Shown one piece after another: positions 1 to 64,000 of a stretch of DNA of 64,000 bases (the stretch's first letter is position 1; each line of letters begins with the position of its first letter). Both the position numbers and the translations under genes were made by a program. Below the pieces are notes generated by a model. That model was not told where the DNA came from, searched no databases, and saw nothing but the letters and a program-made list of their open reading frames with translations. The stretch comes from Candidatus Korobacter versatilis (GTDB lineage: Bacteria; Acidobacteriota; Terriglobia; Terriglobales; Acidobacteriaceae): contig JACPNR010000010.1 in NCBI GenBank assembly GCA_016185395.1, positions 1 to 64,000 of the forward strand, read 5' to 3'.

Positions 1-146
1 AGGGTGCGGAGCGAACCAACGGCCGAGCTCTCGTTGGCCGACTTACGGGCGCTGAGCAGATTCGGGATCGCGATGGCGGCGATGATCAAAATGATCGCCA
101 CCACGATCAGCAGTTCGATAAGCGAGAAGCCTTTCTGTTTCGTCAT
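1..146 (-). CDS. Type IV pilin / prepilin (partial, runs off the left edge)
   Basis: Only the N-terminal 48 codons are present; the gene continues beyond position 1. It begins MTKQKGFSLIELLIVVAII. This is the class III prepilin signal: a short basic leader, Gly just before the cleavage site, N-methylated Phe as mature residue 1, Glu at mature position 5, and a hydrophobic helix ending in IPNLLSARKSANES. The prepilin peptidase PilD would cut between Gly and Phe and the subunit would enter a type IV pilus or type II pseudopilus. A strong Shine-Dalgarno (GGAGGAGG, complement of 151-158) lies 4 nt before the ATG and fixes the start. Major pilin versus pseudopilin cannot be decided without the C-terminal half. 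Confidence 0.9.
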   Translation of the reverse strand, partial: MTKQKGFSLIELLIVVAIILIIAAIAIPNLLSARKSANESSAVGSLRT

Positions 147-244
147 GCGTCCTCCTCCAAAGAGGTAGAGATTTGGTGTAGTGATAATTCGACTTGCTTG
201 TTCGCAGGGTTTGGGACCGAAAGGAGAGAGGGGTGGAAGGGGGC

Positions 245-511
245 TTAGCGGCGCATGGTGCATAGCAGGTCGGAGCGGTCCGCCGTCTGGGCTGCGGTAA
301 AGGCGACCACGCGTTCCTTGGTCACGGCCACACCTGCAGCCAGTAACAGTAAGGCGAGCAACAGCGCCTCGCGGAATGCCCGGAAGACCGTTGTCGGCCC
401 GTTCACCGCCTGGTACGAAGCAGTCCCATGGTCCTGGAGATTCATGCTCAAGGTCACGACGGCCAGTATCACGACCGTCACAAACGCGAGTGTCAGGATG
501 CGGGGCTGCAT
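245..511 (-). CDS. Small hypothetical membrane protein
   Basis: An 88-residue frame starting at ATG 511, MQPRILTLAFVTVVILAV. An in-frame GTG at 559 with AAAGG upstream is an alternative start giving 104 residues. Two hydrophobic segments (about residues 4-22 and 46-62) flank a polar stretch, predicting a two-pass inner-membrane protein. It lies upstream of the pilin on the same strand and may share its transcript. I recognise no family. The membrane-like composition argues for a real gene, but coding evidence is limited. Confidence 0.5.
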   Translation of the reverse strand: MQPRILTLAFVTVVILAVVTLSMNLQDHGTASYQAVNGPTTVFRAFREALLLALLLLAAGVAVTKERVVAFTAAQTADRSDLLCTMRR

Positions 512-675
512 TGCAGTGACACAGAATGCAATTGAGCCGCCATCGGAAGGTGTGAGCACCAGCCTTTGGAATCAATCAGTTGCGGTACCGTCCAAGCCGA
601 GGCGCGGCCGGATCCAAGGGTGGAGTGCCAAAAAGCGTCAACTGACCCCCGGGATTTGTCACCCAGGAATAGAGC

Positions 676-1953
676 TCAGCACGCCAGCTGTTCGCGGGAG
701 ATCTTCAAGCCATCCAGGTTGCCAAGGACGGTGACGGCGATGGCGTCCGTCTGGAACGATTCTTCGGCGTACGCCTTCAGGTCTTCGGCGCGGACTGCCT
801 CGACGCGTTCGATGATCTCGTCCAGCCCGACAAAGTGGTCGAAGTACATCTCCTGCCGGGCGAGGTTCGACATGCGTGCCGTGGTTGATTCCAGACTCAA
901 CATGAGCGAGCCCTTGAGCTGGTCCTTGGCGCGGCGCAGCTCTTCTTCCGGCACCGGCTCGTGCTTCAGCTTGCGGAACTCCTCCACGATGGAATCGACC
1001 ACGTTCGCCGCCGACTCCACCGACGTTCCCGCATACACCGCCAGGCAGCCGGTGTCGCGGTACGGGTTCAGGTCGCTGTAGATGGCGTAGGCCAGGCCCT
1101 GGCGCTCACGGATGTTCTGGAACAGGCGCGAACTCATCCCGCCGCCGAGCAGCGTGTTCAGGATGTACGAGACATAGCGCCGCTCGTGCGAGATGTGATA
1201 CGAGGGCACGCCCACGCAGATCTGTACCTGCTCGAGCGCCTTCTTGTTGCGCGTTACGATGCCGGCCGTGATCGCCGGGGCGGGGCCGTGGAAGCCGTTC
1301 TTCACCGGCTGGAGCGCGCGGAAGCGCGCGTTCACCAGCTCCACGAACTGGGCGTGGTCCACGTTGCCGGCCGCCGAGATGATCATGTTCCCGGGCGCGA
1401 AGCGCTGCGCGTAGTAATCGAACAGCAGCGGCTGCTCGAAGTCGCGCACCGTCTCTTTCGTCCCCAGGATGGGCTTGCCGAGCGGATGGTCTTTCCAGAA
1501 ATTCTGCGTGAAGATCTCGTGCACGAGGTAGTCAGGATTGTCCTCGTCCATCTTGATCTCTTCAAGGATGACGCCGCGCTCGCGCACGATGTCCTTCGCG
1601 TCGAAGACGGGATGCAGCACCAGGTCGCTGAGGACGTCGAAGGCGATGGGCATGTGCTCATCGAGCACCTTCACGTTGAAGCAGACGCATTCTTTCGCAG
1701 TGAAGGCGTCCATGTTGCCGCCGAGGGAATCGATCTGGCGCGCGATGTCTTCCGCGCTGCGCGTCTTGGTCCCCTTGAACACCATGTGTTCCACGAAGTG
1801 CGAGATGCCGTTGTGCTCGGCCGCCTCGTCGCGCGAACCCGACTTCACCCAGATGCCGATCGAGACCGAGCGCAGATGTGGCATGTGCTCGGTGAGCACC
1901 GTGAGCCCGTTGGGCAGTATTTCGCGATGGATGTTACGAACGTCTTCGACCAT
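676..1953 (-). CDS. M16 family zinc peptidase (pitrilysin / processing-peptidase type)
   Basis: A 425-residue metallopeptidase of the M16B, mitochondrial-processing-peptidase-like group. The inverted zinc motif HFVEH is at residues 52-56, and the third ligand lies in VILEEIKMDEDNPD (Glu131/132). The second half carries the typical LLGGGMSSRLFQNIRERQGL and AYAIYS segment that completes the active-site chamber. Length matches single-domain-pair M16B enzymes, which act on peptides as homo- or heterodimers. No signal peptide is evident, so cytoplasmic. Start chosen at ATG 1953 (MVEDVRNIHREILPNG), which aligns with family N-termini. An upstream in-frame start at 1998 adds 15 unconserved residues. 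Substrate not predictable. Confidence 0.93.
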   Translation of the reverse strand: MVEDVRNIHREILPNGLTVLTEHMPHLRSVSIGIWVKSGSRDEAAEHNGISHFVEHMVFKGTKTRSAEDIARQIDSLGGNMDAFTAKECVCFNVKVLDEHMPIAFDVLSDLVLHPVFDAKDIVRERGVILEEIKMDEDNPDYLVHEIFTQNFWKDHPLGKPILGTKETVRDFEQPLLFDYYAQRFAPGNMIISAAGNVDHAQFVELVNARFRALQPVKNGFHGPAPAITAGIVTRNKKALEQVQICVGVPSYHISHERRYVSYILNTLLGGGMSSRLFQNIRERQGLAYAIYSDLNPYRDTGCLAVYAGTSVESAANVVDSIVEEFRKLKHEPVPEEELRRAKDQLKGSLMLSLESTTARMSNLARQEMYFDHFVGLDEIIERVEAVRAEDLKAYAEESFQTDAIAVTVLGNLDGLKISREQLAC

Positions 1954-2118
1954 TTTGTGGTTTGCCGACCGCCGCAGAGTGTACTGATTGTTACACACCG
2001 CGGGGAGTCGCGCCCATTATCATTAACCCTCTGTTTTCAGTGTCTTAGGCGCGATGCGCCGCGCATCATGAGAGACTAGAATGACCGGAGGGCCAGATCT
2101 TACCTGTGGATTGGATGC

Positions 2119-3252
2119 ATGACCAGCCACTCACAACCCGAACTTTTGGGCCTTGATATTCAAGAGCTTGCAGCCCTGGTGCAGGGATTGGGCGAGCCCG
2201 AATACCGTGCCCGGCAGCTCTACGAGGCGCTTTACCGGCAGCGCGCGGCGTCGCTCGAATCGGTCTCGACCCTGCCCGAGAAGCTGCGTCGCTCGCTGAG
2301 CGGTCACTCCCTCGGACTGCCGCGCATCGAGCGGCAATACAGTTCGAGCGACGGCACCATCCGGTATCTCATCGCGTTTGCCGATGGACAATCGGTCGAG
2401 ACCGTTTGGATGCCGGAGGGCGATGGCGGTGAAGCCGGTGACGGTTCCTCCGCCGGCGATGAAGAAGAGACGAAGTCGGGGAAAAACTGGCGACGCGCCA
2501 CCATCTGCGTTTCGAGCCAGGTGGGCTGCGCCGTGGATTGCAAATTCTGTTTGACGGCCACGCTCGGCCTCCAGCGCAACCTGTCGGCGGGTGAGATCGT
2601 GGGCCAGGTGCTGGCGGTGCTCAACGACCGCGGCGCGCGCATCGCGGAAGACCGCATCAACCTCGTCTTCATGGGACAGGGCGAGCCTTTCCTCAACTAC
2701 GAGAATTTCACCAAAGCCGTGCGGCTGCTGGTGGAGGGCGCGCGCATCCCGGCGTCACGCATGACGGTCTCCACGTCGGGCATCGTGCCGCGCATCCACG
2801 ACCTCGGACAGGAAGCGGTGCGTCCCAAGCTGGCCATCTCGCTCAATGCTTCGAACGACGACGTTCGCGCGCGCGTGATGCCCATCAATCGCAAGTGGCC
2901 CATTGCCATGCTGCTCGAGGCCGCGCGCTCGTTCCCGCTACGCAACCGCGAGCGCATCACGTTCGAGTACGTGCTGCTCGATGGCGTGAATGACGAAGTG
3001 GCGCACGCCCGCGAGCTTGCCGAGCTGCTCCGCGGACTGCGCGCCAAGGTCAACCTCATCGCGCTGAATCCCGGTCCGGGCATTGATTTTGGGACGCCAG
3101 CCGATGCCCGCGTCCGCGCCTTCCAGCAGGTGCTCATCAGGGCGGGCATTCCGACGTTCATCCGGCGCCCGCGCGGGCGCGACATCTTTGCCGCCTGCGG
3201 CCAGCTCAAGCGCACCGTGGCCGAGGAACCGCTCGTCCAGCTCCAGCCGTAA
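2119..3252 (+). CDS. rlmN: Dual-specificity 23S rRNA A2503 / tRNA A37 C2-methyltransferase RlmN
   Basis: Radical SAM methyltransferase of 377 residues that makes 2-methyladenosine at A2503 of 23S rRNA and A37 of some tRNAs. The [4Fe-4S] cluster motif CxxxCxxC is Cys137, Cys141, Cys144 in GCAVDCKFC. Cys130 (ATICVSSQ) and Cys360 (FAACGQLK) are the methyl-shuttling cysteine pair. MGQGEPFLNY and ISLNAS are further RlmN signatures. Between the N-terminal accessory domain and the radical SAM barrel, residues about 101-123 form an acidic Gly/Ser-rich insert that I do not remember from E. coli RlmN. It is the first gene of a same-strand run (rlmN, TPR lipoprotein, acetyltransferase). Confidence 0.97.
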   Translation: MTSHSQPELLGLDIQELAALVQGLGEPEYRARQLYEALYRQRAASLESVSTLPEKLRRSLSGHSLGLPRIERQYSSSDGTIRYLIAFADGQSVETVWMPEGDGGEAGDGSSAGDEEETKSGKNWRRATICVSSQVGCAVDCKFCLTATLGLQRNLSAGEIVGQVLAVLNDRGARIAEDRINLVFMGQGEPFLNYENFTKAVRLLVEGARIPASRMTVSTSGIVPRIHDLGQEAVRPKLAISLNASNDDVRARVMPINRKWPIAMLLEAARSFPLRNRERITFEYVLLDGVNDEVAHARELAELLRGLRAKVNLIALNPGPGIDFGTPADARVRAFQQVLIRAGIPTFIRRPRGRDIFAACGQLKRTVAEEPLVQLQP

Positions 3253-3303
3253 GCTTCCATCGGGCGCAGCCATCTGCTGCTCTGCTGCACTCATCCCATT
3301 TGC

Positions 3304-5565
3304 ATGATCTGGGCCCTTGCAGACGGCCGGCGCGCCGTCCGTTTTATTTTTATCCTGCTTCTCGCTTTCTTACTCGGCGGATGCGCGAGCGTCGACCAGC
3401 GCCTCCGTCGCGCCGCGCAGCTCGAGGACCGCGGTGACTATGCCCGCGCGCTCGCGGAGTACGAGGACCTGATCCCGCGCATCGCCGCGAAGGACCACGC
3501 GCGTCTCGCCGTCGCGTACGTGAAAGCCGGCGAATGTTTCTGGCGGTTGGGCCGGCCGAACGAAGCGGTGAAGGCGTTCGAACGCGCCCTCGCGCTTGAT
3601 CCCAGCAATGTCGACGCCCATCTCCGCGTCGCGGAGGTTTATGTCGAACAGGTCCCGGAGCGTGCATTGGCGGAGATACGCTTCGTCCTCGCACTGCAGC
3701 CCAAGAACGGCGAGGCGTTCAGCGTGATGGGAGCGGCGTATTCCTCTGCCGGCGAACTGCCGATGGCGAAGGCCGCGTACCAGCGCGCGCTCGAACTCGA
3801 ACCCGATCGCGCCTCGGTCGCCGTAGCCCTGGCCGACCTCGAGTATCGCTCGCTGAATACTTCCGGCGCGCGCGCCGTGTTGCACCATGCGGCGTCCGCA
3901 TCGCCGCGCACTGCGCTAGCGTGGCTCGCGCTTGGCCGTCTCGAGGAGCAGGAGGGCGATGCCGACGCCGCCGAAGAAGCCTATCGCCACGCCGTCGCCG
4001 CCGAGGACACCGCTGAGACCAACCTGCGCATGGCGCAATTCCTGCAACGCAACGCGCGCATCGCGGAAGCGGAGAAGATCCTGCGGCGGGCAGACGGGCT
4101 GCGTCCGTGGCTGCCGACCGCGCTGCCCGACTTCGAGTTCCAATCCGGCCGCGTGCTCAACGCCATGCAGGCATACAACAGCGCGCTCGAGCCCGGGCGG
4201 CTTCCCGTGGCTCCCGGTGCCGCGCGGACGCAGCGCGGCCTGCTTGCCGCGCGCATGATCGAAGCTGATCTCAACCTGGAAGCCCGTGACGCCCCGCTGC
4301 TTGCGCGCCGGCATCTGGACCAATATCGCGCAGACCTTGATCCGGTGACCGTTCTTGTATTGCGGGCGGAGATCGCGCTGGCCGAGAACGACCTCGGCGC
4401 CGCGCGCACACAAACGACGGCGGCTGCCGCGCAGGCGCCCGATTCCGAAGCCGCACATTATTTGCTCGGCGTGGTGCAGCATCGTGATGGAGACGTGACC
4501 GGCGCGCGCTCCGAGTGGCAGCGCGCCATCGAACTCGCTCCCATGTTCGTTCCCGCGCGCCTCGCACTGGCGCGCGAGGAACTCGCTGCCGGCGCGCCGC
4601 AGGCTGCCGAAGAGCACGTGGCGATGGTGCTGCGCGAGGAGCCTGCGAACTTGCGCGCGCTGTGCCTTTTCGCGCGCGTGCTCATCGCGGAAAAGCGTTT
4701 CGATTCTGCGCTCGCCATCGCGCGGCGCGCTGTTGCCGCTGACGGCGGCGCGGTCGAGCCGCGCATCGTGATGGGAGAAGCCGCGCTCGCGCGCGGCAAT
4801 GCGGGCCAGGCGCTGCTCGATTACGAGCAAGCCGTGCTGCTCGATCCGCGTTCGCACGCCGCTGTGGATGGATTGGTCCGCGTCTATCGTGCCGGACACG
4901 TCACGCGCCCGATGCTCGCGCACATGGAAGGCATTGCCTGGCGCGAGCCGCGCTCTGCCACGCTCATGGAGATTGCCGGCCGCCTGTACCGCGATCATGG
5001 TTGGACGGCCGACGCCGAGCGTTGCTTCCGCCGCGTGCTCGAGCTCGACCGCGACCGTGCCACCGCCGCCACCGAACTCGCGCGTGCCTATGCGGATTCC
5101 GGAGAGCTGCAGCAGGCGGGACGCTCGCTCGCTCTCGCCGGCGGCGATTCCGCCGCGCTTCTGGCGGCGTTCGAAGCGGAGCAACGCAACGACGTGGCTG
5201 CTGCCATCCGGCAGTACGAAGGCGCGGTGCACGGTGGCGAGAAGTCCGGCGTCGCTGCCAACAATCTCGCATGGCTGTACGCCGCCAAGGGGATGAACCT
5301 CGACCGCGCCCTCGCGCTCGCGCAACAGGCGCTCGCCATGGCCCCCTTCGATCCGCGAGTGCTCGATACGGTCGGGTATGTCCGCTTGCAGCGGCGCGAG
5401 TACAGCGAAGCGGTGCGCGCGTTGAAGAAGGGCTTCGACCTGGCGCGGTCGCCACTCCGCCGGCAGGCGAATGAGCAAGTCGTCACGGAGTTGCGGTCGC
5501 ATCTCGCCGAGGCCTACCGCCGCGCCGGTCAGCCGCAGGAAGCGGACGCTCTCGCACGCGACTGA
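3304..5565 (+). CDS. Large TPR-repeat lipoprotein
   Basis: A 753-residue tetratricopeptide protein. The N-terminus has a hydrophobic segment (FIFILLLAFLLGGCAS) with a good lipobox LGGC, so it should be lipidated and membrane anchored. The rest is tandem TPR helices from about residue 45 to the end, with canonical repeats such as AVKAFERALALDPSNVDAHL, AKAAYQRALELEP and AERCFRRVLELD. The central part resembles the TPR lipoproteins linked to EPS/PEP-CTERM systems, but no PEP-CTERM or EPS gene is nearby. Probably a protein-protein scaffold at the envelope; partner unknown. The start at 3304 precedes the signal peptide by about 15 residues, and a later start is possible. Confidence 0.85.
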   Translation: MIWALADGRRAVRFIFILLLAFLLGGCASVDQRLRRAAQLEDRGDYARALAEYEDLIPRIAAKDHARLAVAYVKAGECFWRLGRPNEAVKAFERALALDPSNVDAHLRVAEVYVEQVPERALAEIRFVLALQPKNGEAFSVMGAAYSSAGELPMAKAAYQRALELEPDRASVAVALADLEYRSLNTSGARAVLHHAASASPRTALAWLALGRLEEQEGDADAAEEAYRHAVAAEDTAETNLRMAQFLQRNARIAEAEKILRRADGLRPWLPTALPDFEFQSGRVLNAMQAYNSALEPGRLPVAPGAARTQRGLLAARMIEADLNLEARDAPLLARRHLDQYRADLDPVTVLVLRAEIALAENDLGAARTQTTAAAAQAPDSEAAHYLLGVVQHRDGDVTGARSEWQRAIELAPMFVPARLALAREELAAGAPQAAEEHVAMVLREEPANLRALCLFARVLIAEKRFDSALAIARRAVAADGGAVEPRIVMGEAALARGNAGQALLDYEQAVLLDPRSHAAVDGLVRVYRAGHVTRPMLAHMEGIAWREPRSATLMEIAGRLYRDHGWTADAERCFRRVLELDRDRATAATELARAYADSGELQQAGRSLALAGGDSAALLAAFEAEQRNDVAAAIRQYEGAVHGGEKSGVAANNLAWLYAAKGMNLDRALALAQQALAMAPFDPRVLDTVGYVRLQRREYSEAVRALKKGFDLARSPLRRQANEQVVTELRSHLAEAYRRAGQPQEADALARD

Positions 5566-5600
5566 GTGGTCGCGCCGGTCGCTTGGTGTATCGTCGGCGA

Positions 5601-6089
5601 ATGCCGGCACGTTTCCCCCGCGGGGCAAGGTCGAAGGGCCAGCGGCTGAGGTTGCGCGACTATTCGCCCAGCGATTTCAACGCGCTTTTCGAGCTCGACC
5701 AGCAGTGCTTCGTCGAGGGCATCGCTTATAGCCGCGCGGAGTTGCGCCGGTACATCGACCGCAAGGGCGCGTTTGTGATCGTTGCCGAAGGCGCTGCCGG
5801 TAAGATCGCCGGCTTTCTCGTCGGGCTCCATCATCGCGACTACGGATGGATCGTCACCATCGACGTTCGCGATTCCGCGCGCCGCACCGGCCTCGGCACG
5901 CAGCTCATGGCCGCCGCCGAGAAGCGGTTTCGCGGTCTGAAGGCCGGCGCCGTCATCCTCGAGGTAGCGGTCAATAACATTCCCGCGGTGAATTTCTATA
6001 AGCGGCTCGGCTATAGCGTCATTCGCACCATCCCGCGCTACTACCTCGATTCGCTCGACGCCTTCCAGATGGCCAAGCTCCTCGACTGA
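5601..6089 (+). CDS. GNAT family N-acetyltransferase (RimI-like)
   Basis: A 162-residue GCN5-related acetyltransferase. The acetyl-CoA pyrophosphate-binding segment is VRDSARRTGLGTQLMAAAE (R/QxxGxG/A type), followed by the strand VILEVAVNNIPAVNFYKRLG and YSVIRTIPRYY. That is the arrangement of RimI-type enzymes acetylating ribosomal protein S18 or other N-termini. The ATG at 5601 is used; a TTG 18 nt upstream is in frame but unlikely. It follows the TPR gene by 35 nt on the same strand. The protein substrate is unproven because RimI-like paralogues are numerous. Confidence 0.85.
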   Translation: MPARFPRGARSKGQRLRLRDYSPSDFNALFELDQQCFVEGIAYSRAELRRYIDRKGAFVIVAEGAAGKIAGFLVGLHHRDYGWIVTIDVRDSARRTGLGTQLMAAAEKRFRGLKAGAVILEVAVNNIPAVNFYKRLGYSVIRTIPRYYLDSLDAFQMAKLLD

Positions 6090-6141
6090 ACCCCTGCGCC
6101 GCCGGAGACGTTTGCTACAATCGCGCGTTCCGAAAAAGCCC

Positions 6142-6837
6142 ATGCTGCTTGTACTCATCTTTTTCGCCGGCGTGCTGCACGGACTTGGTCCCGATCATCT
6201 GGCCGCCACCACCGCGCTGAGTTCCGTGGGCGGCGGCGCGACGCGCCTCGTCTTTTTCTCTACCCGGTTCGCCCTGGGACACGCCGCTGTCATCGCCGCG
6301 GCAGGGCTTGCCGCGCACTTCGGCCGCGGACTTTTGCCGCAGACGTGGGAAGTCCGCCTCGACGTTGCCGCCGGTTCGCTGCTGCTGCTTACCGGCTTTG
6401 CGATGTTGGCGGCGCTGGCGCTCGGCAAGATCAGCCTTCATTCGCATCCACACTCACATCCCCACTCACACCCGCAAGCGACCGCGGCGGCGCATCGCCA
6501 CTTCCATCTGCACGTGTTTTCGAATGACGCACACCGGCACGGTCACGGAAGCATCGCTGCCGCCCTGGGCGCTCTGTTCGCGCTCGGCGGAGTCCGCGGA
6601 TTGCTGGCGGTCGTCCCTATTGCCGCCAGCCAGACGCTCGCGATCTCGGCGCTGCGCGTGGGCGCGTTCACCATCGGCATCGTCATCGCGATGGTCGCCT
6701 ACGGCATGGTCGCCGGAGCCGCGCTGCGCTGGACGGAATCGCGTCCGCTGCTCGGCGCGCGGGCGACGGCCGCGCTCACCTCGCTGTTCTGCATCGTCGC
6801 CGGCGCACTCACCATCTCCTCGCATTGGATGGCGTGA
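6142..6837 (+). CDS. NiCoT/UreH-like membrane transporter with His-rich loop
   Basis: A 231-residue polytopic membrane protein. The N-terminal helix ends in GVLHGLGPDHLAATTALSSV, a variant of the HX4DH motif of nickel/cobalt transporters. About six hydrophobic helices follow. Between helices 3 and 4 is a cytosol- or periplasm-facing loop extremely rich in His (repeated HSHP units, then HRHFHLH and HRHGHGS at about residues 105-145), suited to binding Ni2+, Co2+ or Zn2+. ATG 6142 is chosen because it begins the first helix. Its stop overlaps the start of the hydantoinase gene by one base (TGATG), so the two are translationally coupled. Metal transport is inferred from the motif and the loop. 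Confidence 0.78.
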   Translation: MLLVLIFFAGVLHGLGPDHLAATTALSSVGGGATRLVFFSTRFALGHAAVIAAAGLAAHFGRGLLPQTWEVRLDVAAGSLLLLTGFAMLAALALGKISLHSHPHSHPHSHPQATAAAHRHFHLHVFSNDAHRHGHGSIAAALGALFALGGVRGLLAVVPIAASQTLAISALRVGAFTIGIVIAMVAYGMVAGAALRWTESRPLLGARATAALTSLFCIVAGALTISSHWMA

Positions 6838-8846
6838 TGGCCGGCGCGAGCAGGGAAGCCAGCGTCGCGGTCGACACCGGCGGCACCTTCACCGACTGCG
6901 TTTGGATCGAGCGCGGACGTCTCCGCGTGCTCAAAGTCTTCTCCACGCCCGCGGATCCGTCGGAATCCATCGCGGAGGCCGTCGCACAAACGCGAGTCAG
7001 CGGCGGAGTTCGTTTGCTGCACGGCACGACCGTGGGAACGAACACGCTCCTGCAACGGAAGGGCGCGCGAATCGCGCTCGTCACCACGGCCGGCTTCGAG
7101 GACGCCATCGAGATCGGGCGGCAACATCGTCCGCGGCTTTATGACTTCTTCTTCGACCGCACCGCGCCGCTGGTCTCCGGCGAGATGCGTTTTGGCGTGG
7201 AGGAGCGCGTCTCCTCGGAGGGCGAAGTCCTGCGCCGCCCTGACGCGCGCGCGCTTTCGCTGCTCGTAGAAAAACTCGCTGCCGCGAAGCCGGACGCCGT
7301 TGCCATCTGCCTGCTCTTCTCCTTCGCAGCTCAGGAGAACGAACGCGCCGTCGCCGATGCGCTCGCGCCCCTGGGCGTTCCCCTGTCTCTCTCTCATCAG
7401 ATACTGCCGGAATTTCGCGAGTACGAGCGGATGAGCACCGTCACGGTGAACGCGTACCTCCAGCCCGTGATGGAAACCTATCTGCGCAGCCTGGCGATGC
7501 GCCTGGGTGAAGGCTCACGGAAGCCGAAAGGCGGGGAGCGCATCTTCGTCATGCAGTCTTCCGGCGGCATCACTTCGCTGGCGACCGCTGCGCGTGAGCC
7601 GGTGCGCACCGTGCTTTCCGGTCCCGCGGGCGGAGTGGTCGGCGCCGCTGCAATGGCGCGGCGCAGCGGCTTTGATCACATCATCGGATTCGACATGGGA
7701 GGCACGTCCACCGACGTTTCACTGGTCGCCGGCGCGGCACAGACCACGAATGAAGCCGACGTTGCCGGGCTGCCGGTGCGTGTTCCGATGCTCGACATTC
7801 ACACCGTGGGCGCCGGCGGCGGCTCGCTTGCTCGCTTCGACGCCGCCGGCGCATTGCGCGTCGGACCGGAATCCGCCGGCGCCGATCCCGGTCCCATCTG
7901 CTACGGCCGCGGTGAACAGCCCACCGTTACCGACGCCAACCTCCTCCTCGGCCGTCTTCGTCCGGAAGCATTCCTGGGCGGCGGCTTTCGTTTGGATCTG
8001 GAACGGACGCAAAAGTTGGTCCGCGCGTGGCTGAAACGCAGCGGCTCGTCCATGACGACGGAAGAATTCGCGGCCGGCGCCGTTCGCGTGGTGAACGCCA
8101 ACATGGAGAAGGCCCTGCGCGTGGTCTCCATCGAGCGCGGACGCGATCCACGCGCGTTCACGCTCGTTGCCTTTGGTGGCGCTGGGCCGTTGCACGCGTG
8201 TGAGCTGGCACGCGCCCTCGGCATTCCGCGCGTGCTGGTGCCGGCGTATCCGGGTGCGCTCTCGGCGCTGGGCATTTTGGTTTCCGATGTGGTGAAGCAT
8301 TACTCACGGACCGTGGTGTGGCGCGCTGCCGCGGAACTGCCAAAGCGCGACCTGGCAGCAGCGTTTGCGACGTTGGAGAAGCAGGCGCTGGCGGATCTCC
8401 GCGCGGAAGGATGGGCGGGTTCACCACGGTTGCAGCGCTCCGTCGACGTCCGCTATCACGGCCAGGGCTTCGAACTGAACGTGCCGTTCACGCCGAGGTT
8501 GCTTGCTGACTTCCACGCGCTGCACCAGCAGCGTTACGGATACAGCCATCCAGCCCGGGAAACGGAGCTGGTCACGCTGCGTCTGCGCGCGACTGTGCCG
8601 TCGAAGATGAAGCTGCCCCGCATGGCGCCCCGTGCTTCAGGCGAGCCCGCCGGCAAAGCACCGGTATTTTTCGAGGGGCGCCCGCACGCGGCCGGCAACA
8701 TCGCGCGCGAATCGCTCGCCGTTGGGCGAAGAATGGCCGGGCCCGCCATCGTGACCGAGTACTCGGCGACCACGGTCATTCCGCCGGGCTGCCGCTTCCA
8801 TCTCGATGGCGCCGGCAACCTGGTCATCGCCGTGCCCGCGCGCTAA
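6837..8846 (+). CDS. Hydantoinase/oxoprolinase family protein (HyuA type)
   Basis: A 669-residue protein with the full HyuA architecture: Hydant_A_N with the ATP phosphate motif VDTGGTFTDCV (about residues 11-21), the hydantoinase A domain with the second nucleotide motif GFDMGGTSTDVSLVAG, AFGGAGPLHACELARALG, and the C-terminal acetone-carboxylase-like region. Family members hydrolyse 5-oxoproline, hydantoins or N-methylhydantoin with ATP, usually with a HyuB partner. No hyuB follows here; a terminator comes directly after the stop. ATG 6837 overlaps the upstream transporter stop, so a complex with a separately encoded B subunit, or a role tied to metal uptake, must be considered. Confidence 0.9.
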   Translation: MAGASREASVAVDTGGTFTDCVWIERGRLRVLKVFSTPADPSESIAEAVAQTRVSGGVRLLHGTTVGTNTLLQRKGARIALVTTAGFEDAIEIGRQHRPRLYDFFFDRTAPLVSGEMRFGVEERVSSEGEVLRRPDARALSLLVEKLAAAKPDAVAICLLFSFAAQENERAVADALAPLGVPLSLSHQILPEFREYERMSTVTVNAYLQPVMETYLRSLAMRLGEGSRKPKGGERIFVMQSSGGITSLATAAREPVRTVLSGPAGGVVGAAAMARRSGFDHIIGFDMGGTSTDVSLVAGAAQTTNEADVAGLPVRVPMLDIHTVGAGGGSLARFDAAGALRVGPESAGADPGPICYGRGEQPTVTDANLLLGRLRPEAFLGGGFRLDLERTQKLVRAWLKRSGSSMTTEEFAAGAVRVVNANMEKALRVVSIERGRDPRAFTLVAFGGAGPLHACELARALGIPRVLVPAYPGALSALGILVSDVVKHYSRTVVWRAAAELPKRDLAAAFATLEKQALADLRAEGWAGSPRLQRSVDVRYHGQGFELNVPFTPRLLADFHALHQQRYGYSHPARETELVTLRLRATVPSKMKLPRMAPRASGEPAGKAPVFFEGRPHAAGNIARESLAVGRRMAGPAIVTEYSATTVIPPGCRFHLDGAGNLVIAVPAR

Positions 8847-8852
8847 CCAGCA

Positions 8853-8886
8853 AAAAGCGCTCGCCATTCGGCGAGCGCTTTTCGCG
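8853..8886. terminator. Bidirectional rho-independent terminator (hyuA / csbD)
   Basis: A perfect 13-bp stem (8853-8865 with 8870-8882) closed by the loop ATTC, with A-runs on the left arm and T-runs on the right. It can stop transcripts from both the hydantoinase gene (+) and csbD (-), which converge here. Confidence 0.88.
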
Positions 8887-8896
8887 GAACGACGGG

Positions 8897-9148
8897 TTAC
8901 GCCGCTTCCTCATCCTTGCCTTCGATCTCCGAATCGGAGCGAGCGTTGTGGTCCCGTTTGTGGGCGACGTCGTTCTGCACCTTGCGGCCAGCGTCCTTCA
9001 GGTCGCCCCATGCTTTCTGCACTTTGCCTTCAGCCTGTTTGCCGAGGCCGTCGGCCTGCGCCTTGCCGTCGCCCGTCCACTCACCGACCTGGCGCTCCGC
9101 GCGGCCGGCGATGTCCTTCGCTTTACCCTTGATGTTGTCCTTGTTCAT
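8897..9148 (-). CDS. CsbD family stress protein
   Basis: An 83-residue highly charged protein beginning MNKDNIKGKAKDIAGRAERQ, the classic CsbD pattern with helical repeats such as GKAQADGLGKQAEGKVQKAW. CsbD proteins are small, mostly unstructured or helical proteins induced by general stress; the biochemical role is unknown. A strong ribosome site (AGGAGG, complement of about 9157-9162) precedes the ATG. The DUF5670-type gene lies directly upstream on the same strand, and the pair probably forms a stress operon. The C-terminus is acidic (EIEGKDEEAA). Confidence 0.93.
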   Translation of the reverse strand: MNKDNIKGKAKDIAGRAERQVGEWTGDGKAQADGLGKQAEGKVQKAWGDLKDAGRKVQNDVAHKRDHNARSDSEIEGKDEEAA

Positions 9149-9184
9149 TTCTCCACCTCCTGGAATATTGGTTAGGATTTCGGT

Positions 9185-9340
9185 TTATACCGCCGGCGTG
9201 CGGCGGTCGGAGATCAGTTGGAACACCAGCGCCAGGACTGCGAGCACCAGCAGCAAGTGGATAAAGCCGCCCAGCGTGTAACTACTCACGACGCCGGCCA
9301 GCCACAAGACGAGAAGAATCACGAATAACGTCCAAAGCAT
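9185..9340 (-). CDS. lmo0937 / DUF5670-type small membrane protein
   Basis: A 51-residue protein, MLWTLFVILLVLWLAGVVSS, with two closely spaced hydrophobic helices and the GGFIHLLLVLAVLALVF segment typical of the lmo0937 family of tiny membrane proteins. Function is unknown; members often occur next to CsbD or other stress genes, as here (36 nt upstream of csbD). A second, divergent member is at 58231-58383. The start is placed at ATG 9340 because longer in-frame starts add a polar, non-family N-terminus. Confidence 0.8.
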   Translation of the reverse strand: MLWTLFVILLVLWLAGVVSSYTLGGFIHLLLVLAVLALVFQLISDRRTPAV

Positions 9341-9519
9341 CGCGTGCCTCGCTTTCCGGCCCTTGTTTGTCTGTCTGATAGTGGGGTGCGACATATCGCG
9401 CAGAGGTTGGCGCAAATCGGGGGCTGCTGCGCGAATCGCGATTTGCTTGAAAGGCAGAGCTGCTCGATGCGAGTAGCTGCTGGACTAACGTACAAAGGCA
9501 TCCGATTGGGGGGCGAGCG

Positions 9520-10329
9520 ATGAAGGTGGCGATCCAAGGCGAACGCGGGGCCTTTAGCCATGAAGCCCTGCGCCGCACGCTGCCGGCCGCGGAGGTGTTG
9601 GCATGCGCCACGTCGAAGGACGTGTTCGACGCTGTGGAACGCGGGCGCGCGTCCGCGGCCGTCATCCCCATCGAGAACACACTGGCGGGTCCGGTCGCCG
9701 AGCATTACGACTTGCTGCTCGCGCGCCGTCTCTGGATCCAGCGTGAGTCTCGCCTGCGCATCGTGCATAATTTGATCGCCGCGCCCGGTGTGCGCCTGGC
9801 CGACGTGCGCGAGGTGTACTCGCATCCGGTTGCGCTCGACCAGTGCCGCGACTTCTTTCGCCGGCACCGCCGCATCCGGGCTGTCCCGTTCTACGACACC
9901 GCCGGCGCCGTAAAACACGTCATCGCACAAGAACGTCGCGACTGTGCTGCCATCGCCAGTCGCCAGGCCGCCCGTGAATACGGTGGAGAAGTCCTCCGCG
10001 CCGCCATCGAAGACGATAAGCAGAACTTCACGCGCTTCTTCCTGGTGTCCCGGCAGAAGCGTGTCCTCGCGGGCGCGAACAAGACTTCGCTGGCCTTTGC
10101 GGTGAAGAACGTTCCCGGCGCGCTGTTCAAGGCGCTGAGCGTCTTCGCGCTGCGCGACATCAGCTTGAGCCGCATCGAGTCCCGGCCGGTGAAGGGACGT
10201 CCGTGGGAGTACGTGTTCTACGCCGACATCCTGCGCGGGCGTGACACCGCCGCCCACAACGCCCTCAGTCATCTTGCCGAGATATGCGACTTCGTGCGCG
10301 TGCTGGGCATCTATCCTGCCGCGCGTTGA
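9520..10329 (+). CDS. pheA: Prephenate dehydratase
   Basis: A 269-residue monofunctional prephenate dehydratase converting prephenate to phenylpyruvate in phenylalanine biosynthesis. Catalytic-domain motifs are VIPIENTLAGPV (residues 48-59), YSHPVALDQC (100-109) and the invariant Thr-Arg-Phe at 171-173 in NFTRFF. A C-terminal ACT domain (about 189-262) with the ESRP phenylalanine-binding motif (220-223) predicts feedback inhibition. No fused chorismate mutase is present. It is flanked by short intergenic regions and appears monocistronic. Confidence 0.97.
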   Translation: MKVAIQGERGAFSHEALRRTLPAAEVLACATSKDVFDAVERGRASAAVIPIENTLAGPVAEHYDLLLARRLWIQRESRLRIVHNLIAAPGVRLADVREVYSHPVALDQCRDFFRRHRRIRAVPFYDTAGAVKHVIAQERRDCAAIASRQAAREYGGEVLRAAIEDDKQNFTRFFLVSRQKRVLAGANKTSLAFAVKNVPGALFKALSVFALRDISLSRIESRPVKGRPWEYVFYADILRGRDTAAHNALSHLAEICDFVRVLGIYPAAR

Positions 10330-10464
10330 CTGGTGGTCCTGCCAGTGGCAAGGGCGTTGGCATGGGCGTAGAATCCCACGGCTCGCAGGCCGCCGAGCGC
10401 GACCTGCATCGTTTAGCGTGTCTCACTCATCTATCCCTAAGTCTTAATAGCTAAAGGACCCCAA

Positions 10465-12900
10465 ATGGCCAGTGAAACGCATGCAATGGGCTCGGCAACG
10501 AAGCCGTTGACCAGCCCGCGCGAGCTCCCGGTCCTGCCCGTCCGCGACACCGTGCTGTTCCCGCACGCGGTGCTGCCGCTCACGGTGGGCCGCGAAAGCT
10601 CGGTCCAACTCATCAATTCGCTCGGCGAAGACAAGACCATCGTGGTGGTAGCGCAGCGCGACGCCCGCGTCGATTCACCGCAGCCCGTAGACCTGTTCAG
10701 CATCGGCACGCTCGCGACCGTCCACAAGGTCGTCAAGATGCCGAACCAGAGCCTGTTCGTCTTCACCGAAGGCATCCAGCGGGTGAAGCTCGCGGATTAT
10801 TCTCAGCTCACGCCGTTCATGCGCGCGAGCGCGGAACCCGTTGCCGAGCCCGGCGAGAAGACGTCACCGGAGATCGAGGCGCTGCACCGCAACGTCCGCG
10901 GCATGTTCCAGCAGATCGTGGCCGGCTCGCCCACGCTCTCCGACGAACTCCAGACCGTGGCCGAGAACATTGAGGACTCGAGCCGCTTGGTGGACTTCAT
11001 CGCCAGCTCGCTGCCGTCGCTCGCGACCAAGGACAAGCAGGAGCTGCTCGAGACTCCGGACGTGAAAGCTCGTCTGGAAAAGGTGAACAAACATCTCGCC
11101 AAGGAACTCGAGGTCCAGCAACTGCGCAACAAGATCCAGAGCGAAGTGCAGGACCAGGTGCAGCAGTCGCAACGCGAGTACTACTTGCGCGAGCAGATGA
11201 AGGCGATCCAGAAAGAGCTCGGCGAGCAGGACGAGACGCAGCGCGACGTGGAAGAACTGCGCAAGAAGATCGACGCTGCCGGCATGCCCGAAGAAGTGAA
11301 GAAAGAAGCCACCAAGGAGCTCACGCGGCTCGCGCGCATGTCTCCCATGGCGGCTGACTACTCGGTCACGCGCAACTACGTCGAGTGGCTTGCGGTGCTG
11401 CCGTGGGCGAAGTCGTCGGGCGGCGAGATCGATATCGTCAAGGCCAAGCAGATCCTCGACGAGGACCACTACGACCTGCAGAAGGTGAAAGACCGCATCC
11501 TCGATTACCTTTCCGTTCGGCGGCTGAAGCCGAACATGAAGGGACCGATCCTGTGCTTCGTGGGACCTCCGGGCGTAGGCAAGACTTCGCTGGGCAAGTC
11601 CATCGCCCGTTCGCTGGGACGCAAGTTCGCGCGTCTCTCATTGGGCGGCGTACACGACGAAGCCGAGATCCGCGGGCATCGCCGGACTTACATCGGGGCG
11701 TTGCCGGGACAGATCATTCAGGGGATTCGTCGCGCGGAGACCAACGATCCGGTCTTCATGCTCGACGAAGTGGACAAGCTCGGGCGCGATTTCCGCGGCG
11801 ACCCCGCGGCGGCGCTGCTCGAGACGCTCGATCCCGAGCAGAATGCAACCTTCCGCGACAACTATCTGGACGTCCCGTTCGACCTCTCCAAGGTGCTCTT
11901 CATCACCACCGCGAACATGCTGGATCCGATCCCGGACCCGCTGCGCGATCGCATGGAGATCATCGAACTGCAGGGCTACACCGAAGAGGACAAGCTGCAC
12001 ATCGCCAAGCGGTACCTCGTTCCACGGCAGGTAGAGGAGAACGGTCTCAATGCGGGGCAGATCGAGTTTCCGGAAGAGTCGCTCTCGTTCCTGGGGCGTC
12101 ATTACACGCGCGAAGCAGGCGTGCGCAACCTCGAGCGCAACATCGGGACGATCTGCCGGAAGCAGGCACGCCGCATCGCGGAAGGCAAGCCCGACAAGCT
12201 GGTGGTCACTCCGGATGTGATCCGCGAGTTCCTCGGTGGCATCAAGGTGCGGATCGATACGGAGATCGCGGAGCGGACCAAGCGAACGGGTGTTGCCGTT
12301 GGACTCGCATGGACGCCTGCCGGCGGCGACGTCCTCTTCATCGAAGCCAACAAGATGAAGGGCAAGGGCGGCTTCACCATGACTGGCCAGATCGGTCAGG
12401 TGATGCAGGAGTCCATGCAAGCGGCGCTGACCTGGGTGCGTTCGAATGCGAGTTCGCTCGGGATCAACGAGGAGTTCTTCAAGGACCACGACATCCACAT
12501 CCATGTTCCGGCGGGCGCGATCCCGAAGGATGGTCCTTCGGCGGGCGTGACGATGGCGACGACGCTGGTGTCGCTGCTGACCGAGCGCCCGGTGCGTCCG
12601 TACACCGCGATGACCGGCGAGATCACGCTGAGCGGGAACGTGCTTCCCGTCGGCGGCATCAAGGAGAAAGTGCTGGCCGCGAAACGCGCGGGCGTGCACG
12701 ACGTGATCCTTCCGGCGGAAAACCAGATGAACCTGGAAGAGGACATCACTCCCGAACAGCTCGAAGGCGTGAAGGTCCACTACGTGAACCTGATCGAAGA
12801 AGCGCTCGCGCTCGCGCTGCCGCAAACGCCGCGCGACGAGAAGCGCGACGCCGCGGAACGCGAACGCCACATCGCGGAAGCTCCGGCCCAGGTCGTGTGA
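10465..12900 (+). CDS. lon: ATP-dependent Lon protease (LonA type)
   Basis: An 811-residue soluble Lon protease. Domain order: N-terminal substrate-binding LON domain (about 20-215, beginning [19 protein letters not shown]), coiled coil (about 215-310), AAA+ module with Walker [11 protein letters not shown] (about 366-375) and Walker B in [10 protein letters not shown], and the C-terminal protease domain with catalytic Ser in [11 protein letters not shown] (about 691) and Lys in [14 protein letters not shown]. It degrades misfolded and regulatory proteins in the cytoplasm. No membrane segment, which excludes LonB. The 135-nt upstream region shows no CIRCE-like inverted repeat. Confidence 0.98.
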
Positions 12901-12913
12901 AAAAGGGCACGAA

Positions 12914-12940
12914 GCGCTCGCCTCGGCGAGCGCGTTTTCT
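12914..12940 (+). terminator. Terminator after lon
   Basis: Nine-base arms (12914-12922 with 12925-12933) directly after the lon stop, followed by GTTTTCTTT. It shares the core gcgctcgcc/ggcgagcgc with the terminator at 8853-8886. Confidence 0.8.
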
Positions 12941-12950
12941 TTGGTCGGGA

Positions 12951-13367
12951 CTAGGCCGGGACGCTGCGCTGGCGGACGTTCCTCCTGATGAAGGCGACGA
13001 TGTCTTCCATCAAGGTGCCGGGTCCGAAGATGGCGGCGACGCCGGACTTCTTGAGTCCTTCGATGTCCTGCTCGGGGATGGTGCCGCCCACGACCACGAG
13101 GACGTCGTCGATCTTGTTCTGCTTGAGCAGTTCGATCACGCGCGGGACGATGGCGTTGTGCGCGCCGGAGAGGATGGAGAGTCCGATGACGTCCACGTCT
13201 TCCTGGAGCGCCGCGTTGACGATCATCTCGGGCGTCTGGCGGAGACCGGTGTAGATGACTTCCATGCCGGCGTCGCGAAGCGCACGCGCAATGACCTTGG
13301 CCCCGCGGTCGTGACCGTCGAGGCCGGGTTTCGCTACGACAACGCGGATCTTGCGCTCATTCGCCAT
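12951..13367 (-). CDS. Cobalamin-binding small subunit of an acyl-CoA mutase
   Basis: A 138-residue B12-binding domain. The DxHxxG motif (Asp17, His19, Gly22 in [12 protein letters not shown]) provides the base-off/His-on cobalamin ligand, followed by GLSILSGAH and the [10 protein letters not shown] loop that holds the nucleotide tail. It is a stand-alone subunit of the kind that pairs with a separate large mutase subunit, here very likely the 17832-19622 gene about 4.5 kb away on the same strand. The sequence closely resembles the small subunit of isobutyryl-CoA mutase and of split methylmalonyl-CoA mutases, and cannot by itself tell them apart. Start ATG 13367; longer frames translate the repeat upstream. 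Confidence 0.92.
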
Positions 13368-13393
13368 TGCCAAAGAGGATACCAAAACCAAAC

Positions 13394-13478
13394 CTTTAAC
13401 CACGAAGGTCACGAAGGAACACGAAGGAAAAACCAACCGGGAGACCTTTGTGGACCTTCGTGTCCTTCGTGGTCAAAG
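13394..13478. repeat. Inverted pair of degenerate 'cacgaagg' tandem units
   Basis: The left arm (13394-13430) has three units of about 11 nt with the core CACGAAGG; the right arm (13445-13478) is its near-perfect reverse complement. Together they could form a stem of about 34 bp. The same type of element recurs at 53502-53584. It lies between the mutase small subunit and the glycosylase gene. Confidence 0.85.
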
Positions 13479-13481
13479 CCC

Positions 13482-14084
13482 TTACGTTTTCACGTCCAAA
13501 CTCCGCCAGAGGTACCAGCAGGCGATGGAGGAGTAGGGGGCCCAGGCGCGTCCTATTCTGGCTACGTCCTTCGGCTTTGGGTGTTTGCGCTTCTTGTAGT
13601 GTTTGCGGATGGCGGCCTGGACCCCGAAGTCTCCGCAGGCGAGGACGTTTTCGCGGCGGAGCGCGAACATGAGGAACATCTGCGCGGACCACTCGCCGAT
13701 GCCTTTCACGCGGGTGAGGTGCTCGATGACGTCTTCGTCGGACATTTTGGGCAGCGCGGCGAAGTCGATCTCGCCGGACTCGGTTTTTTCCGCGAGATCG
13801 CGGATGTAGCTGAGCTTCTGCTGGGAGAGCCCGCAGGCGCGCATCTCGGTCTTCGAGAGGGAGAGGACGGAATCGGGGGTGAGCTTGCCTCCGGCGGCCA
13901 TGAGCAGACGGTTGAAGATGGTGGTGGCGGCTTTGCCGTTGAGTTGCTGAAACGCGATGGAGCGGACCATGGTCTGGAAACTGGCTTCGCGGTAGGCGCG
14001 CGAGATGTCGAACGGCCCGACCTGCTTGATGATCTGCGCCATGATGGGGTCGGCTTTCTTCAGGTGGTTGATGGCTCGTCGCAT
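13482..14084 (-). CDS. AlkA-type DNA-3-methyladenine glycosylase (HhH-GPD)
   Basis: A 200-residue base-excision glycosylase of the HhH-GPD superfamily. The helix-hairpin-helix is LTRVKGIGEWSAQMFLMF (about 123-140) and the catalytic Asp is Asp152 in ACGDFGVQAA. Length and motifs match the short, MAG/AlkA-like 3-methyladenine or alkylpurine glycosylases without the N-terminal AlkA domain. No Fe-S cluster cysteines, which excludes EndoIII/MutY. It acts in repair of alkylated purines. The gene ends next to the 13394-13478 repeat. Confidence 0.9.
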   Translation of the reverse strand: MRRAINHLKKADPIMAQIIKQVGPFDISRAYREASFQTMVRSIAFQQLNGKAATTIFNRLLMAAGGKLTPDSVLSLSKTEMRACGLSQQKLSYIRDLAEKTESGEIDFAALPKMSDEDVIEHLTRVKGIGEWSAQMFLMFALRRENVLACGDFGVQAAIRKHYKKRKHPKPKDVARIGRAWAPYSSIACWYLWRSLDVKT

Positions 14085-14150
14085 TGCGTCCTCATTTTAA
14101 TGATGTGCGGCGTTACACTCACTGTTTCTACCGAAGACCGTGAAGCTGAG

Positions 14151-14176
14151 GAGACGGCCAGAAGGCCGTCTCTACC
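14151..14176. repeat. 26-nt REP-like palindrome (copy 1 of 3)
   Basis: GAGACGGCCAGAAGGCCGTC followed by TCTACC: an inverted repeat with loop CAG(A). It lies 8 nt upstream of the decarboxylase start. Near-identical copies are at 21629-21654 and, inside a coding region, at 54981-55006. Confidence 0.85.
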
Positions 14177-14183
14177 GGAGAGC

Positions 14184-15545
14184 ATGGCGTCCGCTAAAAC
14201 TCAACTCGACAAAGACTCGCTGGCGGTCCTGCGGGCGGCGGTTGACCGGCTCGATGCCGGCTTTGCCGCGCTGCCGCAGTACGAGCCCGCCGCTCTCGAT
14301 GCGCGGGCACTGGAAACAATCCTGCTCGAAGCGGCGCAGCGGATGCAGGACAACTTCCCGTACTTCCATCCGCTGTACGCGGGCCAGATGCTGAAGCCGC
14401 CGCATCCCATCGCGCGGCTGGCGTATGCGATGGCGATGTACATCAATCCGAATAACCACGCGCTCGATGGTGGCCGCGCCAGTTCGGCGCTCGAGAAGGA
14501 AGCCGTTGCCGAGATCGCCGCGATGTTCGGCTGGGGCGAATTTCTCGGTCACCTGACCAGCGGCGGGACATTCGCGAACCTGGAGGCGCTGTGGGTCGCA
14601 GGCCAGCTTGCTCCGGGAAAGAAAGTGCTGGCGAGTAAGCAGGCGCACTACACGCACTCGCGCATCTCCAGCGTACTGAGGCTCGAGTTTGAAGCGGTGG
14701 CGTGCGACGACCTTGGCCGCATGGACCTTGCTGCGCTCGAAGCCAAGCTGAAGCAGGGAAGCGTGGGCGGCGGCGTCGCGACAGTAGTCGCAACCCTGGG
14801 GACGACCGCGACCGGCTCGGTGGACCCGCTGCCGGGGCTGCTGGATCTGAAAGAGCGTTACAACTTCCGCCTGCACGCTGACGCGGCTTACGGCGGATAT
14901 TTCACCTTGGCCGGGAACCTGGGCCCGGAGGCGCGAGCGGCGTTCGACCGGATGGGCGAATGCGATTCCATCGTGATCGATCCGCACAAGCACGGGCTGC
15001 AACCGTATGGCTGCGGCTGCGTGCTGTTTCGCGACGCGAGCGTGGGGCGGTTCTACAAACACGATTCTCCGTACACGTATTTCAGTTCCGGCGACCTGCA
15101 CCTGGGCGAGATCACTTTGGAGTGCTCGCGCGCGGGCGCGGCGGCGGTGGCGCTGTGGGCGACGCAAAAACTGTTGCCGCTCGAAAAGGGCGGCGAGTTC
15201 GCGCAGCGCCTGGAAGCCTCGCGCGCAGCCGCGCTCGCGCTCCATGCCAAGCTCCAGACCGAACCCAGCTTCCTGCCCGCATCCGCGCCCGAGCTGGACA
15301 TCGTGACGTGGGCGGTGCGGGGGAAGACTGCGTCGGAGGCTTCGGCGCGGGCGCGGAAGATCTTCGAGGAGGCGGCAAAGCGCAACCTCCATTTGGCACT
15401 GGCCGAGCTGCCGCGCAGGTTCTTTGGCCTGGGCGGGCAGGGAACGGTGACGGCGCTGCGGTCTGTCCTGATGAAGCCCGAGCACAAGGATTGGGTGGAG
15501 CCGATCGCGAAAATACTTGCCGAAGCGGTCGAAAAAGCTGGATAA
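14184..15545 (+). CDS. PLP-dependent group II decarboxylase (aromatic/acidic amino acid type)
   Basis: A 453-residue pyridoxal-phosphate decarboxylase. Key features: HLTSGGTFANLEAL (123-136, phosphate binding), QAHYTHSR with the ring-stacking His155, LHADAAYGG (230-238, Asp233 contacting the pyridine nitrogen), and the Schiff-base Lys269 in IDPHKHGLQPYGCG. The family decarboxylates aromatic L-amino acids, glutamate, 2,4-diaminobutyrate or cysteine sulfinate; the substrate is not clear from motifs. The ATG at 14184 is chosen because the frame is open far upstream only through an unused reading frame of lon. A palindromic repeat sits 8 nt before the start, leaving no obvious ribosome site. Confidence 0.88.
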   Translation: MASAKTQLDKDSLAVLRAAVDRLDAGFAALPQYEPAALDARALETILLEAAQRMQDNFPYFHPLYAGQMLKPPHPIARLAYAMAMYINPNNHALDGGRASSALEKEAVAEIAAMFGWGEFLGHLTSGGTFANLEALWVAGQLAPGKKVLASKQAHYTHSRISSVLRLEFEAVACDDLGRMDLAALEAKLKQGSVGGGVATVVATLGTTATGSVDPLPGLLDLKERYNFRLHADAAYGGYFTLAGNLGPEARAAFDRMGECDSIVIDPHKHGLQPYGCGCVLFRDASVGRFYKHDSPYTYFSSGDLHLGEITLECSRAGAAAVALWATQKLLPLEKGGEFAQRLEASRAAALALHAKLQTEPSFLPASAPELDIVTWAVRGKTASEASARARKIFEEAAKRNLHLALAELPRRFFGLGGQGTVTALRSVLMKPEHKDWVEPIAKILAEAVEKAG

Positions 15546-16055
15546 CCCCCTCCCCCCTCCCCTTTTCGTTTTGAATGGAATCAACGAGATACAGGGAAAA
15601 ATCCCGGTCAATCCCGGTCAAATCCCGGTCACGTCTAAATGGTTTATATTCATAACCTTAGCGGTGACGTCGGGCGCTAGACAAAGAACTCCCTTGGTTT
15701 TTCGGCCGCCATTGCCTGAATTGAGAAAGATGGGTCGTCGGCCTGAGCCACGTCCAGAGTACCTGCATGTGTGGCGAAAGTAAAGCGAAAATAAAGAGTC
15801 GGCCTGCCAGATGGGTGTTGGAGGTTAGCTTGGTGCCGCCCCTACGGGTCTCGGGAATCATTTTCAGCGTACCCAGGGCTTCCGCCCTGGGCTATTAGCG
15901 CGCGAGGACGCGCGCTTGCCGGGCCTACGGCCCTGGAGTTCTGGCTCCTCCCCGGAGTGTTGGTGAGGTAGGGGTTCCTCGACTGCGCTCGGAATGACAA
16001 ATAAAAAGCAGGTTCCTTGCCCGCCGCTGCGGGCTCGGAATGACAATCAAAAGCG
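15546..16055. other. 510-nt gene-free region with repeats
   Basis: No convincing gene. It contains three near-tandem copies of AATCCCGGTC (15600-15609, 15610-15619, 15621-15630), a palindrome CCCAGGGCTTCCGCCCTGGG (15872-15891) followed by GCTATT as in the RAYT-associated palindromes, and two copies of a CTCGGAATGACA element (about 15988-15999 and 16034-16045). Short open frames here have repeat-like composition and no ribosome sites. Confidence 0.7.
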
Positions 16056-16223
16056 TCAGGCGTATTTCGAGAGCAGAAGGAAACGGCGGACGGCGAAGGC
16101 GGAGAAGATGAGCAGGAAGATGACGTTCACGGCGTTGGCGCCGTGCTGGACGATGTCGTAGCCCTCGCGGATGGCGAAGGCGGCCATGACGAGCATGATG
16201 ACGATGTTCAGGGTCTTGCTCAC
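16056..16223 (-). CDS. Small two-helix membrane protein
   Basis: A 55-residue frame starting at GTG 16223: MSKTLNIVIMLVMAAFAIRE, then GYDIVQHGANAV and a second hydrophobic helix (VIFLLIFSAFAV), ending RRFLLLSKYA. Two membrane helices with a basic C-terminus suggest an inner-membrane micropeptide. I recognise no family. Composition and the clean helix pattern favour a real gene despite its size. It borders the repeat island. Confidence 0.6.
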   Translation of the reverse strand: MSKTLNIVIMLVMAAFAIREGYDIVQHGANAVNVIFLLIFSAFAVRRFLLLSKYA

Positions 16224-16308
16224 GCAGGCATTGTAATCGGGCGGGGAAGGAGCGCAAGAGGAAGCCGCCAGTCTCTCGCCGCTAGTCGCGTTGGGAAGTC
16301 AAAGGCCT

Positions 16309-16345
16309 ACCGCAGATGAACGCAGATGAACGCGGATGCGCGGGG
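16309..16345. repeat. Degenerate direct repeats of the 'gcagatgaacgc' type
   Basis: CCGCAGATGAACGCAGATGAACGCGGATG-type tandem units with a period of about 11 nt. Same family as the inverted pair at 43426-43499. Confidence 0.7.
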
Positions 16346-16440
16346 ACGGATAGAAGGGGGGAATGTCGGCAGGCGTACGTCCCACCCAAGCCCGCCGTGG
16401 CGGGGCTTGGGTGTGGCACCCAGATTCTGGCGGTGCGAGA

Positions 16441-16683
16441 TCAGTCGCCGTGGCGGCGGGTCTGCATGTAGCGGTCGAAGTCGTCCCAGCCGAGGCGGAC
16501 CTTGTGGTGCTTCTTGCGCGAGCGCCACTCGATGGCGCCGTGGGAGACGAGCAGGGTGCCGATGATGTGGCGCAGGCGGCGTCCGTTGACGGCGCGGCGG
16601 CGGGCGGCGTAGATCTTGAATTCGATGTCGGAGCGTCCCAGGTCACGGAACGGGACGTTGAACTTCACGCGGTGGTCGGCCAT
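16441..16683 (-). CDS. Conserved-looking hypothetical protein, 80 residues
   Basis: An 80-residue basic protein, MADHRVKFNVPFRDLGRSDI, ending DDFDRYMQTRRHGD. No transmembrane segment or known motif. GGGAG (complement of about 16692-16696) lies upstream at ribosome-site distance. The mix of hydrophobic beta-like segments (VKFNVPF, DIEFKIY) and basic helices looks like a folded small protein, possibly nucleic-acid binding. A strong hairpin (CACCCAAGCC...GGCTTGGGTG, about 16384-16413) follows its stop on the minus strand. Function unknown. Confidence 0.6.
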   Translation of the reverse strand: MADHRVKFNVPFRDLGRSDIEFKIYAARRRAVNGRRLRHIIGTLLVSHGAIEWRSRKKHHKVRLGWDDFDRYMQTRRHGD

Positions 16684-16779
16684 CGGCAGCTCTCCCTCGG
16701 GCTGGCGTGGCTGGGTGAGGGGATTGTAGCGCAGGTTCGGTCGCCCCTAAATGGGGCTGTCGTATTTTTGCACGGGTAC

Positions 16780-16872
16780 GTCATTGCGTCCCGATGGGAC
16801 GCGGGGCGTTTTCTTGTTCGATGGCCCACGGCTGAAGCCGTGGGCTGTTCCGATGCGGTCCCGATGGGACCG
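16780..16872 (+). repeat. 93-nt REP-like repeat, copy A (flanks RAYT)
   Basis: Contains the hairpin CCCACGGCTGAAGCCGTGGG and a second palindrome around GGTCCCGATGGGACC. Copy B at 17508-17600 has the same length and direction with only a few substitutions. Both contain, near their left ends, a GGGACGCG-TTTT-TGTTCG segment. Confidence 0.9.
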
Positions 16873-16975
16873 TCCAGACGAGCAAAAGACGGCTTCTCTA
16901 GACAGCCGGCAAGACCGGCTCGGTGTCGAACCGGTGCGTGCCGGGGAAGGCAAAACGTGCCATCGGCACGTTATC

Positions 16976-17044
16976 GGAATAGCCCACGGCTTCAGCCGTG
17001 GGTCATATGCGGAATGTGGATACGCGTCCCAGCGGGACGCGATG
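16976..17044 (-). repeat. REP-like repeat, copy C, inverted
   Basis: The complement carries CGCGTCCCGCTGGGACGCG and ACCCACGGCTGAAGCCGTGGG followed by CTATTCC, the same elements as copies A and B but in opposite orientation. It abuts the 3' end of the transposase gene, so the gene is bracketed by inverted elements (C and B). Confidence 0.85.
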
Positions 17045-17046
17045 GA

Positions 17047-17490
17047 TCAGTCGAAGACGTAACGCGGGTCATAGTCGATGTGATTCGCTTTCAAGAAGCG
17101 AATGTACTCCGTCTTGAAATCGAGCTTCTTGTGATGTTGTTCCTGACGGCGGATGTAGTCGATGGTCTTGTCCAACAGGGAGATGCTGGTCGCGAAGGCA
17201 GCGTAGCCGGTCTGCCAGGCGAAGTCCTTGTGCGTTTCGCGGATCCATTTTGAGGACCCGCCTTTCAACAGTTGCAGGGCGCGCGCGAGGTCCATCGTTG
17301 CAGGAAGTGAGATCAATGTGTGAACGTGGTCGTCGACGCCGCCCGATTCGATGACTTTGAAGCCGTAACGCCGGGCGATGCCACCGAGGTACGGCCAGAG
17401 AGATCTTCGTAAGTCCGGCGTCAGGAGTGGTTGCCGGTCTTTGGTGCTGAAGATGGCGTGGAAATGGGAGTTGATGTAGGTGTGCGCCAT
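17047..17490 (-). CDS. RAYT: REP-associated tyrosine transposase (IS200-like Y1 HUH)
   Basis: A 147-residue single-strand transposase of the Y1/HUH superfamily. The HUH motif is His55-Val-His57 in DDHVHTLISL, and the nucleophile helix has Tyr112 and Gln116 in IDYIRRQEQHH, the typical Y-x3-Q arrangement with trailing HH. REP-associated members bind and nick REP hairpins at their GTAG-like foot and are thought to disperse REP sequences. Consistent with that, three palindromic repeats (A, B, C) surround the gene and there is no accessory tnpB. The gene is intact from ATG 17490 to the stop at 17047. No insertion-sequence ends other than the REP-like hairpins are seen. Confidence 0.92.
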   Translation of the reverse strand: MAHTYINSHFHAIFSTKDRQPLLTPDLRRSLWPYLGGIARRYGFKVIESGGVDDHVHTLISLPATMDLARALQLLKGGSSKWIRETHKDFAWQTGYAAFATSISLLDKTIDYIRRQEQHHKKLDFKTEYIRFLKANHIDYDPRYVFD

Positions 17491-17507
17491 AGGCGCGGGA
17501 TTATACG

Positions 17508-17600
17508 GTCATCGCGTGCCGATGGGACGCGAGGGGTTTTTCTGTTCGGCAACCCACGGCTGAAGCCGTGGGCTATTCCGATGCGGTCCCGATGGGACCG
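17508..17600 (+). repeat. 93-nt REP-like repeat, copy B
   Basis: Starts 18 nt upstream of the RAYT start codon and has the same layout as copy A: GATGGGACGCG, T-rich segment, CCCACGGCTGAAGCCGTGGG, CTATTCCGATGCGG, GTCCCGATGGGACCG. Confidence 0.9.
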
Positions 17601-17618
17601 CCGAGGCGGGGCCCAGAA

Positions 17619-17813
17619 TCATGCCGGCGGAGAGAGTTTCTTGCGTCGCGCAATCTCCCACTGATAAGCGTTACTGCCATCGTAGTCACACACGTATTCA
17701 ATGCCGGGCTGCCCGGCATCGTTTGTGTAGTCCTCATGGGAAAGAATACGAAAGCGTCCGCTCTTCATCGCCGCGCGTAATTTTCGTAAGTAAGTGAACT
17801 GGAAGTTTTGCAT
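17619..17813 (-). CDS. Small hypothetical protein downstream of the mutase
   Basis: A 64-residue frame, MQNFQFTYLRKLRAAMKSGR, ending YQWEIARRKKLSPPA; an in-frame ATG 12 nt earlier is possible. It starts about 20 nt after the mutase stop on the same strand and would be cotranscribed with it. The segment FRILSHEDYTNDAGQPGIEY looks like a small beta-rich domain. No family recognised. It could be an orphan brought in with the repeat island. Confidence 0.5.
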   Translation of the reverse strand: MQNFQFTYLRKLRAAMKSGRFRILSHEDYTNDAGQPGIEYVCDYDGSNAYQWEIARRKKLSPPA

Positions 17814-17831
17814 CGACCGCGCCACATCGCC

Positions 17832-19622
<1,791 letters not shown>

Positions 19623-19718
19623 GGGTTGATTCTAGCAAGGATGGCGTAGGTCGAAGCCCATTTCACCGCCGAAGCGGGGAGAGGTTCAAAGCACAAGGGA
19701 AAAAGGACAAGGAACGCG

Positions 19719-20147
19719 TCAGAACCAGGTCTTGGCGCGGTAATTGCGGTATTGGTCGCCGAACTTGGCTTCGAGGACGCGGGCTTCGGCGCGGGCGCGG
19801 AGCCACTGGATGGGGATGATGACGGCGAGGAAGAGGAGCGCGCCGCGGAAGTAATGCAGGTAGACGAGGAATCCGGCGATGGCGGGAGTACTGAAGACGT
19901 AGACGGGGTTGCGGATCCGGGAATAAAGGCCGGTGGTGACAAGCGCGCGGGCTTGTGGCGTGACGGAGAAGTTCGTCCCAAGCTGGATGCGCGCGATGGT
20001 GAGAAGCACGAGGAAGACGATGGCGAAGGCGAAGCCGAGCGCGCGCGGGAGGTCCCAGGTGACGCCCATCGCGTGGTTGATGAGGAAGCCGATAAGCACG
20101 ATAGGAGCGACGGTGACGATGATGGCGCCACGCTGCTCGCGCGTCAT
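19719..20147 (-). CDS. Isoprenylcysteine carboxyl methyltransferase (ICMT) family membrane protein
   Basis: A 142-residue integral membrane protein with about four helices. The C-terminal half carries GLYSRIRNPVYVFSTPAIAG, the G-x-Y/F-x-x-x-R-H/N-P-x-Y motif of ICMT/PEMT-type SAM-dependent methyltransferases, and ends with FGDQYRNYRAKTWF, again typical. Bacterial members methylate unknown small molecules or lipids, not prenylated proteins. Start ATG 20147 (MTREQRGAIIV); an ATG 24 nt upstream is in frame. It is cotranscribed with the glycosyltransferase 39 nt upstream. Confidence 0.85.
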   Translation of the reverse strand: MTREQRGAIIVTVAPIVLIGFLINHAMGVTWDLPRALGFAFAIVFLVLLTIARIQLGTNFSVTPQARALVTTGLYSRIRNPVYVFSTPAIAGFLVYLHYFRGALLFLAVIIPIQWLRARAEARVLEAKFGDQYRNYRAKTWF

Positions 20148-20186
20148 TCTCCGCACCTCATTTCTTCGCACCTCATCCTTTGCGCC

Positions 20187-21080
20187 TCATTGCGTGCCTT
20201 GCGGGGATTGGTTTTGGCGGATGAGGGCGATGGCCTTGGCGTATTTGGCGCGGATGTAGAGCGAGTGGTGGAAGTGGAAGGTGAGTCCGGCGGGGCCGTC
20301 GAGGAAGCCGAGAAGGAAGAGGTAGCGGCCGAGGAAGGTGAGGGCGGGGCGGAGGACGGTGTCGAGGAAGGGGATGGGGCGGCGTCCATCGGCGACCATC
20401 TGCTGGGCGGCGAGCGAAGAGTAGCGGTCCATGGCGGCGAGGTAGCCGGCGAAGGTGGGATAGCCGTAGTGCAAGATGGCGTGCGTGAGCGAAGCAGTCG
20501 CGCCGCCGGTGACGGTGACGGATTCGTGGACGGCGCGGGCGCCGAAGCGTCCGCTGTCGCGGCGGAAGAGGCGCGTCTTGCGATCGGGATACATACCGCC
20601 GAAGCGCAGCCAGTGTCCGAGGAAGTGGTGCTTGAAGGGGATGCGATAGGCGACGAAGCCGCAACGCGCGTCGACGGGCTGGAAGGCGGTGTCGGTCTGG
20701 CGGAGCAGGCTGCGCAGGAAACGGCGGTCGGAGAAGGTGAGCAGCATGGTCTCGCTGAGCGAGCGGACGTTTTCCATGCCGGCGGTGGAGCCGATGAGGC
20801 GGCGGATGGCGCGGGCGAGTCCGGGAGAGACGACTTCGTCGGCGTCGAGCGCGAGGACCCAGTCGCCGGTGGCTTTGTCGATGGCGGAGTTCTTCTGCGC
20901 GGCGTATCCCTTCCACGCTTCGGTGAAGACCTTGGCGCCGGCGGCGCGGGCGAGCTCGACGGTGCGGTCGGTGGAGCCGGAGTCGAGCACGATGACTTCG
21001 TCGGCGAAACCGACGCTGGCGAGCGAGAGCGGAAGGTTCTGCTCCTCGTTATGGGTGACGATGACGACGGATAAGGACAT
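20187..21080 (-). CDS. Glycosyltransferase family 2
   Basis: A 297-residue GT-A fold glycosyltransferase. N-terminal features are SVVIVTHNEEQNLP, EVIVLDSGSTDRTVELA and the metal-binding DxD segment ALDADEVV. The overall pattern, including GHWLRFGGMYPDRKTRLFRR and VHESV, is that of the WaaE/KdtX-like group of LPS/exopolysaccharide transferases (beta-1,4-glucosyltransferase type). A hydrophobic stretch near residues 240-262 may associate with the membrane. Acceptor unknown; no polysaccharide cluster surrounds it. Confidence 0.9.
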   Translation of the reverse strand: MSLSVVIVTHNEEQNLPLSLASVGFADEVIVLDSGSTDRTVELARAAGAKVFTEAWKGYAAQKNSAIDKATGDWVLALDADEVVSPGLARAIRRLIGSTAGMENVRSLSETMLLTFSDRRFLRSLLRQTDTAFQPVDARCGFVAYRIPFKHHFLGHWLRFGGMYPDRKTRLFRRDSGRFGARAVHESVTVTGGATASLTHAILHYGYPTFAGYLAAMDRYSSLAAQQMVADGRRPIPFLDTVLRPALTFLGRYLFLLGFLDGPAGLTFHFHHSLYIRAKYAKAIALIRQNQSPQGTQ

Positions 21081-21182
21081 GGGAGGAATGGATGATTGTT
21101 GATTGCAGAATGGGAAAGCGCAATCCTAAACGACGACCGTCAATCCAAACGACAGAGGATGGGAGCCGAGGCGGGGGGGGTA

Positions 21183-21602
21183 TCAGGGGCGCGGGGCGAG
21201 TCCGGCGCGAATGGCTTTGAGGAGCAGGTCGCAGCCGGCGGCGCCTTTGGGAACGAAGCCGTCAAGCAAGGCGGTCTCGGAATCGGCGAGCACGCTGCCG
21301 GAGAACATCAGCAGGGGAATATCGGGATCGATGCGGCGGAAGAGGCGCGCGAGTTCCACGCCGTTGGCGGTGGGCATGTCGTAGTCGAGCACGACGAGCG
21401 AGACCTCGCCGAGCATGAAGTGTTCGAGGGCGGAGTTGGCGTCGCCCGAGGTGAGCACGTGGTAGCCGGCGTGTCCGAGAAAAAGGCGGAGCATGGCGAG
21501 GATGTCGGCGGAGTCGTCGACGCAGAGGATGGTGTGGGGGTCGCGATGCGCGCGCGGGGACGGCGGGCGGGAAACCAGGTATGGGGCGGCGTGCGTGGAC
21601 AC
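21183..21602 (-). CDS. Stand-alone response-regulator receiver domain
   Basis: A 139-residue CheY-like protein. After a 20-residue leader come ILCVDDSADI (acidic pocket), LVVLDYDMP (phospho-acceptor Asp of LDY), LLMFSGS (Thr/Ser) and FVPKGA (Lys), so the phosphorylation site is complete. No output domain. It probably works as a phosphate-relay or scaffold partner of a kinase elsewhere. The sigma factor gene lies about 70 nt upstream on the same strand, separated by a palindrome. Confidence 0.92.
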   Translation of the reverse strand: MSTHAAPYLVSRPPSPRAHRDPHTILCVDDSADILAMLRLFLGHAGYHVLTSGDANSALEHFMLGEVSLVVLDYDMPTANGVELARLFRRIDPDIPLLMFSGSVLADSETALLDGFVPKGAAGCDLLLKAIRAGLAPRP

Positions 21603-21628
21603 GGGAGATCTCCTTGGTGGTTGGGAGA

Positions 21629-21654
21629 GAGACGGCCAGTAGGCCGTCTCTACC
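21629..21654. repeat. 26-nt REP-like palindrome (copy 2 of 3)
   Basis: GAGACGGCCAGTAGGCCGTC followed by TCTACC, between the receiver and sigma genes. It differs from copy 1 (14151-14176) by one base. Confidence 0.88.
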
Positions 21655-21672
21655 TAACCGTGTTGGCGCAAA

Positions 21673-22272
21673 TCAGCATTGCGCGAGAGTGGAGGTCGAG
21701 TTCGGCAGCGGCGAGGTGAAGGCCGGCAGGTCTAAATGCGCGGCGCGTTTGCGGAGGGCGGCGCGCGCGCGGTTGAGGCGCGCCTTCACCGTGGTCATGG
21801 AGAGCCCGGTGTGCACGACGATCTCTTCCATGCTCATCTCGTTCAAGTAGCGCATCTGCATGAGCTCGCGCTGGTGCGGCGGGAGGCGATGCAGCAGTTT
21901 GGCGATGAACTCCGAGCGGCTGCGCGCGAGCAGTTCCTGCTCGGGCGTGGCGGTGTGGTGCGCGACGGTGCGCAGTTCGGCGGCGATGGACGGTTGTTCC
22001 GCGCTGAAGAAATTGTGGCGCACGCGGCGCAGCCACTCGTACGACAGGTTGATGGCGATGCGGGTGAGCCAGGTGGCGGCGCTGGCCTGTCCGTTGAAGG
22101 TGTGGCGGGCGCGATAGGCGCGGAGGAAGCAATCCTGCGTGAGGGCCTGGGATTCGTCCCAGGAACGAACGACGCGGAAGATGACAGCCTGCAACTGGCG
22201 GCGGCAGCGAAGGAATTCCTGCGTGAGTTCTTCGGCGCCGATGCCCGGGGGTGCAAGTGCGACCGTTGCCAT
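21673..22272 (-). CDS. ECF-type RNA polymerase sigma factor
   Basis: A 199-residue sigma-70 family factor. Region 2 spans about residues 20-90 (ESQALTQDCFLRAYRARHTF, ATWLTRIAINLSYEWLRR). Region 4 is a helix-turn-helix (LHRLPPHQRELMQMRYLNEM, MEEIVVHTGLSMTTVKARLNRARAAL). Start ATG 22272; AAGGAG lies 12 nt upstream. Longer frames from 22317 are possible. No anti-sigma factor gene is adjacent. The next genes are a receiver (downstream) and a divergent two-component pair, so it may be part of a stress/signalling block. Confidence 0.9.
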   Translation of the reverse strand: MATVALAPPGIGAEELTQEFLRCRRQLQAVIFRVVRSWDESQALTQDCFLRAYRARHTFNGQASAATWLTRIAINLSYEWLRRVRHNFFSAEQPSIAAELRTVAHHTATPEQELLARSRSEFIAKLLHRLPPHQRELMQMRYLNEMSMEEIVVHTGLSMTTVKARLNRARAALRKRAAHLDLPAFTSPLPNSTSTLAQC

Positions 22273-22395
22273 AGGGTTCGTATGCTCCTTGGAGCACATC
22301 ACACCATCCGAGGGCATAGGCGGATTTAGAGATTGTTCAGCGCGCCTTTACACTTCTTTACATAGGCCAGAGGGCAGAAAGGTAGATTCCTAAGG

Positions 22396-23106
22396 GTGGA
22401 GCGGCTGCTCATCATCGACGACGACGTGGAACTGTGCGCGCTCGTGCGCGAGAACATCGAGAGCGAAGGCTTCGAGGTGGAGGCCGTCCACGAGCCGGAG
22501 CAGGGACTGACGAAGGTGCGCAGCGGCATCTACTCGCTGCTGATCCTGGACGTGATGATGCCGGGGATGAGCGGGTTCGACGTGCTGCGGAAGATCCGCG
22601 CGATGCCCTCCACGCTGCCGGTGCTGCTGCTGACGGCGCGCGGCGACGAAGTGGACCGCATCGTGGGACTGGAACTCGGCGCGGACGATTACCTGGCAAA
22701 ACCGTTTCATCCGCGCGAGCTGGTGGCGAGGATACGCGCGATCCTGCGGCGGACGCACACGCCGGCGACCGAGGCGACGCCGGAGCGGCAGATGGGCATG
22801 CTGCAGGTGGGAGACGTGGAACTCGACCGCGGCACGCGTTCGGTGATGCGCGGCAAGCGGGCGCTCGAGCTGACGGCGCTGGAGTTCGACATCCTGCGGC
22901 ACCTGCTGGAGAACGCAGGGCGGGTGGTGAGCCGCGACCAGCTCGCCGAAGCGGTGATGGGAAAGACGCTCTCGCCGTTCGACCGCTCCATCGACATGCA
23001 CATCTCGAAGATCCGCCGGAAGCTGGGCGAGCGTCCGGGGCGGCAACTGATCAAGACCATCCGCAACGCCGGCTATATCTTTGTGCTGGCGAGCGCGCGA
23101 GGATAA
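22396..23106 (+). CDS. OmpR/CpxR-family response regulator
   Basis: A 236-residue regulator starting at GTG 22396 (MERLLIIDDDVELC). The receiver domain has the acidic pair IDDD, phospho-acceptor Asp in LLILDVMMPG, LLTARG and the Lys in YLAKPFHPREL. The C-terminal winged-helix (about 135-232) includes LELTALEFDILRHLLENAG and IDMHISKIRRKLGERPG. Sequence and neighbour resemble CpxR, which answers envelope stress. The stop codon is followed after 1 nt by the start of the kinase gene, so the pair is co-translated. Confidence 0.95.
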   Translation: MERLLIIDDDVELCALVRENIESEGFEVEAVHEPEQGLTKVRSGIYSLLILDVMMPGMSGFDVLRKIRAMPSTLPVLLLTARGDEVDRIVGLELGADDYLAKPFHPRELVARIRAILRRTHTPATEATPERQMGMLQVGDVELDRGTRSVMRGKRALELTALEFDILRHLLENAGRVVSRDQLAEAVMGKTLSPFDRSIDMHISKIRRKLGERPGRQLIKTIRNAGYIFVLASARG

Positions 23107-23107
23107 T

Positions 23108-24487
23108 GTGCGCAGCCTCTTCTGGAAGATCTTTCTCTCGTTCTGGCTGTTGATCACGGCGCTGGTGCTGGTGCTGGTGATCACGGTGCAGAACCGCAAG
23201 AACGAGCGACTGGACATGTTTCGCGCGCACCTGGTCGCGCTCGTCGGCTCGAGCGGCGACTTCGCCGTTGCCGAGTACGAGCACGCCGGCGATGCCGGCC
23301 TGGCGGGCGCCATGGAGAGGATCCGCGCACGCGTGCGTGGCGAGATCTGGATCGTGGACGAGGGCGGCCGGCCCCTCCAGGGCGGTGCCTTGCCGGCCGA
23401 CTTTCTCCCGCTGCTCAGGATGACCGAGGATGTGGCCGAAAAGGAGCGCGTGGTGCTGTTGCGGGTCCCGTTTGTACACGACGACAAGCCCTACGTCGCC
23501 CTGGCCCGCCTGCCCGCCATGCGTCCGCCGCGCGTCCCTCCGGGACAGGAGCTGGCGATACAGATCCCGCTGGCCATCCTGATCTCGAGCTTCATCTGTT
23601 TCGTGCTGGCGAAGTACATCGCGCGTCCGGTGACGTCGTTGCGGGTGGCGGCGCAGCGCATCGCGCGTGGGGACCTGGAGGCACGGGCGAATCCGCGGTT
23701 TGAAGGGCGCGACGAGCTGGGCGAGCTGACGCGCGACTTTAACCGGATGGCGTCGCGCCTCGAAGCGACGTTGAGCGCGCAGCAGCGGATGTTCGCCGAC
23801 GTCTCGCACGAACTGCGTTCGCCGCTCTCGCGGCTGACGCTGGCGCTGGAGCTGGCAAAGCAGCGCTCGGGGCCGGCGGCGGCGACGGCGCTGGAGCGCA
23901 TCGAGATCGAAGTGGGACGGCTGAACGACCTGGTGCAGCAGGTGTTGCGGCTGGCGAAGCTGGAGTCGGGCGTGATCAGCGACCAGCACGAGGTGGTGAG
24001 CCTGACGGAGGTACTGGGCGGGATCGCCGCCGACGCGGAGATCGAGGCCAACGCCAAGCAGATCGAGGTTGTCCTGAAGAATGAAGTGAGCGCGCTGGTG
24101 GAGGGCGATGCGGCGGTGCTGCGCTCGGCCATTGAGAACGTGGTGCGCAACGCCATCGAATACAGCCCGCCGCAGGGCCAGATCGAACTGGTGCAACGCA
24201 AGTGCGGCGCGCGGACGGTGGCCATCGAGGTGGCGGACCGCGGTCCAGGCGTGGCGGCGGAAGAACTGACGAAGATGTTCGAACCTTTCTATCGCTCGGA
24301 CGCGGCGCGCACGCGGCGCGCGGGAGGCGTGGGACTGGGACTCGCCATCGCGGAGCGCGCGGTGGTGGCGCACCATGGGAGCATCCGCGCGGCGAACCGC
24401 GAGCAGGCGGGATTGAAGATCGAGATCCGGCTGCCGCTCTTCGGACTCGAGACCAGCGTAGATGCCGGCGCGAGCACCGCGAGGTGA
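23108..24487 (+). CDS. Sensor histidine kinase (CpxA-like)
   Basis: A 459-residue membrane kinase from GTG 23108 (MRSLFWKIFLSFWLLITALV). Order: TM1 (about 8-30), periplasmic sensor (about 31-150), TM2 (about 155-178), HAMP (KYIARPVTSLRVAAQRIARG), HisKA with the phospho-acceptor His in FADVSHELRSPLSRL, and HATPase_c with N box NVVRNAIEYSP, DRGPGV and GLGLAIA. It phosphorylates the upstream regulator. An in-frame TTG/GTG region upstream overlaps the regulator's end. Signal unknown; envelope stress is a reasonable guess from CpxA similarity. Confidence 0.94.
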   Translation: MRSLFWKIFLSFWLLITALVLVLVITVQNRKNERLDMFRAHLVALVGSSGDFAVAEYEHAGDAGLAGAMERIRARVRGEIWIVDEGGRPLQGGALPADFLPLLRMTEDVAEKERVVLLRVPFVHDDKPYVALARLPAMRPPRVPPGQELAIQIPLAILISSFICFVLAKYIARPVTSLRVAAQRIARGDLEARANPRFEGRDELGELTRDFNRMASRLEATLSAQQRMFADVSHELRSPLSRLTLALELAKQRSGPAAATALERIEIEVGRLNDLVQQVLRLAKLESGVISDQHEVVSLTEVLGGIAADAEIEANAKQIEVVLKNEVSALVEGDAAVLRSAIENVVRNAIEYSPPQGQIELVQRKCGARTVAIEVADRGPGVAAEELTKMFEPFYRSDAARTRRAGGVGLGLAIAERAVVAHHGSIRAANREQAGLKIEIRLPLFGLETSVDAGASTAR

Positions 24488-24561
24488 GTGACGGCTGGAA
24501 TCGTTGGCAACGCCCGTGAGCGACAAGGGCTCCTAATCAGTAACAGCCTTGGAGGAGCCTT

Positions 24562-25035
24562 ATGAGAAAGATCATCCTTTTAGTCTTTGTGTGCATGCTA
24601 TGCGTGGGCGTGGGCGTTGCTCTGGCGCAGAGTGCTCAGCCGAGTTCATCGTCCTCCAGTTCATCGTCAACGACGGCGCAGCCGCAGAGCAGCCAGCCGG
24701 GCAATGCGAACCAGAGCGCGCAACCGTCGCCTTCCGGAACGTCTTCTGGGACCCAAAGCAATCCGCCGGCGACCGGTGACCAGAACGCGCCGGGTAACCA
24801 GCCCGCGGGAAGCAACGCGCAGGCTTCTTCGAACAGCGATCAGGGCGCGCAGCCTGCCGGTCGTACCAGCACGCCAGCGCGTGCCGGCGGCGGTGTGTCG
24901 TGGGTGTGGGTGGTGATCGGCATCGTCGCCGTGCTGCTGATCGTGTTCTCGACCGCGGGCCGCGGCCGCACCGATACGACGATCGTGGACCGCTCGGAAC
25001 GCGTGGACCACATCGATCGGGACAAAGCAGCGTAA
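24562..25035 (+). CDS. Hypothetical secreted/membrane protein with Ser/Gln-rich linker
   Basis: A 157-residue protein with a signal peptide (MRKIILLVFVCMLCVGVG, cleavage near ALAQ), a low-complexity stretch rich in Ser, Gln, Asn, Pro and Gly (about 25-108, including nine Ser in a row), one transmembrane helix (VWVVIGIVAVLLIVFS) and a short charged tail (VDRSERVDHIDRDKAA). A strong ribosome site, GGAGG, precedes the ATG. It follows the two-component genes and may be a target or accessory of that system. No family recognised. Confidence 0.75.
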   Translation: MRKIILLVFVCMLCVGVGVALAQSAQPSSSSSSSSSTTAQPQSSQPGNANQSAQPSPSGTSSGTQSNPPATGDQNAPGNQPAGSNAQASSNSDQGAQPAGRTSTPARAGGGVSWVWVVIGIVAVLLIVFSTAGRGRTDTTIVDRSERVDHIDRDKAA

Positions 25036-25080
25036 GAGCAGCGCTCAGCATTCAGCTGTCAGCATTCAGATAGGCCAAGA

Positions 25081-25108
25081 GGCCGCCCGAGTCGGGCGGC
25101 CTTCTTTG
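25081..25108 (+). terminator. Terminator-like hairpin
   Basis: Nine-base stem GGCCGCCCG/CGGGCGGCC (25081-25089 with 25093-25101) with a T-rich tail TTCTTTG, after the 24562-25035 gene. Confidence 0.8.
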
Positions 25109-25212
25109 TCGTGCAACCGAAAGCAGATTCCTCGGCATGACAAACGCCTTAGAAGGCGGGAACTTCCGACCACTGCCTTCCGTAGTAAAGAACCGACCGG
25201 GAGGGGTGCGCC

Positions 25213-26118
25213 ATGAAGCGAATGCTGTTGTCGGTCTTGGCCGTTGTGGCGACCGTCGGGATCGTCTTTCTGGGTTTTGCCTACTGGTACGACACCACCG
25301 GGCAGCATCCGGACGCGCGCTACGACACTCGCGTCGCACAACCGGCATACGTGCAAACCCATCCCGTGGTGCTGGTGGACGCTACGCACAACAACTTCCA
25401 TACCTGCGCGGGGCGGTATCAGCCGTTCTGCGTGTTGCTGCGGAGCGACGGCCTGGAGGTGAAGGACCTGCGGCAGTGGTCGGCGGCGGGTTTGGCTGGC
25501 AGCTCGGTGCTCGTCATCGCGAACGCAGCCGGGCCCGACGGATACGAAGAGAAGAATGCATTCAGCGACGAAGACCAGCAGGCGATCGTGGGGTACGTGA
25601 ACGGCGGAGGATCACTGTTCCTGATCGCGGACCATTCTCCTTTCGGCTCAGCGGCGCAGGAACTGGCGGGACGCTTTCGTGTGACGATGCACTACCGCTA
25701 CGCGCGTGACGACGACAACAAAGATGGGTGGGACAACGAACGCCTGTTGTTCTCGCGCGCAAATGGATTGCTGCGCTCGCATCCGATCACCGAGGGAAGG
25801 ACTCCCGAAGAGCGGGTGGAGCGGGTCGTGACGTTCACGGGCCAGTCGCTCTCTGGTCCACCGGGCTCGACAGCGATCCTGGTGATGGGAGAGAAGGCGT
25901 ACGACTGGGAATCGCGCAAGGTGAGATTTCCTGCCGCCGGGCACGCGCAAGTGATCGCATTCGAGTACGGGAAGGGGCGCGTGGTGGTGGCCGGTGAAGC
26001 GGCGTTCCTGACCGCGCAGGTGGATCCGTTGGGATTGAAGTTCGGCATGAACAGCGCGGGCAACGACGACCGGAAATTCCTGCTCAACGCGCTGCATTGG
26101 CTGACGCACACCATCTGA
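25213..26118 (+). CDS. Membrane-anchored hypothetical protein, GATase-like/DUF4350-like fold
   Basis: A 301-residue protein with an N-terminal signal anchor (MKRMLLSVLAVVATVGIVFL). The body resembles the class I glutamine amidotransferase-like fold seen in DUF4350/ThuA-type proteins: VVLVDATHNNFHT, SSVLVIANAAGPDGYEE, IVGYVNGGGSLFLIADHSPF, then VIAFEYGKGRVVVAGEAAFL and FLLNALHWLTHTI. There is no nucleophilic Cys at the usual elbow, so it is probably not an amidotransferase; a binding or hydrolase role is possible. The transcript ends at the hairpin 26128-26166. Confidence 0.75.
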   Translation: MKRMLLSVLAVVATVGIVFLGFAYWYDTTGQHPDARYDTRVAQPAYVQTHPVVLVDATHNNFHTCAGRYQPFCVLLRSDGLEVKDLRQWSAAGLAGSSVLVIANAAGPDGYEEKNAFSDEDQQAIVGYVNGGGSLFLIADHSPFGSAAQELAGRFRVTMHYRYARDDDNKDGWDNERLLFSRANGLLRSHPITEGRTPEERVERVVTFTGQSLSGPPGSTAILVMGEKAYDWESRKVRFPAAGHAQVIAFEYGKGRVVVAGEAAFLTAQVDPLGLKFGMNSAGNDDRKFLLNALHWLTHTI

Positions 26119-26127
26119 GTCATGCGC

Positions 26128-26166
26128 AACAAGAAAACCGTCCCCGGCCGGGGCGGTTTTCTTGTT
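26128..26166. terminator. Bidirectional terminator between the 25213 gene and ssrA
   Basis: A long hairpin: AACAAGAAAACCGTCCCC (26128-26145), a GGCC centre, then the complement through about 26165. A-rich left arm and T-rich right arm mean it can end both the upstream + gene and the minus-strand tmRNA. Confidence 0.88.
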
Positions 26167-26176
26167 TTCTGAGCTT

Positions 26177-26544
26177 TGGTGGAGGCGGTGGGAGTTGAAC
26201 CCACGTCCGAAAATAGCAACAGCCAAGAGAACTACATACTTATTCCGTTCCCGCGGTGCTTGCGCACCACTCTCGTTGCTCGCGCTCAGAACGGACAAGA
26301 AACGCGGTCAACCAGCCTGAAAGTCTCGCTCTTCACGCCCAGGCGAAGCGTGGAGAGCCAGTCCGCTGAATGACGTCCTGCCCGCAACTCACGGACGAAG
26401 CCACGGAGGACGGCAACTTAACTAATTAAGCTGCGTATGCCAGCTGATTGGTGTTGGCAATTGTGTTTTTTGCCACGATTACGGGTGTGACACCCCGGTA
26501 TGCCTCTTAGCCGCAAACATTTCCGTCGAAGCCGTGACGCCCCC
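26177..26544 (-). ncRNA. ssrA: Transfer-messenger RNA (tmRNA)
   Basis: A complete 368-nt one-piece tmRNA. The 5' end GGGGGCG (complement of 26538-26544) pairs with the 3' CGCCTCC followed by A-CCA (26177). The T-arm sequence GGACGTGGGTTCAACTCCCA is at the 3' end. The messenger part reads GCA AAA AAC ACA ATT GCC ... and ends TAC GCA GCT TAA, giving a tag AKNTIANTNQLAYAA if the GCA is the resume codon. The tail LAYAA is a good ClpXP degron. tmRNA rescues stalled ribosomes with SmpB. The gene is uninterrupted and no integrase lies beside it. Confidence 0.96.
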
Positions 26545-26709
26545 ACGTGTGGCGCGATGTGCGCCTGTCTGACAGCGAGTCAAAGAACCACTCCCGCGCT
26601 ACCCGAAGCCAGAGCGGGAGTCACCGATATAGATGATATCCGATGGCGGGAGGATTCGGGTGTTGCCGGACCTCCTGCGTCACCTGCACGCCAGCCGGAC
26701 GGGGCCCCG

Positions 26710-28494
26710 CTATTGCACCTGGACGGGGGCTACGACGCTGCCGATGCGTCCGGTGAGGTTATCGCGGACGATGAAGCGCAGTTGGTAGCTGCCGGGCGGG
26801 AGTTGCAGGACCCCTTTGTAATTCACGCCTTCCGCGGCGACTTGCTTGAGCTGGTTGTCGGCGAGATTGGTCTCGATCTTTTGCGCGACTTGCCCCGCGG
26901 CCTCGCCCTGGGGATCGCGAGCGATGGCGAGGAAATCGAGCTGGAGGTGGTTCTTGTTCGAGGTGTCGATGGCGGAGGCGCCGGGTTGGGCGACGATCTC
27001 GAACGGCACTTTCTTTTTGTTACCGGCGCCCGCGACGGCGGGATCGACGTAAACGCGCATGGGGAGGCCGGTGTACTCGAGCGGGGAGGCGATGGCGCCG
27101 CGAATATCGAGATTACGGAGCTCGTCGGGCTTCTTGGCGTTGACCGCGACTCCGCTCATGTAGCCGGTGCGGGCACGGACCTCGACGCCGGGGCGGGAGA
27201 CATTGACCTTCAACTTGTGCCAGCCCGGTTTCTTCTCTTTCTCCGCGTAATAGCCGAGCAAGTAATACTGAGAGGATTCATTGGTGGCACGGTCAAAGGC
27301 GCCAGTGATGTCGTTGGTGTTGTAGTAGGCGGTGCCGCCGGTGACGGAGGCGATCTCGTTCATGGTGATGTGGGTCTGGGCTTCGGTACCGTAGACATCG
27401 TTGATGCGGACGCGACTGCTGGCGGCGGAACTATAGGCGACGAGGCCACGGGCGTCGATGGGATAGATGGCGATCTGGGCCTTGTTGAGGGCCTGCATGG
27501 TCCGCTGTATCTGGGGACGAAGGTTGGCGAAGATATCATCGTTCGAGGCCGCGGTGCTCTCGGGGAGCGGCGGGAGATTGCCGCTGCTGCCGAGGACGCC
27601 GCCGGCGGTAGCGCCGCCCAATTGAGACCGGGTCGCACCCGCGGTGTTGTAGCGCAAGGAGGCAAGCTCGCCGCTCGCGGTCAGAGTAAAAGGGAAACCG
27701 CCGGTGGCCCAGATGACGGATTTTCTGCCGGGGATCCCTTCCATGCCGATAGCAAGGTGCATGAGCGCGGAAAGCGTGAGCTCGATGGCCTGGGTGAGTT
27801 GGAAGGCACCATAGCTGCCATCGGTGCCGCGGTAGAAGGCGTCGAGAGCGCTGGTCTCGACCATCACGGACTGGGCATTGGCCCCGACGCCAATGGTCGC
27901 CACGGTCGTGTCCGCGGTGGCGTGGCTGGCGGTGAGATTGTCGGTGCGGGCAGAAACACGTTTGAGCGCGGCGAGCAGGACCGCAGTTTCGGTGGTGAAG
28001 TCGTGGATGACGCGAACGCCTTTGCGTCCGACGGTGATGAGGGCGGTGGGCTCATTCGCATTGATGTGCTGGGCGAGGAACTTGAGCAGTTGGGCGCGGG
28101 CGTAGGCCTGATCGAGGAATGGCGTGTTGACTTGGTCGAGCACGATGATGGTCATGCCACGCGCGGAACCTGCATCGACCGCGTTGGTATACTCGCCGGG
28201 CCTTTGCGGCTTCGTCATCTGCCCCGGCGCCTGCTTCACTTCCTCGAAGGAGACGATCTTCTGCTCCTTGCCTTGGTCCTGCACGACGAAGTCGCTTTGC
28301 TGCAAACCGGAGATGTGCTTGCCGGACCGATCGGCAACCACGACCGGCACGAGGACCAGGTTCGACTCGGCCTGGAAAGTGGCTGCGCTCTGATCTTGCG
28401 GCGGCGCGGTCTGGCCAAACGCTGGCGTGGCTGCCGTCAGGCATGCGAGGACGAAGCTGAGGAAGCGACGCGGGAACGAGACAAGGCGGGTCAT
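26710..28494 (-). CDS. Secreted VWFA-related acidobacterial domain protein
   Basis: A 594-residue exported protein. Signal peptide FLSFVLACLTAATPAFGQ. An N-terminal module typical of the family, FQAESNLVLVPVVVADRSGK and FVVQDQGKEQKI, precedes a von Willebrand A-like domain. Its metal-site motif reads IIVLDQVNTPFLDQ (DxxNT rather than the usual DxSxS) and later SVIWATGGFPF. The C-terminal half has beta-rich segments (YYLLGYYAEKEKKPGWHKLKV, PGVEVRARTGY). This architecture is strongly expanded in Acidobacteriota. Role unknown, presumably adhesion or envelope binding. Start ATG 28494 has TGGAGG upstream; the longer open frame to 28608 is not used. Confidence 0.92.
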   Translation of the reverse strand: MTRLVSFPRRFLSFVLACLTAATPAFGQTAPPQDQSAATFQAESNLVLVPVVVADRSGKHISGLQQSDFVVQDQGKEQKIVSFEEVKQAPGQMTKPQRPGEYTNAVDAGSARGMTIIVLDQVNTPFLDQAYARAQLLKFLAQHINANEPTALITVGRKGVRVIHDFTTETAVLLAALKRVSARTDNLTASHATADTTVATIGVGANAQSVMVETSALDAFYRGTDGSYGAFQLTQAIELTLSALMHLAIGMEGIPGRKSVIWATGGFPFTLTASGELASLRYNTAGATRSQLGGATAGGVLGSSGNLPPLPESTAASNDDIFANLRPQIQRTMQALNKAQIAIYPIDARGLVAYSSAASSRVRINDVYGTEAQTHITMNEIASVTGGTAYYNTNDITGAFDRATNESSQYYLLGYYAEKEKKPGWHKLKVNVSRPGVEVRARTGYMSGVAVNAKKPDELRNLDIRGAIASPLEYTGLPMRVYVDPAVAGAGNKKKVPFEIVAQPGASAIDTSNKNHLQLDFLAIARDPQGEAAGQVAQKIETNLADNQLKQVAAEGVNYKGVLQLPPGSYQLRFIVRDNLTGRIGSVVAPVQVQ

Positions 28495-28609
28495 GGATGC
28501 CTCCAGGGGAAGGGGAATTGTAACCCAAAGGAGAGGGGCGAAGGTGGGGCGGCACGCGGCGAGAGATGGTGTGCATTCCTGCATCGGCGCGCGCCCGCGA
28601 ACATCCAAG

Positions 28610-30247
28610 ATGGTGCTGTTAGAATCCCCGCGCCGAGCGCGCGAAGAGGGCGCCTGCTTGAAGAGTGAATGCCTGCCGTTCGACGTGATGCCTGACGTGA
28701 GCCGCCTGTTCGCGGACGTGATGGCGCGCGCGCAGACGGTGCGGGCGTTCTACCCGGCAGGGTTCGAGGCATTGGCGCGGGAGGATCGGGCAGCCGCTCA
28801 TCCGAAGGACCGGCGGGCGCGGGTGGCGGACGCGCTGGAGCGGCAGAACCGGGCGTGGGGAGCGTCGGCGGCGACGCTCGAGAACATCCAGCGGCTGCGC
28901 GATGGCGCGGCGGCGGTCGTGACCGGGCAGCAGGTGGGACTGTTTGGCGGGCCGCTGTTCGCCATCTACAAAGCGCTGACGGCGGTGAAGCTGGCGACGG
29001 ATTCCACGCACGCGGGAAAGCCGGCGGTGCCCATCTTCTGGCTGGCGACCGAGGACCACGACCTGGCGGAGGTCAACCACGCGACGTTGCTCGCGGCGGA
29101 TGGCCGGCTGGTGAAGGTGGCGACGGCGACGCGTGGCGAGTATGGCGCACCGATGAACGCGGTCACTTTCGGGGAGGAGATCCAAGAGGTCGTCGCGCAG
29201 GCGGTCGAGGCGCTGGGTCCATCCGAGGTGACGGAGGCGTTGCGAGCGGCGTACAAGCCCGGCGAGACGATGGGATCGGCGTTCGCGCGGCTGTACTCGA
29301 AGGTGTTCGCGCACTCGGGAGTGGTCCTGCTCGATGCCAGCGACCCGGAGCTGCATCGCATCGCGGCGCCCATCTACACGGCGGCACTCGACCGATGTAG
29401 CGAGTTGAACGACGCGCTCGCCGCACGCGAAAAAGAACTCGAGAAAGCCGGCTACCACTCGCAGGTCAAAGTCTCGCCCTCACATACACTTTTGTTTGGA
29501 AAATCCGACGGGTCGCGCTTGCCGCTGCGGCGTGTGAATGGCGGCTTCGTGCTCGGCGAGCAGAAGGTGAGCGCGGCGGAGTTGCGGAAGCAGATCGAGG
29601 AGCATCCTGAAAAGTTCAGCCCGAACGTGCTGCTGCGTCCGGTGGTGCAGGACCATCTGCTGCCGACGGCGGCATACGTGGGCGGGCCGGCGGAGGTGGC
29701 GTACTTCGCGCAGGCGGCGGTGGTGTACGAGAAATTGCTCGGACGCGTGACGCCGGTGGTCCCACGCTTTGCGGCGACGCTGGTCGAGCCGCGCATCGCG
29801 CGCTTGCTGGAGAAATATCAGGTGAAGCCGCAGCAGGCGTTCGCGGGCGAGGAGAAGTTGGCGGCGTTGATGGCGGCGCGGAACCTGCCGGCGGACGTGG
29901 ACGCGGCGATGAAGCGGGCGTCGGAAGGATTGGAGCAGGCGATCGCGGCGATGAAGGCGCCGCTGGCGGCATTGGATCCGACGGTGGCGAAGGCGGCGGA
30001 GAAGTCGGCGGCGAAGATGCGGTACCAGTTCGGGCGCGTGCACGCGAAGGCGGCGCGGGCGCATCTGCGGCGGTCGGAAGAGTTGCGGAAGCACGCGCAG
30101 CAGATATCCGACGCGCTGTATCCGGAGGGGCATCTGCAGGAGCGGCAGGTGGCGGCGATATCGTTTTTGGCGCGGCATGGTCCGCAGTGGTTGCTGCGGG
30201 TGTATGACGCGATGGGATGCCAGGGGCATCAGGTGGTTTACCTGTAG
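28610..30247 (+). CDS. bshC: Putative cysteine ligase BshC (bacillithiol biosynthesis)
   Basis: A 545-residue BshC, which adds cysteine to glucosaminyl-malate in the last step of bacillithiol synthesis. Diagnostic segments are VVTGQQVGLFGGPLFAIYKA (nucleotide-binding Rossmann start), IFWLATEDHDLAEVNHA, and VLLRPVVQDHLLPTAAYVGG with PAEVAYFAQ. A C-terminal coiled coil (about 440-520) completes the family pattern. Start uncertain: ATG 28610 or TTG 28658 (LKSECLPFDVMPDVS). bshA and bshB are not in the window, which is usual because the genes are unlinked in many Acidobacteriota and Bacteroidota. Confidence 0.94.
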   Translation: MVLLESPRRAREEGACLKSECLPFDVMPDVSRLFADVMARAQTVRAFYPAGFEALAREDRAAAHPKDRRARVADALERQNRAWGASAATLENIQRLRDGAAAVVTGQQVGLFGGPLFAIYKALTAVKLATDSTHAGKPAVPIFWLATEDHDLAEVNHATLLAADGRLVKVATATRGEYGAPMNAVTFGEEIQEVVAQAVEALGPSEVTEALRAAYKPGETMGSAFARLYSKVFAHSGVVLLDASDPELHRIAAPIYTAALDRCSELNDALAAREKELEKAGYHSQVKVSPSHTLLFGKSDGSRLPLRRVNGGFVLGEQKVSAAELRKQIEEHPEKFSPNVLLRPVVQDHLLPTAAYVGGPAEVAYFAQAAVVYEKLLGRVTPVVPRFAATLVEPRIARLLEKYQVKPQQAFAGEEKLAALMAARNLPADVDAAMKRASEGLEQAIAAMKAPLAALDPTVAKAAEKSAAKMRYQFGRVHAKAARAHLRRSEELRKHAQQISDALYPEGHLQERQVAAISFLARHGPQWLLRVYDAMGCQGHQVVYL

Positions 30248-30317
30248 CCGACGTTAGAGTGCCAGGCTCACCCAACGGGCAAGGGCGCAATAGGGGTTCT
30301 TCGAGTTCGCACTCATT

Positions 30318-30352
30318 CCGCTTGGCGGAATGAGTGCTGCGCTCAGAATGAC
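30318..30352. repeat. Palindrome plus 'ctcagaatgaca' element
   Basis: CTCATTCCGC-TTG-GCGGAATGAG hairpin followed by CTGCGCTCAGAATGACA. The same terminal element occurs at about 15988, 16034, 33113, 33176, 45268 and 45794 with small changes. Confidence 0.7.
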
Positions 30353-30400
30353 AACAAAATCACAGGCAAGCGGGCGTATCATCGTGGTCTGGAGCCGTTT

Positions 30401-30709
30401 ATGGCGAAGAAGTCGTCCGACGTTTTCGAGATCACGTGTCCGTGCTGTGCCGCCGTGCTGAAGGTGGACGCCGCGGTAGAGGCGGTGATCGCGCACACGC
30501 CGCCGCCGACCAAGCGCATGTTCAACGACATGGAAGAGGCGGCGAAGGCGATGCACCAGCAGGATGACCGGCGCGAGTCGCTGTTCCGCCAGTCGGTCGA
30601 GGCGGAGAAGAACAAGGCGCAGCTGATGGAGAAGAAGTTCGCCGAAGCGGTGAAGCGCGCCAAAGAGACGCCGGACGAGAAGTTCATCCGCGACATCGAC
30701 CTCGACTAG
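30401..30709 (+). CDS. Small hypothetical protein with CxxCC motif
   Basis: A 102-residue protein. The N-terminal FEITCPCCAAVLKVDAAV looks like half of a zinc ribbon (Cys-Pro-Cys-Cys). The remainder is a charged helix, probably coiled coil (KKFAEAVKRAKETPDEKFIR). The stop is only 6 nt before the GDPD start, so the two are cotranscribed. No family name is certain. It could dimerise through the single CPCC knuckle. Confidence 0.7.
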   Translation: MAKKSSDVFEITCPCCAAVLKVDAAVEAVIAHTPPPTKRMFNDMEEAAKAMHQQDDRRESLFRQSVEAEKNKAQLMEKKFAEAVKRAKETPDEKFIRDIDLD

Positions 30710-30715
30710 CCCACC

Positions 30716-31387
30716 ATGACGCAGCCTCCGCTGCTGCTCGGCCATCGCGGCGCGCGTGCCTACGCCGCCGAGAATTCCTTTGACGCCTTCGCGCTCGCGC
30801 TGGAGCACGGGTGCGACGGTTTCGAGTTCGACGTCCGGCTGACCTCGGACGACCGCGCCATCATCTGCCACGACGCTGCCTTCGCGCGCGTCCCCATCGC
30901 CGAGAATACCTGGGCGAACTTTGCCAAGCTCTACGCCGGCCTGATGCCGCTGCTCGAGCACGTGATGAAGCACTACGCGGCGCGGGCCTTCCTCGACATC
31001 GAACTGAAAGTCCCCGGGCTCGATGACGAAGTGCTGGACGCGCTGAAGAACTATCCGCCGCGGCATGGCTACGTGGTGTCGTCGTTCCTGCCGGAGGTGG
31101 TCACGTCGCTCGCCAAGAAAGACCGAGGCGTGCGGCTGGGATACATCTGCGATGACATGAAGCGGCTGCCGCGGTGGCGCGAGCTGCCGGTCGAGGTGGT
31201 GGCGCCGCACTACTCGCTGGTGGACGAGACGCTGGTGAAGGAAGTGCACGCGGCGGGGAAGCAGGTGTTCGTGTGGACGGTGAACCGCGCGGACGCGATG
31301 AGGCAGATGGCCGAGCTTCGAGTCGACGCCATCATCAGCGACGATACGCGGCTGCTAAGCCGCACGCTGCGGCCGCGAAAGTCCTGA
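30716..31387 (+). CDS. Glycerophosphodiester phosphodiesterase
   Basis: A 223-residue cytoplasmic GDPD (UgpQ type) hydrolysing glycerophosphodiesters to sn-glycerol 3-phosphate and an alcohol. Catalytic residues appear in LLGHRGARAYAAENS (His-Arg and Glu), CDGFEFDVRLTSD (Glu, Asp) and IICHDAAF (His). The typical WTVN (VFVWTVNRADAM) is near the C-terminus. No signal peptide. Its 3' end overlaps the 3' end of the convergent glpD by 33 bp; GlpD oxidises the product of this enzyme. Confidence 0.94.
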   Translation: MTQPPLLLGHRGARAYAAENSFDAFALALEHGCDGFEFDVRLTSDDRAIICHDAAFARVPIAENTWANFAKLYAGLMPLLEHVMKHYAARAFLDIELKVPGLDDEVLDALKNYPPRHGYVVSSFLPEVVTSLAKKDRGVRLGYICDDMKRLPRWRELPVEVVAPHYSLVDETLVKEVHAAGKQVFVWTVNRADAMRQMAELRVDAIISDDTRLLSRTLRPRKS

Positions 31388-32962
31388 AGGTTTTTTCAGG
31401 AAGGCGGCGCGCTCGGCGTCGAACAACTCAGCTTCGCGGCCGATGCGGAGCTGGTCCCATCCCAGGGCCCATCCGATGCGCTGCGCGGCGGCGCGCGTGC
31501 ACTGCTTCGACCAGCAGCCGCTGAGCGCCACGGGAACGCGGCGCAGCAGGATGTCGCCGAGCGTGACGGCGCATTCGTAGCGCGCGACCTCCACGGCCTC
31601 GGCGACGATATGGCTGGAGTGCGGGCAGAGCGGGTGGCGCAGCGCGTCGTCGGTGCCAGCCATGCGGGCCACGCACATGGCGCGGCGCCCGTGCCACTCG
31701 GCAACGGCGCGCGCGCTGTGCTCCGGTATGTGCGCGACGGCGCTGATCTGCCGCGCCCACTGGCGCAGCGTGACCTCGATGCCGTCGGCGGGCGCGGGCG
31801 CGATCAGGGCGGTCTGCGGCTCGGGGACGTGCGCGCCCAGCTTGCGCGCGACCTCGCGCGCGAGCGCGGCGGCGGTGGTGAGCTTGCCGCCGATGACGGA
31901 GTAGAGCCCGCGCGCGCCGTCGTCAGAGTGGTCGTGGATGCGGTGGCGGCGGGTGATGGCGGCGGGTTTGGCGGTTGGCGAGTAGGGAAGCGGACGCACA
32001 CCCGCGAAGGCATAGAGGATGTCGCCGGCGCCGATGTTGGCCGCCGGGTAGAGATGGTTCACGGAGTCGAGCAGGTATCCGACTTCTTCCGGGCTGGGTT
32101 CGGCGCGCGCGGGGTCGGCGGAGTCGGGGACCTCGGTGGTGCCAACGAGGAGCTGGTCATTCCATGGGATGAGGAAGACGGGGCGGCCGTCGGGCGCTTC
32201 GGAGTAAACCGCCGAGCCGGGCGCGCCGGGGAAGCGCGGCAGCACGATGTGCGAGCCGCGGATGCCGCCGAGCAGCTTTTCCTTGGTCTCGACGCCGGAC
32301 TGCGCGCAAACCATGTCCGCCCAGGGGCCGGTGGCGTTGATGACGTGCGCGGCTTCGACGCGGGCTTCGGTGCCGGTGAGGGTATCGTGGATCACCAGGC
32401 CGGTGACGCGGCCGTCGTTTTTCGTCAACCCAAGCGCGGTGCAGTGATTGCGGACGACGGCGCCGGCGGCGATGGCTTCGCCGAGCCACTCGGCGACGAG
32501 GCGCTCGGGAAACTCGCACTGCGCGTCGTCATAATCAAAGGTCGCGAGGTCGGGACGATCGAGATGCGCGTCGAACTGGGCCAGGGCAGGAAGGCAGCGC
32601 GCGCCGGCCAGCTTGCGATAGAGCAAGAGCCCGGTGCGGATGGCGAGCGCGTTGTGGCGCGACGCCTTGGGGATGGCCAGCACGAAGCGCAGCGGGCGGA
32701 CGAGGTGCGGGTAGTCCGCGAGCATGCGCTCGCGTTCCTTGAGCGACTCTCGGACGAGTCCCAGCTCGCCATGCTCGAGGTAACGCAGCCCGCCGTGGAT
32801 GATGCGGGTGGAGCGGCTGGTCGTGCCGGAGGCGAAGTCGTTCTGCTCGACGAGCAGGGTGCGTTTGCCGGCGCGGGCACACTCGCGCGCGATGGCCACG
32901 CCATTGATGCCGCCGCCGATGATGGCGACGTCGAAGCGCTCGCCGGACAATCTCGCTCTCAC
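31355..32962 (-). CDS. glpD: Glycerol-3-phosphate dehydrogenase (FAD-dependent, GlpD/GlpA)
   Basis: A 535-residue flavoprotein oxidising sn-glycerol 3-phosphate to dihydroxyacetone phosphate and passing electrons to quinones at the inner membrane. FAD motif DVAIIGGGINGVAIARE at the N-terminus, TTSRSTRIIHGGLRYLEHGE (substrate/FAD contacts), VINATGPWAD, and GLYSVIGGKLTTAAALAREV. A C-terminal DAO_C domain follows. Start taken as GTG 32962 (MRARLSGERFDVAI); no clear ribosome site, and the frame is open to 33100 through repeat sequence. Convergent with, and overlapping, the GDPD gene. Confidence 0.95.
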   Translation of the reverse strand: MRARLSGERFDVAIIGGGINGVAIARECARAGKRTLLVEQNDFASGTTSRSTRIIHGGLRYLEHGELGLVRESLKERERMLADYPHLVRPLRFVLAIPKASRHNALAIRTGLLLYRKLAGARCLPALAQFDAHLDRPDLATFDYDDAQCEFPERLVAEWLGEAIAAGAVVRNHCTALGLTKNDGRVTGLVIHDTLTGTEARVEAAHVINATGPWADMVCAQSGVETKEKLLGGIRGSHIVLPRFPGAPGSAVYSEAPDGRPVFLIPWNDQLLVGTTEVPDSADPARAEPSPEEVGYLLDSVNHLYPAANIGAGDILYAFAGVRPLPYSPTAKPAAITRRHRIHDHSDDGARGLYSVIGGKLTTAAALAREVARKLGAHVPEPQTALIAPAPADGIEVTLRQWARQISAVAHIPEHSARAVAEWHGRRAMCVARMAGTDDALRHPLCPHSSHIVAEAVEVARYECAVTLGDILLRRVPVALSGCWSKQCTRAAAQRIGWALGWDQLRIGREAELFDAERAAFLKKPSGLSRPQRAA

Positions 32963-33354
32963 AGGAACTAGGATGCAGAGTTGAGGCAGGATGTGGCGTG
33001 GTTTGGCGTTTTCATCGAAGGTCAAAATCCACCACGGAGGCACGGAGACACAGAGGGGAAAATAGAAAGGGCGGGGGCCAACACCCTCCCTCCCACACAA
33101 GCAAGACCGGCTCCTCAGGATGACAATCTTGTCTCACGAATGATCGTTGGCGGTGGGATCCTTCGCCACGGACGGCTCAGGATGACACGCCCCAACGATT
33201 GTTGATGTGCCTGGCTGGCGGGCGGGGGGTCGCCGGCAACCAACCCTGATCCGATAGGGGGGCGGAGGGCGGTTCCTAGACACCTTTGGCGTCAACGTGT
33301 TACATTCAAAGGGTCACAAAAAGGGAAATAAATAACAGGAGTGCATCAGGTTCA
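32963..33354. other. 392-nt intergenic region, glpD/rpsO, repeat-rich
   Basis: Upstream of glpD (-) and rpsO (+). Holds degenerate CACGGAGG-like tandem units (about 33029-33060) and two copies of CTCAGGATGACA (about 33113-33124 and 33176-33187) in palindromic context. The last 60 nt before rpsO are A-rich (AAAAAGGGAAATAAATAACA) and may contain the rpsO-pnp leader; no known S15 autoregulatory structure could be assigned by eye. Confidence 0.6.
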
Positions 33355-33621
33355 GTGATAGCGAGAGAGCACAAAGCGAGCGTCATTTCGAAGTTCCGCA
33401 CGCATGACTCGGACACGGGCAGTCCGGAAGTGCAGATTGCCATCCTCAGCGAACGGATCAACGAGCTGACGGAGCACTTCAGAACCCACAGCAAGGACCA
33501 CGCGTCGCGGCGTGGCCTGCTCATGATGGTCAGCCGGCGCCGCCGCCTGCTCGACTACCTCAAGACGTACGACACCAATCGTTACCAAGTCGTCATTCAG
33601 AAGCTCGGCATCCGTAAGTAA
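33355..33621 (+). CDS. rpsO: 30S ribosomal protein S15
   Basis: An 88-residue S15 starting at GTG 33355 ([20 protein letters not shown]). Conserved core [36 protein letters not shown] and ...[13 protein letters not shown]15 binds the 16S central domain early in 30S assembly. Length equals the usual 88-89 residues, which supports this start over the open frame to 33286. pnp follows 167 nt downstream, the common rpsO-pnp arrangement. Confidence 0.97.
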
Positions 33622-33788
33622 GCCCAGCCCCTGATAGCGTTTCTTGCAGCGGGTCGACGTGTGTCCACCCGGACGAGTGGTAGGCCCCAACTCTCGCATC
33701 GACACCTCCCGTGACGCAGGCCCTGGCGCGCCGGCGTTTGGACGGACCTCGTGAGCGCGGCTCACGCTCCTGATTCGAAAGGAAGACC

Positions 33789-36242
<2,454 letters not shown>

Positions 36243-36264
36243 GTAGAATCAGAAATGCAGGCAG

Positions 36265-36299
36265 GGACCGCGGTATTTACTGCGGTCCTTTTCTTTTTG
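36265..36299 (+). terminator. Terminator after pnp
   Basis: GGACCGC (36265-36271) pairs with GCGGTCC (36282-36288), followed by TTTTCTTTTTG. Confidence 0.85.
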
Positions 36300-36353
36300 T
36301 CGTGTGAATGGGATGGAAGCAAGACCTTCAAGTGAAACTCCAGGTCTATGAGG

Positions 36354-36383
36354 AAGCGCCGGCGAGGTCGCCGGCGCCCACCC
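36354..36383. repeat. 30-nt palindromic repeat, copy 1
   Basis: Begins AAGCGCCGGCGAGGTCGCCG and ends CGCCCACCC; identical to 44431-44460. Both lie 12-15 nt past the stop of a minus-strand gene (here murA). Confidence 0.9.
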
Positions 36384-36395
36384 TCGTTGGGGAAT

Positions 36396-37697
36396 CTACG
36401 CCGGCTGGGCGGTCTGGGCTTTGCGCGGGAGCATCTCGCCGATGCGCCTGATCTGCGCGCCCACGCCGCGGAGTTTCTCCTCGATGCGCTCGTAGCCCCG
36501 GTCGATGTGGTAGACGCGGTCGATGATGGTCTCGCCATCGGCGACGAGCGCGGCCAGCACCAGCGACGCCGAAGCGCGCAGGTCGGAGGCGAGCACGGCG
36601 GCGGCGGAGAGTTGCGTTTTTCCGCGGACGATGGCGCGGCGGCCTTCGATCTTGATGTTCGCGCCCATGCGCACCATCTCCTGCGCGTGCATGAAGCGGT
36701 TCTCGAAAATGTTCTCGGTGATGACCGAGGTTCCGTCGGCCTGCGTGGCGAGCGCCATGAACTGCGCCTGCATGTCGGTGGGGAAGCCGGGGTACTCCTC
36801 GGTGGAGACGTCGGCGGCGGTGAGCGGGTTATCGCCCATCACGCGAATGGAATCGCCGTTCTGCTTCACCTTGACGCCGCACTCGTTGAGCTTCTGCACC
36901 AGTGCGCCGAGGTGCTGCGGATCGCATCCGGAGATGATTAGGTCGCCTCCGGTCATGGCTGCCGCGATGAGGAACGTCCCGGCCTCGATGCGGTCGGGGA
37001 TGATGCGATGCTTCGCGCCGTGCAGCTTCGCGACGCCGTGGATTTTGAGCGTCGAGGTCCCGACGCCTTCGATCTTCGCTCCCATCTTTATTAATAGGTT
37101 TGCGAGGTCGGCGACTTCCGGCTCGCGCGCGCAGTTCTCCATGACGGTCTCGCCGTCGCCGAGGACGGCGGCCATGAGCAGGTCCTCGGTTCCGGTGACG
37201 GTGATCTTGTCGAAGAGGATATGTCCGCCCTTGAGGCGGTCGGCCTTGGCCTCGATGTAGCCGTGCTCCTGGGTGACGACGGCGCCGAGTTTTTCCAGTC
37301 CCTTGATGTGGAGGTCGATGGGGCGCGCGCCGATGGCGCAGCCGCCGGGGAGGGAGACGCGGGCCGCGCCGGTGCGCGCGACCAGCGGGCCAAGGACGAG
37401 TGTGGAAGCGCGCATCGTCTTGACCAGGTCGTAGGTGGCTTCGGCGCGGTCGAGCTTGCGGCAGTTGATGGTGGTGCGGTGGTGGGCGCGTCCGTAGCCG
37501 AGCTCGACCTCGGCGCCCATCGCGACCAGCAGCTTGCGCTCGGTCTCGATGTCGCGGACGTCAGGGATGTTCTCGAGGGTGACGGTCTCGTCGGTGAGCA
37601 GCGCGGCCGCCATGCAGGGCAGGGCGGAGTTTTTTGCGCCCGAGATGCGCACCGTGCCGACCAGCGGATTGCCACCGCGGATTACAAACTTATCCAC
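36396..37697 (-). CDS. murA: UDP-N-acetylglucosamine 1-carboxyvinyltransferase
   Basis: A 433-residue MurA, which transfers enolpyruvate from PEP to UDP-GlcNAc in the first committed step of peptidoglycan synthesis in the cytoplasm. N-terminal [20 protein letters not shown] includes the catalytic-site Lys22; the active-site loop [14 protein letters not shown] has Cys120, so the enzyme should be sensitive to fosfomycin, unlike the Asp variants. [13 protein letters not shown] and [19 protein letters not shown] are further signatures. It is about 330 nt from murQ on the same strand. Confidence 0.97.
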
Positions 37698-38031
37698 GCT
37701 GAGATCCCTCGCTTTGCTCGGGATTTCGCCTGCGGGCTCCCGCTCCCCACCCCGTCGCGCGAAAAACGCGCGCGCCGGGGCCCCCGGCTTCGCTCACGCC
37801 CGCAAATCGGCTCAACTTGTCCATGGGATCAGTTCAGGTTTTCTTCCCGTCGCTGAAATAAGAATAACGCGAAAGGGCTGTGGATGGAGTGGCGCAGGCG
37901 GTACGGCACACATTTTCTTGACTTCGGCGAAGGTCAAAACCTATTCGCCACGGATTTCACGGATGAACACGGATAGGGCAAGAAGAATTCAATTTGTCCG
38001 TGCGGATCCGTGGAATCCGTGGCTAGAAGGT
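37698..38031. other. 334-nt gene-free region, murA/murQ
   Basis: Left part is GC-rich with no feature I can name. Right part has an inverted pair of degenerate CACGGAT tandem units: about 37947-37976 against 37996-38024. Confidence 0.6.
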
Positions 38032-38949
38032 TTAAAGGCTGATTGCGCGGCGAACATTTCCCTTCGCGGCCTTGAGGCGCTTTTCGGCCTCGGCTTTCTT
38101 GGCGCCGGTCTTCAGCATGATGAGCGCGATGGGGACGTTCTTCCCGCTCGCCTTCAGCGCCTTGACCGCACGCTCGCGGTCGCACTCGGCGGCGGCCTGC
38201 AGGATGGCGATGCCCCGCTCCATCAGCTTCTCGTTCTTCAGGTGGACGTTGACCATCAGGTTGCCGAAGACGTAGCCGAGGCGCGCCATCGCGCCCGTCG
38301 TCAGCATGTTGAGGATCATCTTCTGCGCGGTGCCGGCCTTCATGCGGGTGGAGCCGGTGACGACCTCGGGGCCGACCTCGGCGACGATGGCGATCTCGGC
38401 GGCGCGCTCGAGTGGCGAGCCGGGCGAGCAGACTAGGGCGACGGTCTTCGCGCCTTGCGCGCGCGCGTACTCGATGGCGGCGACGGTGTAGGGAGTGCGG
38501 CCGCTGGCGGCGATGCCGCAGACGACGTCGCCCTTCTTTGGTTTCTTTTTGGCGAGGTCGCGCTCGCCGTCCTTGCGGGAGTCTTCGTTGTACTCGGCGG
38601 CGGCGATGAGCGCCTTGGCGCCGCCGGCCATGACGGCTTGCACGGCGGTGGGCGGCAGGTTGAAGGTGGGCGGGATCTCGGAGGCGTCGAGCGCGGCGAT
38701 GCGCCCGGAGGTGCCGGCGCCGACGTAGATGAGGCGGCCGCCCTCGGCGATGGCCCTGGCGATGACTTCTATGGCGCGAGCAATATTCGGCAGTTGATGC
38801 GAGATGGCGGGGATGACGTTCTTGTCGGCGTCATTGATGATGCGCGCGATCTGCTCGGGCGAGAGCGTGTCGAGCATCTCGCTCGAGAGGTTGCGCTGCT
38901 CGGTGGAGAGCGCGCGCAGGTCGAGGGTGGGCCTAGAAGCGGTCATCAT
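38032..38949 (-). CDS. murQ: N-acetylmuramic acid 6-phosphate etherase
   Basis: A 305-residue MurQ, which cleaves the lactyl ether of MurNAc 6-phosphate to GlcNAc 6-phosphate and D-lactate in cell-wall recycling. SIS-domain sugar-phosphate motif VGAGTSGRIAALDASEIPP, GIAASGRTPYTVAA, and TGSTRMKAGTAQKMILNMLT, diagnostic of MurQ. A C-terminal UBA-like helical segment is present. The start overlaps the upstream lipoprotein stop by one base (TAATG). It is the last gene of a tightly coupled three-gene run with the lipoprotein and the serine hydrolase. The kinase producing MurNAc-6-P was not found here. Confidence 0.96.
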   Translation of the reverse strand: MMTASRPTLDLRALSTEQRNLSSEMLDTLSPEQIARIINDADKNVIPAISHQLPNIARAIEVIARAIAEGGRLIYVGAGTSGRIAALDASEIPPTFNLPPTAVQAVMAGGAKALIAAAEYNEDSRKDGERDLAKKKPKKGDVVCGIAASGRTPYTVAAIEYARAQGAKTVALVCSPGSPLERAAEIAIVAEVGPEVVTGSTRMKAGTAQKMILNMLTTGAMARLGYVFGNLMVNVHLKNEKLMERGIAILQAAAECDRERAVKALKASGKNVPIALIMLKTGAKKAEAEKRLKAAKGNVRRAISL

Positions 38950-39416
38950 TATTGCCGATCATAGGTGGCGATCTTCCCGTTCTCGTCGGTGCCGACCAGA
39001 TGCATGCCGTTCGAGGAGACGACGTAGGTGACGTTGGTCGTGTACTCCTCCTTCTTGCCGCGGTCGAGGAAATGCACGACGCGCTCCTGAGTGTAGAGCG
39101 TGGGGCCGGCGAGGCGCGCGCTGGTGTAGAGCTCGCTGTTGCCGCTGTCCTCGGCCTTGAGCTCCTTGCCGAACGGGTAATGGCGCTCCAAGAGTGGCGC
39201 GTCGCCGGTCTCGAAGTTGGAGATGGAATCGCGCAGGTCTACGCCGTCGGCAGTCAGCTTGATCTCAAGATACGACTCGCCCTTGAGGTTGAAGCCCATC
39301 GGCATGGTGGTGTGGTCGCGGTCGAGATGCCAGCGTCCCTCGACGGTGCGCTTGGCGCAGGCCAACAGCGTGGCGAGCAGGCAGACGAGCGCAAGCGCAG
39401 GAGCGGCGCGTTTCAT
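38949..39416 (-). CDS. Hypothetical lipoprotein in the murQ operon
   Basis: A 155-residue protein with a lipoprotein signal peptide (lipobox LLAC, Cys20 in LLATLLACAKR). The mature part is beta-rich (VEGRWHLDRDHTTMPM, SYLEIKLTADGVDLRDSISN) and resembles a small lipocalin-like barrel, without a named family. Its start codon overlaps the upstream serine hydrolase stop (ATGA) and its stop overlaps the murQ start, implying stoichiometric coupling with wall recycling. It may bind muropeptides at the envelope. Confidence 0.8.
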   Translation of the reverse strand: MKRAAPALALVCLLATLLACAKRTVEGRWHLDRDHTTMPMGFNLKGESYLEIKLTADGVDLRDSISNFETGDAPLLERHYPFGKELKAEDSGNSELYTSARLAGPTLYTQERVVHFLDRGKKEEYTTNVTYVVSSNGMHLVGTDENGKIATYDRQ

Positions 39417-40555
39417 GGCAAAGACTGTACAACAGCGTCGTGAAAAGCGGGACGGACTTGCTTGATCTGTTGCGTGCTGCGGTCGGGCCAGGTCCGATTG
39501 GTGAGCAGGGTGACGGAGAGCTGGCGCTCGGGGTCGCACCAGAGCGAGGCGCCGGTGTAGCCAAGGTGTCCGTAGGACTGCGCGGAAAAGCATTTGCCGG
39601 ATTGCGAGGGCGAGGACGGTGTGTCCCAGCCGAGGGCGCGCGAGGTCCCGGCGGGGGAGGCTTGGCGCGCGCTGAAGAGGGCGATGGTCTCGGGGCGGAA
39701 TACGGGCGCGCCGCCCGTGAGCATGCAGTGGGCGAAGCGGGCGACGTCCTCGGCAGGGGCGAAGAGGCCGGCGTGTCCGGCGACGCCTCCGAGGACGGAC
39801 GCGTTCTCGTCGTGGACCTCGCCCTGGATGATGCGCTGGCGAAAATCCTTGTCGTCCACCGTGGGCGGGATCTCGGAGCGCAGCGCGGCGGGTGGGCGGA
39901 AGCCGGTGCGCGCCATGGCGAGCGGGTGGAAGATCTCGCGGGCGGAGAATGCGTCCGGTGACTCACCGGCGAGGCGTTCGAGGGCGACGCCGAGGATGAT
40001 GAAGCCGATGTCGCTGTATTCGGCGTGCGTGCCGGGGTCGTGCGCGAGCGGCGTGGTGAAGGCTGCCTGCAGGAGTTCGTCGTGAGTGCGGGCGTTTTCG
40101 AAAAGCTTTTCGTAGGCGGGCAGGCCGGAAGAGTGGGTGAGGAGATGGCTGAGGGTGACGTTGTGGCGGCGGGACGCCGCCACACCAGCCGGCGGGACGC
40201 CGGTGCTACTCTCGGCGGCGAATTCGGGGACGATGCTGACTGCCGGCGCGTCGAGGTCGAGGAGGCCGCGCTCGTAGAGTTGCATCGCCATCGCGGTGGT
40301 GGCGACGACTTTCGTGACGGAAGCGAGGTCGTAGATGGTGTCCGCCTGGACGCGGGGCGCGGAGGCGTCGTAGGTGAACCGCCCGAGTCCTTTCAGGGCG
40401 ACGAGCTTCCCCTGGTGCGTGATGGCGACGGCGGCGCCGGGGAAGGCGTGGGCGGCGATGGCTTCGTCGAGGACCTTCCAGGCGCGGGCGAAGCGCCGGT
40501 CCTGGTCGTGGTGGGCTGCGACCAGCGCGGCGGGAGATGGATGGGCGGTGGTCAG
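39413..40555 (-). CDS. Serine hydrolase of the beta-lactamase/AmiE family (no ATG start)
   Basis: About 380 residues of a class C-like serine hydrolase. The catalytic SxxK is Ser79-Val-Thr-Lys82 (YDLASVTKVVATTAMAMQ); the second motif is YSDIGF, and the third region GHLGYTGASLW. No signal peptide is visible, so cytoplasmic. No ATG, GTG or TTG exists in frame between the conserved FPGAAVAITHQG strand and the upstream stop. CTG 40555, with AAAAGG upstream, is the best candidate start. The family includes AmiE, the muramoyl-alanine amidase of the B. subtilis murQ operon. Its stop overlaps the lipoprotein ATG. Confidence 0.85.
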   Translation of the reverse strand: MTTAHPSPAALVAAHHDQDRRFARAWKVLDEAIAAHAFPGAAVAITHQGKLVALKGLGRFTYDASAPRVQADTIYDLASVTKVVATTAMAMQLYERGLLDLDAPAVSIVPEFAAESSTGVPPAGVAASRRHNVTLSHLLTHSSGLPAYEKLFENARTHDELLQAAFTTPLAHDPGTHAEYSDIGFIILGVALERLAGESPDAFSAREIFHPLAMARTGFRPPAALRSEIPPTVDDKDFRQRIIQGEVHDENASVLGGVAGHAGLFAPAEDVARFAHCMLTGGAPVFRPETIALFSARQASPAGTSRALGWDTPSSPSQSGKCFSAQSYGHLGYTGASLWCDPERQLSVTLLTNRTWPDRSTQQIKQVRPAFHDAVVQSLP

Positions 40556-40631
40556 AGGGAGCGCCTTTTCGCACTCGGCTTGTTGGAGTTGCCGAAGTCG
40601 CGTTATAACACAGCGTAGAACCTGCCCTCAA

Positions 40632-43034
40632 TTGTCCCGCCGGCACAAGGCGCTGCACACGATCCTCCTGCTGCTGGCGGCGACGTTCGCCTGCGCGAGC
40701 CCGCAGAATAAAGACATCAAGGAAGAAGCTCCGAAAGAGATCAAGTCGGAACGGCTTGCGGCAGTGGACCGCGTGATTCAGGACGCGATACGCGCCGGGC
40801 AGATACCGGGCGCGGTCGTGTTAGTCGGGCACAACGGCGAGATCATCCATCGGCGGGCGTTCGGCGCGAAGACGTTCGGGCCGCGCGCGGCGCAGGCGAT
40901 GACGCTCGACACCGTGTTCGACATGGCGTCGCTGACGAAGTCCATGGCGACGGCGCCCTCGGTGATGCGGCTGGTGGAGCAGGGCCAGATACGGCTGAAC
41001 GACCCGATCAGCCGGTACATCCCGGAATGCGCGGCGAACGGCAAGGACGACATCACCATCCGGCAACTGCTCACGCATTATTCCGGGCTGGCGCCCGACC
41101 TCGACCTGCGGCCGCAGTGGGCGGGTTACGACACGGCCATCAAGCTGGCGTGCGCCGAGACGCTGCAGGACCCGCCGGGGACGAAGTTCGTGTATAGCGA
41201 CATCAATTTCATCCTGCTGGGCGAGATGGTCGCGCGCGTCGCGAAGATGCCGCTGCCGCAATACGCGGACGCGCATTTCTTCCAGCCGCTGCGCATGACG
41301 CACACGCGCTTTCTGCCGCCGGCGGAGTGGCGCGGGCGCATCGCGCCGACGGAGTTCGATAGCGTGCTGCTGCGCGGCGGGGTGAACGATCCCACGTCGC
41401 GCCGCATGGGCGGCGTGGCGGGACACGCGGGCCTGTTCTCGACCGCCGACGATATGGCGCGTTACGCGCAGGCGCTGCTCGACAAAAAGGTGTTGAGCCC
41501 GGCCATCATCGAGAAGATGACCACGCCGCAGCAGCCGGCGACCGGCACGGTGCTGCGCGGCTTGGGCTGGGACATCGATTCGCAATGGTCGTCGAACCGC
41601 GGCGAGCTGCTGCCTATCGGGAGCTACGGCCACACAGGGTACGCCGGGACGAGCCTGTGGATCGATCCTTACAGCAAGACGTACGTCATCCTGCTGACGA
41701 ACCGGATCGATCCGAAGATGGGGAACTACGTGCCCTCGCTGCGGACGCGGGTGGCGAACGAGGTGGCGCTGGGCCTGAAGCTGGAAGCGAAAGAGGAAGA
41801 CCGCGCGCGGGTGGCGGCCATCACCGGCTACAACGAAACGATGACGGCGGTGCGGCGCCTCGCCGACCGCAACGGCAGGGTGAAGCTCGGCGTGGATGTG
41901 CTGCAGCAGACGGGGTTCTCTGCGCTGCATTCCGACCGGAAGAACGCGCACGGCATGAACGTCGCGGTGTTCACCAACCAGACGGGGCTCGATTCGAACG
42001 GGCAGCGCACGGTGGACGTGATCGCGCATGCCGGCGGCGTGAAGCTGGCGGCGATATTCAGTCCGGAGCACGGGCTGTTCGGCAACGTCGACACGGAAGA
42101 AGTCCCGGACACGACCGACGCCGCGACGGGCGCGGCCGTCTACAGCCTGTATCGCAAGGGACGCCGCGGGCGCGTGCCGCCGGAGCTGTTGAAGGACATC
42201 GACGCCATCGTCTTCGACATACAGGACGCGGGCGCGCGCTTCTACAGCTACGAGGTCACGCTCGGCTACGTGATGGAAGCGGCGGCGCAGGCGGGAGTGG
42301 AGGTGGTGGTGCTCGACCGTCCGAATCCGGTGACGGGAAGTTTTGTGCAAGGGCCGATGGCGCAGGGCGGCCCGCAGCGGCTCATCAATTATGTGGACGT
42401 GCCGGTGCGCCACGGCATGACGATGGGCGAGCTGGCGCAGATGTACAACGGCGAGCGCGGGCTCGGCGCGAAGCTGACGGTCGTCCCGATGCAAGGCTGG
42501 CAGCGCGGTGATTGGTTCGACGCGACCGGCGCGGTGTGGGTGGACCCCTCGCCGAACCTGCGCAGCGTGAACCAGGCCACGCTGTATCCGGGAGTGGCGC
42601 TGGTGGAGGGGACGAACGTCTCGGTCGGACGCGGGACGAACACTCCGTTCGAAGTGCTGGGCGCGACGTGGATCAGGTCACGGGAGCTGGCGGCCTACAT
42701 GAACGCGCGGCAGATCCCAGGCGTGCGCTTCGTCGCGGTGGACTTCACGCCGAGCGACGCGAAGTACAAGGGCGAGCTGTGCCACGGCGTGAACCTGATC
42801 GTGACGCAGCGCAACGCGCTGGATTCTCCGGAACTCGGCATCGAGCTGGCGGCGGCGTTAAGGAAGCTGTATCCGAAAGATTGGAAGCCGGAGAAGATGA
42901 CGGAGGTCCTGGTGAACCAGGGCGTGTACGACGCGGTGGCGCGCGGGGAGGGTCCGCAGCGCATCGCGGAAGACTGGCGCGACGCGCTGGAAGAGTTCAT
43001 GAAGGTGCGCGCGAAGTACCTGATCTACAAATGA
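40632..43034 (+). CDS. Exported fusion: serine hydrolase (AmiE/beta-lactamase) + NamZ exo-muramidase (DUF1343)
   Basis: An 800-residue two-domain protein from TTG 40632. Lipoprotein-type signal (HTILLLLAATFACAS, Cys21). Residues about 38-395 form a serine hydrolase with SxxK Ser100-Leu-Thr-Lys103 (FDMASLTKSMATAPS), YSDINF and GHTGYAGTSLW. Residues about 412-800 form a DUF1343/NamZ domain: VAVFTNQTGLDSNG, FSPEHGLFGN, FDIQDAGARFYSYE, LDRPNPVTG. NamZ releases MurNAc from non-reducing ends; AmiE removes the peptide. In B. subtilis these are separate genes beside murQ. Divergent from the murQ operon with 76 nt between starts. Confidence 0.92.
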   Translation: MSRRHKALHTILLLLAATFACASPQNKDIKEEAPKEIKSERLAAVDRVIQDAIRAGQIPGAVVLVGHNGEIIHRRAFGAKTFGPRAAQAMTLDTVFDMASLTKSMATAPSVMRLVEQGQIRLNDPISRYIPECAANGKDDITIRQLLTHYSGLAPDLDLRPQWAGYDTAIKLACAETLQDPPGTKFVYSDINFILLGEMVARVAKMPLPQYADAHFFQPLRMTHTRFLPPAEWRGRIAPTEFDSVLLRGGVNDPTSRRMGGVAGHAGLFSTADDMARYAQALLDKKVLSPAIIEKMTTPQQPATGTVLRGLGWDIDSQWSSNRGELLPIGSYGHTGYAGTSLWIDPYSKTYVILLTNRIDPKMGNYVPSLRTRVANEVALGLKLEAKEEDRARVAAITGYNETMTAVRRLADRNGRVKLGVDVLQQTGFSALHSDRKNAHGMNVAVFTNQTGLDSNGQRTVDVIAHAGGVKLAAIFSPEHGLFGNVDTEEVPDTTDAATGAAVYSLYRKGRRGRVPPELLKDIDAIVFDIQDAGARFYSYEVTLGYVMEAAAQAGVEVVVLDRPNPVTGSFVQGPMAQGGPQRLINYVDVPVRHGMTMGELAQMYNGERGLGAKLTVVPMQGWQRGDWFDATGAVWVDPSPNLRSVNQATLYPGVALVEGTNVSVGRGTNTPFEVLGATWIRSRELAAYMNARQIPGVRFVAVDFTPSDAKYKGELCHGVNLIVTQRNALDSPELGIELAAALRKLYPKDWKPEKMTEVLVNQGVYDAVARGEGPQRIAEDWRDALEEFMKVRAKYLIYK

Positions 43035-43047
43035 TGGACGTCTGCGA

Positions 43048-43416
43048 ATGACCCCGGTGCTGCTCTTCTTCGTGTTCGTGAGCGCCGCCGCGGTGGCGCA
43101 TTTCGCCATGATGCTGCGGCTGCGCGGCGCGGGCGAGCCGGTGCGCTACTACCGCGCGTTCTGGCAATACGAAGCGTACTACCGGCGCTACGCGCAACTG
43201 GCGCCCGAGCGTGGCTGGGGACTGTGGCCGTATTACTCGTCGTGGGCGCTGGTGGGGATGGCGGCGGTGCTGATCCCGTTCGTGAGCAAGGCGGTGAACG
43301 ACGGTCCGCAGAAGCTCGACCTGACGCGCGGTGGCGGGTTGCTGGCGTGGGCGGGGTTCATCGCGCTGCTGGTCGCGCTCGCGTATGTGTCGCGCGGATG
43401 GGCGCGGGAGGAATGA
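43048..43416 (+). CDS. Small hypothetical membrane protein
   Basis: A 122-residue protein with three hydrophobic helices: MTPVLLFFVFVSAAAVAHFA, SSWALVGMAAVLIPFVS, and LAWAGFIALLVALAYVS. A Tyr/Arg-rich loop (YYRAFWQYEAYYRRYAQL) lies between the first two. It starts 13 nt after the NamZ fusion and is presumably in the same transcript. No family recognised. Confidence 0.78.
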   Translation: MTPVLLFFVFVSAAAVAHFAMMLRLRGAGEPVRYYRAFWQYEAYYRRYAQLAPERGWGLWPYYSSWALVGMAAVLIPFVSKAVNDGPQKLDLTRGGGLLAWAGFIALLVALAYVSRGWAREE

Positions 43417-43425
43417 TAAGGATCG

Positions 43426-43499
43426 CCGCAGATGAACGCGAGATGAACGCAGATTCGAAGAGTCGTTTCCATCAGCGTTCTTCTGCGTTCATCTGCAGC
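43426..43499. repeat. Inverted pair of 'gcagatgaacgc' tandem units
   Basis: GCCGCAGATGAACGCGAGAT... (43426-43454) against its approximate complement (43471-43499). Same family as 16309-16345. Confidence 0.8.
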
Positions 43500-43508
43500 T
43501 GAATCGGC

Positions 43509-44234
43509 TTACTTCATCCCGAACAGCGCGTTGACGTGCGCGGTGACGGTGATGCGCTGCGCGGCGAAGCCTTCGGTGGGTGCGGGCGCGGCTTCGGCGG
43601 ACATCTTCATCATCTGCGCGCGCGGCGCCATCATGATGCGCACCGGCTCGTTCACGTCCACCGCGGCGTAGATGAGTTCGGCGAGCGAGCGTCCGCCGGC
43701 CACGGCGAGGGTGCTGGCGCTCGAGCGCGCTTTGGCGAAGGCATCTTCCACGGCCTTCTTCTTGGCGGCTTCCATGTCGGTGAGGTCGTAGGCGAGGTTC
43801 TGTCCCGCGGCGGTATCGATCTCGGCGAGCTGCTGGGTGAGCGGACCGATCTTGTCGAAATCCTTTTGCTTCAGCTTCACGGTGATGGTGGTGCTCACGC
43901 GGTAGCCGATGAGCTTCTGCGTGGGCTTGCGGTAGTCGTACATCGGCTGCACGGAGAGGAAGCCCATCTCGGCGGCCTTGGGATCGATGCCGTTCGTGCG
44001 CAGGATCTGGCGGACCTGCTCGGCGGCCTTCGACGCTTTGTCGTAGGCGGCCTTGGCGGTGTCTTCCTGCGGGTTGATGCTGAAGCTGAGGACGGCGGTG
44101 TCGGGGTCGGCCTCGAACTTGCCGTCGGCACCGACGTAGACGCTGTTCGGCTGCGCGGTGAGGGCGGGACGGTCCTGGGCGAGAGCGGCGGTAGCGAGGA
44201 AGGCGATGGCGAAAAAGAGCGCGAGCTTTCTCAT
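43509..44234 (-). CDS. SIMPL domain (DUF541) exported protein
   Basis: A 241-residue periplasmic protein. Signal peptide MRKLALFFAIAFLATAALAQ. The SIMPL/DUF541 pattern is clear: VSINPQEDTAKAAYDKASKA-like region, LRTNGIDPKAAEMGFLSVQP, YDYRKPTQKLIGYRVSTTIT, VKLKQKDFDKIGPLTQQLAE, and the C-terminal AVEDAFAKARSSASTLAVAG. Related proteins (BP26, SIMPL of TLR signalling) form oligomeric rings; the bacterial function is poorly defined, with a link to oxidative stress proposed for YggE. Probably monocistronic. Confidence 0.92.
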   Translation of the reverse strand: MRKLALFFAIAFLATAALAQDRPALTAQPNSVYVGADGKFEADPDTAVLSFSINPQEDTAKAAYDKASKAAEQVRQILRTNGIDPKAAEMGFLSVQPMYDYRKPTQKLIGYRVSTTITVKLKQKDFDKIGPLTQQLAEIDTAAGQNLAYDLTDMEAAKKKAVEDAFAKARSSASTLAVAGGRSLAELIYAAVDVNEPVRIMMAPRAQMMKMSAEAAPAPTEGFAAQRITVTAHVNALFGMK

Positions 44235-44287
44235 GATTAGTTCTCCTGCGAGTAGAACGGATGAGGGGTGGTGGCTTGCAGAGTACT

Positions 44288-44319
44288 AGGGGCTAGGGGC
44301 TAGTGGCTAGTGGCTAGCA
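44288..44319. repeat. Short tandem repeat, units ggggctag/tggctag
   Basis: CTAGGGGCTAGGGGCTAG followed by TGGCTAGTGGCTAG: 7-8 nt units repeated about four times, next to the terminator at 44316-44362. Confidence 0.75.
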
Positions 44320-44362
44320 AAAACCGCGGGGCGTGCTGTCTTGCGACGGCACGCCCCGCGGT
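44316..44362 (-). terminator. Terminator of the glycine-zipper gene
   Basis: A 14-bp perfect stem (44323-44336 with 44349-44362); on the minus strand it is followed by TTTTTGC. Confidence 0.85.
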
Positions 44363-44430
44363 CCTGTGAGAGTTGTCAGTTGTATGGGTGGAAACCCGGG
44401 GGTGGAGGAATAGTTGCGCGAGCAAATGGA

Positions 44431-44460
44431 AAGCGCCGGCGAGGTCGCCGGCGCCCACCC
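44431..44460. repeat. 30-nt palindromic repeat, copy 2
   Basis: Identical over 30 nt to 36354-36383; lies 15 nt past the stop of the glycine-zipper gene on the minus strand. Confidence 0.9.
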
Positions 44461-44475
44461 GCTGTTTCAGTCGGC

Positions 44476-45123
44476 TTAGCGACTCGGGATGATGATGGGG
44501 CGGTCGAGGCGGAGCTCGAGGGCTTGTCCCTTCTCGATCCTGAGGTCGCGGTCGAGGAGGATACCTGCGCCGCCGCCCGCACCGGCGCCCACGGCCGCGC
44601 CGATGGCTGCGCCTTTGCCGCCGCCGGCGAGGGCGCCGGTGACCGCGCCGATGGCCGCGCCGACCGCAGCCGACTCGACCGTGCGCTTCTTGTCGATGCC
44701 GGCGCGCTGGATCTCACCCTCGGCGCCGGTCGTCTGCTTCACGCCGTGCTCACCGGGGACGCCGATGACGGTGGCCGCGAGCGGCACCCAGCCGTGGCGT
44801 GTCTCGATCTTGTCAAAGCTGAGCACCACGGAGCCGTTGAGTCCGCGATAGATCTGGGAGACGTGTCCGGCGACCTTGCGGCCACGGGGGATGACGAGCT
44901 CGTTGGGCGCGACCAGGTCTTCCTGGACCTCGGCCTCGAAGCGCTTGCCGCGCTCCATCTTGCGGGTGTCGAGCGTGTCGCGCAGGCGGATGGTGAAGGT
45001 GGTGCCTTCGGGGATGGCGTCCGGGCGCGCGTTCGGGTCTTGGGCGGGACGGGTCTGGAGCTGTCCCATGGCCGGCAACGTCAACATGAGGGCGCAGAAA
45101 ATGCCCACGAGTCGGTTCTTCAT
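44476..45123 (-). CDS. Exported glycine-zipper protein
   Basis: A 215-residue protein with a signal peptide (MKNRLVGIFCALMLTLPAMG). The first half is a beta domain (EGTTFTIRLRDTLDTRKMER, DLVAPNELVIPRGRKVAGHV), a pattern seen in acidobacterial exported proteins with a TrbI/VirB10-like or SAF-like fold. The second half has a glycine zipper membrane segment (AAVGAAIGAVTGALAGGGKG and AAIGAAVGAGAGGGAG) that may insert in or pack on membranes. Ribosome site AGAGGT before ATG 45123. Function unknown. Confidence 0.8.
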   Translation of the reverse strand: MKNRLVGIFCALMLTLPAMGQLQTRPAQDPNARPDAIPEGTTFTIRLRDTLDTRKMERGKRFEAEVQEDLVAPNELVIPRGRKVAGHVSQIYRGLNGSVVLSFDKIETRHGWVPLAATVIGVPGEHGVKQTTGAEGEIQRAGIDKKRTVESAAVGAAIGAVTGALAGGGKGAAIGAAVGAGAGGGAGILLDRDLRIEKGQALELRLDRPIIIPSR

Positions 45124-45417
45124 GGCGTACCTCTTTTCGGAGTGCGGGTGCGGTAGATAGTGAGATGAGAGTGGCGGGAATTTGGCTGTACGTATTGGTC
45201 TCCGCCGGCCTCTGCGGTGCGGTAGGGATGCTTCGACCACGGGCGGTCGCCGCGGCGACTGCCCTCCGCTCAGCATGACTCACAGGGGAGGGCATGGCTG
45301 GGGCGGGGGGAGTAGAAATCGAGGTCCTACTCTGCAACTTTTTGGGTGCGATCGCCGTCTATTGATAGAGAGGCCGCGGACTGGCCAAGGTGCTCCGCGG
45401 GCTCATGGAGACGCGCC

Positions 45418-45621
45418 ATGCGCAAATGGTATGTACCACTGACGATGCTGGGCCTGGGTGGGCTGGGCCTGCTCTTCGTGACCGAGCGTGGACAGCAGGC
45501 TGTCCGCGCGCTGGTCGAGAGCCTGGGCGAGCCGGTGGATGAGTCGCTTCCCGGCGTGGACCGCGAGCTGGCGCAGATCGAGAGCGCGCTCGACGAGATA
45601 GCGGCGGACCTGGCCCGGTAA
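45418..45621 (+). CDS. Small single-pass membrane protein
   Basis: A 67-residue protein, MRKWYVPLTMLGLGGLGLLF, one membrane helix then an acidic amphipathic tail (DESLPGVDRELAQIESALDE). A real terminator follows. Composition suggests YtxH-like or other envelope micro-proteins. No family certain. The 294 nt upstream contain one CTCAGCATGACT element (about 45268-45281) and otherwise nothing I recognise. Confidence 0.65.
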   Translation: MRKWYVPLTMLGLGGLGLLFVTERGQQAVRALVESLGEPVDESLPGVDRELAQIESALDEIAADLAR

Positions 45622-45656
45622 AAGTTCTTACGGGGTAGTTGGAACAGGGGTAAGGC

Positions 45657-45687
45657 AAAGGGACGGCGCAAGCCGTCCCTTTTATTT
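45657..45687 (+). terminator. Terminator after the 45418 gene
   Basis: AAAGGGACGGC/GCCGTCCCTTT (45657-45667 with 45672-45682), loop GCAA, followed by TATTT. Confidence 0.88.
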
Positions 45688-45822
45688 GGAGTAGTCGCTG
45701 GTCGCCAGTCGCTGGCAAAAGTCAAAGGCATGGATGAAGAACCTGGTGGGCGCTAGGGATGCTTCGCCTCGCGCGCAAAGGCGCTGCCCATTGCTCAGCA
45801 TGACTCCGATAAGGAGAGCTGG

Positions 45823-46932
45823 TCAGACGCCGGCGGTGGCTTTGGCGCTGGGCTTTTGCGGGTAGGCGAAGCGGTAGCTTTGGGTATCGATCTCGCGGCG
45901 GAGGTCGGCCCAGATGCTGTCGGGCATGGCGACGAAGATCTCGACGGCCTTGGGGTCGAACTGGCGTCCTGACCACTTCTTGATCTCTTCGCGCGCGGCG
46001 GAAAGCGTTTGCGCGGCGCGGTACGGCCGGTCGCTGGTGATGGCGTCGAGCGTGTCGGCGATGGCGAAGAGGCGCGCGCCCAGCGGGATCTCGTCGCCCT
46101 TCAGGCCGCGCGGGTAGCCGGAACCGTCGTACATCTCCTGGTGGGAATAAACGATCTCGGCGGCTTCGGCGAGGAAGGGGATCTTGCGGAGCATCTGGTA
46201 GCCGCGGTAGGCGTGCTCGCGCATGATGGCCTGCTCGTCTTCGGTGAGCTTGCCGGGCTTGCGCAGGATGGCGTCGGGAATGGCCATCTTGCCGATGTCG
46301 TGCAGGAAAGCGCCGCGGGCGATGACGCGGATCTCCTGGCTGCTGAGGCCGAGCGCGCGCGCGATGGCGATGGTGAACGCGGTGACGCGCTTGGAGTGTC
46401 CTTCGGTCTCGGCGTCTTTCAAGTCGAGCGCGTCGCCGAGGGCTTCGAGCGTGATGTCGTACGAGCGTTCGAGGTCGCTCATCGCCTGGCGCAACTGCTC
46501 GGTGCGGGCGGCGACCAAGGATTCCAGGTTCGATTGATAGGCGCGGTTCTCGAGCTTGAGGCGGCGATGCTCGAGCGCGCGGCGCACGGTGGCGAGCAAC
46601 TGCTCGCGCTCGAAGGGCTTCAGCAGGTAATCGTAGGCGCCGTTGCGGATGGCGGCGAGCGCCACCGAAATGTCGTGGACAGCGGTCACCATGATGACCG
46701 GCATGTCGGGATACTTTTCCTTGGTGCGTTCAAGGAGGGCGACGCCATCCATCTCCGCCATCATCAGGTCGGAGAGCATGAGCTCGAATTCCTGTCCGGA
46801 TTCAAGGACGTTGAGCGCCTGCAGGCCGCTGGCGGCCTGGGCACAGCGGTAGCCCGCTGCTGAAAGCATGGAAGAAACGATCTCTCGAATCGCCTCTTCG
46901 TCGTCTACGACCAGGATCCGCTCGGTGCTCAT
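45823..46932 (-). CDS. Response regulator with HD-GYP domain (RpfG-like c-di-GMP phosphodiesterase)
   Basis: A 369-residue regulator. Receiver (about 5-120): ILVVDDEEAIREIV, phospho-acceptor in LMLSDLMMAEMDG, LLKPFEREQL. A linker coiled coil leads to the HD-GYP domain (about 165-335): FLHDIGKMAIPDAIL (HD with DxxK), MREHAYRGYQMLRKIPFL, HQEMYDGSGYPRGLKGDEIP (GYP) and FAIADTLDAITSDRPYR. All metal-binding His/Asp are present, so active c-di-GMP hydrolysis is expected. Start ATG 46932; ATG 46965 and 46974 are alternatives. Head to head with a hybrid kinase, its likely partner. Confidence 0.94.
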   Translation of the reverse strand: MSTERILVVDDEEAIREIVSSMLSAAGYRCAQAASGLQALNVLESGQEFELMLSDLMMAEMDGVALLERTKEKYPDMPVIMVTAVHDISVALAAIRNGAYDYLLKPFEREQLLATVRRALEHRRLKLENRAYQSNLESLVAARTEQLRQAMSDLERSYDITLEALGDALDLKDAETEGHSKRVTAFTIAIARALGLSSQEIRVIARGAFLHDIGKMAIPDAILRKPGKLTEDEQAIMREHAYRGYQMLRKIPFLAEAAEIVYSHQEMYDGSGYPRGLKGDEIPLGARLFAIADTLDAITSDRPYRAAQTLSAAREEIKKWSGRQFDPKAVEIFVAMPDSIWADLRREIDTQSYRFAYPQKPSAKATAGV

Positions 46933-47108
46933 CGAGTGGTGGGGAACCTTTTCCGGGGGAGCCATATTGTACACAGAGTCCCGGCGGAAACAATGTGCAA
47001 TTTGGCGTGGCGCGGCGTGGCGTGCCTCCGGATTACCAAAGTAACCGAGGGGAGCCTGAAAGGTACGGGTCGCCGCGGGCTTCCGTGGTACTTTCCCTGC
47101 AACTGCGA

Positions 47109-50100
47109 ATGGAACAACTGCGCCTAGATGCGGCCGCGGTAGTGCAGGCTTCCGCGCTCATGATCCTGCTTGCGGGCGGGGTCCTGGTCTATCGGACGTT
47201 CCGCGAGCGGTACCTGCTGGCCTGGCTCTTCGGCTGGGGCGCATACCTCTTGCACAAGCTGGCGAGCGGCGCTGCGGCAGGCGCGGGCGGCAGCGCGCAT
47301 ACCGCGTGGCTGGTGCTCTCGCCGATGTTCTTCACCCTCGCTCTCTTCCTGATGGCAGGCGCCATCTCCTTCTATGCCAATCGCACGCGCTGGCTGCTGC
47401 CGCTGGCCATTGTGGGGATGGTCGCGCTCGACCTGGCCGTGATCCGCGTGCTTTGGCTGCCGCGGTCCACGTGGCTGGAGTACACGATCGATGCGCTCTA
47501 CATGGCGATCAAGGCAGTCGCCGCGGTGGAACTGGCGTTGTTCAGCCGCGGACGCGGCAGCATCGGCCCGTGGCTGCTGACGTTCCTGTTCCTGTTCGTC
47601 CACACCCACTCCGGCGACAGCGGACACATGGAGGCGGACCTGCTCATCGAGCTGTTGCTGGCGCTGAGCATGGTCATCATCGTCCTCGACGACTCGCAAG
47701 CGCGCGGGCGGCGGCTGGCTGTGGTCAACGCCATCACCACGGCGATCGCCGAGGCGCAGGACGTGCGCCCGATGATGGAAGCGTCGCTGCGCGAGCTGTC
47801 TACGCTGATGGACGCGAAAGCCGCGTGGTTCCGCCTGCTCGACGAAGGGCATTTGGTCCTGACGGCGCAGGTGGGCGAGGGCGAGACCATCGGGCCCTCG
47901 CGCCGCTCGCTGAACATGGAAGGCACGTTCAGCGGCCGCGTGGTGCAGCAGCGCGCGCCGGGGATGATCCGCATGACGGCGACGGACCGGGAGACGCGCA
48001 AGCGCATGGAGCGCGACGGCTTCGACCACGTGCTGGTCATCCCGGTGGAAGGGAAGAACGGCGTGGTCGGGACGATCGCGCTGGCCGGCGGCGAGCACCG
48101 CAGTTACCGCCCGGACGAGACGCAGTTCCTGACGGCGACAGCGAACCAGCTCGGCATCGCGTTCGAGAACCTGCAACTGTTCGAGCACATCGCGCACTCG
48201 CAGCGGCAGTGGCTGCGCACCTTCGACGCCATCGAAGACGGCGTGCTGGTGCACGACGAACACAACCGCATCATCAAGCTGAACCGTCCGTTGCTGGCGC
48301 GGCTGCGCAAGGAATATCGCGAAGTGGTGGGCGCGAGCTGCGACACCGTTTTTCCGAATGCGGGGACGGCGTGGACGGAGTGCCCGTATTGCACGCACGG
48401 CGACAGCCTGCATGAATCTCCCGACCCGTGCTTCCCGGGATACTCGCTGGTCACGACGGCGACGTTCACGGAAGAGGGTGGCGGGACCTCGACCATCCAT
48501 ACGGTCAAGGACACGACCGAGCGGCGCGCGGTGGAAGAGCGTTACCGGTTGTTCTTCGAGCGCGTGCAGGAAGGCGTGTTCGTCTCGACGCCCGATGGGC
48601 GGCTCATCGATTGCAACGAAGGGTTCGTCCGCCTGCTGGGCTACCAGACGCGCGACGAGCTGCTCGCAGTGGACATTGCGCACGACCTGTACGCGAACCC
48701 GGAGGACCGTCAGCGCTTCCGCAAGGCCATCGCGGAACATGGTTCGCTGCGCGATTTTGAGTTCGACCTGCGCCGCAAGGATGGTTCCATCATCAAGGTG
48801 CGCGAATCGAGCTTCGCGCTCAACGACGCGCAGGGCCGGGTGGCGCGCTACCAGGGCTTCCTGCTCGACATCACGGAAAAGAAGCGCGCGGAAGAAGAGA
48901 TACGGCGGCGCAACCGGGAACTCAATGCGCTCAATGCGATCGCCAGCATGGGAAACCAGAGCTTCGACCTGGCGCAGATCCTGAACCACGCACTCGGCCA
49001 GGTGATGCAGGTGTTCGCCGTGGACACGGGCACCATCTACCTGTTCGACGAGCCGACGCTCACGCTGCGGCGCATCGCGGGCGCGGGGTATGCGTCGGAC
49101 GTGGGGCGCAAGCTGGAGGAGTTCCAGATACCGCAGGAGTTCTGGGAGACGGTGCGGAACTCGCGCGCGCAGGTCATCACGCAGCAGCACCTGCCGCACC
49201 TGCCGGGAGTGATCACCGAATTCGTACGCGAAGAGAAACTGCAGTCGTGGGTGTGGCTGTTGCTGTGGGCGAACGACACCATCGTGGGGACGCTGGGCAT
49301 CAGCAGCCGGCACGTGCGCGAATTCACCGCGAATGAGGAGTCGCTGCTGGTGGCCATCGGACGCCAGCTCGCCAACACCATCTCGAAGGTGCGGCTCTAC
49401 GAGGAGACCAAGTCGGCGTACGAGGACCTGGCGCGGACGCAGGAGCAGTTGCTGCAGAGCGAGAAGATGAGCGCCATCGGACAGCTCATCTCGGGCGTGG
49501 CGCACGAACTGAACAATCCGCTGACCGCCATCCTGGGTTATGCGCAGTTGCTGGAGAACGAGGAGCTGGACGACCGCTCGCGCGATTTTGTCTCCAAGCT
49601 CTACCGGCAGGCGCAGCGCACGCACAAGATCGTGCAGAACCTGCTCTCGTTCTCGCGCCAGCGCAAGCCGCAGAAGCAATCGGTGGACCTGCGGCGCGTG
49701 CTGGAAGAGACCTTGGCGTTGCGCGACTACGACCTGAAGCTGAACAACATCGCCGTGGAGCGCGAGTTCGAATCGCCGCTGCCACCGGTGACGGCCGACC
49801 CGCACCAGATCGAGCAGGTCTTCCTGAACATCATCAACAACGCGGCGGACGCGATGCTCGAGACCTCGCGCGGGGGAGCGCTGCGCGTCCGCATCTACGC
49901 GCAGGAGGGCCACGTGTGGACGGAGTTCCGCGATACCGGGCCCGGCATCCGCGACACCAAGCGCATCTTCGACCCGTTCTATACCACCAAGGGCGTGGGC
50001 AAGGGAACCGGGCTGGGGTTGAGCATCTGCTACGGCATCATGAAGGAGCACCAGGGCGAGATCAGCGCGCAGAACGAGGGCGAGGGCGCGGGCGCCATCA

Positions 50101-50576
50101 TCCGCCTCAAGCTACCGGTGGCGGCCACGCCGGTGGGGGCCGAGTCGCGCACCAAGGCGGGGCGCAAGCCTACGCACACGCTCTTCGGCCGCGTGCTGGT
50201 GGTGGACGACGAAGAGGCCGTCGTCGACTTTGAAGCGGAGGTGCTGCGCGGCGCCGGCGCCGAAGTGGTGTCGCGCATGAGCGGCGAAGAAGCCATCGCA
50301 CTGCTGCAGGCGGAGAGCTTTGACGCCATCATCATCGACGGGAAAATGCCGGGCGGCTGGACGGGCATGGACGTCTACCAGTGGATCGCCGAGAACCGGC
50401 CCGGCCTGGAGCGGTGCATCATGTTCGCGATCTCCAACTTCGGTGATAGCGATATCCGCCGCTTCATCGAGGAGAAGAAAGTCCCCTGCATCGTGAAGCC
50501 GTTCGAGGTGGCCGACCTCATCGCCATCACGCGGCGCCTGCTGAAGAAGTCCAAGGCCGTGGCCACGGGGATCTGA
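47109..50576 (+). CDS. Membrane hybrid sensor kinase (GAF-PAS-PAS-GAF-HisKA-HATPase-REC)
   Basis: An 1155-residue hybrid kinase. Approximate order: a membrane region with 6-7 helices (1-205), GAF (220-365), PAS-like (370-470, with a CPYC/CFPG cysteine cluster in TECPYCTHGDSL), PAS (475-600), GAF (615-770), HisKA with His about 798 in SGVAHELNNPLTAILG, HATPase_c (about 890-1010; NIINNAADAML, DTGPGI, GTGLGLSIC) and a C-terminal receiver (about 1030-1150; VVDDEEAVV, IIIDGKMPGG, KPFEV). The hybrid layout implies a phosphorelay, perhaps to the divergent HD-GYP regulator. Start ATG 47109 begins the first helix. Signal unknown; the cysteines could bind a metal or sense redox. Confidence 0.93.
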   Translation: MEQLRLDAAAVVQASALMILLAGGVLVYRTFRERYLLAWLFGWGAYLLHKLASGAAAGAGGSAHTAWLVLSPMFFTLALFLMAGAISFYANRTRWLLPLAIVGMVALDLAVIRVLWLPRSTWLEYTIDALYMAIKAVAAVELALFSRGRGSIGPWLLTFLFLFVHTHSGDSGHMEADLLIELLLALSMVIIVLDDSQARGRRLAVVNAITTAIAEAQDVRPMMEASLRELSTLMDAKAAWFRLLDEGHLVLTAQVGEGETIGPSRRSLNMEGTFSGRVVQQRAPGMIRMTATDRETRKRMERDGFDHVLVIPVEGKNGVVGTIALAGGEHRSYRPDETQFLTATANQLGIAFENLQLFEHIAHSQRQWLRTFDAIEDGVLVHDEHNRIIKLNRPLLARLRKEYREVVGASCDTVFPNAGTAWTECPYCTHGDSLHESPDPCFPGYSLVTTATFTEEGGGTSTIHTVKDTTERRAVEERYRLFFERVQEGVFVSTPDGRLIDCNEGFVRLLGYQTRDELLAVDIAHDLYANPEDRQRFRKAIAEHGSLRDFEFDLRRKDGSIIKVRESSFALNDAQGRVARYQGFLLDITEKKRAEEEIRRRNRELNALNAIASMGNQSFDLAQILNHALGQVMQVFAVDTGTIYLFDEPTLTLRRIAGAGYASDVGRKLEEFQIPQEFWETVRNSRAQVITQQHLPHLPGVITEFVREEKLQSWVWLLLWANDTIVGTLGISSRHVREFTANEESLLVAIGRQLANTISKVRLYEETKSAYEDLARTQEQLLQSEKMSAIGQLISGVAHELNNPLTAILGYAQLLENEELDDRSRDFVSKLYRQAQRTHKIVQNLLSFSRQRKPQKQSVDLRRVLEETLALRDYDLKLNNIAVEREFESPLPPVTADPHQIEQVFLNIINNAADAMLETSRGGALRVRIYAQEGHVWTEFRDTGPGIRDTKRIFDPFYTTKGVGKGTGLGLSICYGIMKEHQGEISAQNEGEGAGAIIRLKLPVAATPVGAESRTKAGRKPTHTLFGRVLVVDDEEAVVDFEAEVLRGAGAEVVSRMSGEEAIALLQAESFDAIIIDGKMPGGWTGMDVYQWIAENRPGLERCIMFAISNFGDSDIRRFIEEKKVPCIVKPFEVADLIAITRRLLKKSKAVATGI

Positions 50577-50988
50577 CCCGCACCGCGGCGGAGAATGGCG
50601 CGATTCACGCACGCGGCAACGTTGTCCGGCTACCGCACGGCAGCGAATCCTAACGATAAAATTTACTCACCCTGGGGATAATGTGGGTATCCGTGTGCCA
50701 CTCCCTGGCATCCAGAGTTGCTGCTGCGGCCATCACTTCTAGTCTTTCTTGGCCGGGAAATTCTGCCGAACTTGTTGCCAGGTAATGGTTTGGCTGGTAA
50801 CGCCGCGCCGGTGTGGAAAAGCGACACACCTTAGGCCAGCCGATTGCTACTCAGAAGGTGTGGCAAGCGCGCGGCTGACCCTCCCCCAGGATTCGCAAGG
50901 CGCAAGAGTAGAGAGACCGGCCGAAGAGCCGGAACAGAAGCGACGGGCCCGGGTCCACTCAAGCAGGGCCGGAAAAAAGAGGAAACAA
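50577..50988. other. 412-nt leader region before the ECF-like gene
   Basis: No gene supported. Contains A/T-rich promoter-like stretches (TAACGATAAAATTTACT at about 50652; GGGGATAATGTGGG at about 50673) and several short inverted sequences, such as GACCGGCCG...GCCGG near 50915. I could not match it to a known riboswitch or RNA family. Confidence 0.5.
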
Positions 50989-51498
50989 ATGGCTACGAGC
51001 TACCAGGACATGAACGTCTTATACGCACCGGCGCTCGTTGCCGAGAAGAGCGCGGATATGGAGCGCGTCTACGAAGCCAACCGCCACCGCGTGTACTCGC
51101 TGGCGTTCTGGATGACGGACAACGAACTCGCTGCCGAGCAAGTGGCTGCAGCCGCTTTCGTGCGCGCCTTCGCCGCGTCGGGTGGGCCGACCGCTGAGAT
51201 GATCGACCGCGCGCTGCTGGCGGAAGTCCGCGAGCTGATGTCGCTGGGCGAACTGACGCTGGCATGCGACGCCGCCACCGAGATCGTGAACGTGCGCCAC
51301 AACGTGAAGCGCATCCATCTGGAGCGCGCCGTGGTCGAGCTGCCCGCCACCGAACGCCTGCTCTTCCTCATGCACGACGTGGAGAGCTACGACAAAGTCC
51401 GCATTGCCCGCCTGTTGGGATTGAGCCAGGACGAAGTGCTGCAGGGCCTTCATCAGGCTCGGCTCCGCATGCGGGAACTGATCGCCGCCCAACTGTAA
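50989..51498 (+). CDS. ECF-like sigma factor, divergent
   Basis: A 169-residue protein, MATSYQDMNVLYAPALVAEK. Residues about 24-65 (MERVYEANRHRVYSLAFWMT, AAAAFVRAFAAS) resemble sigma region 2. Residues about 110-168 (AVVELPATERLLFLMHDVES, VRIARLLGLSQDEVLQGLHQ) are a region 4 helix-turn-helix. The acidic DAxDLxQE motif that contacts core polymerase and -10 is largely replaced by Ala-rich sequence. AGAGGAAAC provides a ribosome site. It may be an atypical sigma or a sigma-derived regulator. Confidence 0.75.
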   Translation: MATSYQDMNVLYAPALVAEKSADMERVYEANRHRVYSLAFWMTDNELAAEQVAAAAFVRAFAASGGPTAEMIDRALLAEVRELMSLGELTLACDAATEIVNVRHNVKRIHLERAVVELPATERLLFLMHDVESYDKVRIARLLGLSQDEVLQGLHQARLRMRELIAAQL

Positions 51499-51531
51499 GT
51501 AGTCATCTCCTCCTATCTCCTCTTCTTGAAT

Positions 51532-51557
51532 GCCCCCGCCTCGGCGGGGGCTTTTTT
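51532..51557 (+). terminator. Terminator after the ECF-like gene
   Basis: GCCCCCGCC/GGCGGGGGC (51532-51540 with 51543-51551) followed by TTTTTT. Confidence 0.9.
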
Positions 51558-51622
51558 ACGGTGTGAGTTTTTTCGCGCCGTGCGGTGGACTGTATACTCG
51601 ACGGTTCCGCTGGAGGCCCTGG

Positions 51623-53482
51623 ATGTTCCTGCGCGTGTCGTTCATCTGCCTGCTGCTCTGCCTGATGGTCGCCGGACAAAACCCGAAGGCGTCGAGGTCC
51701 GCCGCGGCGGGAAAGACGGCGGAGAGTGACTCCCCAAAATTCGCGGCGCTGAGCGACCAGTTCATGAAGGAATCGCTGGCGCTTTCGCCCATCAGCGCGT
51801 CTTATGCCGGATACCACAAACATAAGGACGCGAAGACCGGGAAGGTCCTCGAGCTGGATGCGCTGCTCGATGACGTGAGCGCGGCAGCTTACAAGCAGCA
51901 GCGCGCGTTCTACGGTGGATGGCTGGCGAAGTTCGCGAAGCTGCCGGCGGCGTCGCTCAGCGCGCAGGACAAGGCTGACCTGCGGCTCATCCAGGACCAG
52001 ATCGCGCTCAACCTGCTCGAGCTCGACGAGGTCCAGAACTACAAACACAATCCCACGGTGTTCGTGGAGGCCATCGGCAACGCCATCTTCCTGCCGCTGA
52101 GCCAGGAGTACGCGCCCAAGAGCGTGCGGCTGGGTCATGTGCTGGCGCGCATCGAGCAGATACCGCGGTTCCTCGAGCAGACGAAGCATGTGCTGGCGGA
52201 CTCCGACCCCATCTTCGTGAAGGTCGCTGCCGAAGAGAACGACGGCAACGTGGACATGATCGAGAACATGGTGAAGGAAGAACTGCCGGCGGACGCCAAG
52301 CTGAAGCAGCAATACGACGACGCGGCGCCGAAGGCCATCGCAGCCCTCAAGGCGTTCAACGCGTGGCTGGCAGACGACCTCGGCAAGCGCAAGACCGACC
52401 GCACGTGGCGGCTCGGGCAGCCGTGGTACGACCGGAAGTTCAAGTACGTGATGGAGACGCCAGTCACGCCGGCGCAGGTGCTGGCCGATGCCGAGCAGCA
52501 GATGAAGGCGGTGCGGGCTGAGATGCTCGAACTGGCGCTGCCCATGCATCAGCAATGGTTCGCGGAGCACGGCGCGCATGATGACCTCGCCGGGCGGGAC
52601 CGCGAGAACAAGATCGTCGGGGAAGTCCTGCAGAAGATCAGTGACGAGCACGCCGGCCGCGACCAGCTTGCGGACAACGTGAAGCGCGACCTGGCGATGA
52701 TCAAGCAGTTCATCATCGAAAAGAAGATCGTCTCCATGGGGCCGCGCGACAACCTGAAGGTCATTCCCACGCCGCCTTTTATGCGCGGGATCTATTCGGT
52801 CGCGGGGTTCCACTCGGCGCCGCCGCTCGAGCCCACGGCAGAAGCGCAGTACTGGGTCACGCCCATCGATGCAAAGATGCCGGCCGCGCGCGCGGAATCG
52901 AAGCTGCGCGAGTACAACGACTACACGCTGAAGTGGCTCTCCATCCACGAGGCGCTGCCCGGGCACTACGTGCAGTTCGAGCACGCCAACAACGTGCAGC
53001 CGGAGCGGCGGCGCCTGCTTCGTAACCTGCTGGGCAACGGCTGCTACGTGGAGGGCTGGGCAGAGTACATCGCGCAGGTGATGATGGATTCCGGCTTCCC
53101 GCCGGGCGACGACCTCGGCCGCACGAAGTATCGCCTGATGATGCGCAAGCTGCGGCTGCGCCTGCTGGCCAACACCATCCTCGACGTCCGCATGCAGACG
53201 ATGAACATGACCGACGCGCAGGCGATGGAGCTGATGACGAAAGACGCGTTCCAGACGCAGGCCGAAGCCGATGGCAAGCTGCAACGCGCGAAGCTGAGCT
53301 CCACGCAGTTGCCCACGTATTACGTGGGCTATCGTGACTGGATGAGCCTGCGCGAGGACTACCAGAAGGCCCATGCAAGCGATTTCGACATGCGGAAGTA
53401 TCACGACATGGTGCTCGACCTCGGTCCGCTGCCCATCGATGCGGTGCGGGCGATCGTGCTGCCCGCTGCCGCGAAAAGATGA
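51623..53482 (+). CDS. DUF885 family protein (putative metallopeptidase), exported
   Basis: A 619-residue protein with a signal peptide (MFLRVSFICLLLCLMVAGQN). DUF885 features: FAALSDQFMKESLALSPISA near the N-terminus, the zinc-binding-like HEALPGHYVQ (about 442-451) and GNGCYVEGWAEYIAQVM downstream, giving an H-E-x-x-x-H...E gluzincin-like set. Such proteins are thought to be carboxypeptidase/dipeptidase-like. TGGAGG lies before ATG 51623, which fixes the start. Exported to the periplasm or lipid-free envelope. Substrate unknown. Confidence 0.92.
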   Translation: MFLRVSFICLLLCLMVAGQNPKASRSAAAGKTAESDSPKFAALSDQFMKESLALSPISASYAGYHKHKDAKTGKVLELDALLDDVSAAAYKQQRAFYGGWLAKFAKLPAASLSAQDKADLRLIQDQIALNLLELDEVQNYKHNPTVFVEAIGNAIFLPLSQEYAPKSVRLGHVLARIEQIPRFLEQTKHVLADSDPIFVKVAAEENDGNVDMIENMVKEELPADAKLKQQYDDAAPKAIAALKAFNAWLADDLGKRKTDRTWRLGQPWYDRKFKYVMETPVTPAQVLADAEQQMKAVRAEMLELALPMHQQWFAEHGAHDDLAGRDRENKIVGEVLQKISDEHAGRDQLADNVKRDLAMIKQFIIEKKIVSMGPRDNLKVIPTPPFMRGIYSVAGFHSAPPLEPTAEAQYWVTPIDAKMPAARAESKLREYNDYTLKWLSIHEALPGHYVQFEHANNVQPERRRLLRNLLGNGCYVEGWAEYIAQVMMDSGFPPGDDLGRTKYRLMMRKLRLRLLANTILDVRMQTMNMTDAQAMELMTKDAFQTQAEADGKLQRAKLSSTQLPTYYVGYRDWMSLREDYQKAHASDFDMRKYHDMVLDLGPLPIDAVRAIVLPAAAKR

Positions 53483-53501
53483 ACCTGGTTGAAAATAAGA
53501 A

Positions 53502-53584
53502 CCTTTCACACGAAGGTCACAAAGGTGCCACGAAGGTCCCCGTGAGCACCTTCGTGTAGTCCTTCGTGTCCTTAGTGTGAAAAG
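53502..53584. repeat. Inverted pair of 'cacgaagg' tandem units
   Basis: Left arm 53502-53537 (CTTTCACACGAAGGTCAC...) and right arm 53548-53584 are near complements. Same family as 13394-13478; it ends 16 nt before the threonine synthase start. Confidence 0.85.
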
Positions 53585-53600
53585 ATTTTCTGGTTTCGCT

Positions 53601-54824
53601 ATGGCAAAGATCTCGTACCTGGAATGCACCAAGTGTGGCGAGAAGGTCTCCGGCGACCAGCCGCAGACCATCTGTCCCAAGGACGGCGGGTCGCTGTACG
53701 TCCGCTATGACCTCGACGCCATCAAGAAGAAGTTCACGCGCGAGTCGCTCGCGGGACGTCCGGCCTCGATGTGGCGTTATGCCGGCGTCCTGCCGGACGC
53801 GGACCCGGTCACGCTCGGCGAGGGCTTCACTCCGATGCTTCCGTCGCGGAAGACGCCCAACGTTTTCATCAAGGACGAAGGACTGAATCCAACCGGCTCG
53901 TTCAAAGCGCGCGGTTTGTGCGCGGCGGTGACCATGGCGCGGCACTACGGGCTGCGCAAGCTGGCGATACCGTCGGCGGGGAACGCGGCGAGCGCGCTGG
54001 CGGCGTACTGCGCGGCGGCGGCGATCGAGGCGCACATCTTCATGCCCAAGGACGTGCCGCAGGCGAACCTGGTCGAGTGCCAGAGCTACGGCGCGCACGT
54101 CACGCTGGTGGACGGATTGATCTCCGATTGCGCGCGCATGCTGGGCGAGCAAAAGGAAAAGCAGGGCTGGTTCGACATCTCCACGCTGAAGGAGCCGTTC
54201 CGCGTGGAGGGCAAGAAGACGATGGGCTACGAGGTCGCCGAACAGCTCGGCTGGCAGTTGCCGGACGCCATCTTCTATCCGACGGGCGGCGGCGTGGGGC
54301 TGATCGGCATGTGGAAGGCGTTCGAGGAGATGGAACAGTTGGGCTGGATAGGGAAAAAGCGCCCGAAGATGGTGGCCGTGCAGTCAGCCGGATGCGCGCC
54401 CATCCCTAAAGCATGGGATGAAGGCAAGACAGTGTCGGAGATGTGGAAGGATGCGAGCACCGTCGCCGCCGGGCTGCGTGTGCCGAAAGCATACGGCGAC
54501 TACATCATCCTCGACATTTTGAAGAAATCCGGCGGCACGGCGATCGCCGTGAGTGATGCCGAGATCATGGAATGCGTCCGGCGGTGGGCGAGCGAGGAGG
54601 GCGTGTTCGCCGCGCCCGAGGGCGCCGCATCGCTCGCGGCCTACGAGAAGCTCATCGCGTCCAAGTTCCTCAAGCCGGGCGACACCTGCGTGCTGTTCAA
54701 CACCGGCTCGGGGCTGAAGTACATCGACGTGATCGCGGCGGCGTCGTCGGCAAAGAAAGAGAAGGAGAAAGAGGCCGCTGTGCCGGCAGGACGGAACATC
54801 GGCGGGATCATTGGACCTTACTAG
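53601..54824 (+). CDS. thrC: Threonine synthase
   Basis: A 407-residue PLP enzyme that converts O-phosphohomoserine to threonine. The N-terminal cysteines CxxC...C (Cys9, Cys12, Cys25) form a zinc-ribbon-like cap found in this subgroup. PLP-binding Lys102 in NPTGSFKARG, phosphate loop PTGGGVGLIGMWKA, and SAGNAASALAAYC. The C-terminal tail (KKEKEKEAAVPAGRNIGG) is charged. ATG 53601 is preferred; a start at 53577 would fall in the repeat. The stop is immediately followed by the ATG of the AlaX-like gene. Confidence 0.95.
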   Translation: MAKISYLECTKCGEKVSGDQPQTICPKDGGSLYVRYDLDAIKKKFTRESLAGRPASMWRYAGVLPDADPVTLGEGFTPMLPSRKTPNVFIKDEGLNPTGSFKARGLCAAVTMARHYGLRKLAIPSAGNAASALAAYCAAAAIEAHIFMPKDVPQANLVECQSYGAHVTLVDGLISDCARMLGEQKEKQGWFDISTLKEPFRVEGKKTMGYEVAEQLGWQLPDAIFYPTGGGVGLIGMWKAFEEMEQLGWIGKKRPKMVAVQSAGCAPIPKAWDEGKTVSEMWKDASTVAAGLRVPKAYGDYIILDILKKSGGTAIAVSDAEIMECVRRWASEEGVFAAPEGAASLAAYEKLIASKFLKPGDTCVLFNTGSGLKYIDVIAAASSAKKEKEKEAAVPAGRNIGGIIGPY

Positions 54825-56057
54825 ATGACGGAACGTCTTTATTATCCTGACAGTTTTCTCTACGAGTTCGACGCGAAGGTCGTCGCCGTCGTCCAGCGCG
54901 ACGGCCGGACAGCGGTTGTGCTCGACCGCTCGGCGTTCTATCCGACAAGCGGCGGACAGCTCAACGACACGGGCGTGCTGGAGACGGGCAGTAGCCCGTC
55001 TCTACCCATCATTGAGGTTACGGAAGACGAAGATACTGGCACCGTCTTTCATTTCGTGGAAGGCACGCCTCCGGCGAAAGGCAGCGCGGTCCATGGCAGG
55101 GTGGACGTGGCGCGGCGGCGGGAGCACATGCAGCAGCACACCGGGCAGCACGTGCTCTCGGCGGCGTTCGAGAAGTTGTTCGGCATGCCGACGGTCTCGT
55201 TCCACATGGGCGCTGAGACTTGCACGGTCGATCTGGAAGGGAAGGCGCTGACGCCGGCGCAGCTCGAGAAAGCCGGGGCGCTGGCGAACGAAGTCGTGCT
55301 CGACGACCGCGTGGTGACGATCACGTACGCGACGCCCGAGGAAGCGAAGCAGCGCAACGTGCGCAAGCTGCCGCCGCTCAAAGCCGGCCAGGAGAAGCTG
55401 CGGCTCATCGACGTCGCCGCCTTCGACCTCAATGCGTGCGGCGGGACCCACGTCCAGCGCACCGGGCAGATCGGCGCGGTCTTACTTCGCAGGCTCGAAA
55501 AAGTAAAACAAGGATTCCGAGTCGAGTTCGTTTGTGGCGCGCGTGCCGTCGGCATGGCGCAGCGCGACTACGCCGCGCTCACTGACGCTGCCGGCAAGCT
55601 GAGCACGCACATCTACGAACTGCCGCAGCAGATCGTGAAACAAGCCGAGGAAGCCAAGGCTGCCGCAAAGGGGCAGCAGAGATTATTGGAAGAGTTAGCT
55701 GCGCTGCATGCGGACAGGTTGTTGGCAGAGACGGCGGAGAAGAACGGCCGTCGCCTGATCGCGCAGACGTTCCCCGATCGCAGCGTGGAGTTCGTGAAGT
55801 TCCTGGCGCATAAGCTGACGGCGGACGTGTCCCGAAGGGCAGTCGCGCTACTGGCCTCGACGGCAGGGCAGCCGACGGTGGTCTTCGCTTGTACTGTCGG
55901 CCTTGAGTTGAATATGGGCGAACTGTTGAAAGACGCGGTCACGGCGCGCGGCGGGCGCGGTGGTGGGTCGAAGGAGATCGCCCAGGGCGGGGTGCCGGCG
56001 GCGGCGGACGCTGAGGCGGTGGTGAGCGAGACTGCGCAGAAGATACAGGGCCCGTAA
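54825..56057 (+). CDS. AlaX-type Ala-tRNA editing protein with DHHA1-like C-terminus
   Basis: A 410-residue relative of the AlaRS editing domain. Zinc ligands His105 and His109 (QQHTGQHVLSAAF), Cys205 and His209 (NACGGTHVQRTG) are all present, so it should hydrolyse mischarged Ser- or Gly-tRNA(Ala). Residues 280-400 form a coiled coil and DHHA1-like domain (FVKFLAHKLTADVSRRAVAL, GGRGGGSKEIAQGGVP), as in AlaX-L. No aminoacylation domain. Residues 53-61 are encoded by a 26-nt palindrome. Starts 0 nt after thrC. Confidence 0.92.
   Translation: MTERLYYPDSFLYEFDAKVVAVVQRDGRTAVVLDRSAFYPTSGGQLNDTGVLETGSSPSLPIIEVTEDEDTGTVFHFVEGTPPAKGSAVHGRVDVARRREHMQQHTGQHVLSAAFEKLFGMPTVSFHMGAETCTVDLEGKALTPAQLEKAGALANEVVLDDRVVTITYATPEEAKQRNVRKLPPLKAGQEKLRLIDVAAFDLNACGGTHVQRTGQIGAVLLRRLEKVKQGFRVEFVCGARAVGMAQRDYAALTDAAGKLSTHIYELPQQIVKQAEEAKAAAKGQQRLLEELAALHADRLLAETAEKNGRRLIAQTFPDRSVEFVKFLAHKLTADVSRRAVALLASTAGQPTVVFACTVGLELNMGELLKDAVTARGGRGGGSKEIAQGGVPAAADAEAVVSETAQKIQGP
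54981..55006. repeat. 26-nt REP-like palindrome (copy 3 of 3), inside a gene
   Basis: GAGACGGGCAGTAGCCCGTC followed by TCTACC, in frame in the AlaX-like gene (codes ETGSSPSLP). It differs from copy 2 by a compensatory C/G swap in both arms, keeping the stem. Confidence 0.85.
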
Positions 56058-56124
56058 TCTGCATTCCAATCCACATCCCTCGCCCGCCGCGGCGGGCTCG
56101 GGATGTAAGAAGACACGAGGACGC

Positions 56125-57510
56125 ATGAAACGAAGACTGGTCACGGTGCTGATGCTGTTGTCCGCGTTGGCCACAGCGCAGCAGCCGGATTTCGCCGCCG
56201 CCAAGGCGGAAGCCACCAAGCTGCTGCAGGAGCTGGTCCGCATCGATACTTCGAACCCTCCGGGCAACGAGATCAAGGCCGCCGAGTACATCAAGGGCGT
56301 GCTGGCGAAAGAGGGGATCGCTTCGGAGATCGTGGAGTCGGCCCCCGGGCGCGCCTCGCTCATCGCGCGTCTCAAGGGCAACGGCTCGAAGCAGCCGCTG
56401 CTGCTGCTCGGGCACCTCGACGTGGTCGGGGTGGAGCGCGCGCGCTGGACGGTGGACCCGTTCGCCGCCGAGATACACAGCGATGGATACATGTATGGGC
56501 GCGGATCGAGTGACGACAAGGCGATGGACGCCGCCAACCTGGAAGTGTTCCTGCTGCTGCATCGCATGAAGGTCCCGCTCGACCGCGACGTGATCCTGCT
56601 GGCCGAGGCGGGCGAGGAGGGGACCACGCAGTTTGGCATCGACTACGTGGTGGCGAACCACTGGGAGAAGATCGCGTGCGAGTACGCGCTGAACGAAGGC
56701 GGGGATTTCGCGCTCCAGCCGAACGGCAAGCTGGCCTACGCCGGCGTGGCGCCGACGCAGAAACTGCCGCGCGGGCTGAAGGTCACGGCGCGGGGTTCGA
56801 GCGGGCACGGCTCCATGCCGCGTCTGGATAATCCCATCACGCATCTTTCGGCCGCCATCGCGAAGATCGGCGCGTGGCAGGCGCCGGTGCGGCTGAACGA
56901 GACGACACGCGCGTTCTTCGAGCAGCTGGCAAAGATATCGCCGCCGGAAAAAGCGTGGTACTACACGCACCTCGACGATCCGAAGACGGAGGCGTATCTG
57001 CGCGCGCACGAGATCGGGTTGAACTCGATGCTGCGCACCTCGATCGTGCCGACGATCATCCGGGGCGGCTTCCGCGAGAACGTGATCCCGGCGGAGGCGG
57101 AGGCCACGCTCGACGTCCGCGCGCTGCCGGATGAGGACATCGACGCGCTCATCGCCACGCTGAAGCAGCTGGTGAACGATCCCGCGGTCGAGATCACGCG
57201 GCTCGAGGGTGGGCAGAAGCGGCCGCGGGCGACGCCTTCGCGCCTCGATACCGAGATGTTCCAGGCGCTCGCGCGCGCGCAGAAGAAAGTGTGGCCGGAA
57301 GCGGTGACGGTGCCGGTGCTGCAAGTGGGCGCCACGGACTCGGCGCAACTGCGCGCGAAGGGCGTGCAGGCGTATGACATCGGCGTCCCGGAAACGGACG
57401 AGGATGACAAGCGCGTCCATGGGAACGACGAGCGCGTGAACGTGGAACAGTTGGGCAAGTTCACGGAATACTTGTGGGCGGTGACGGTCGACATCGCCGG
57501 GCATAAGTAG
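56125..57510 (+). CDS. Exported M20 family metallopeptidase
   Basis: A 461-residue M20/M25/M40 peptidase. Signal peptide MKRRLVTVLMLLSALATAQQ. Metal site: LLLGHLDVVGVE (His), GRGSSDDKAMDAA (bridging Asp), LLAEAGEEGTTQFG (catalytic Glu and ligand Glu), later ALNEGGDFA. The lid/dimerisation domain carries ARGSSGHGSMPRLDNPITHL. Likely a carboxypeptidase or aminoacylase in the periplasm. Followed 19 nt later by the NTF2-like gene, probably one transcript. Confidence 0.93.
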   Translation: MKRRLVTVLMLLSALATAQQPDFAAAKAEATKLLQELVRIDTSNPPGNEIKAAEYIKGVLAKEGIASEIVESAPGRASLIARLKGNGSKQPLLLLGHLDVVGVERARWTVDPFAAEIHSDGYMYGRGSSDDKAMDAANLEVFLLLHRMKVPLDRDVILLAEAGEEGTTQFGIDYVVANHWEKIACEYALNEGGDFALQPNGKLAYAGVAPTQKLPRGLKVTARGSSGHGSMPRLDNPITHLSAAIAKIGAWQAPVRLNETTRAFFEQLAKISPPEKAWYYTHLDDPKTEAYLRAHEIGLNSMLRTSIVPTIIRGGFRENVIPAEAEATLDVRALPDEDIDALIATLKQLVNDPAVEITRLEGGQKRPRATPSRLDTEMFQALARAQKKVWPEAVTVPVLQVGATDSAQLRAKGVQAYDIGVPETDEDDKRVHGNDERVNVEQLGKFTEYLWAVTVDIAGHK

Positions 57511-57529
57511 ATCCAGCAGGAGAGAGACG

Positions 57530-57994
57530 ATGAAGAAGTTTGTCGCCATCATGATGGTCGCCTTCGCGTGTGTCGCCGGCGCAGGAGAGCCGAAACCGGG
57601 CGCCACCTTGCTCGACAAACAGTTCGCGGCGTGGAACAGCCATGACCCGGAGAAGGTGGCGGCGTTCTATACCGACGATGTCGTCTACGAAGATGTGACC
57701 TACGGCGAGGTGGCGCACGGACGCGAAGAGCTGAAAAGGCTGGCGGCCGGTTTCTTTGCCGCTGTCCCCGACATGCATTTGGAGAGGGTGAGCGTTTTCC
57801 AGCACGGCAAGCACGGTTCGTCGGAGTGGATATTCAGCGGCACGGACGTGGGGCTGTACAAGACAGGGAAGAAGTTCTCCGTGCGCGGCGGCAGCATCTT
57901 CGAGGTGCGCGGCGGCAAGATCGCCGGCAACCGGGACTATTACGATTCCGCCAGCATCATGCGGCAGGTCGGGTTGCTGCCGGCGGCCAAGTGA
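57530..57994 (+). CDS. Exported NTF2-like / SnoaL-like domain protein
   Basis: A 154-residue protein with a signal peptide (MKKFVAIMMVAFACVAGAGE). The mature part is a cone-shaped NTF2-like fold of the ester cyclase/SnoaL type: FAAWNSHDPEKVAAFYTDDV, YEDVTYGEVAHGREELKRL, and FSVRGGSIFEVRGGKIAGNR. The family covers ketosteroid isomerase-like and polyketide cyclases; the substrate here is unknown. Confidence 0.85.
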   Translation: MKKFVAIMMVAFACVAGAGEPKPGATLLDKQFAAWNSHDPEKVAAFYTDDVVYEDVTYGEVAHGREELKRLAAGFFAAVPDMHLERVSVFQHGKHGSSEWIFSGTDVGLYKTGKKFSVRGGSIFEVRGGKIAGNRDYYDSASIMRQVGLLPAAK

Positions 57995-58095
57995 CTTCAG
58001 CCAAGGAGCCCACGGTTAGACGGTTCGGCGAGAGCTTGTTAAAATGAGTAAGTCTCAGCCCGCGTGCTTCCGCGCGCGGCTTCCTCGGACAAAGT

Positions 58096-58171
58096 GGGGC
58101 TATAGCTCAGCTGGGAGAGCGCATCGTTCGCAACGATGAGGTCGTCGGTTCGATCCCGACTAGCTCCACCA
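58096..58171 (+). tRNA. tRNA-Ala (anticodon CGC)
   Basis: A 76-nt cloverleaf: acceptor GGGGCTA/TAGCTCC with one G-T pair, D-arm GCTCAGCTGGGAGAGC, anticodon stem CATCG/CGATG around TTCGCAA (anticodon CGC, reads GCG), T-loop GGTTCGATCCC, and an encoded CCA end. Confidence 0.97.
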
Positions 58172-58230
58172 TTCCTTCCTCTCGCGGGCCATCCCTTTTA
58201 TGGTTTCCCGCCATGAGCAATCCTCTCTCG

Positions 58231-58383
58231 TCAGACCACACTGCGACGCGGGCGCACGAAGTGCATGATGAGCGCGATCCCTGCCGCGATGAGCAGGATG
58301 TGGATGAGGAAGCTCGTCACGTGGAACAGCGTGAAGCCGAAGATCCAAGCCAGCAACAGGATGATGAACAGAGTCAGAAACAT
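58231..58383 (-). CDS. lmo0937/DUF5670-type small membrane protein, second copy
   Basis: A 50-residue protein, MFLTLFIILLLAWIFGFTLF, followed by HVTSFLIHILLIAAGIALIM and a basic tail. Two helices and the conserved Trp and 'IHILL' segment match the tiny DUF5670-like family as at 9185-9340. A clear ribosome site (AGGGGGT, complement of about 58391-58397) precedes the ATG. Confidence 0.82.
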   Translation of the reverse strand: MFLTLFIILLLAWIFGFTLFHVTSFLIHILLIAAGIALIMHFVRPRRSVV

Positions 58384-58545
58384 AAGTTTTACCCCCTGCA
58401 AGTTGGAGGATAGGCGGCGGGGGCGGGTTGGCTTTTTTAGGCGCCGGACGCGAATGTTCGGGTGGCGCCCTTGGCGCGCAGGTTGTCTCGTGGACGTGAG
58501 GAATCGAGGGTTGCTGTTGCGGAGAAGAGAAGCCGCCGCCGGCGG

Positions 58546-58935
58546 CTACTTGGGCTGCGTGCCCATGAGGCGCATGATCATGTCGCGGATGCGGAGATGG
58601 TCCGAGGTGGGCACGTTCACGAACTCCAGCCCCATACGGTTGGGAGTGGAGTGGCGGACCTTGGCCTTCATGGTGATCAGGTCGCCCTTGGTGCTCTTCT
58701 CCGGCGAACGGAAACGGAGCTCCAGTTCGGCGCCGATCGGGTACTGCTTCGGCCCGACCAACCCGATGCCGGTGGCGGAGATGTCGCAGGTCTTGGCATC
58801 GTTGGGCTCCTCGCCCTTCGCGCCATAACGGACCTCGAATTGGGCGTTGGCGCGCGGCGCCGCGCGACGCTCCACGCCCGTGGTCGGTGTTTCGGTGGTG
58901 TTTGCCATGGTCTCTGCTTTGTTTGGACTTGTCAT
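58546..58935 (-). CDS. PilZ domain protein (c-di-GMP receptor)
   Basis: A 129-residue protein. The PilZ signature has both parts: ERRAAPRANAQFEVRY (RxxxR) and DISATGIGLVG (D/NxSxxG), followed by ELELRFRSPEK and MGLEFVNVP. Binding of c-di-GMP is therefore expected. The N-terminus is low complexity. Start ATG 58935; ATG 58908 is an alternative. It may read the level set by the HD-GYP phosphodiesterase at 45823-46932, though unlinked. Confidence 0.92.
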   Translation of the reverse strand: MTSPNKAETMANTTETPTTGVERRAAPRANAQFEVRYGAKGEEPNDAKTCDISATGIGLVGPKQYPIGAELELRFRSPEKSTKGDLITMKAKVRHSTPNRMGLEFVNVPTSDHLRIRDMIMRLMGTQPK

Positions 58936-59222
58936 TTTTGAATATACAGGAACGCCCGCCGCCAACTCCCCCGAAATGGCGGCGGGCATCCGTTCGGCTG
59001 CGGTGAAACCGGCCCCAGCCGGATCCGCCGCGCACTCGCACTTTCGCCGATGCCGCGCCGACCGTCAAATTACGGAGGTAAGGTTACGGAAGTAATCGCG
59101 CTGCGTGAGCAGCGGACGCACCATGGCGCCAGACCGATTGCGTCGCGGAACAGGATTCGCGCGCAACTATTCTGTGCCTTTGGGGTTTCCCCGCCCAGAG
59201 AGTGTCAGACCGGAGGAAGCAA

Positions 59223-59720
59223 ATGAAACGATCTGCACTGGGACCCCGGGCCACAGTCCTCGCCGCGCTTGCTTTCGTGCTGTTGCTCTCGAGCGCTGCT
59301 TTCGCCCTGCTGGGCGCGTTCAACGTGCCCTACGGCGGTGCTTTCACCCTCACCCCGGACGCGACCGTTCCCACCAACGTGCTGTTGGAAGCGCGCGGCG
59401 TGGGCCTGGCGCCGTTCGGCAACAGCTCGCTCGGCGTGCGCGCCACGTTCGACACCACCGTGAACCCGAACACCATCTCGGGCGGACAGTTCGTGCTGAC
59501 CGCGGCCAACGGCGACCAAGCCTACGGCGTGATCACGGGCGGCGCCAACACCATCGATCAATACGGTTTCAGCCGGATGCGAGGGAACTACAGGTTCACC
59601 GGCGGAACGGGACGGTTCGGCGGCGTGCGCGGCAGCGGGACATGGACAGCCATCAGCCGCACTAACGAAGCCAGCAAAGGGCTGATCCAGTTCAGCTTCA
59701 ACGGGACCATCGGCAACTAG
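59223..59720 (+). CDS. Exported hypothetical protein, beta-barrel-like
   Basis: A 165-residue protein with a signal peptide (TVLAALAFVLLLSSAAFA). Mature part is all-beta with Gly/Thr-rich strands (NYRFTGGTGRFGGVRGSGTW), recalling the dirigent/allene-oxide-cyclase-like barrels, where GTGxFxGARG recurs. GGAGGAAGC is a strong ribosome site before ATG 59223. Function unknown. Confidence 0.75.
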   Translation: MKRSALGPRATVLAALAFVLLLSSAAFALLGAFNVPYGGAFTLTPDATVPTNVLLEARGVGLAPFGNSSLGVRATFDTTVNPNTISGGQFVLTAANGDQAYGVITGGANTIDQYGFSRMRGNYRFTGGTGRFGGVRGSGTWTAISRTNEASKGLIQFSFNGTIGN

Positions 59721-59735
59721 TCCGCAGCAACACGA

Positions 59736-59763
59736 AAGCGCCGGCTTACGCCGGCGCCTTTTT
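59736..59763 (+). terminator. Terminator
   Basis: AAAGCGCCGGC-TTAC-GCCGGCGCCTTTTT hairpin right after the 59223 gene. Confidence 0.88.
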
Positions 59764-59775
59764 GTCGCGCTCCGC

Positions 59776-60282
59776 TTACTTGAAGTCGAACGAGACCAGC
59801 ATCGCGCCGCCTTCGTTCGGCTTGTAGGCGAGCTGCATGCGGCGGCCGGGGATGAGGAGCCCGCGGACGTTGCCGGCGAGCACGAGCGTGTGCGGTGTCT
59901 TCTCGCCCTTGCCCCGGATGCGCACGAAGGACTTGTTGGGCTGTCCGATGGGAGCGTCGAAGTATTCGACGTGCTCGATCACGCCGACCTCGGTCTTGAG
60001 TCCCGCGCTGCTCGCCGCCGTCCCGCCCATGGAGATGCTGCCGCCGCCGGCGGTAGCGGCCGCGTGCGCGCCGAGTCCGGGGAGGTGGATGAGGCCGAGG
60101 GCGTGGGCTTCGAGCACGGCGTTGAGCGCGAGGATGCCGCTGATGGTGAGCAGGATCAGCGTCATGAAGAGGCCGTCGACGGTCCAGTGCGGAGGCACGC
60201 CGATGTCGCCGGTGAAGGCCAGGTAGATGACCATGCCGACAGGGATGGCCGCGAGCAGGAGCGAGATGCCGATGGCTTTCAT
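59776..60282 (-). CDS. Hypothetical membrane protein
   Basis: A 168-residue protein: two N-terminal helices (IGISLLLAAIPVGMVIYLAF and GLFMTLILLTISGILALNAV), a Gly/Ala-rich linker (AAATAGGGSISMGGTAASSA), then a soluble beta domain (GVIEHVEYFDAPIGQPNKSF ... LVLAGNVRGLLIPGRRMQLA). GGGAG precedes ATG 60282. No family recognised. Confidence 0.75.
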   Translation of the reverse strand: MKAIGISLLLAAIPVGMVIYLAFTGDIGVPPHWTVDGLFMTLILLTISGILALNAVLEAHALGLIHLPGLGAHAAATAGGGSISMGGTAASSAGLKTEVGVIEHVEYFDAPIGQPNKSFVRIRGKGEKTPHTLVLAGNVRGLLIPGRRMQLAYKPNEGGAMLVSFDFK

Positions 60283-60431
60283 GCCGTCTCCCAAGAAGGG
60301 ACTTGCGAACCATCTAAAGTAATGGAAAACCGGCCGTGGCGGAAGGGTGTGACAAGCGAGCCTGCCGCCAGCAGCTCAGGATGCATCCAAATCAGTGCGT
60401 CCCCAGAGCGGGGCGACAAGGAGCCTCGCAC

Positions 60432-60653
60432 ATGAAAGCATTGTTCGTCATCGGGATCGTTCTCGTGGTGCTCGGAGTGCTGTCGCTGTTCGTCCCTATC
60501 CCGCAGAACGAGAAACACGGCATGGAAGCCGGCGGCGTGAAGATGAGCGTGCAGACGCGCACCGACGAGAAAGTCCCCCCCCTGATCAGCGCGGCGCTCA
60601 TCGTGGGCGGCGCGGTGATGGCGGTGGCCGGAAGCCGCGGCGGAAAAGCGTAG
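60432..60653 (+). CDS. Small two-helix membrane protein
   Basis: A 73-residue protein, MKALFVIGIVLVVLGVLSLF, then a hydrophilic middle and a second helix (LISAALIVGGAVMAVAG). It resembles the DUF3185-type micro-membrane proteins of proteobacteria in layout (two helices, PIPQNEKHG turn), but I am not certain. A terminator follows. Confidence 0.7.
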   Translation: MKALFVIGIVLVVLGVLSLFVPIPQNEKHGMEAGGVKMSVQTRTDEKVPPLISAALIVGGAVMAVAGSRGGKA

Positions 60654-60670
60654 AGCGTTCGTAGAAAAAG

Positions 60671-60696
60671 AAAAGGCCGGCGCAGGCCGGCCTTTT
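60671..60696. terminator. Bidirectional terminator
   Basis: AAAAGGCCGG (60671-60680) with CCGGCCTTTT (60687-60696); between the convergent 60432 gene and the S41 protease. Confidence 0.88.
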
Positions 60697-60712
60697 CCTG
60701 TTGCATAGAAGC

Positions 60713-62317
60713 CTACTGGTTGCTGTTCGTCACGGGATGCGCGCTGCGCTCGGCGATGACCTTCTTGGCGTTCTCCGCCAGTTCCTTCGCCTTGGGCAGC
60801 AGTTCGAGCGCCTTGAGCACCTGCGGATCGTCTTCGGCGCGGACGCGCTGGCCTTCCTGCTGTCCGAACTCGGAGATGAAGATCTCGCCCTTGATGTTGG
60901 AGCGGATCCAGTCGTTGCTTTCCATCAACTCGGCTTCGGTGAAGGGGACCTTCTGCGAGTCGAGGAAGCGGCGGAACTCCTGCATCACGGCTTCGTCCAC
61001 CTGGAAGTCTTTGCCGGCGCGTTTGCCGATGAGGTAGTGCTTGGCGAAGTTGAAGAAGGCGTAATTCTGCAGCAGTTGGTCCTGGAAGCGGTTGGTCTTG
61101 AGCTGCGCGAGCTTCACGTCCGGCGAGATGCCGCCGCCGCCGTAGACGGTGCGGCCGCTATCCGTCATCTTCACTTCTTTGCCGGTGGGATTGGCCTCGT
61201 CTTCGCGGTGGTAGTAGTAGTCGTAGAGCGAGACGCCGTTATATTCGCGCTGGATGAGGCGGCCCGAGGGCGTGTAGTACTTCGCCGTGGTCAGCGCCAG
61301 CCCGGTGTTCTCGGAGAGCGGGTAGACGGTCTGCACCAGGCCCTTGCCGAACGTGGTCTCGCCAACGACGAGGCCGCGGTCGTGGTCCTGGATGGCGCCG
61401 GCGACGATCTCCGCCGCACTCGCCGTGCCGCGGTTCACCAGCACGACCAGCGGATATTCCTTGCCACTGTTGCCGTGCGACGCGCGGTAGACCTTCTCGG
61501 GGCTATTGCGCCCGTGGTGCGACACGATGACCGCGCCCTTCTTGAGGAACTTGTCCGCCACGCCCACGCCTTCGCTCAACAGCCCGCCGGGGTTCTGGCG
61601 CAGGTCGAGGATGAGGCCCTTCAGGTCGCCGAAGGAGTCGAGCGCCTCCTGCACTTCACGTTCCGTGTTCTCGTTGAAGCCGTTGACGTGGACGTAGCCG
61701 ATGCCCGGCCGGACCATGAACTTCAAGTCCACGCTGTAGCGCGGGATCTCGTCGCGCGTCACGGTGAAGTCAAGCGGCTTTTCGGTGCCTTCGCGGAGGA
61801 TGGTGATCTTCACCGGCGTGCCCTTCGGTCCCTTGAGCAGGTCGGCGACTTCCGAGGTGTTCATGTTGTCGGTGGGCTTGCCGTCCACCGCGATGATCAC
61901 GTCGCCCGGGCGGATGCCGGCGCGATACGCTGGCGTCCCAACGAACGGAGCGATGACGATGACCTTGTTGTTGCGCGGTCCGACCTGCATGCCGACACCG
62001 TAGTACTTGCCGCGCTGGTCTTCGCGGAGCAGCGCGTAGGCCTTGGGGTCGAAGAAGTTCGAGTGCGGATCGAGCACGCGCAGCATGCCCGGGATGGCGC
62101 CGTTGTAGATGGCTTTGTCCGGATTCACGGGCTCGGCGTAGTTCTGCTCCACGACGTCGTAAACGGTGGAGAAGGTGCGCAGACTGTCGCGCACGTCGGT
62201 GTCGCTGGAACCGGCGGTACCGGGGGCCACGCGCTGTCCGAAGACCACGCCGAGGAGGCCGCAGAGGATGATGACGGTGAGGACGGGGACAAGCGAACGG
62301 CGGGTGCTAGCGGCCAT
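60713..62317 (-). CDS. S41 family C-terminal processing peptidase (Ctp/Prc-like)
   Basis: A 534-residue exported serine protease. N-terminal membrane anchor (VLTVIILCGLLGVVFG). The PDZ domain (about 108-180; GVGMQVGPRNNKVIVIAPFV, YRAGIRPGDVIIAVDG) precedes the S41 catalytic core: GLILDLRQNPGGLLSEGV, catalytic Ser in NRGTASAAEIVAGA and Lys in GETTFGKGLVQ. A C-terminal helical region (about 430-534) follows. Such proteases trim the C-terminus of envelope proteins or degrade muramidases. Monocistronic. Confidence 0.95.
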   Translation of the reverse strand: MAASTRRSLVPVLTVIILCGLLGVVFGQRVAPGTAGSSDTDVRDSLRTFSTVYDVVEQNYAEPVNPDKAIYNGAIPGMLRVLDPHSNFFDPKAYALLREDQRGKYYGVGMQVGPRNNKVIVIAPFVGTPAYRAGIRPGDVIIAVDGKPTDNMNTSEVADLLKGPKGTPVKITILREGTEKPLDFTVTRDEIPRYSVDLKFMVRPGIGYVHVNGFNENTEREVQEALDSFGDLKGLILDLRQNPGGLLSEGVGVADKFLKKGAVIVSHHGRNSPEKVYRASHGNSGKEYPLVVLVNRGTASAAEIVAGAIQDHDRGLVVGETTFGKGLVQTVYPLSENTGLALTTAKYYTPSGRLIQREYNGVSLYDYYYHREDEANPTGKEVKMTDSGRTVYGGGGISPDVKLAQLKTNRFQDQLLQNYAFFNFAKHYLIGKRAGKDFQVDEAVMQEFRRFLDSQKVPFTEAELMESNDWIRSNIKGEIFISEFGQQEGQRVRAEDDPQVLKALELLPKAKELAENAKKVIAERSAHPVTNSNQ

Positions 62318-62642
62318 CGGGACTTCCTTCGCGCGCCTTCGGTGAGCAGGGACGCTGGGTTGAACGGCAGTATACCATGCGATTTCAGCCGCTTCCGGAG
62401 CTTCCGGCGAGCAGCTGCTCGGCCTTTATGTGAGATGCCGCGCAGCCCCGAAGGGCTGGCGGTGGTCAACTGTTTAGACGGACGAGCACCGATTTCGATT
62501 CATTGGGCCTTGATAGGGCAGCGCTCCTATCGCCACTTCATCGTCCAGGCGAATGGCGGGGTTATCAGCCCGTCGATGGGCAGGTCGTATTCAAGAAGAG
62601 AGCCCTGCCGCGAGCGGCAGGGCCCAATGCATTTCTTGTGTT
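62318..62642. other. 325-nt region without a gene
   Basis: Upstream half is the promoter region of the S41 gene. Between about 62420 and 62600 I see no gene or structure. The right end holds a hairpin (62602-62623). Confidence 0.5.
62602..62623 (-). terminator. Terminator-like hairpin of the 62643 gene
   Basis: GCCCTGCCG-CGAG-CGGCAGGGC; on the minus strand followed by TCTCTTCTTG. Confidence 0.65.
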
Positions 62643-62807
62643 CTAACCTCTTCGCTTGCCCCGGGCTTCGAACTCCACGTGCACCGGTGCCTTCTTCGGC
62701 TTCTCGGCCGTGAATCTGACCTTTTCGCCCGTCTTTGTTTCGAACCGCACCTTCGTCGGTACCTTGATCGTTTTGTGAGCTTCGAACTCGACCTTATGTT
62801 TCTTCAT
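62643..62807 (-). CDS. Small basic hypothetical protein
   Basis: A 54-residue Lys-rich protein, MKKHKVEFEAHKTIKVPTKV, made of three alternating beta-like repeats (KVEFEAHK, KVRFETKTGEK, HVEFEARG). Ribosome site-like GGAAGG and GAGG precede ATG 62807. Divergent from the AAA ATPase. No family recognised; it could be a nucleic-acid or protein binding repeat peptide. Confidence 0.6.
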   Translation of the reverse strand: MKKHKVEFEAHKTIKVPTKVRFETKTGEKVRFTAEKPKKAPVHVEFEARGKRRG

Positions 62808-62905
62808 CCTCGCGCCCTTCCATCGAAATTTTGGCCTTGCAGCCAAGCGGACTAAATAGTATCATCTGCCAACTAGTTAGTCCAGTCCAGAAAGACGGTA
62901 ACGTA

Positions 62906-64000
62906 ATGAGTAATAAGCCATTATCAAACAGTACCGAGGCAGATGATTCTGAGAGAAAACATTTAGTCCACCTCGCTCGACTGGCTTTGACTGGACGGCC
63001 GCAGGATGTCCAGATGTATGTTCGGCGGCTTGCCAGGCGATACTCGCGAACAGTTCCGAGTCTCGCGGCAGAACTCATTCGCTTGGTACGGGAAGCTCCT
63101 TCCCAAGCGTCACCATTGAGAGCAGATTCGGTAACGAGCGTTCCAATCGATCTTGATTCCCGCCTGCAACTTGTGCGACCCGAATTCCCAATCGTCCTTG
63201 AGAACGAACCTATTCTTGGAGTCGAGACTAGTGCGCAGCTACGGCAGTTAGTCAATGAGCGTTCAAGAGCCTCGGACCTCATGCAATCCGGGCTGCACCC
63301 AACAAAGAGCGCTCTCTTCGTCGGCCCTCCAGGGGTTGGAAAAACACTGGCTGCGCGATGGTTGGCCCGAGAACTGGACGTGCCTCTCCTGGTGCTGGAT
63401 CTCGCAGCCGTTATGAGTAGCTTCTTGGGTCGGACGGGCGCGAACGTGAAGCAGGTACTTGAATACGCAAAGAGCGTCCAGTGTGTTCTGCTCCTAGACG
63501 AGTTCGACGCAATTGCCAAGCGTCGCGACGATACTGTCGAGATTGGTGAGCTAAAGCGGCTGGTTACGGTTCTCCTTCAGGAGATAGATGATTGGCCAAC
63601 CTCCGGCTTATTGATTGCCGCAACAAACCACGCAGAGCTCCTCGATCCAGCAGTATGGAGACGGTTTGAGATCATTGTCCGGTTCGAGGGACCGAACGAG
63701 GGGCAGGTCGAGGAAGCGGTCCGTCGATTCTTGGGGGAGGAAGAGGCCGCGAAACTAGGGAAATGGGTCTCAGTAGCCGCGATGGTCTTCAAGAGGCTTT
63801 CATTCAGCGAAATAGAACGAGAGTTGTTGCAGGTGAGGCGCGAATCCATCGTCCACGGATTACCGCTAAAGACTCGGCTGCAGCTGTCGATCAAACGCCA
63901 TGTGAACTCTCTCAAGAGAGATGAGCGCGCCCGCCTCGCTGATGCCTTAGTGAAAGACGGATTCTCTCAGCGGGTGACTCATGAGTGGACAGGCGTGAGC
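62906..64000 (+). CDS. AAA family ATPase (partial, runs off the right edge)
   Basis: Open from ATG 62906 to the window end (365 codons). N-terminal helical region (about 1-100), then a classic AAA module: Walker [16 protein letters not shown] (about 139), LDLAAVMSSFLGRTGANV, Walker B VLLLDEFDAIAKRRDD (about 194), sensor 1 LLIAATNHAELLDPAV and the Arg finger WRRFE. The C-terminal lid follows. Base composition is visibly lower in GC than the window, which suggests acquisition. I recall closely similar ATPases (LAAVMSSFLGRTG, IGELKRLVTVLLQEIDDWP) sitting beside S8 (subtilisin-like) peptidases in putative defence loci; the partner would be beyond position 64000. Confidence 0.9.
   Translation, partial: MSNKPLSNSTEADDSERKHLVHLARLALTGRPQDVQMYVRRLARRYSRTVPSLAAELIRLVREAPSQASPLRADSVTSVPIDLDSRLQLVRPEFPIVLENEPILGVETSAQLRQLVNERSRASDLMQSGLHPTKSALFVGPPGVGKTLAARWLARELDVPLLVLDLAAVMSSFLGRTGANVKQVLEYAKSVQCVLLLDEFDAIAKRRDDTVEIGELKRLVTVLLQEIDDWPTSGLLIAATNHAELLDPAVWRRFEIIVRFEGPNEGQVEEAVRRFLGEEEAAKLGKWVSVAAMVFKRLSFSEIERELLQVRRESIVHGLPLKTRLQLSIKRHVNSLKRDERARLADALVKDGFSQRVTHEWTGVS

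Follow-up and report, generated by a model that had tools for sequence, protein, structure and literature searches.

The window, a stretch of 64,000 nucleotides from Candidatus Korobacter versatilis, contains two divergently oriented sets of genes around a short intergenic region. On one side lies a gene that joins a serine hydrolase of the S12 family to a NamZ domain, on the other a cytoplasmic S12 serine hydrolase (SH), a small putative lipoprotein and the MurNAc-6-phosphate etherase MurQ:

36396-37697, minus strand: MurA (TIGR01072), a conserved neighbour downstream of MurQ by synteny
38032-38949, minus strand: MurQ, MurNAc-6-phosphate etherase (TIGR00274, 347.5 bits versus a cut-off of 302)
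38949-39416, minus strand: small putative lipoprotein (LLAC) without family match
39413-40555, minus strand: SH, cytoplasmic S12 serine hydrolase (PF00144, E 1e-63) with SVTK motif and probable CTG start
40556-40631, no strand: divergent intergenic region of 76 nt, with GTTATAAC at 40602-40609
40632-43034, plus strand: S12-NamZ fusion gene, TTG start, one open frame; exported amidase/exo-muramidase candidate
40632-40697, plus strand: Sec signal peptide with signal peptidase I-like A-C-A/S site, no lipobox
40764-41714, plus strand: S12 (beta-lactamase-fold) domain, S100-x-x-K103, Y188-S-D, H334-T-G
41961-42569, plus strand: NamZ_N domain, invariant E479 in (S/A)PE-G, D529/QD, DRP
42582-43028, plus strand: NamZ_C domain (Pfam)

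The SH-lipoprotein-MurQ genes overlap by 4 nt (SH and lipoprotein) and 1 nt (lipoprotein and MurQ), in agreement with the overlapping operon divergent from the fusion that an earlier, sequence-only reading of this DNA had described. The 76-nt intergenic region of that reading also holds, given that SH starts at the CTG at 40555, a probable start since no ATG, GTG or TTG lies in frame upstream of the SVTK motif; among orthologs the start codon of SH switches between TTG and CTG. TGNTATAA precedes SH in most orthologs, and GTTATAAC at 40602-40609 is the probable -10 element of the SH-MurQ operon. The window's MurQ is 49% identical to its E. coli namesake. SH is an S12 paralog separate from the S12 domain of the fusion and retained next to MurQ, an aspect that had previously been left undeveloped. 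No homolog of the small putative lipoprotein was found in the compared neighbourhoods, and PADLOC returned no defence match.

The S12-NamZ fusion enzyme

A complete serine hydrolase and a complete NamZ domain had been proposed to share this one gene, and the Pfam search then advised for the 800-residue product matched both PF00144 and DUF1343 (PF07075) within a single open frame. Beta-lactamase (PF00144) covers residues 45-361 (E 9e-72), NamZ_N (PF07075) residues 444-646 (E 4e-74, profile positions 1-202 of 203) and NamZ_C (PF20732) residues 651-799 (E 5e-46, profile positions 2-152 of 152), the two NamZ parts being full length and above cut-off. Frames of about 800 residues with NamZ occur in most relatives, and a frameshift or misassembly that splits the two domains can be ruled out because the orthologs keep the same frame. 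The S12 half carries the motifs SLTK, YSD and HTG, of which S, K, YSD and HTG are unchanged in all 14 aligned orthologs. In an AlphaFold2 model of the fusion (mean pLDDT 82.4) the NamZ half adopts the NamZ fold, resembling 4k05 (TM 0.91) and 4jja (TM 0.85), both by target length, and the S12 half resembles EstG, the R61 DD-peptidase and FmtA-like folds.

The fusion enzyme is probably a soluble periplasmic protein and not a lipoprotein, judging from its predicted signal sequence. Its ATFACA/SPQ site suits signal peptidase I (A-x-A), and T-F-A-C is no lipobox; the N-terminus is hydrophobic in 92 of 96 fusion orthologs, just two of which match the lipobox pattern. Lipoprotein anchoring is ruled out on these two grounds, and the 'lipoprotein-like signal' once ascribed to the protein has to be abandoned. 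Nor is the fusion a novelty of the host genome: it is the usual form in the host's family and in other Acidobacteriota, and the S12-DUF1343 architecture was tabulated in 2008 in a survey of serine proteases (YP_439122.1), with both domains standing in this order, nothing being assigned to it beyond 'cell wall biosynthesis' and no pathway (PMC2605481).

Candidate importer and kinase, and gene neighbourhoods

A MurNAc importer and kinase had been listed as missing pieces, but candidates for both are encoded elsewhere in the same genome. On another contig (G000:C13, locus L049), unlinked to the host NamZ gene, an SSF sodium:solute symporter (PF00474) is divergent from a MurK-like BadF-type kinase (PF01869), a linkage of symporter and sugar kinase as in the Tannerella-type pathway. 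Among solved structures the kinase is closest to 8zo3, a MurNAc/GlcNAc kinase, while its best match among the named NCBIfam models is the GlcNAc kinase NagK, under cut-off; in alignments its sugar pocket has small residues before W, as in both NagK and 8zo3, and therefore does not tell MurNAc from GlcNAc. Of the MurK-like kinase and the PTS that the sequence-only reading had suggested looking for, the former was found and the latter was not: no PTS EIIC (searched family by family), AmpG (TIGR00901) or AmpD (PF01510) was matched in the host assembly, which is 90% complete, and neither AmpG nor a PTS is retained as a candidate MurNAc importer. NagZ, AnmK and Mpl are all present, NagZ and AnmK as a gene pair that constitutes a second kinase route.

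The locus neighbourhood is kept across the host's family, and roughly half of the loci inspected in relatives have MurQ next to the fusion; at 46 of 123 NamZ loci neither SSF nor MurQ lies within the compared stretch, partly because contigs are short. An SSF ortholog is found in 52 of 61 relatives, and the co-occurrence of NamZ and SSF in 61 genomes (48/5/3/5) gives a Fisher p of 0.002, uncorrected for phylogeny. One relative (L190) has the whole set as an operon, MurK-MurQ-SSF-GH3-S12NamZ, two others (L097 and L144) have an SSF-MurQ-fusion-GH3 operon, and a further locus (L048) contains MurA, MurQ, GH3-S12, NamZ, SSF and MurK within one stretch. The SSF gene immediately precedes the fusion gene in L040, L085, L086, L088, L156 and L157, and the GH3-S12 and S12-NamZ fusions unite consecutive steps. 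These operons and fusions support a predicted involvement of the symporter and the kinase with the NamZ-MurQ route.

Fusion of the symporter to the exo-enzymes

In one related genus the genes are joined further: each of the 40 genomes examined encodes an in-frame SSF-S12-NamZ protein some 1,400 residues long, and at 19 of the 40 loci a divergent MurK gene adjoins it. A second, independent SSF-S12-NamZ fusion, with a different SSF paralog, occurs in another family (L060), and the host genome holds the unfused version of the same set (SSF and S12-NamZ). It is this importer-hydrolase fusion of the relatives that is new, not the window's own gene; a partial coverage of the literature yielded nothing relevant on such a fusion or on MurNAc salvage in Acidobacteria.

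Tentatively, SSF-S12-NamZ may be read as a one-protein hydrolyse-and-import machine that evolved twice, its exo-enzymes tethered where a sodium-MurNAc symporter opens to the outside, so that freed MurNAc would enter the cell's own cytoplasm and not be lost to neighbours. A possible but more doubtful reading is that the protein is a polyprotein, cut by signal peptidase after the last hydrophobic segment to release a soluble S12-NamZ, in which case the fusion would only set the ratio of importer to enzyme. That segment is indeed similar to the stand-alone fusion's signal peptide, and A-x-A or AQ-like sites often come after it, but the K/R-rich stub before it and the near-neutral segment after it also suit a membrane anchor, and one fused frame, rather than two overlapping genes, has been maintained genus-wide. 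This natural importer-hydrolase fusion offers a system for studying how freed sugars are kept from neighbours, and from the gene fusion a substrate can be proposed for a symporter that is widespread.

Substrates and the proposed salvage route

AmiE is a member of the S12/beta-lactamase family. The S12 half of the fusion is a candidate AmiE-type MurNAc-L-Ala amidase, and the NamZ half would free MurNAc from non-reducing ends. The S12 family is catalytically diverse, which counts against the amidase assignment, and an unlikely alternative is a PBP4B/EstG-like D,D-carboxypeptidase, endopeptidase or esterase that trims stem peptides, with NamZ using strands bared by other amidases. PBP4B is the nearest named NCBIfam model for the S12 half, at a score far under cut-off; E. 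coli PBP4B (YfeW), encoded in the murQ-murP operon, is 29% identical to the domain, and Foldseek ranks EstG, esterases and the R61 DD-peptidase. Set against this, S12 domains are fused to glycosidases acting before and after the cleavage of the MurNAc-peptide bond (GH3-S12 in L048, S12-NamZ in the window), and the AmiE of B. subtilis, whose gene lies with those of NagZ and YbbC (NamZ), is reported to be the MurNAc-L-Ala amidase (PMC5061867). Still less probable is that the symporter and the BadF kinase act on GlcNAc, with MurNAc handled only as anhydro-MurNAc via NagZ-AnmK-MurQ: the NagK match and the NagZ-AnmK gene pair accord with it, whereas the SSF gene is either joined to or immediately precedes the gene for NamZ, whose product should be MurNAc, SSF shares operons with MurQ, and the structure nearest to the kinase is that of a MurNAc/GlcNAc kinase.

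The best explanation of the locus is that its genes supply the outer steps of a PTS-independent salvage of MurNAc, together with the final step inside the cell. The observed gene content, domains, active-site motifs, linkage and fusions make it likely that this route is independent of both PTS and AmpG, and that it combines Bacillus-like exolytic steps with a Tannerella-like importer, kinase and etherase. The pathway first sketched for this DNA, an exported amidase and exo-muramidase with a cytoplasmic MurQ, survives in its domains, signal peptides and conserved neighbourhood, but not in its lipoprotein form or its absent importer and kinase.

We infer the substrates, activities, step order and location as follows. 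On the outer side of the inner membrane, the S12 half would act on wall glycan fragments, stripping their non-reducing terminal MurNAc of its stem peptide, the NamZ half would then liberate MurNAc, and an exported GH3 hexosaminidase, encoded in relatives' operons with the fusion, would take off the alternating GlcNAc. MurNAc would enter through the SSF sodium symporter and be phosphorylated by the MurK-like BadF-type kinase, and MurQ would convert MurNAc-6-P to GlcNAc-6-P and D-lactate.

For the Acidobacteriota, which are abundant soil bacteria, the comparison offers a complete and testable MurNAc salvage route without PTS or AmpG. Its exolytic logic, with NagZ, AmiE and NamZ outside and MurQ inside, is that of B. 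subtilis, where the cluster order is murQ-murR-murP-amiE-nagZ-ybbC(namZ) (PMC5061867); unlike there, the host combines its candidate amidase with NamZ in a single protein, shows no PTS match, and encodes a cytoplasmic S12 paralog next to MurQ. In Tannerella forsythia MurT is a sodium symporter encoded in a murT-murK-murQ operon (PMC5790795), and the host, if its predicted substrates are correct, likewise has a sodium symporter, a MurNAc kinase and MurQ without a PTS (PMC5790795, PMC10465942), but its genes are scattered over several loci, and related genera fuse the symporter to the exo-hydrolases. The E. coli murQ-murP-yfeW cluster also places MurQ with an S12 protein (PBP4B), but it includes a PTS importer, and the S12 proteins are merely 28-29% identical.

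The exported fusion enzyme

The gene at 40632-43034 (+) is a single intact frame that encodes a Sec-type signal, a complete S12 (beta-lactamase-fold) domain and both NamZ (DUF1343) domains, which bears out the sequence-only reading that two complete enzymes are joined in one unbroken gene. The ortholog alignment shows little or no variation in the active-site motifs, which are the Ser and Lys of SLTK, YSD and HTG for the S12 half and PE-G, QD and DRP for the NamZ half. An AlphaFold2 model built from 33 sequences has two folded domains (mean pLDDT 82.4); in a Foldseek search its NamZ half matches 4k05 (TM 0.91), while the matches to its S12 half are EstG, esterases, the R61 DD-peptidase and FmtA-like proteins. 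The lipoprotein-like signal first ascribed to the fusion did not hold up: the N-terminal site ATFACA|SPQ fits signal peptidase I, and among 96 orthologs the N-terminus is hydrophobic in 92 and the lipobox pattern occurs in only 2. The enzyme is therefore more likely to be soluble in the periplasm than lipid-anchored.

The fusion is not peculiar to this genome: a 2008 table already lists a protein with the S12-DUF1343 architecture (PMC2605481), and carriers are spread over many taxa. NamZ is present in 53 of 61 related genomes, where the frame within the family is almost always about 800 aa or longer. Named carriers include Terriglobales, Bryobacterales, Pyrinomonadaceae, Luteitalea, Nitrospirae, Syntrophaceae, Pseudomonas panipatensis and one Bacillota MAG, as well as Burkholderia and Cupriavidus plasmids; in B. 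savannae the gene product bears the annotation NamZ-domain protein.

A candidate importer and kinase

A MurNAc importer and kinase had been listed as missing, but contig C13 of the same genome carries candidates for both:

G000:C13:44069-45502 (L049:6067-7503), minus strand: sodium:solute symporter (SSF)
L049:7605-8555, plus strand: BadF-type (MurK-like) kinase, divergent from SSF

The closest solved relative of the kinase is the MurNAc/GlcNAc kinase 8zo3. Neither PTS EIIC nor AmpG was found in this genome, which is 90% complete, so that absences are provisional. An SSF ortholog occurs in 52/61 relatives and co-occurs with NamZ (48/5/3/5, the weak SSF paralog of G024 scored absent; Fisher p 0.002, ignoring relatedness among the 61 genomes).

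Gene order in relatives links these genes physically. SSF lies immediately upstream of the fusion gene in L040, L085, L086, L088, L143, L145, L152, L156 and L157; L097 and L144 have the order SSF-MurQ-fusion-GH3 (GH3 being an exported hexosaminidase candidate), L190 has MurK-MurQ-SSF-GH3-fusion on one strand throughout, and in L209 the fusion is divergent from MurK, MurQ, SSF and GH3. The Bacillota locus L202 combines MurQ, GH3-S12, S12-NamZ, SSF and MurK. L048 encodes a GH3-S12 fusion of NagZ-AmiE type (6215-9265, minus strand), divergent from a single-domain NamZ, together with MurQ, MurA, SSF and MurK. In L047, L158, L159, L168 and L174 the gene between MurQ and the fusion is SSF-like but only distantly related to the one above, with a product of about 600-640 residues; in L159 it adjoins the fusion gene.

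In the proposed route, GH3 would take off GlcNAc, S12 the peptide, and NamZ would free MurNAc for import by SSF; MurK would convert it to MurNAc-6-P and MurQ this to GlcNAc-6-P. The wall substrate may be the cell's own or debris of other bacteria. The observed fusions (GH3-S12, S12-NamZ, hydrolases-importer) unite neighbouring proposed steps. The proposed uptake and phosphorylation of MurNAc recall Tannerella murT-murK-murQ (PMC5790795, PMC10465942), and the proposed exolytic steps recall those of B. subtilis (PMC5061867).

The SSF-S12-NamZ triple fusion

SSF, S12 and NamZ share one frame in G034 (1,412 aa), G031 (1,373 aa) and G020 (at least 1,258 aa). In the genus of G034, NamZ frames are mostly 1,340-1,700 aa (sample of 60 genomes), and all 40 loci fetched encode the three parts in a single frame. 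Within the short stretch fetched, a MurK-like gene adjoins 19 of the 40; 16 are scored divergent, and in the other 3 the gene is on the opposite strand and the stop-to-stop frames overlap. Across 38 proteins measured, the junction begins with a stub rich in K/R (mean net charge +3.2), continues with one hydrophobic segment and ends in a near-neutral stretch (mean -0.2), a pattern that fits an ancestral signal peptide now acting as one more transmembrane helix and setting the enzymes outside; alternatively, signal peptidase may cut at this junction. A second such gene, L060:1036-5190 (G052, another family), carries a different SSF paralog, too dissimilar to be found by search with the first, and its S12 domain has a separate place in the S12 tree, which together indicate two origins of SSF-S12-NamZ.

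The cytoplasmic hydrolase and a likely inner branch

The overlapping set described initially lies on the strand opposite the fusion: SH, an S12 hydrolase that lacks a signal, overlaps the gene of a putative lipoprotein (155 aa) by 4 nt, and this gene overlaps MurQ by 1 nt. The divergent layout of fusion and SH-MurQ-MurA is repeated across the family. The putative lipoprotein (38949-39416, minus strand), inserted between SH and MurQ, matches no known family, and among the neighbourhoods compared it was found only in the window. The S12 domain tree places every S12-NamZ domain in one clade and MurQ-linked SH in another, with the GH3-S12 fusion of L048 at the base of the latter; thus the window has two old S12 paralogs, one exported and one cytoplasmic.

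40553-40555, minus strand: SH start region (compared loci L031, L035, L036, L037, L043, L052, L054, L063, L066, L133, L134)

The SH start seems to be the CTG at this position. In-frame ATG, GTG or TTG is absent upstream of the catalytic motif in 7/32 orthologs, and others have TTG near the aligned position; an ATG-based gene call (40291) would lose the catalytic SVTK.

A second, inner recycling branch is likely in this genome, given a NagZ-AnmK gene pair and Mpl but no Amidase_2/AmpD found in the 90% complete assembly. In L062:5301-9041 (G000:C13) the pair is followed by an oligopeptide-binding SBP_bac_5 protein. SH may be a cytoplasmic amidase replacing AmpD. The gene content of G012, which lacks NamZ and the SSF ortholog and keeps SH-MurQ-MurA and AnmK, fits SH as a member of the inner branch. 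In 10 of the 11 SH orthologs that could be tested the N-terminus is not hydrophobic. The ortholog L051:7812-9233, from a different family of the order, has an apparent signal peptide, whereas family-level orthologs have none, an apparent change of compartment.
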